This document shows positions 1-13,133 of a stretch of DNA of 13,133 nucleotides, one piece after another. Location of the stretch: assembly GCA_030453285.1 (NCBI GenBank), contig JAKDKP010000010.1, positions 1 to 13,133 on the forward strand. Reading direction: 5' to 3'. Made by a program: the position numbers and the translations under genes. This stretch comes from Propionibacteriales bacterium (lineage in GTDB: Bacteria > Actinomycetota > Actinomycetes > Propionibacteriales > Propionibacteriaceae). Under the pieces are notes generated by a model. It was given only the letters and a program-made list of their open reading frames with translations. It was not told the origin of the DNA and made no database searches. How positions within the stretch are numbered: the stretch's first letter is position 1; the number at the start of each line of letters is the position of its first letter.

Positions 1-102
1 CCGGTCGAGGTGGATGCTGGACATGGCTGCGGCCAGTGCGGCGGCGGCTTCGGTCTCCAACCGCTTGAAGAGCGGGGCCTGTCGCAACACATCGGGGTCC
101 AC
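1..102 (-). CDS. crp: Crp/Fnr-family transcriptional regulator, N-terminal fragment
   Basis: Partial gene; only the first 34 codons are inside the window, reading leftwards off the edge. The start is a GTG (complement of 100-102), chosen because a GAGGAG ribosome-binding site lies 8 bases upstream (complement of 111-116). The ATG at complement 108-110 is in another frame. The peptide begins MDPDVLRQAPLFKRLETE and continues with an Ala-rich helix and MSSIHLDR. This is the typical opening of actinobacterial Crp/Fnr regulators: an APLF segment followed by a helix leading into the cyclic-nucleotide-binding beta roll. The cNMP domain and the DNA-binding helix-turn-helix are outside the window. Family knowledge: in mycobacteria and corynebacteria crp is divergent from nth, as here, so context strongly supports the call. 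Ligand and regulon cannot be judged from this fragment. Confidence 0.8.
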   Translation of the reverse strand, partial: MDPDVLRQAPLFKRLETEAAAALAAAMSSIHLDR

Positions 103-147
103 GCGGTCATCTCCTCATCAGTCGGATTCTGCTCAAGTTTGGTGATC

Positions 148-153
148 AACATA
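148..153 (-). promoter_or_regulatory. Candidate -10 box for the crp-like gene
   Basis: On the minus strand TATGTT (complement of 148-153) lies about 45 bases upstream of the GTG start, a suitable distance for a short leader carrying the GAGGAG site. A TTGTCA sits upstream but only about 13 bases away, too close for a standard -35, so only the -10 is proposed. A TGATCA palindrome (143-148) overlaps it and could be part of an operator. I saw no convincing Crp-type TGTGA-N6-TCACA site in this gap. Confidence 0.25.
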
Positions 154-242
154 CCTAGGCTACCGCTGACAACCCGTGCAGCTTCCGGCGGTCCGTCCAT
201 CGGCGACCCACGAGCGGTGCCCGAGTCGTCGGAGCCGGGACA

Positions 243-248
243 TAGGCT
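243..248 (+). promoter_or_regulatory. -10 box of nth; arrangement suggests a leaderless mRNA
   Basis: TAGGCT at 243-248 is followed by only six bases before the ATG at 255, so transcription would begin at or next to the A of the start codon. No Shine-Dalgarno sequence precedes the ATG. A -10 box six to seven bases from the start codon is the standard signature of leaderless transcripts in actinobacteria. No clear -35 is seen. The rest of the 103-254 gap holds the crp leader, a second TAGGCT at 156-161 with no gene start near it, and nothing else I recognise. Confidence 0.5.
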
Positions 249-254
249 GAGCCC

Positions 255-992
255 ATGACCCTCGATCGCGGCGAGTCCGGTCCCGGCGTTCGGGCCGATG
301 CCGAATCACGCACGGCCCTGGTGCGGCGGGCGCGGCGGATGAACCGGATGCTGGCCGAGACCTACCCCGATGCCAGGTGCGAGTTGGACTTCACCTCCCC
401 GTACGAGCTGCTGGTCGCCACCGTGCTGTCGGCCCAGTCCACCGACAAGCGGGTGAACCTGGTCACCCCCGTGCTGTTCGCCAGCTATCCCGACCCCGGC
501 ACGATGTCCGAGGCCGATCCGGCTGCGGTGGAGGAGATCATCAAACCCACCGGCTTCTTCCGCGCCAAGACCGCGTCGGTGATCAAGTTGTCCACAACCA
601 TCTGTGACGACTTCGGCGGTGAGGTGCCCGGCACGCTCGCCGAGATGGTCACCCTGCCCGGGGTGGGCCGCAAGACCGCCAATGTCGTGCTGGGCAACGC
701 CTTCGGGGTGCCCGGACTGACCGTCGACACGCACTTCGGCCGGCTGGTTCGGCGGTTCGGGTGGACCGATCAGACCGACCCGGTGAAGGTGGAGCCCGAG
801 ATCGAGGCGCTGTTCCCCAAGACCGACTGGGTGCAGTTGTGCCACAACGTGATCTGGCATGGGCGCCGCCGCTGTCACGCCCGCAACCCCGCCTGTGGTG
901 CCTGCCCGCTGGCCGCGCTGTGTCCCTCGTACGGGGAAGGGCCCACCGATCCGGCCAAGGCGGCCAAGCTCGTACGGGAACCGCGCGGATGA
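255..992 (+). CDS. nth: Endonuclease III (DNA glycosylase / AP lyase)
   Basis: 245 residues. Base-excision repair enzyme that removes oxidised pyrimidines and cleaves at abasic sites. The helix-hairpin-helix is [12 protein letters not shown] (134-145), with the Schiff-base lysine at K140. The catalytic aspartate is D158 in VDTH. The four [4Fe-4S] cysteines C207, C214, C217 and C223 have the exact C-x6-C-x2-C-x5-C spacing of the family. The N terminus is about 25-30 residues longer than E. coli Nth, which is common in actinobacteria. Start: ATG at 255, preceded by the -10 box at 243-248 and probably leaderless. It is the first gene of a four-gene operon; its stop overlaps the next start (ATGA at 989-992). 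It is divergent from the crp-like gene, an arrangement I recall from mycobacteria. All key residues are present, so activity is expected. Confidence 0.97.
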
Positions 993-1630
993 CTCGGGTG
1001 GGGCGACTGCTCGCCTGCCTGCTGGTGCTGGGCATGCTGGCTGCCTGTCAGGAACAGTCGCCGGTCACCCGCAGGTCGTCGACCGAGCCGACCGCGGCAC
1101 CCAGTGCCCCCAGCTTCCCGACCGACGATCCGGATCTGACCCGTCAGAAGAAGGCCGCCGGGATGCCCGACTGCACGGCCGGTGCCCCCGACGTACCGGC
1201 CATCGCCGACGGATTGCCCGACGTCACCCTGCCCTGCCTGGGTGGCGGGACACCGGTCCGGCTGGCCGGTCTGCGCGGCACACCGATGGTGATCAACGTC
1301 TGGGCTCAGTGGTGCGGACCCTGCCGAACCGAGGCGCCGTATCTTGCCGAGGTATCGGCAGAATTGACCGACCGGGTGGCGTTCCTCGGCGTCGACTTCG
1401 CCGACCCGCAGGCCGAACGGGCCATCGCTTTCGCCGGCGATGCCGGCTGGAAGTATCCCCAGGTCGCCGATGACGCCAGGGTCGTCCAGGCGCCGCTGGG
1501 GATGGTGGGCCCACCGATGACGGTCCTGGTGGATGCCGAGGGTCGCATCGTCTACAAGCACCCCGGAGTGATCACCTCCTCGGATCAGTTGCGGTCCATG
1601 ATCAACGAGCGGCTGGGAGTCGCTGGATGA
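989..1630 (+). CDS. TlpA/ResA-like thioredoxin-fold lipoprotein
   Basis: 213 residues. Probable extracytoplasmic thiol-disulfide oxidoreductase anchored to the outer face of the membrane. Residues 1-20 form a lipoprotein signal ([20 protein letters not shown]) with lipobox LAAC and the lipidated cysteine at C20. A Ser/Thr/Pro-rich spacer follows (about 21-50). The thioredoxin domain has active site WCGPC at 108-112 and the cis-proline loop at GPPMT (174-178). Two further cysteines, C62 and C83, lie before the active site and could form a structural disulfide. Start: ATG at 989, overlapping the nth stop by four bases (ATGA), so translation is probably coupled; an earlier in-frame start at 761 lies inside nth and would bury the signal peptide. 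A thioredoxin-like gene in this slot after nth is known from mycobacteria. The physiological partner (cytochrome c maturation or general reduction) cannot be told. Confidence 0.9.
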
Positions 1631-2340
1631 GCCCTTCGGTTTCGGCAACGGGTGCCCTGCCGACGGCGCTGACCCCACTCGCACGGGGCCTCGCCGATCC
1701 GACCGCCACGGCACGGGTGGTGGCCCAGCGGCCAGCCCAGGGTGGCCGTGCGGCGGCAGTGCTCGTGCTGATCGAGATCGCCGGGACCGGACCGGAGATC
1801 GTCTTCGTCGAGCGGGCGGCGACCCTGCGCAACCATCCCGGTCAGATGGCCTTCCCTGGTGGAGGGGTGGACGACACCGACCCCTCGTACGAGGCGGCCG
1901 CCCTGCGGGAGGGCGAGGAGGAGATCGGCCTCGACGTTGCTGGCGTCTCGATCATGGGACGCCTCCCCGGAGCGCATGTCGCGGTCAGCGGATTCGACGT
2001 GGTGGCCGTGGTGGGTTGGTGGCACACACCGGTGCCGGTGTCGTCCGCCGACCCCGGCGAGGTGGCGCGCGTGATCCGGGTGCCCGTGGCACGACTCGTC
2101 GATCCTCGGCAGCGGGTCACCGTCCGGATCGGCAGCGGCTATCGCGGACCGGCCTTCCTGGTCGACGATCCCGACGCCCCCGACGAACCGATCATGATCT
2201 GGGGCCTGACCGCACACATCCTCGACGGAGTGCTGGAGATGGCCGGCTGGGGCCGGGCCTGGGATTCCGATCGGTACGCCGACATACCCGCGCGCTATCG
2301 CACCGATCACGCCGGGCGAGGCCGGGCCGATGATCACTGA
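1627..2340 (+). CDS. Nudix hydrolase, CoA pyrophosphatase (NudL/UPF0035) type
   Basis: 237 residues. Probably cleaves coenzyme A or acyl-CoA to phosphopantetheine derivatives and 3',5'-ADP. The CoA-Nudix signature is clear: VERAATLRNHPGQMAFPGG at 61-79 matches the L-R-x-H-x-G-Q-x-x-F-P-G-G motif of NudL/NUDT7-type enzymes. It is followed by the Nudix box core REGEEEIGL at 94-102, with the metal-binding REx2EExG glutamates. As in E. coli NudL, the VDDTD segment takes the place of the canonical first Nudix glutamate region. The N-terminal 25 residues are unassigned. Start: ATG at 1627, overlapping the preceding stop as ATGA. It sits third in the operon and overlaps the next gene by 11 bases. 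Family assignment is confident; the true substrate is inferred. Confidence 0.9.
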   Translation: MSPSVSATGALPTALTPLARGLADPTATARVVAQRPAQGGRAAAVLVLIEIAGTGPEIVFVERAATLRNHPGQMAFPGGGVDDTDPSYEAAALREGEEEIGLDVAGVSIMGRLPGAHVAVSGFDVVAVVGWWHTPVPVSSADPGEVARVIRVPVARLVDPRQRVTVRIGSGYRGPAFLVDDPDAPDEPIMIWGLTAHILDGVLEMAGWGRAWDSDRYADIPARYRTDHAGRGRADDH

Positions 2341-2971
2341 ACCGGGCACGGCGATCACCAGCGACGACCTGCCTGCACGGTGGGACACCCTGCTGCCCGG
2401 CCAGCCCGAGCTCGGCAGGGATGTGCTGCGCCGATGGTCCGAGCCGCACCGCCACTACCACACCACTGAGCATCTGGCCCACGTGCTCGCCATGATCAAC
2501 GAGCTGACCATGATCAACGAACGGGAGCTCACCGAGGTGCGCCTGGCGGCCTGGTTCCACGATGCGGTGTACGTGATCGGTGCGCCCGACAACGAGTCCG
2601 CCTCGGCCGCACTCGCTGCCAACGCACTCGACGGACTCGTCCAGCGCCCCGACGAGGTGGCCCGACTGATCATGGTCACCGCCGATCATCGCCCTCGACC
2701 CGATGATCGATCCGGTGCCCTGTTGTGTGACGCCGATCTGGCCATCCTGGCCAGTGCTCCCGCCGCGTACGACAACTATGTCGCCCAAGTGCGGGCAGAG
2801 TACGCGGCCGTGGCCGACGACGCGTTCACTGCTGGGCGGCTGACGGTGCTCACCGCGCTGCGTGCCGAAGAGCTGTTCCACACCGAACGCGGCAGGGCCT
2901 TGCGTACGCAGGCCAGGGCCAATCTCGATCGGGAAATCGCCGACCTGACCGCGAAGCTCAACGGCGGCTGA
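2330..2971 (+). CDS. Predicted HD-superfamily metal-dependent phosphohydrolase (COG4339-like)
   Basis: 213 residues, soluble. Candidate metal ligands follow the HD-fold order: H44 in HYHTTEHL (with H48), the HD doublet H77-D78 in AAWFHDAVY, H120 in VTADHRPR, and D134/D136 in LLCDADLAIL. This pattern matches a family of uncharacterised predicted phosphohydrolases; no substrate can be assigned. Start: ATG at 2330 inside the end of the Nudix gene (11-bp overlap), with a weak GGCGAGG upstream. It ends the operon, and its last 14 bases overlap the end of the convergent DMT transporter gene. Oddity: an internal 12-base repeat (CATGATCAACGA at 2491 and again at 2509, period 18) encodes MINELT-MINERE within the helix after H48. 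In mycobacteria the slot after the Nudix gene holds the membrane protease marP, which is absent here. Confidence 0.82.
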   Translation: MITEPGTAITSDDLPARWDTLLPGQPELGRDVLRRWSEPHRHYHTTEHLAHVLAMINELTMINERELTEVRLAAWFHDAVYVIGAPDNESASAALAANALDGLVQRPDEVARLIMVTADHRPRPDDRSGALLCDADLAILASAPAAYDNYVAQVRAEYAAVADDAFTAGRLTVLTALRAEELFHTERGRALRTQARANLDREIADLTAKLNGG

Positions 2972-3935
2972 ACAGCCCTTTCGGCGAAGCGATGATCATC
3001 ACCGCGACCAGGGTGAGGGCGGCGCCGATCACCGTCGTCGGCTGCAGCACGTGTCCCGGAGCTGCTGCGACGAGATCGAGCACGACCGAGGCGCACAACT
3101 GACCAGCGAGGCTCGTCAGCCCCAGCAACAGGACACCGGTGAACTTCACGATGGCCGCATTCACGGCGATGAACAGCAACCCGATCGCCCCGCCGACGTA
3201 CAGCCATGGCTCGCTCGGCAGCGGTTTGGGAGGCCCGGCCAGGACGGTGTGCACGCCGAACGCCAGGGAGAGAACGACCGTACCCACCACGAAGTTGCCG
3301 AGACTGGCCGCGGCAACACTGCTGAGCTGGCGGACCTGCCCGTTGACGGCCTGCTGGAAGGCGATCCCGAGACCGGCGACGAACGGCATGATCAACAACC
3401 ACCACGGCACGTCGGTGTCGAGGTTCGCCGACATCGCCAGCACCACCGCGACGACAGCCAGTCCGGTGCCGGCGATCCGGTGGCCGGTCAAGCGCTGACC
3501 GGGCATGGATCCCAGCCCTCGCCGATCGATCAGCAAGCCGCTGAGGGTCTGGCCGGCGACCACGGCAACGGTGAACAGGGCCACCCCCAGCAGGGTGACC
3601 GCCAACCCCTGGGAGAGCACGAGCAGGGCACCGCAGGCTCCGCCGACGAACAGCCACCATGGATGGCTGTGCGTACGCAGGGCCGTGATCACGGCGCGGG
3701 CGCCGCGACGACCGCTGGGCAGCAGGGCGGTGGCGACGGCGATGATCACCAACCCGGATCCGAACGAGATCAGCGCCGCCAGATAGCCGTCATCGCCGCG
3801 GCGCGCCAACTCGCCGTTGATGCGGGACTGGACGGCGACCGCGCCGCCACTGACAAAGGCGCAGGCCAGGCAGGCTGGGACGACCCAGCCGTGGCGCCAG
3901 CGACGGCCGAGAGATGCCGCAGAACTCGTGGTCAG
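2958..3935 (-). CDS. DMT-superfamily transporter, YdcZ/DUF606 type (non-canonical start)
   Basis: About 325 residues if started at CTG 3935. Integral membrane protein of about ten helices made of two tandem YdcZ repeats (roughly 15-160 and 170-320). The first repeat shows the characteristic VQSRINGELARR followed by GYLAALISFGSGL, and the second FQQAVNGQVRQLSSVAAASLGNF. The substrate is unknown. Start problem: no in-frame ATG, GTG or TTG precedes helix 1. The first canonical candidate is a TTG at 3809, which would delete helix 1 and half of the RINGEL motif. Upstream there is a CTG (3935-3933) overlapping the stop of the preceding gene as CTGA, the same geometry as the ATGA overlaps elsewhere in this window, giving MTTSSAASLG. 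An ACG (3929-3927) lies six bases after an AAGGA. CTG is preferred here. The 3' end overlaps the HD gene on the other strand by 14 bases. Confidence 0.82.
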   Translation of the reverse strand: MTTSSAASLGRRWRHGWVVPACLACAFVSGGAVAVQSRINGELARRGDDGYLAALISFGSGLVIIAVATALLPSGRRGARAVITALRTHSHPWWLFVGGACGALLVLSQGLAVTLLGVALFTVAVVAGQTLSGLLIDRRGLGSMPGQRLTGHRIAGTGLAVVAVVLAMSANLDTDVPWWLLIMPFVAGLGIAFQQAVNGQVRQLSSVAAASLGNFVVGTVVLSLAFGVHTVLAGPPKPLPSEPWLYVGGAIGLLFIAVNAAIVKFTGVLLLGLTSLAGQLCASVVLDLVAAAPGHVLQPTTVIGAALTLVAVMIIASPKGLFSRR

Positions 3936-4363
3936 TCCTTGGTGCGCGAGATGGCCGGGGTCTTGGCGGCGCTGGCCGCCCGTGAGGCGGCACCCTTGAC
4001 CGCGTTCACCGTCGCGGTGGCCTCGGCGACGGTCTGGTCGGTGGAGAACTTTGCCTTGCTCATCGAGGCCTTGCCGATCAGCGCGAGAATGCCGCAGATC
4101 ACCAGCATGACGCCACCGACGATCAGGAAGGCCGCCCAGGCAGGGAGAACCAGGGCCAGAGCCAGCGCGCCGCCGATCAGGAGGATGCCCAGGGCGTACA
4201 GGGCGAGCACACCGGCTCCGGCGAACATGCCGGCACCGATCCCGGCGTTCTTCGCCGGCGGAATCAGCTCGGCCTTGGCGAGTTCGATCTCGCCGCGCAC
4301 CATCACCTTCACGTCTTCGCTGATGTCCTTGACGAGGTCGCCCACTTCACGTTGGCCAGCCAT
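3932..4363 (-). CDS. Small two-helix membrane protein, actinobacterial holin-X / DUF1469 type
   Basis: 143 residues. An amphipathic N-terminal helix carries the family motif MVRGEIELAKAEL (21-33), followed by two hydrophobic segments (about 43-70 and 72-98) and a Lys/Ala/Thr-rich tail (100-143). Such proteins are annotated as putative actinobacterial holin-X or phage-holin superfamily but are chromosomal and widespread; no lytic role is implied and the function is unknown. Start: ATG at complement 4363, with a good GGAAGGAG site just upstream. A longer frame starting at 4873 runs antisense-like through nhaA in the wrong frame and was discarded. It lies between nhaA (72-bp gap with its own candidate promoter) and the DMT transporter (stop overlapping CTG). 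From memory, a protein of this type also lies near marP/acs in mycobacteria (Rv3669), so the neighbourhood may be conserved. Confidence 0.85.
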   Translation of the reverse strand: MAGQREVGDLVKDISEDVKVMVRGEIELAKAELIPPAKNAGIGAGMFAGAGVLALYALGILLIGGALALALVLPAWAAFLIVGGVMLVICGILALIGKASMSKAKFSTDQTVAEATATVNAVKGAASRAASAAKTPAISRTKD

Positions 4364-4380
4364 CGCGCTCTCCTTCCGTT

Positions 4381-4397
4381 CCGGGGCGAGTCCCCGG
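4381..4397. promoter_or_regulatory. Small GC hairpin in the leader of the holin-like gene
   Basis: CCGGGG-CGAGT-CCCCGG is a perfect 6-bp stem with a 5-base loop, located between the proposed -10 (4416-4421) and the ribosome-binding site of the holin-X type gene. There is no T-run, so it is not a typical terminator for nhaA. It may act as an mRNA hairpin just upstream of the ribosome-binding site, or have no function. Confidence 0.3.
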
Positions 4398-4415
4398 CGG
4401 TGTTGGTCAGGGCTG

Positions 4416-4446
4416 AGCCTAGTGGTATCGGCGATCACTGTGCCAA
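4416..4446 (-). promoter_or_regulatory. Candidate promoter of the holin-X type gene
   Basis: On the minus strand TTGGCA (complement of 4441-4446) is followed after 19 bases by TAGGCT (complement of 4416-4421). The -35 lies inside the last codons of nhaA. The spacer is slightly long. The same TAGGCT hexamer precedes nth and acs in this window. Confidence 0.45.
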
Positions 4447-5655
4447 CGTGCCCCGTCGGGCGCGGGCCCGGGTGCGGAAGCGGAGGCTGATCATGGCCAC
4501 GCAGGCTGCGATGAGGGAGGCCACCAGGACGGCAGCCTTGGCCCGATCGGCCTCGACCGGATCGCCGGCGAAGGCCAGATCGGCCACCAGCAACGCAACG
4601 GTGAAGCCGATCCCGGCCAGCACACCGACCGACATCACCTCGCGCCAGGTGAGTCCGCCGTGCAACTCTGCGCCGGTGATCTTGGCGGTGAGCCAGGCGC
4701 CACCGGTGACGCCGATCACCTTGCCGATGACCAGTCCCAGGATGATGCCCAGTGGCGCGGGCTGGGTGAAGACCTCCAGCAGTGCGCTCGGGCTGACCGT
4801 CACCCCTGCGGCGAAGAGGGCGAACACCGGCACGGCGAACCCGGCAGAGACTGGCCGCCAGAAGTGTTCCCACCGGTCCACCGGGTCATTGCCTTCATGG
4901 GCGGAGGTGCGGGTCAGCAGGCCGAGCAGGACACCGGCGATCGTGGCATGCACGCCGGAGTCGTACATGAACCACCAGCAGGCAACGAACAGGGGGAGGT
5001 GCAGCCACCACTTGTCGATCCGCTTCCATTGCAGGAGTCCCCAGATCAGCGCGCAGACGGCGGCGATCGCCAGGCTGATCCAGTTCACCGAGGCGGTGAA
5101 CACCACCGCGATCACCAGGATCGCCCCAAGGTCGTCAACGATGGCGAGCGTGAGCAGGAAGGCCCGGAGGCTGGCCGGCAGTTTGGGTGCCGCGACCGCG
5201 AGGACGGCCAGTGCGAAGGCGATGTCGGTTGCCATCGGAATCGCCCAGCCCTGCGCGAGGCCACCGGGCGTGGCCACATTGATCACCAGATAGATCAGGG
5301 CGGGGACGCCCATGCCGCACAGTGCGGCCGCGATCGGCACCAGTGCCTGACGGGGTCTGGCGAGCGAGCCGGCGACGAACTCCCGTTTGAGCTCCAGACC
5401 AGCCACGAAGAAGAAGATGGTCAACAGTCCGTCCGAGGCCCAGTGCTCGAGGCTCATCGGGCCGAGTTCAATGCCGCGGACGGCCTCGTACGAGACGGTG
5501 CCCAGATTGGCCCACAGCAGCGCGGTGATTGCGGCCACGAGCATCAGCACACCGCCGACGGTTTCCGAGCGCAGGACATCGGCGATCGCCAAGGTGTCCT
5601 GGTTGTCGCCGGGGGAGAAGAGGGTGATCCGGCGGCGGTTGTGCTTCGAGGTCAT
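4435..5655 (-). CDS. nhaA: Na+/H+ antiporter NhaA
   Basis: 406 residues, close to the family length (E. coli 388). Inner-membrane antiporter exporting Na+ or Li+ in exchange for protons; roles in pH and sodium homeostasis. The diagnostic motifs are present: FFFVAGLELKREF near residues 81-93; MATDIAFALAVL with D144 (equivalent to E. coli D133); and IVDDLGAI with the ion-binding pair D174-D175 (E. coli D163-D164). IGKVIG carries the conserved helix-10 lysine. Start: ATG at complement 5655, preceded by GAAGGA; an upstream GTG at 5682 would add nine residues and has no ribosome-binding site. It lies downstream of the oxidoreductase gene with a 95-bp gap holding its own candidate -10, so it is probably transcribed separately. 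Nothing in the sequence shows how it is regulated. Confidence 0.96.
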   Translation of the reverse strand: MTSKHNRRRITLFSPGDNQDTLAIADVLRSETVGGVLMLVAAITALLWANLGTVSYEAVRGIELGPMSLEHWASDGLLTIFFFVAGLELKREFVAGSLARPRQALVPIAAALCGMGVPALIYLVINVATPGGLAQGWAIPMATDIAFALAVLAVAAPKLPASLRAFLLTLAIVDDLGAILVIAVVFTASVNWISLAIAAVCALIWGLLQWKRIDKWWLHLPLFVACWWFMYDSGVHATIAGVLLGLLTRTSAHEGNDPVDRWEHFWRPVSAGFAVPVFALFAAGVTVSPSALLEVFTQPAPLGIILGLVIGKVIGVTGGAWLTAKITGAELHGGLTWREVMSVGVLAGIGFTVALLVADLAFAGDPVEADRAKAAVLVASLIAACVAMISLRFRTRARARRGTLAQ

Positions 5656-5711
5656 CGCGTCCTTCGGGGTCGGTGGCTGCACTTGCCGACCAGACTTCCC
5701 GGCGCACCCGT

Positions 5712-5723
5712 GGCCCGCGGGCC
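5712..5723. promoter_or_regulatory. 12-bp perfect palindrome at the presumed nhaA transcription start
   Basis: GGCCCGCGGGCC, self-complementary over 12 bases, begins about seven bases downstream of the proposed nhaA -10 box. The position would suit a repressor site, but GC-only palindromes arise readily in such DNA, so this is tentative. Confidence 0.25.
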
Positions 5724-5729
5724 GTGGTC

Positions 5730-5735
5730 AGTCTA
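5730..5735 (-). promoter_or_regulatory. Candidate -10 box of nhaA
   Basis: TAGACT on the minus strand, 74 bases upstream of the nhaA ATG and just after the stop of the oxidoreductase gene. No good -35 is visible. It matches the TAGnCT form of the other proposed -10 boxes here. Confidence 0.4.
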
Positions 5736-5750
5736 GTGGTTGTGCGGCAG

Positions 5751-6782
5751 TCAGTCGGCCACGCGCACGATCACCTTGCCGAAGTTGCGACCCTCGAGCA
5801 GCCCGGTGAATGCCTCGACGGCGTTGTCCAAGCCGTCGGTGACGTCCTCGCGGTAGGAGATCGTGCCGTCGGCGACCAACGGGGCGATCTCGGCCAGGAA
5901 GGCTGCGGTCTGGGTCGGGGCGAACTCGCGTTGGATGAAGCCGCGGATCGTCAGGCTCCGCGCAAGGATCCGCCCCAGCAGGGCCGGCGACCGATCCGGT
6001 CCGTCCGGCAGGGAGGTGCTGTTGTAGTTGGCGACCAGTCCGCAGACCGGCACCCGCGCGTACGTGTTGAGCCGCGGCAGCACCGCATCCCACACCTTAC
6101 CGCCGACGTTCTCGAAGTAGACGTCGATGCCGTCGGGCGTGGCGCCGGTCAGCTGATCGACGAAGTCGTCGGCGCGGTGGTCGATGGCCGCATCGAAGCC
6201 CAACTCGCGCAGGTGGGCCACCTTTTCCGGGCCACCGGCGATCCCGACCGGACGGGCTCCACGGAGCTTGGCGATCTGACCCACCATCGAGCCCACCGGT
6301 CCGGTCGCGGCCGCCACCACGACGGTCTCGCCGGCTTGTGGCTTGCCGATGTTCTCCAGCCCGGACCAGGCGGTGAAGCCCGGCATGCCGAGCACGCCGA
6401 GGGCTGCCGAGCGGGGGAGTCCCTTGTCCAGGATGTGAGTGGCCGAGATGGGGAGCAGGTTCTTCGCCGACTCCACCGAGTGGGTCTGCCAGCCGGCGTA
6501 CCCGAGAACCAGATCGCCCTTGCCGAACGCCGGATCGGCGCTCTCCAGCACGCGGGAAACCGTACCGCCGACGATGGTCTGGCCCAGTTCGATCGGCGAG
6601 GTGTACGACTCGGCCTCGCTCATCATGCCGCGCATGTACGGGTCGAGCGAGAGGTCGAGGGTCTGCAGCAACACCTCACCGGCGGAGGGAGTGCGGAGTT
6701 CGGTGGTCTCGGTGCGGAAGTTCTCCGCCGTCGGTGCCCCGTGGGGACGTGACGCCAGGACGATTCGAGTGCTTGTGGTCAT
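5751..6782 (-). CDS. NADP-dependent oxidoreductase, zinc-free MDR family (CurA/PTGR-like)
   Basis: 343 residues. Medium-chain reductase family that uses NADPH to reduce alpha,beta-unsaturated ketones or aldehydes. Features seen: N-terminal RIVLASRPHGAPTAENF (6-22), the family signature SLDPYMRGMM (45-54), and the hinge MPGFTAWSGLENIG (133-146). The Rossmann loop is AAATGPVGSMVGQIAKLRG (157-175) with GIAGG after the second strand (180-184), then YFENVGG (222-228). No structural-zinc cysteine cluster is present, as expected. Start: ATG at complement 6782, with GGAGG four bases upstream; an in-frame ATG at 6848 would add 22 residues with no homology character. It is a single gene upstream of nhaA. 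The substrate is unknown; a role in detoxifying reactive carbonyls is only an inference from the family. Confidence 0.93.
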   Translation of the reverse strand: MTTSTRIVLASRPHGAPTAENFRTETTELRTPSAGEVLLQTLDLSLDPYMRGMMSEAESYTSPIELGQTIVGGTVSRVLESADPAFGKGDLVLGYAGWQTHSVESAKNLLPISATHILDKGLPRSAALGVLGMPGFTAWSGLENIGKPQAGETVVVAAATGPVGSMVGQIAKLRGARPVGIAGGPEKVAHLRELGFDAAIDHRADDFVDQLTGATPDGIDVYFENVGGKVWDAVLPRLNTYARVPVCGLVANYNSTSLPDGPDRSPALLGRILARSLTIRGFIQREFAPTQTAAFLAEIAPLVADGTISYREDVTDGLDNAVEAFTGLLEGRNFGKVIVRVAD

Positions 6783-6849
6783 GCTGCCTCCAACAGGGCC
6801 ACGTCGCCGAACATTCCGACCGGGATCGGAGCAACACCAGGATGGCAAC

Positions 6850-6855
6850 TAGGCT
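6850..6855 (+). promoter_or_regulatory. Possible leaderless-type -10 box upstream of the arginase remnant
   Basis: TAGGCT, seven bases before an ATG at 6863. It shares TAGGCTGAG with the nth promoter at 243. However, the ATG opens a frame different from the arginase remnant, so it could be a relic or a chance match. Confidence 0.25.
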
Positions 6856-7194
6856 GAGGCGCATGTCCTCGAACTCATCGACAGCACCGACCTCACGCTC
6901 GTTGCGTCGGGACCGGGATTCGCCGATCGACTGGGCCAGGCCATCGCCGGGCGTCCGGTCTACATCCACATCGACTGCGATGTTCTCGAACCCGGCATCG
7001 TGCCCACCGACTACCATGTTCCCGGTGGTCTCTCCCTCGACGACCTCCACGAGGCCGCCACAGCAGTCGCCGCGAACATGATCGTCGGTGTCGAGATCGG
7101 CGAGCTGGAGACCAGCACCGGAGCCGAGGATCTCGGCCCGCTGCTGAACGCGCTGGCCCCCATCCTGGATCGAATCGCGCAACAGTCCCGCTGA
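6853..7194 (+). pseudogene. 5'-truncated arginase/agmatinase-family remnant
   Basis: Open frame of 113 codons after an in-frame TAG (6850-6852), with no ATG at its start. The C-terminal part of an arginase-family metalloenzyme is recognisable: VYIHIDCDVLEPG (near codons 35-47) contains the second-half D-x-D metal motif, followed by VPTDYHVPGGLSLDDL and then MIVGVEIGELET, the conserved late strand and acidic position. The first half of the enzyme, with the GGDHS and DAHxD metal motifs, is missing: upstream sequence runs straight into the start of the divergent oxidoreductase gene. The only in-frame canonical start inside the conserved part is GTG 7000, which would leave 64 residues. I read it as a decayed gene that lost its 5' half. 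A functional short protein is unlikely but not excluded. Confidence 0.75.
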
Positions 7195-7206
7195 GGTTCC
7201 GAGGCT

Positions 7207-7232
7207 TCGACGCGACGAACTGAGCGCGTCGA
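7207..7232. repeat. Inverted repeat downstream of the arginase remnant
   Basis: TCGACGCG, ten-base loop, CGCGTCGA: a perfect 8-bp stem just after the remnant's stop and facing the end of acs. There is no T-tract, so it could be a weak bidirectional terminator or part of the neighbouring repeat element. The sequence TTCGTCGCGTCGAAGCC on its minus strand resembles the next repeat. Confidence 0.5.
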
Positions 7233-7246
7233 CACCTCCACGTTGG

Positions 7247-7285
7247 GGTGCTTCGACGCACTCGTTCCTCGCTTGCTCAACGACC
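7247..7285. repeat. Imperfect palindromic intergenic repeat element
   Basis: On the minus strand it begins GGTCGTTGAGCAAGCGAGG and ends GTGCGTCGAAGCACC. This GTTGAGC...GTCGAA pattern is the style of the short dispersed intergenic repeats common in actinobacterial genomes (recognised from memory; copy number here cannot be tested). The ends GGT/ACC are inverted. The word TGGGGTGCT occurs at 7244 and again at 7289, suggesting a partial second unit up to about 7315. No gene lies between 7195 and 7324. Confidence 0.45.
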
Positions 7286-7324
7286 TGGTGGGGTGCTCGT
7301 TTGCTCGACGGCCAAGGAGTCCCC

Positions 7325-9283
7325 TCAGTCCTCCTTGCTGGTGGCCATGTTGTCCTTGATCAGGTTCATCACCGAGTCGTCCTGCAGGGTGGTGACGTCA
7401 CCCACTTCGCGGTTTTCGGCGATGTCGCGGAGCAGCCGTCGCATGATTTTGCCCGAGCGAGTCTTGGGCAGTTCCTCGACGACCATGATCTGTCGTGGCT
7501 TGGCGATCGGACCGATCTCCTTGGCGACATGGTTGCGCAGGTCGGCGACGATGTCGGCGCCCTCCTCGGTTGCAATGTTGGTGCTGCGGAGGATCACGAA
7601 GGCCACGATGGCCTGACCGGTCGTCTCGTCGGTCGCACCGACGACCGCCGCCTCGGCGACGCGCGGGTGCGAGACCAGGGCGGACTCGATCTCGGTGGTC
7701 GACATCCGGTGACCCGACACGTTCATCACATCGTCGACCCGGCCGAGCAGCCAGATGTCGCCGTCCTCGTCCTTCTTGGCGCCGTCGCCGGCGAAGTACA
7801 TACCTTCGAAGCGCGACCAGTAGGTGTCCTTGAACCGCTCGTCGTCACCCCACAGGGTGCGCAGCATCGCCGGCCACGGCTCACGGATCACCAGGTAGCC
7901 GCCGTGACCGTTCTCCACCGAACGGCCCTCCTCATCGACGACGTCGACGACCACGCCGGGCACCGGGCGCATGGCCGCACCGGGCTTGCCGTTGGCCACG
8001 CCGGGCATCGGGCTGATCATGTGCATACCGGTCTCGGTCTGCCACCAGGTGTCGACCACCGGCGTCTTGTCGCCACCAATGTTCGTGCGGTACCAGACGT
8101 ACGCCTCGGGATTGATCGGCTCACCGACCGACCCCAGCACGCGCAGCGAGGACAGGTCGAACTTGGCCGGGATCTCTGCGCCCCACTTCATGAAGGTACG
8201 GATCGCGGTCGGGGCGGCGTACAGGATGGAGACCTTGTATTTCTCGATGATCTCCCACCAGCGGCCCTGATGTGGGGTGTCCGGGGTGCCCTCGTACATC
8301 ACCGAGGTGGCGCCGTTGGCGAGCGGACCGTAGACGAGGTAGGTGTGGCCGGTGACCCAGCCGATGTCGGCGGCGGTCCAGAAGACGTCGTCGTCCTTGA
8401 GATCGAAGGTCGCCCAGTGGGTGTACGCGGTCCCCACCAGGTAGCCGCCGGTGGTGTGCAGGATGCCCTTCGGCTTGCCGGTCGAGCCCGAGGTGTACAT
8501 CACGTACAACGGATGCTCGGCCGGGAACGCCTGTGGGGTGTGTTCGCTCGACGCCGTGGCGACCGTGTCGTCCCACCAGACGTCGCGACCCTCGACCATC
8601 TCGGTGTCCTGGCCGGTGCGCTTGATCACCAGCACCTTCTTGACCTCGGGACACGTTGTCAGCGCCTCGTCCACGGCCGGCTTGAGGGCAGAGGCGGAGC
8701 CGCGACGATAGCCGCCGTCGGCGGTGATCACGACCTCGACCTCGCAGTCGTGGATGCGGGTGGCCAGTGCGTCGGCGGAGAACCCGCCGAAGACGACCAC
8801 GTGCGGGGCGCCCAGCCGGGCACACGCCAGGATGGACACGACGGCCTCGGGAATCATCGGCAGATAGATCGCCACCCGATCGCCGGCTTCCACCCCGAGC
8901 TCGGTGAGCGCGTTGGCGGCCTGGCACACCTCCTTGGTCAACTCGGCGTAGGTGATGGCACGGGAGTCGCCCGGCTCGCCCTCGAAGTGGAACGCCACCT
9001 TGTCGCCATCGCCGGCCTCGACATGTCGATCAAGGCAGTTGTACGCGGCATTGAGTGTGCCGTCGGCATACCACTTCGCAAAGGGAGGATTGGACCAGTC
9101 GACGACCTCGGTCGGCTGGGTCTCCCAGGCGAGCCGCTCGGCCTGCCTGGCCCAGAAAGCGTCACGGTCGGCGTCGGCCTCGGCAAAGGTCTCCTCCGTC
9201 ACGTTCGCGTTGGCGGCCAGTTCCTCGGGCGGCGCGAACCGGCGTTCCTCGGACAACAGATTGGACAGAGCGTCGTCACTCAC
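7325..9283 (-). CDS. acs: Acetyl-CoA synthetase (AMP-forming)
   Basis: 652 residues, the same length as the enterobacterial enzyme. Activates acetate with ATP to acetyl-AMP and then acetyl-CoA. Motifs: adenylate-binding loop YTSGSTGKPKG (263-273); SVGEPINPEA (385-394); WWQTETG (413-419) with W414, the tryptophan that restricts the pocket to acetate. Further on are the hinge region GRVDDVMNVSGHR (514-526) and the C-terminal PKTRSGK (606-612), whose K612 is the catalytic lysine controlled by acetylation in the family. Start: GTG at complement 9283, chosen over the ATG at 9301 because GAGGAGG lies nine bases before it and the 652-residue length then matches. The protein begins MSDDALSNLLSEERRF. 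It is transcribed alone, convergent with the arginase remnant and divergent from the RND pump. No deacetylase gene is adjacent. Confidence 0.98.
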   Translation of the reverse strand: MSDDALSNLLSEERRFAPPEELAANANVTEETFAEADADRDAFWARQAERLAWETQPTEVVDWSNPPFAKWYADGTLNAAYNCLDRHVEAGDGDKVAFHFEGEPGDSRAITYAELTKEVCQAANALTELGVEAGDRVAIYLPMIPEAVVSILACARLGAPHVVVFGGFSADALATRIHDCEVEVVITADGGYRRGSASALKPAVDEALTTCPEVKKVLVIKRTGQDTEMVEGRDVWWDDTVATASSEHTPQAFPAEHPLYVMYTSGSTGKPKGILHTTGGYLVGTAYTHWATFDLKDDDVFWTAADIGWVTGHTYLVYGPLANGATSVMYEGTPDTPHQGRWWEIIEKYKVSILYAAPTAIRTFMKWGAEIPAKFDLSSLRVLGSVGEPINPEAYVWYRTNIGGDKTPVVDTWWQTETGMHMISPMPGVANGKPGAAMRPVPGVVVDVVDEEGRSVENGHGGYLVIREPWPAMLRTLWGDDERFKDTYWSRFEGMYFAGDGAKKDEDGDIWLLGRVDDVMNVSGHRMSTTEIESALVSHPRVAEAAVVGATDETTGQAIVAFVILRSTNIATEEGADIVADLRNHVAKEIGPIAKPRQIMVVEELPKTRSGKIMRRLLRDIAENREVGDVTTLQDDSVMNLIKDNMATSKED

Positions 9284-9318
9284 GGCGTACGGCCTCCTCA
9301 TTGATGGCTTGGACGATC

Positions 9319-9324
9319 AGCCTA
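9319..9324 (-). promoter_or_regulatory. Candidate -10 box of acs
   Basis: TAGGCT on the minus strand, preceded by GGGT, 35 bases before the GTG start. This leaves a leader of about 30 bases carrying the GAGGAGG ribosome-binding site. No recognisable -35 is present, so an activator could be needed. Confidence 0.42.
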
Positions 9325-9343
9325 ACCCTGCTCCTGGGGAGAG

Positions 9344-9372
9344 TTGGAGCCCGGCAGGGCACGCTCTACAGT
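9344..9372 (+). promoter_or_regulatory. Promoter of the RND permease gene
   Basis: TTGGAG (9344-9349), exactly 17 bases, then TACAGT (9367-9372): each hexamer matches four of six consensus positions at ideal spacing. Transcription would begin near 9379, giving an mRNA leader of about 280 bases. It is divergent from, and only about 20 bases away from, the proposed acs -10, so the two promoters could influence each other. Confidence 0.5.
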
Positions 9373-9398
9373 GTGAGCGCTTGCGACCACGGGGGACC

Positions 9399-9412
9399 GT
9401 GACATCTGTCAC
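9399..9412. promoter_or_regulatory. Perfect palindrome, possible operator of the RND pump gene
   Basis: GTGACA-TC-TGTCAC, a perfect 6-2-6 inverted repeat about 20 bases downstream of the predicted transcription start of the pump gene. This is a classic position for a dimeric repressor. No regulator gene is adjacent in the window. It could also affect acs. Confidence 0.42.
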
Positions 9413-9484
9413 CGCTGAGTCGGGCGTGAGGCATGCGGATCGATGTGGGGCACCACTCGAGATGGCATCGCAGGCCGGGCACGA

Positions 9485-9571
9485 TGGGGGATGTTCGGAC
9501 CGAGGTCTCGCTGGTGTCCCCTTGGGGACCACTCAGGGTCACCACCGGTGAATCCGGTGGGACATCCCCTG
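9485..9571 (+). promoter_or_regulatory. Predicted three-stem structured leader upstream of the RND gene
   Basis: Three nested stems can be drawn. P1 pairs GGGGATGT (9487-9494) with ACATCCCC (9562-9569), eight Watson-Crick pairs extendable by two G-U pairs. P2 is GTCCC-CTTG-GGGAC (9516-9529), a stem closed by a CUUG tetraloop. P3 is CCACCGG-TGAAT-CCGGTGG (9542-9560), seven pairs stacked next to P1. Together they form a three-way junction in the untranslated leader, about 86 bases before the GTG start. It matches no riboswitch I can name with confidence. The rest of 9373-9656 holds the palindrome at 9399 and no convincing gene. Confidence 0.4.
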
Positions 9572-9656
9572 CACGGCCCGGCAAGTACGACAGCAGAATC
9601 CGCACCACCGGTCAGCGACGACCAGCCCGTACGTCCACACCTCCCGAAGGACTCCA

Positions 9657-12600
9657 GTGAGCTTCCTGACCCGTCTCAGCCTCGCCAACCGCGCGGTGAT
9701 CACCCTGTTGTGCCTGCTGGTGATCGGCACCGGTGTCTATGCGACCTCTGCGTTGAAGCAGGAACTGATTCCGTCCATGGAGTTCCCGCAGGCATTCATC
9801 ACCGCCAGCTATCCGGGTGCTTCCCCCGAGGTGGTCGAGCGCAACGTCACCAAGCCCATCGAGGATTCCGTGCGGGGGGTCTCCGGTGTCACTAAGACGT
9901 CCTCGAACTCAGCCTCGGGGATGACGCAGGTGACCGTGCAGTGGGACTTCGGCATCAAGTCCGATGACATGAAGGGTGAGTTGGAGTCGGCCGTCGACGC
10001 CTTGCAGTTGCCGGAGGATGTCGAGCCGAAGGTCACCACCTTCAGTGTCGACGCCACCCCGGTGTTGTCGATGGCGGTCTCCTCGGACCTGGACAATGCC
10101 AAGCTTTCCCAGGCCCTCGAGGACGTGGTGGTGCCGAGGCTCAATGGTCTGCCGGACGTGTCCGAGGCCAAGGTGAGCGGCCAGGAGGTCCGCGAGGTCG
10201 TGGTCACCCTGCGTCAGAAGGATCTCGACAAGTACAAGGTCGATCCGTCCCAGATTTCCCAGATCTTCCAGTCGTACGGGGCCCAGATCCCCGCCGGTGG
10301 TCTCGATGAGGGATCCCGTCAGGTCAATGTGCAGGTCGGCAAGACCCTCAACAACGCCAAAGACCTGGCCAATCTGCGTCTGCAGGGGACCGACGGCCCG
10401 GTAAAGCTGTCCCAGGTCGCCGACGTGAAGGACCAGGCCGCCGAATCCACCGGGGTTTCGCGGGTCAACGGACGCCCCTCGCTCAGCCTGAACATCAGCA
10501 AGACCACCGAGGGCAACACCGTCGCGGTCGCCAATGAGGTCAAGGAGTTGTTGCCGGCGCTGGCCGACGAGATCGGCCAGAACACCACCTTCGACGTGCT
10601 GTTCGACCAGGCGCCCTACATCGAGGACTCGATCAAGGATCTGAGCACCGAGGGCATCCTGGGACTGGTGATGGCGGTGATTGTCATCCTGTTGTTCCTG
10701 TGGTCGGTCCGGCCGACGTTGATCACCGCCATCTCCATCCCGCTGTCCCTGCTGATCGCGATGATCGGCCTGTGGCTGGGCGGTTACTCGCTCAACATGC
10801 TCACCCTCGGGGCCCTCACGGTGGCCATCGGGCGAGTCGTCGACGACTCCATCGTCGTCATCGAGAACATCAAACGACCCCAGGCCACCGGGGGGCCGGT
10901 GCAATCCCGGTTGATCATCAAGGCGGTGAAGGGGGTCGCCGGTGCGGTCACCGCCTCCACCTTGACCACCGCCGCGGTGTTCCTGCCGATCGCGCTCGTT
11001 GGTGGGCAAGTGGGCGAGCTGTTCCGCCCGTTTGCCGTCACGGTGGGAGTGGCCCTGATGGCGTCGCTGCTGGTGGCCCTGACTATCGTTCCGGTGCTGG
11101 CCTCATGGTTCATGCGACCCTCGCGTCGTCCGGTCAATCCGGACAAGCAGGCCGCCCGGGACGCGAAGGCCGAGGCGCTGGCCGCCAAGGAGCACGAGCG
11201 CCACGCCCTGGAGGCGCAGCGCACCGAATCCCGCCTGCAGGCCAAGGAGGACAAGCTGCGCGGCAAGTGGGAGCGTCGCGGGCTCGACCAGTTCGACATG
11301 GATCAGCGGGCGGCCGCCTTTCGGGCCAAGCAGGGCAGCCAGAACGTGCTGCCGGAGGATCATGACGCGCACGAGTCGGCCGAGACGCCGATGCAGCGTG
11401 GCTATCTGCCGGTCCTGCGGTGGACCCTGCGCCATCCGGTGATCACCATCGTGGCGGCCCTGCTGGTGTTCGTGCTGACGATGGGGATGAGTTCGTTCCT
11501 GAAGACCGACTTCATCGGCGATCAGGGCGACGAGAGCCTGCAGGTGACCCAGACCCTGCCCAAGGGCACCACCCTCGAAGCCACGGACAAGGCGTCGAAG
11601 CAGGTCGAGACTGTACTGGCCAACGATGCCTCGGTGCAGACGTACCAGACGACGATCGGCGGCGGGGACATGATGGGCGCCGGTGCGTCCGCCAACGAGG
11701 CCACCTTCACCATCACCCTCGTGCCTGAGAGCGCTGGCAACGAGGTCATGCAGCGCCTGCGCGAGCAGCTCGATCCGCTGCCCGACGACGTCGGAGAGAT
11801 CGAAGTCTCGCTCGCTGGCGGTGGCGCCGGTGGCGACGACGTTGCCGTACGGGTGGAGGGCCAGGACGAGGCTGCGGTCACCAAGGGCACTCAACAGGTC
11901 GTCGACATGATGGCGGGCCAGCCCGGTCTGACGCAGGTCACCAGCGACCTCGCCGAGCAGCAGACGATCTTCCAGGTCGACATCGATGAGGACAAGGCCG
12001 CCAAGGCCGGCATGAACCAGGCGACCATCGGGATGGCGGTCACCGAGGCGCTCCGCGGCACCGAACTGGGCACCATCCAGATCGATGGCCGGGACCAGAG
12101 CGTCACCCTGCGCTCCCGTACACCGGTGAAGACGAAGGCCCAACTGGAGAATCTGGAGCTGCCGGTCACCCAGAAGCAGACGGCCGACGCGCAGAAGAAG
12201 GCCAGTGACGACCTCGAGGACGAGCAGGACGCCGAGGCCGACCGTCAGGAGCAGAAGGCCCAGGAGCAGGCCGACAAGCAGAAGCAGTCGATGCGGGAGC
12301 AGCGGGCCGAGCTGGCCGATCAGCTCCAGCAGATGTTGGACCAACTCGAGGAGGCACGCAACGCCCCGGCGATGCCGCCGATGCCACCCGGCCAGATGCC
12401 ACCGGCCGATCCCGGCGCGGCCAAGAAGGCCCAGGTTGACCAGCTGGAGGAGCAGGTCGACCAGTTGCGTGAGCAGCTCGATCAGATGGATGAGCAGGCC
12501 GCCGACGCCGAGCAGCAGGAGGTCGATCAGCGAGAGCAGCAGCAGCGGCAGGAGGATCTGCAACAGCGCTCCAAGGACATCACCGACATCGTGGCCGACC

Positions 12601-13133
12601 CGCTGAAGTTGAAGCAGGTGGCCAAGGTCAAGGAGATCGACCAGCCCGCCTCGATCAGCAGGATCGACGGTGCTCGTGCCGTCACGGTCAGTGCCACACC
12701 GACCGGCGACAACCTGGGTCAGACCACGGTGGATCTGACGAACGGTCTGACCACCTTGGAACTGCCCAGCGGGGTGAGCGCCAACATTGCCGGTGTCTCC
12801 CAGCAGCAGGACGAAGCGTTCGGCCAGCTCTTCCTGGCGATGGCCGTGGCGATCGCGATCGTGTACATGATCATGGTGGCGACGTTCAAGTCACTGATCC
12901 AACCGCTGATCCTGCTGGTGTCGGTGCCGTTCGCAGCGACCGGTGCCATTGGGGCGCTGTTGATCACCAACACCCCCCTCGGTATTCCGGCCATGATCGG
13001 CTTGTTGATGTTGATCGGTGTGGTGGTGACCAATGCGATTGTGCTGATCGATCTGATCAACCACTATCGAGGACAGGGGGCGTCGGTGGACGACGCCGTC
13101 GTGCACGGTGCCCGCCTCCGACTGCGGCCGATC
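9657..13133 (+). CDS. Large RND-family efflux permease with inserted coiled-coil hairpin (3' end outside window)
   Basis: First 1159 residues, no stop. Proton-driven exporter of the HAE/SwrC-like type. Start: GTG at 9657 with GAAGGA five bases upstream. Helix 1 is about 11-31; the first extracytoplasmic domain (32-330) contains SYPGASPEVVERNVTKPIED. Helices 2-6 span about 333-486, with the proton-relay pair D396-D397 in GRVVDDSIVVIENI. An unusually long charged linker (487-581) precedes helix 7 (593-615). The second extracytoplasmic domain follows, up to helix 8 (1057-1077), then helices 9-10 with IGVVVTNAIVLID. An insertion at about 840-980 replaces the short loop before the QPASISRIDGARAVTVSA strand: two Gln/Glu/Asp-rich helices (842-901 and 923-975) with heptads such as VDQLEEQVDQLREQ, joined by a Pro/Met-rich turn (903-920). 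Helices 11-12 lie beyond the edge. No adaptor or outer-membrane partner is visible. Substrate unknown. Confidence 0.93.
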   Translation, partial: MSFLTRLSLANRAVITLLCLLVIGTGVYATSALKQELIPSMEFPQAFITASYPGASPEVVERNVTKPIEDSVRGVSGVTKTSSNSASGMTQVTVQWDFGIKSDDMKGELESAVDALQLPEDVEPKVTTFSVDATPVLSMAVSSDLDNAKLSQALEDVVVPRLNGLPDVSEAKVSGQEVREVVVTLRQKDLDKYKVDPSQISQIFQSYGAQIPAGGLDEGSRQVNVQVGKTLNNAKDLANLRLQGTDGPVKLSQVADVKDQAAESTGVSRVNGRPSLSLNISKTTEGNTVAVANEVKELLPALADEIGQNTTFDVLFDQAPYIEDSIKDLSTEGILGLVMAVIVILLFLWSVRPTLITAISIPLSLLIAMIGLWLGGYSLNMLTLGALTVAIGRVVDDSIVVIENIKRPQATGGPVQSRLIIKAVKGVAGAVTASTLTTAAVFLPIALVGGQVGELFRPFAVTVGVALMASLLVALTIVPVLASWFMRPSRRPVNPDKQAARDAKAEALAAKEHERHALEAQRTESRLQAKEDKLRGKWERRGLDQFDMDQRAAAFRAKQGSQNVLPEDHDAHESAETPMQRGYLPVLRWTLRHPVITIVAALLVFVLTMGMSSFLKTDFIGDQGDESLQVTQTLPKGTTLEATDKASKQVETVLANDASVQTYQTTIGGGDMMGAGASANEATFTITLVPESAGNEVMQRLREQLDPLPDDVGEIEVSLAGGGAGGDDVAVRVEGQDEAAVTKGTQQVVDMMAGQPGLTQVTSDLAEQQTIFQVDIDEDKAAKAGMNQATIGMAVTEALRGTELGTIQIDGRDQSVTLRSRTPVKTKAQLENLELPVTQKQTADAQKKASDDLEDEQDAEADRQEQKAQEQADKQKQSMREQRAELADQLQQMLDQLEEARNAPAMPPMPPGQMPPADPGAAKKAQVDQLEEQVDQLREQLDQMDEQAADAEQQEVDQREQQQRQEDLQQRSKDITDIVADPLKLKQVAKVKEIDQPASISRIDGARAVTVSATPTGDNLGQTTVDLTNGLTTLELPSGVSANIAGVSQQQDEAFGQLFLAMAVAIAIVYMIMVATFKSLIQPLILLVSVPFAATGAIGALLITNTPLGIPAMIGLLMLIGVVVTNAIVLIDLINHYRGQGASVDDAVVHGARLRLRPI

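Follow-up and report, generated by a model that had tools for sequence, protein, structure and literature searches.

A predicted coiled-coil hairpin at the docking tip of an AcrB-type RND permease from Propionibacteriaceae

Introduction

The closest described systems are the mycobacterial HAE-2 proteins MmpL4, MmpL5 and MmpL10, 12-TM RND proteins that carry a long antiparallel coiled-coil hairpin in the extracytoplasmic loop between TM7 and TM8. According to excerpts of PMC12501195, the coiled coil of MmpL5 is needed for efflux, has a tip disulfide (C591-C597) and was modelled as a six-helix barrel ~13 nm long; the tube was judged too short to span the whole periplasm. In the available parts of two further reports, the coiled coil of MmpL4 was observed ~60 degrees away from the trimer axis (PMC12803245), while that of MmpL10 drives oligomerisation and a tubular extension is supported (PMC12183618). 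The partial descriptions at hand also state that MmpL5 needs MmpS5, that each of its halves has a single porter domain, that it lacks a docking domain, and that its insert (196 residues) lies in PD2.

The other relevant group is HAE-1, i.e. AcrB, MexB and MdtB, which work in tripartite assemblies with a periplasmic adaptor and a TolC-type outer-membrane factor. In excerpts of PMC2292822, a docking model places AcrB D795 (beta2 hairpin) and D256 (beta1 hairpin) at the TolC interface, and cross-linking of both hairpins to TolC is cited. A phylogenetic study of HAE-1 excluded Gram-positive bacteria from its database, as stated in the part available (PMC10872679). Among the matches listed from the open-access literature, which cover MmpL coiled coils and Gram-negative pumps, none reports that an AcrB-type pump from Gram-positive bacteria has a coiled coil. 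Here we describe a pump from an actinobacterium of the Propionibacteriaceae that is predicted to be of this kind.

Results

An AcrB-type permease with Thr in the column of AcrB Lys940

The window (the whole stretch of DNA analysed, 13,133 nucleotides) ends within a gene for an RND permease of the HAE type with the AcrB fold (9657..13133, + strand). The ORF runs without a stop codon from 9657 up to the end of the contig, so that the 3' end of the gene is cut and the C-terminal end of the protein is missing from the 1159 residues available. The permease is AcrB-type over its whole chain, as judged by the ACR_tran profile, the fold and the two large loops. With AcrB, MexB and MdtB it also shares equivalents of the TM4 pair Asp407/Asp408 and of Arg971, which are kept in nearly all of the 272 sequences aligned. 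It differs from them at the column of AcrB Lys940 (permease residue 1125), which is Thr in 258/272 aligned sequences, the window included. Asp407, Asp408, Lys940 and Arg971 of AcrB form what we take to be the proton relay, and the Thr suggests a modified relay in this family.

The cytoplasmic TM6-TM7 linker, delimited by AlphaFold2 (AF2) secondary structure and alignment lengths (11121..11393, + strand, residues 489-579), contains a long charged helix (495-541 in the model). It has ~91 residues in the window and ~20 in many relatives (range 15-115 over 119 relatives). The divergent neighbour of the permease gene in the window encodes an acetyl-CoA synthetase.

A 147-residue insert at the position of the AcrB D795 hairpin

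The principal difference in length from HAE-1 lies between TM7 and TM8, an extracytoplasmic loop of the AcrB fold. The whole insert (12162..12602, + strand, residues 836-982) falls, by alignment, between an entry segment, LENLELPVTQ (12144..12173, + strand, residues 830-839), whose PVT motif is common in the coiled-coil class defined below, and a return segment, DPLKLKQVAKV (12597..12629, + strand, residues 981-991). When 73 sequences were aligned with MAFFT, the anchors 835 and 983 corresponded to AcrB 791 and 799 and enclosed 147 residues in the window and 7 in E. coli AcrB, which bears out the ~140 extra residues after LENLELPVTQ reported in the earlier note. The same interval has 167 residues in the closest relative found in that alignment (genome G003, 65% identical). 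Chance or artefact is ruled out by the inserts of relatives: a full-length protein of 1241 residues (P0003, 84% identical) and 118 others listed, these being the best of 7983 scored and biased to close kin, carry inserts of 142-206 residues.

The insert aligns with the tip of the AcrB 791-799 hairpin (beta2, with D795), and should therefore sit on the apex of the C-terminal docking subdomain. From this homology of position the hairpin should point outwards. Later cryo-EM structures reportedly show an adaptor bridging AcrB and TolC; contact between hairpin and TolC may then be indirect and the term 'TolC-docking' may overstate it, but the apical position is unaffected. The equivalent of the other hairpin, in loop 1, is a turn at 10380..10409 (+ strand, residues 242-251), which we assigned by alignment to the AcrB beta1 hairpin with D256, following the excerpts of PMC2292822. 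This twin turn (AcrB 250-263) has 20 residues or fewer in every coiled-coil-type member.

The insert is predicted to be a helical hairpin

AF2 was run on the full chain and on the excised segment. The full-chain model has a 64-residue helix (839-902), a loop (903-918) and two helices (919-940 and 943-975); the excised segment gave helices 839-902 and 919-973. We thus delimit arm 1 (12171..12362, + strand, residues 839-902), a Pro/Met/Gly-rich tip loop (12363..12410, + strand, residues 903-918), marked by lack of helix, low pLDDT and the paired cysteines of relatives, and arm 2 (12411..12581, + strand, residues 919-975), where both models are joined by hydrophobic peaks at 927-951. In the excised segment pLDDT peaked, at 87-93, in the half of each arm nearer the tip; in the full-chain model it was only 51-67 in mid-arm (871-900, 921-950), and the pTM values were only 0.66 and 0.50. 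The insert is accordingly predicted as a helical hairpin on the extracytoplasmic side, as the earlier note had proposed, and topology together with AF2 leads us to reject a cytoplasmic or disordered segment. The two helices and the Pro/Met/Gly turn of that note are recovered; its helix lengths (~60 and 53) were slightly short of the modelled ones, and its reach of 80-90 angstroms slightly short of the ~96 angstroms of a 64-residue helix. The best PDB profile match to the insert is a lamin (E 4.4e-4), a generic coiled coil. Both AF2 and the tip cysteine pairs of relatives agree with an antiparallel coiled-coil hairpin in the TM7-TM8 loop, as a prediction only.

Heptads in arm 2 and an all-or-none cysteine pair at the tip

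We classed as coiled-coil-type any insert of at least 120 residues with <20% Gly+Pro and at least 10% large hydrophobics; this holds for 170/272 aligned sequences, with four fragment or ambiguous rows set aside from the insert classes. Across 64 non-redundant relatives, arm 2 has hydrophobic peaks at 927, 930, 934, 937, 941, 944, 948 and 951, and this 3-4 spacing exceeds that of column shuffles (p 0.006), so that the heptads first noticed at 927-947 are conserved. The same whole-arm test on arm 1 gave no significant signal against column shuffles (p 0.43); strong hydrophobic columns are present in this arm near the tip. Taken alone, the window's insert has modest periodicity (p 0.023), and some single inserts of relatives miss 0.05 (e.g. 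L061, 0.14; L091, 0.27). Towards the tip the LIVMF fraction increases, from 0.08 at the base to 0.24 in one arm and from 0.12 to 0.22 in the other. The lengths of the arms covary weakly (Spearman 0.30, permutation fraction 0.008; 64 sequences, uncorrected for kinship). One insert, from a Micropruina MAG (L055/L137), has a scrambled arm 2 and an ambiguous base, which is probably a sequencing error; it was excluded from the statistics.

Cysteines occur in the coiled-coil inserts either not at all (117) or as two (53), and never as one or three (n=170). Counting each of the 154 distinct inserts once leaves 105 without cysteine and 49 with the pair, and 9/64 non-redundant inserts have it. The midpoint of the pair lies at 0.51-0.53 of insert length, and 169/170 members have no further cysteine in the two extracytoplasmic loops. 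Such an all-or-none central pair is expected of a tip disulfide, and makes part of the permease family similar to MmpL5 with its tip disulfide. The pair flanks the hairpin tip in a subgroup that includes L062, L071, L072, L075, L078, L080, L129, P0062 and P0089, among others; the window's own tip has no cysteines.

Coiled-coil inserts form one clade

The 62 Propionibacteriaceae loci comprise 35 with coiled-coil inserts, 17 short, 7 low-complexity and 3 set aside. A second set, which overlaps with the 62, holds the best 80 of 565 confirmed actinobacterial loci in named genomes: 15 are coiled-coil, 61 short (8 residues or fewer), 3 low-complexity and 1 set aside. Most measured actinobacterial homologues thus have a short loop, ruling out an equivalent segment in all HAE homologues, as the earlier note had also expected. 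Named carriers of the insert include Micropruina, Enemella, Propioniciclava, Brevibacterium and Microbacterium resistens; further carriers, by source name in the protein search, are Naumannella, Granulicoccus, Mariniluteicoccus, Saxibacter, Agilicoccus and Dermatophilaceae. A profile of the insert matches 38/147 Propionibacteriaceae genomes (11/29 genera), where pump-like matches occur in 65/147, and 2/296 genomes across the class, both Propionibacteriaceae; this last count is a minimum, because carriers elsewhere in the phylum were already found. One genome has a second strong insert-profile match (G150:C173:2652-3209, E 5.9e-28, in a frame of 1130 residues), probably a second pump copy. Matches in G125:C48, G089:C10 and G007:C28 are weak (E 1e-10 to 3e-9); their frames have 623, 432 and 664 residues and may belong to other coiled-coil proteins.

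The core tree was built with FastTree from 89 of the 272 sequences, thinned to <68% identity, with 6 rows omitted and the insert sites removed; it is limited by this method and by the long AcrB and L116 branches. On it, the coiled-coil inserts form one clade (support 98, 1 change), made up mostly of Propionibacteriaceae together with some Brevibacterium, Microbacterium and other relatives. Its sister comprises Brevibacterium pumps with low-complexity inserts (support 91), an insert type that needs 3 changes on the tree. Across the coiled-coil clade, insert length runs from 137 to 226 residues.

Insertions of another kind bear on the possibility that, without TolC, the tip simply tolerates neutral and largely unstructured expansion. 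Among the 272 sequences, the same tip (C-site) carries 10 low-complexity inserts, all rich in Gly/Ala/Ser/Pro/Gln/Thr, and its twin in loop 1 (N-site) carries 17 inserts of at least 25 residues, nearly all of low complexity; L176 and part of L204 differ. We considered the N-site inserts as further coiled coils and dropped this idea because nearly all are Gly/Ala/Ser/Pro/Gln-rich, although L204 may hold a short helix. Long low-complexity tip stretches occur in L110, L111 and L120 (N-site) and in L087, L141 and L162 (C-site). Four loci with short C-site tips (L106, L107, L119 and L121) have frames of at least 1330-1690 residues, i.e. long C-terminal extensions; three of these frames run off the fetched stretch.

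Constraint was measured on close pairs (at most two per locus, 109 candidates), of which the 34 coiled-coil pairs include near-duplicates. For the coiled-coil insert dN/dS was 0.08-0.75, below 1 in 34/34 pairs and above the core value in 27/34; gap positions numbered 0-31, with 9 or fewer in 28/34. Seven low-complexity pairs had 6-80 gaps per 36-62 aligned residues and, in the 5/7 where it could be computed, a dN/dS of 0.31-0.70. Thus dN/dS does not separate the two insert types (34 vs 5 pairs); length conservation does set them apart. The insertions at both tips and the faster evolution of coiled-coil inserts relative to the core speak for neutral expansion, but the distinct composition of these inserts, their single clade, the conserved arm-2 heptads, the all-or-none tip cysteines, the near-constant length in close relatives and the confident helices make it very improbable as an account of the present hairpin. 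Given the Brevibacterium sister group, it may nevertheless explain how the insert began.

Candidate partners in genomes and neighbourhoods

The OEP (TolC) family was found in 0/8 genomes, comprising seven insert carriers and one genome not known as a carrier (G088); 6/8 were at least 90% complete, the window genome (G000) only 83%, and the same search was positive in 7/14 named control genomes. HlyD_D23-type adaptor proteins occur away from the pump in 5/7 genomes, and PF00529 matches at E 1e-3 in 2/7, one of them above its cut-off; G000 and G003 have neither. In a Pfam scan of 30 neighbour genes from 13 loci, in which 3 genes had no family, there were 0/30 adaptors and no MmpS. No conserved partner gene was found: by a crude gene finder, only the pump itself is common to the window, which shows just the upstream side of its own pump gene, and any of the 13 neighbourhoods. 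TetR, MarR, LysR and GntR regulators adjoin several pumps, and some neighbourhoods share genes (a MarR regulator in L161, L218 and L221; carbonic anhydrase in L214 and L217).

These observations bear on whether the hairpin is a docking platform for an unlinked partner, e.g. an MmpS-like or lipoprotein adaptor or a wall factor. We regard this as improbable: the 13 neighbourhoods share only the pump with the window, the 30 neighbour genes scanned include no adaptor, and neither G003, the nearest complete relative, nor G000, within its 83% completeness, has an HlyD_D23 or PF00529 match. They bear equally on the proposal in the earlier note that the hairpin replaces an adaptor, which gains from the OEP and neighbourhood counts and is weakened by the HlyD_D23-type proteins encoded elsewhere in 5/7 genomes.

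Discussion

The permease resembles MmpL4, MmpL5 and MmpL10 in its predicted TM7-TM8 coiled-coil hairpin, of a size comparable with that of MmpL5. By the partial descriptions, however, MmpL5 is set apart by its PD2 insert site and lack of a docking domain, whereas our host is AcrB-type and its insert aligns with the docking-hairpin tip. This difference in site supports the earlier suggestion that the two arose independently. The available part of a review (PMC8277102) suggests that MmpL inserts are unrelated to funnel-domain inserts of RND pumps, which is consistent with separate origins. From HAE-1 the permease family differs in its insert, in the Thr at the Lys940 column, and in that the eight genomes searched gave no match to a TolC-type outer-membrane factor and the 30 neighbour genes no adaptor. 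The alpha-hairpins of AcrA and LipC and the TolC barrel offer a functional parallel, in that the permease hairpin would likewise extend the exit path beyond the pump; it differs in being within the permease chain.

Our preferred reading, to which we give a probability of about 0.5, is a self-extended HAE/AcrB-type exporter. Sequence establishes that the insert exists, where it lies, that it marks one clade and which of its features are conserved, and the hairpin comes from prediction; the trimer, the bundling, the conduit role and the absence of a partner are what we infer from them. The protein would be a trimeric, proton-driven exporter of a monoderm actinobacterium in which the tip of the C-terminal docking hairpin was lengthened to an antiparallel coiled-coil hairpin of roughly 90-100 angstroms. 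The three hairpins of a trimer (six helices) would most likely form a bundle over the funnel exit and take the substrate, or at least the exit mouth, off the membrane into the peptidoglycan zone, so that a single polypeptide would do part of the job of AcrA and TolC. Adding ~96 angstroms to 70 would put the exit ~16-17 nm away from the membrane; for MmpL5 the partial source gives a similar distance, 18 nm.

A stronger form, in which the TolC-facing hairpins make a one-gene duct across the wall, independent of MmpL4/5/10, is tentative and falls somewhat short of an even chance. By analogy, a six-helix exit tube would here stand in place of adaptor and TolC, with its tip locked by a disulfide in part of the family.

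The hairpin could instead be a trimerisation or wall-contact stalk, i.e. a spacer or peptidoglycan tether, with substrate leaving at the funnel and diffusing away. The oligomerising role of the MmpL10 coiled coil (excerpts of PMC12183618) and the off-axis MmpL4 coiled coil (excerpts of PMC12803245) would fit a stalk, as would the range of insert lengths in the clade, a variation easy for a spacer. However, the docking domain already links AcrB-type protomers, according to the part of PMC8277102 available, and an extra trimer clamp is not obviously needed; moreover, the insert is at the exit end of the pump. We consider a stalk unlikely.

The pump bears on the question of how RND cargo passes through the wall in cells without an outer membrane, for which it offers a single-protein target. 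The AcrB-type clade offers a natural comparison set of pumps with a coiled coil, a low-complexity insert or a short loop, and identifies the docking tip as an insertion hot spot. Beside MmpL, this would be a second case, of separate origin, in which an RND pump gained a coiled-coil extension.
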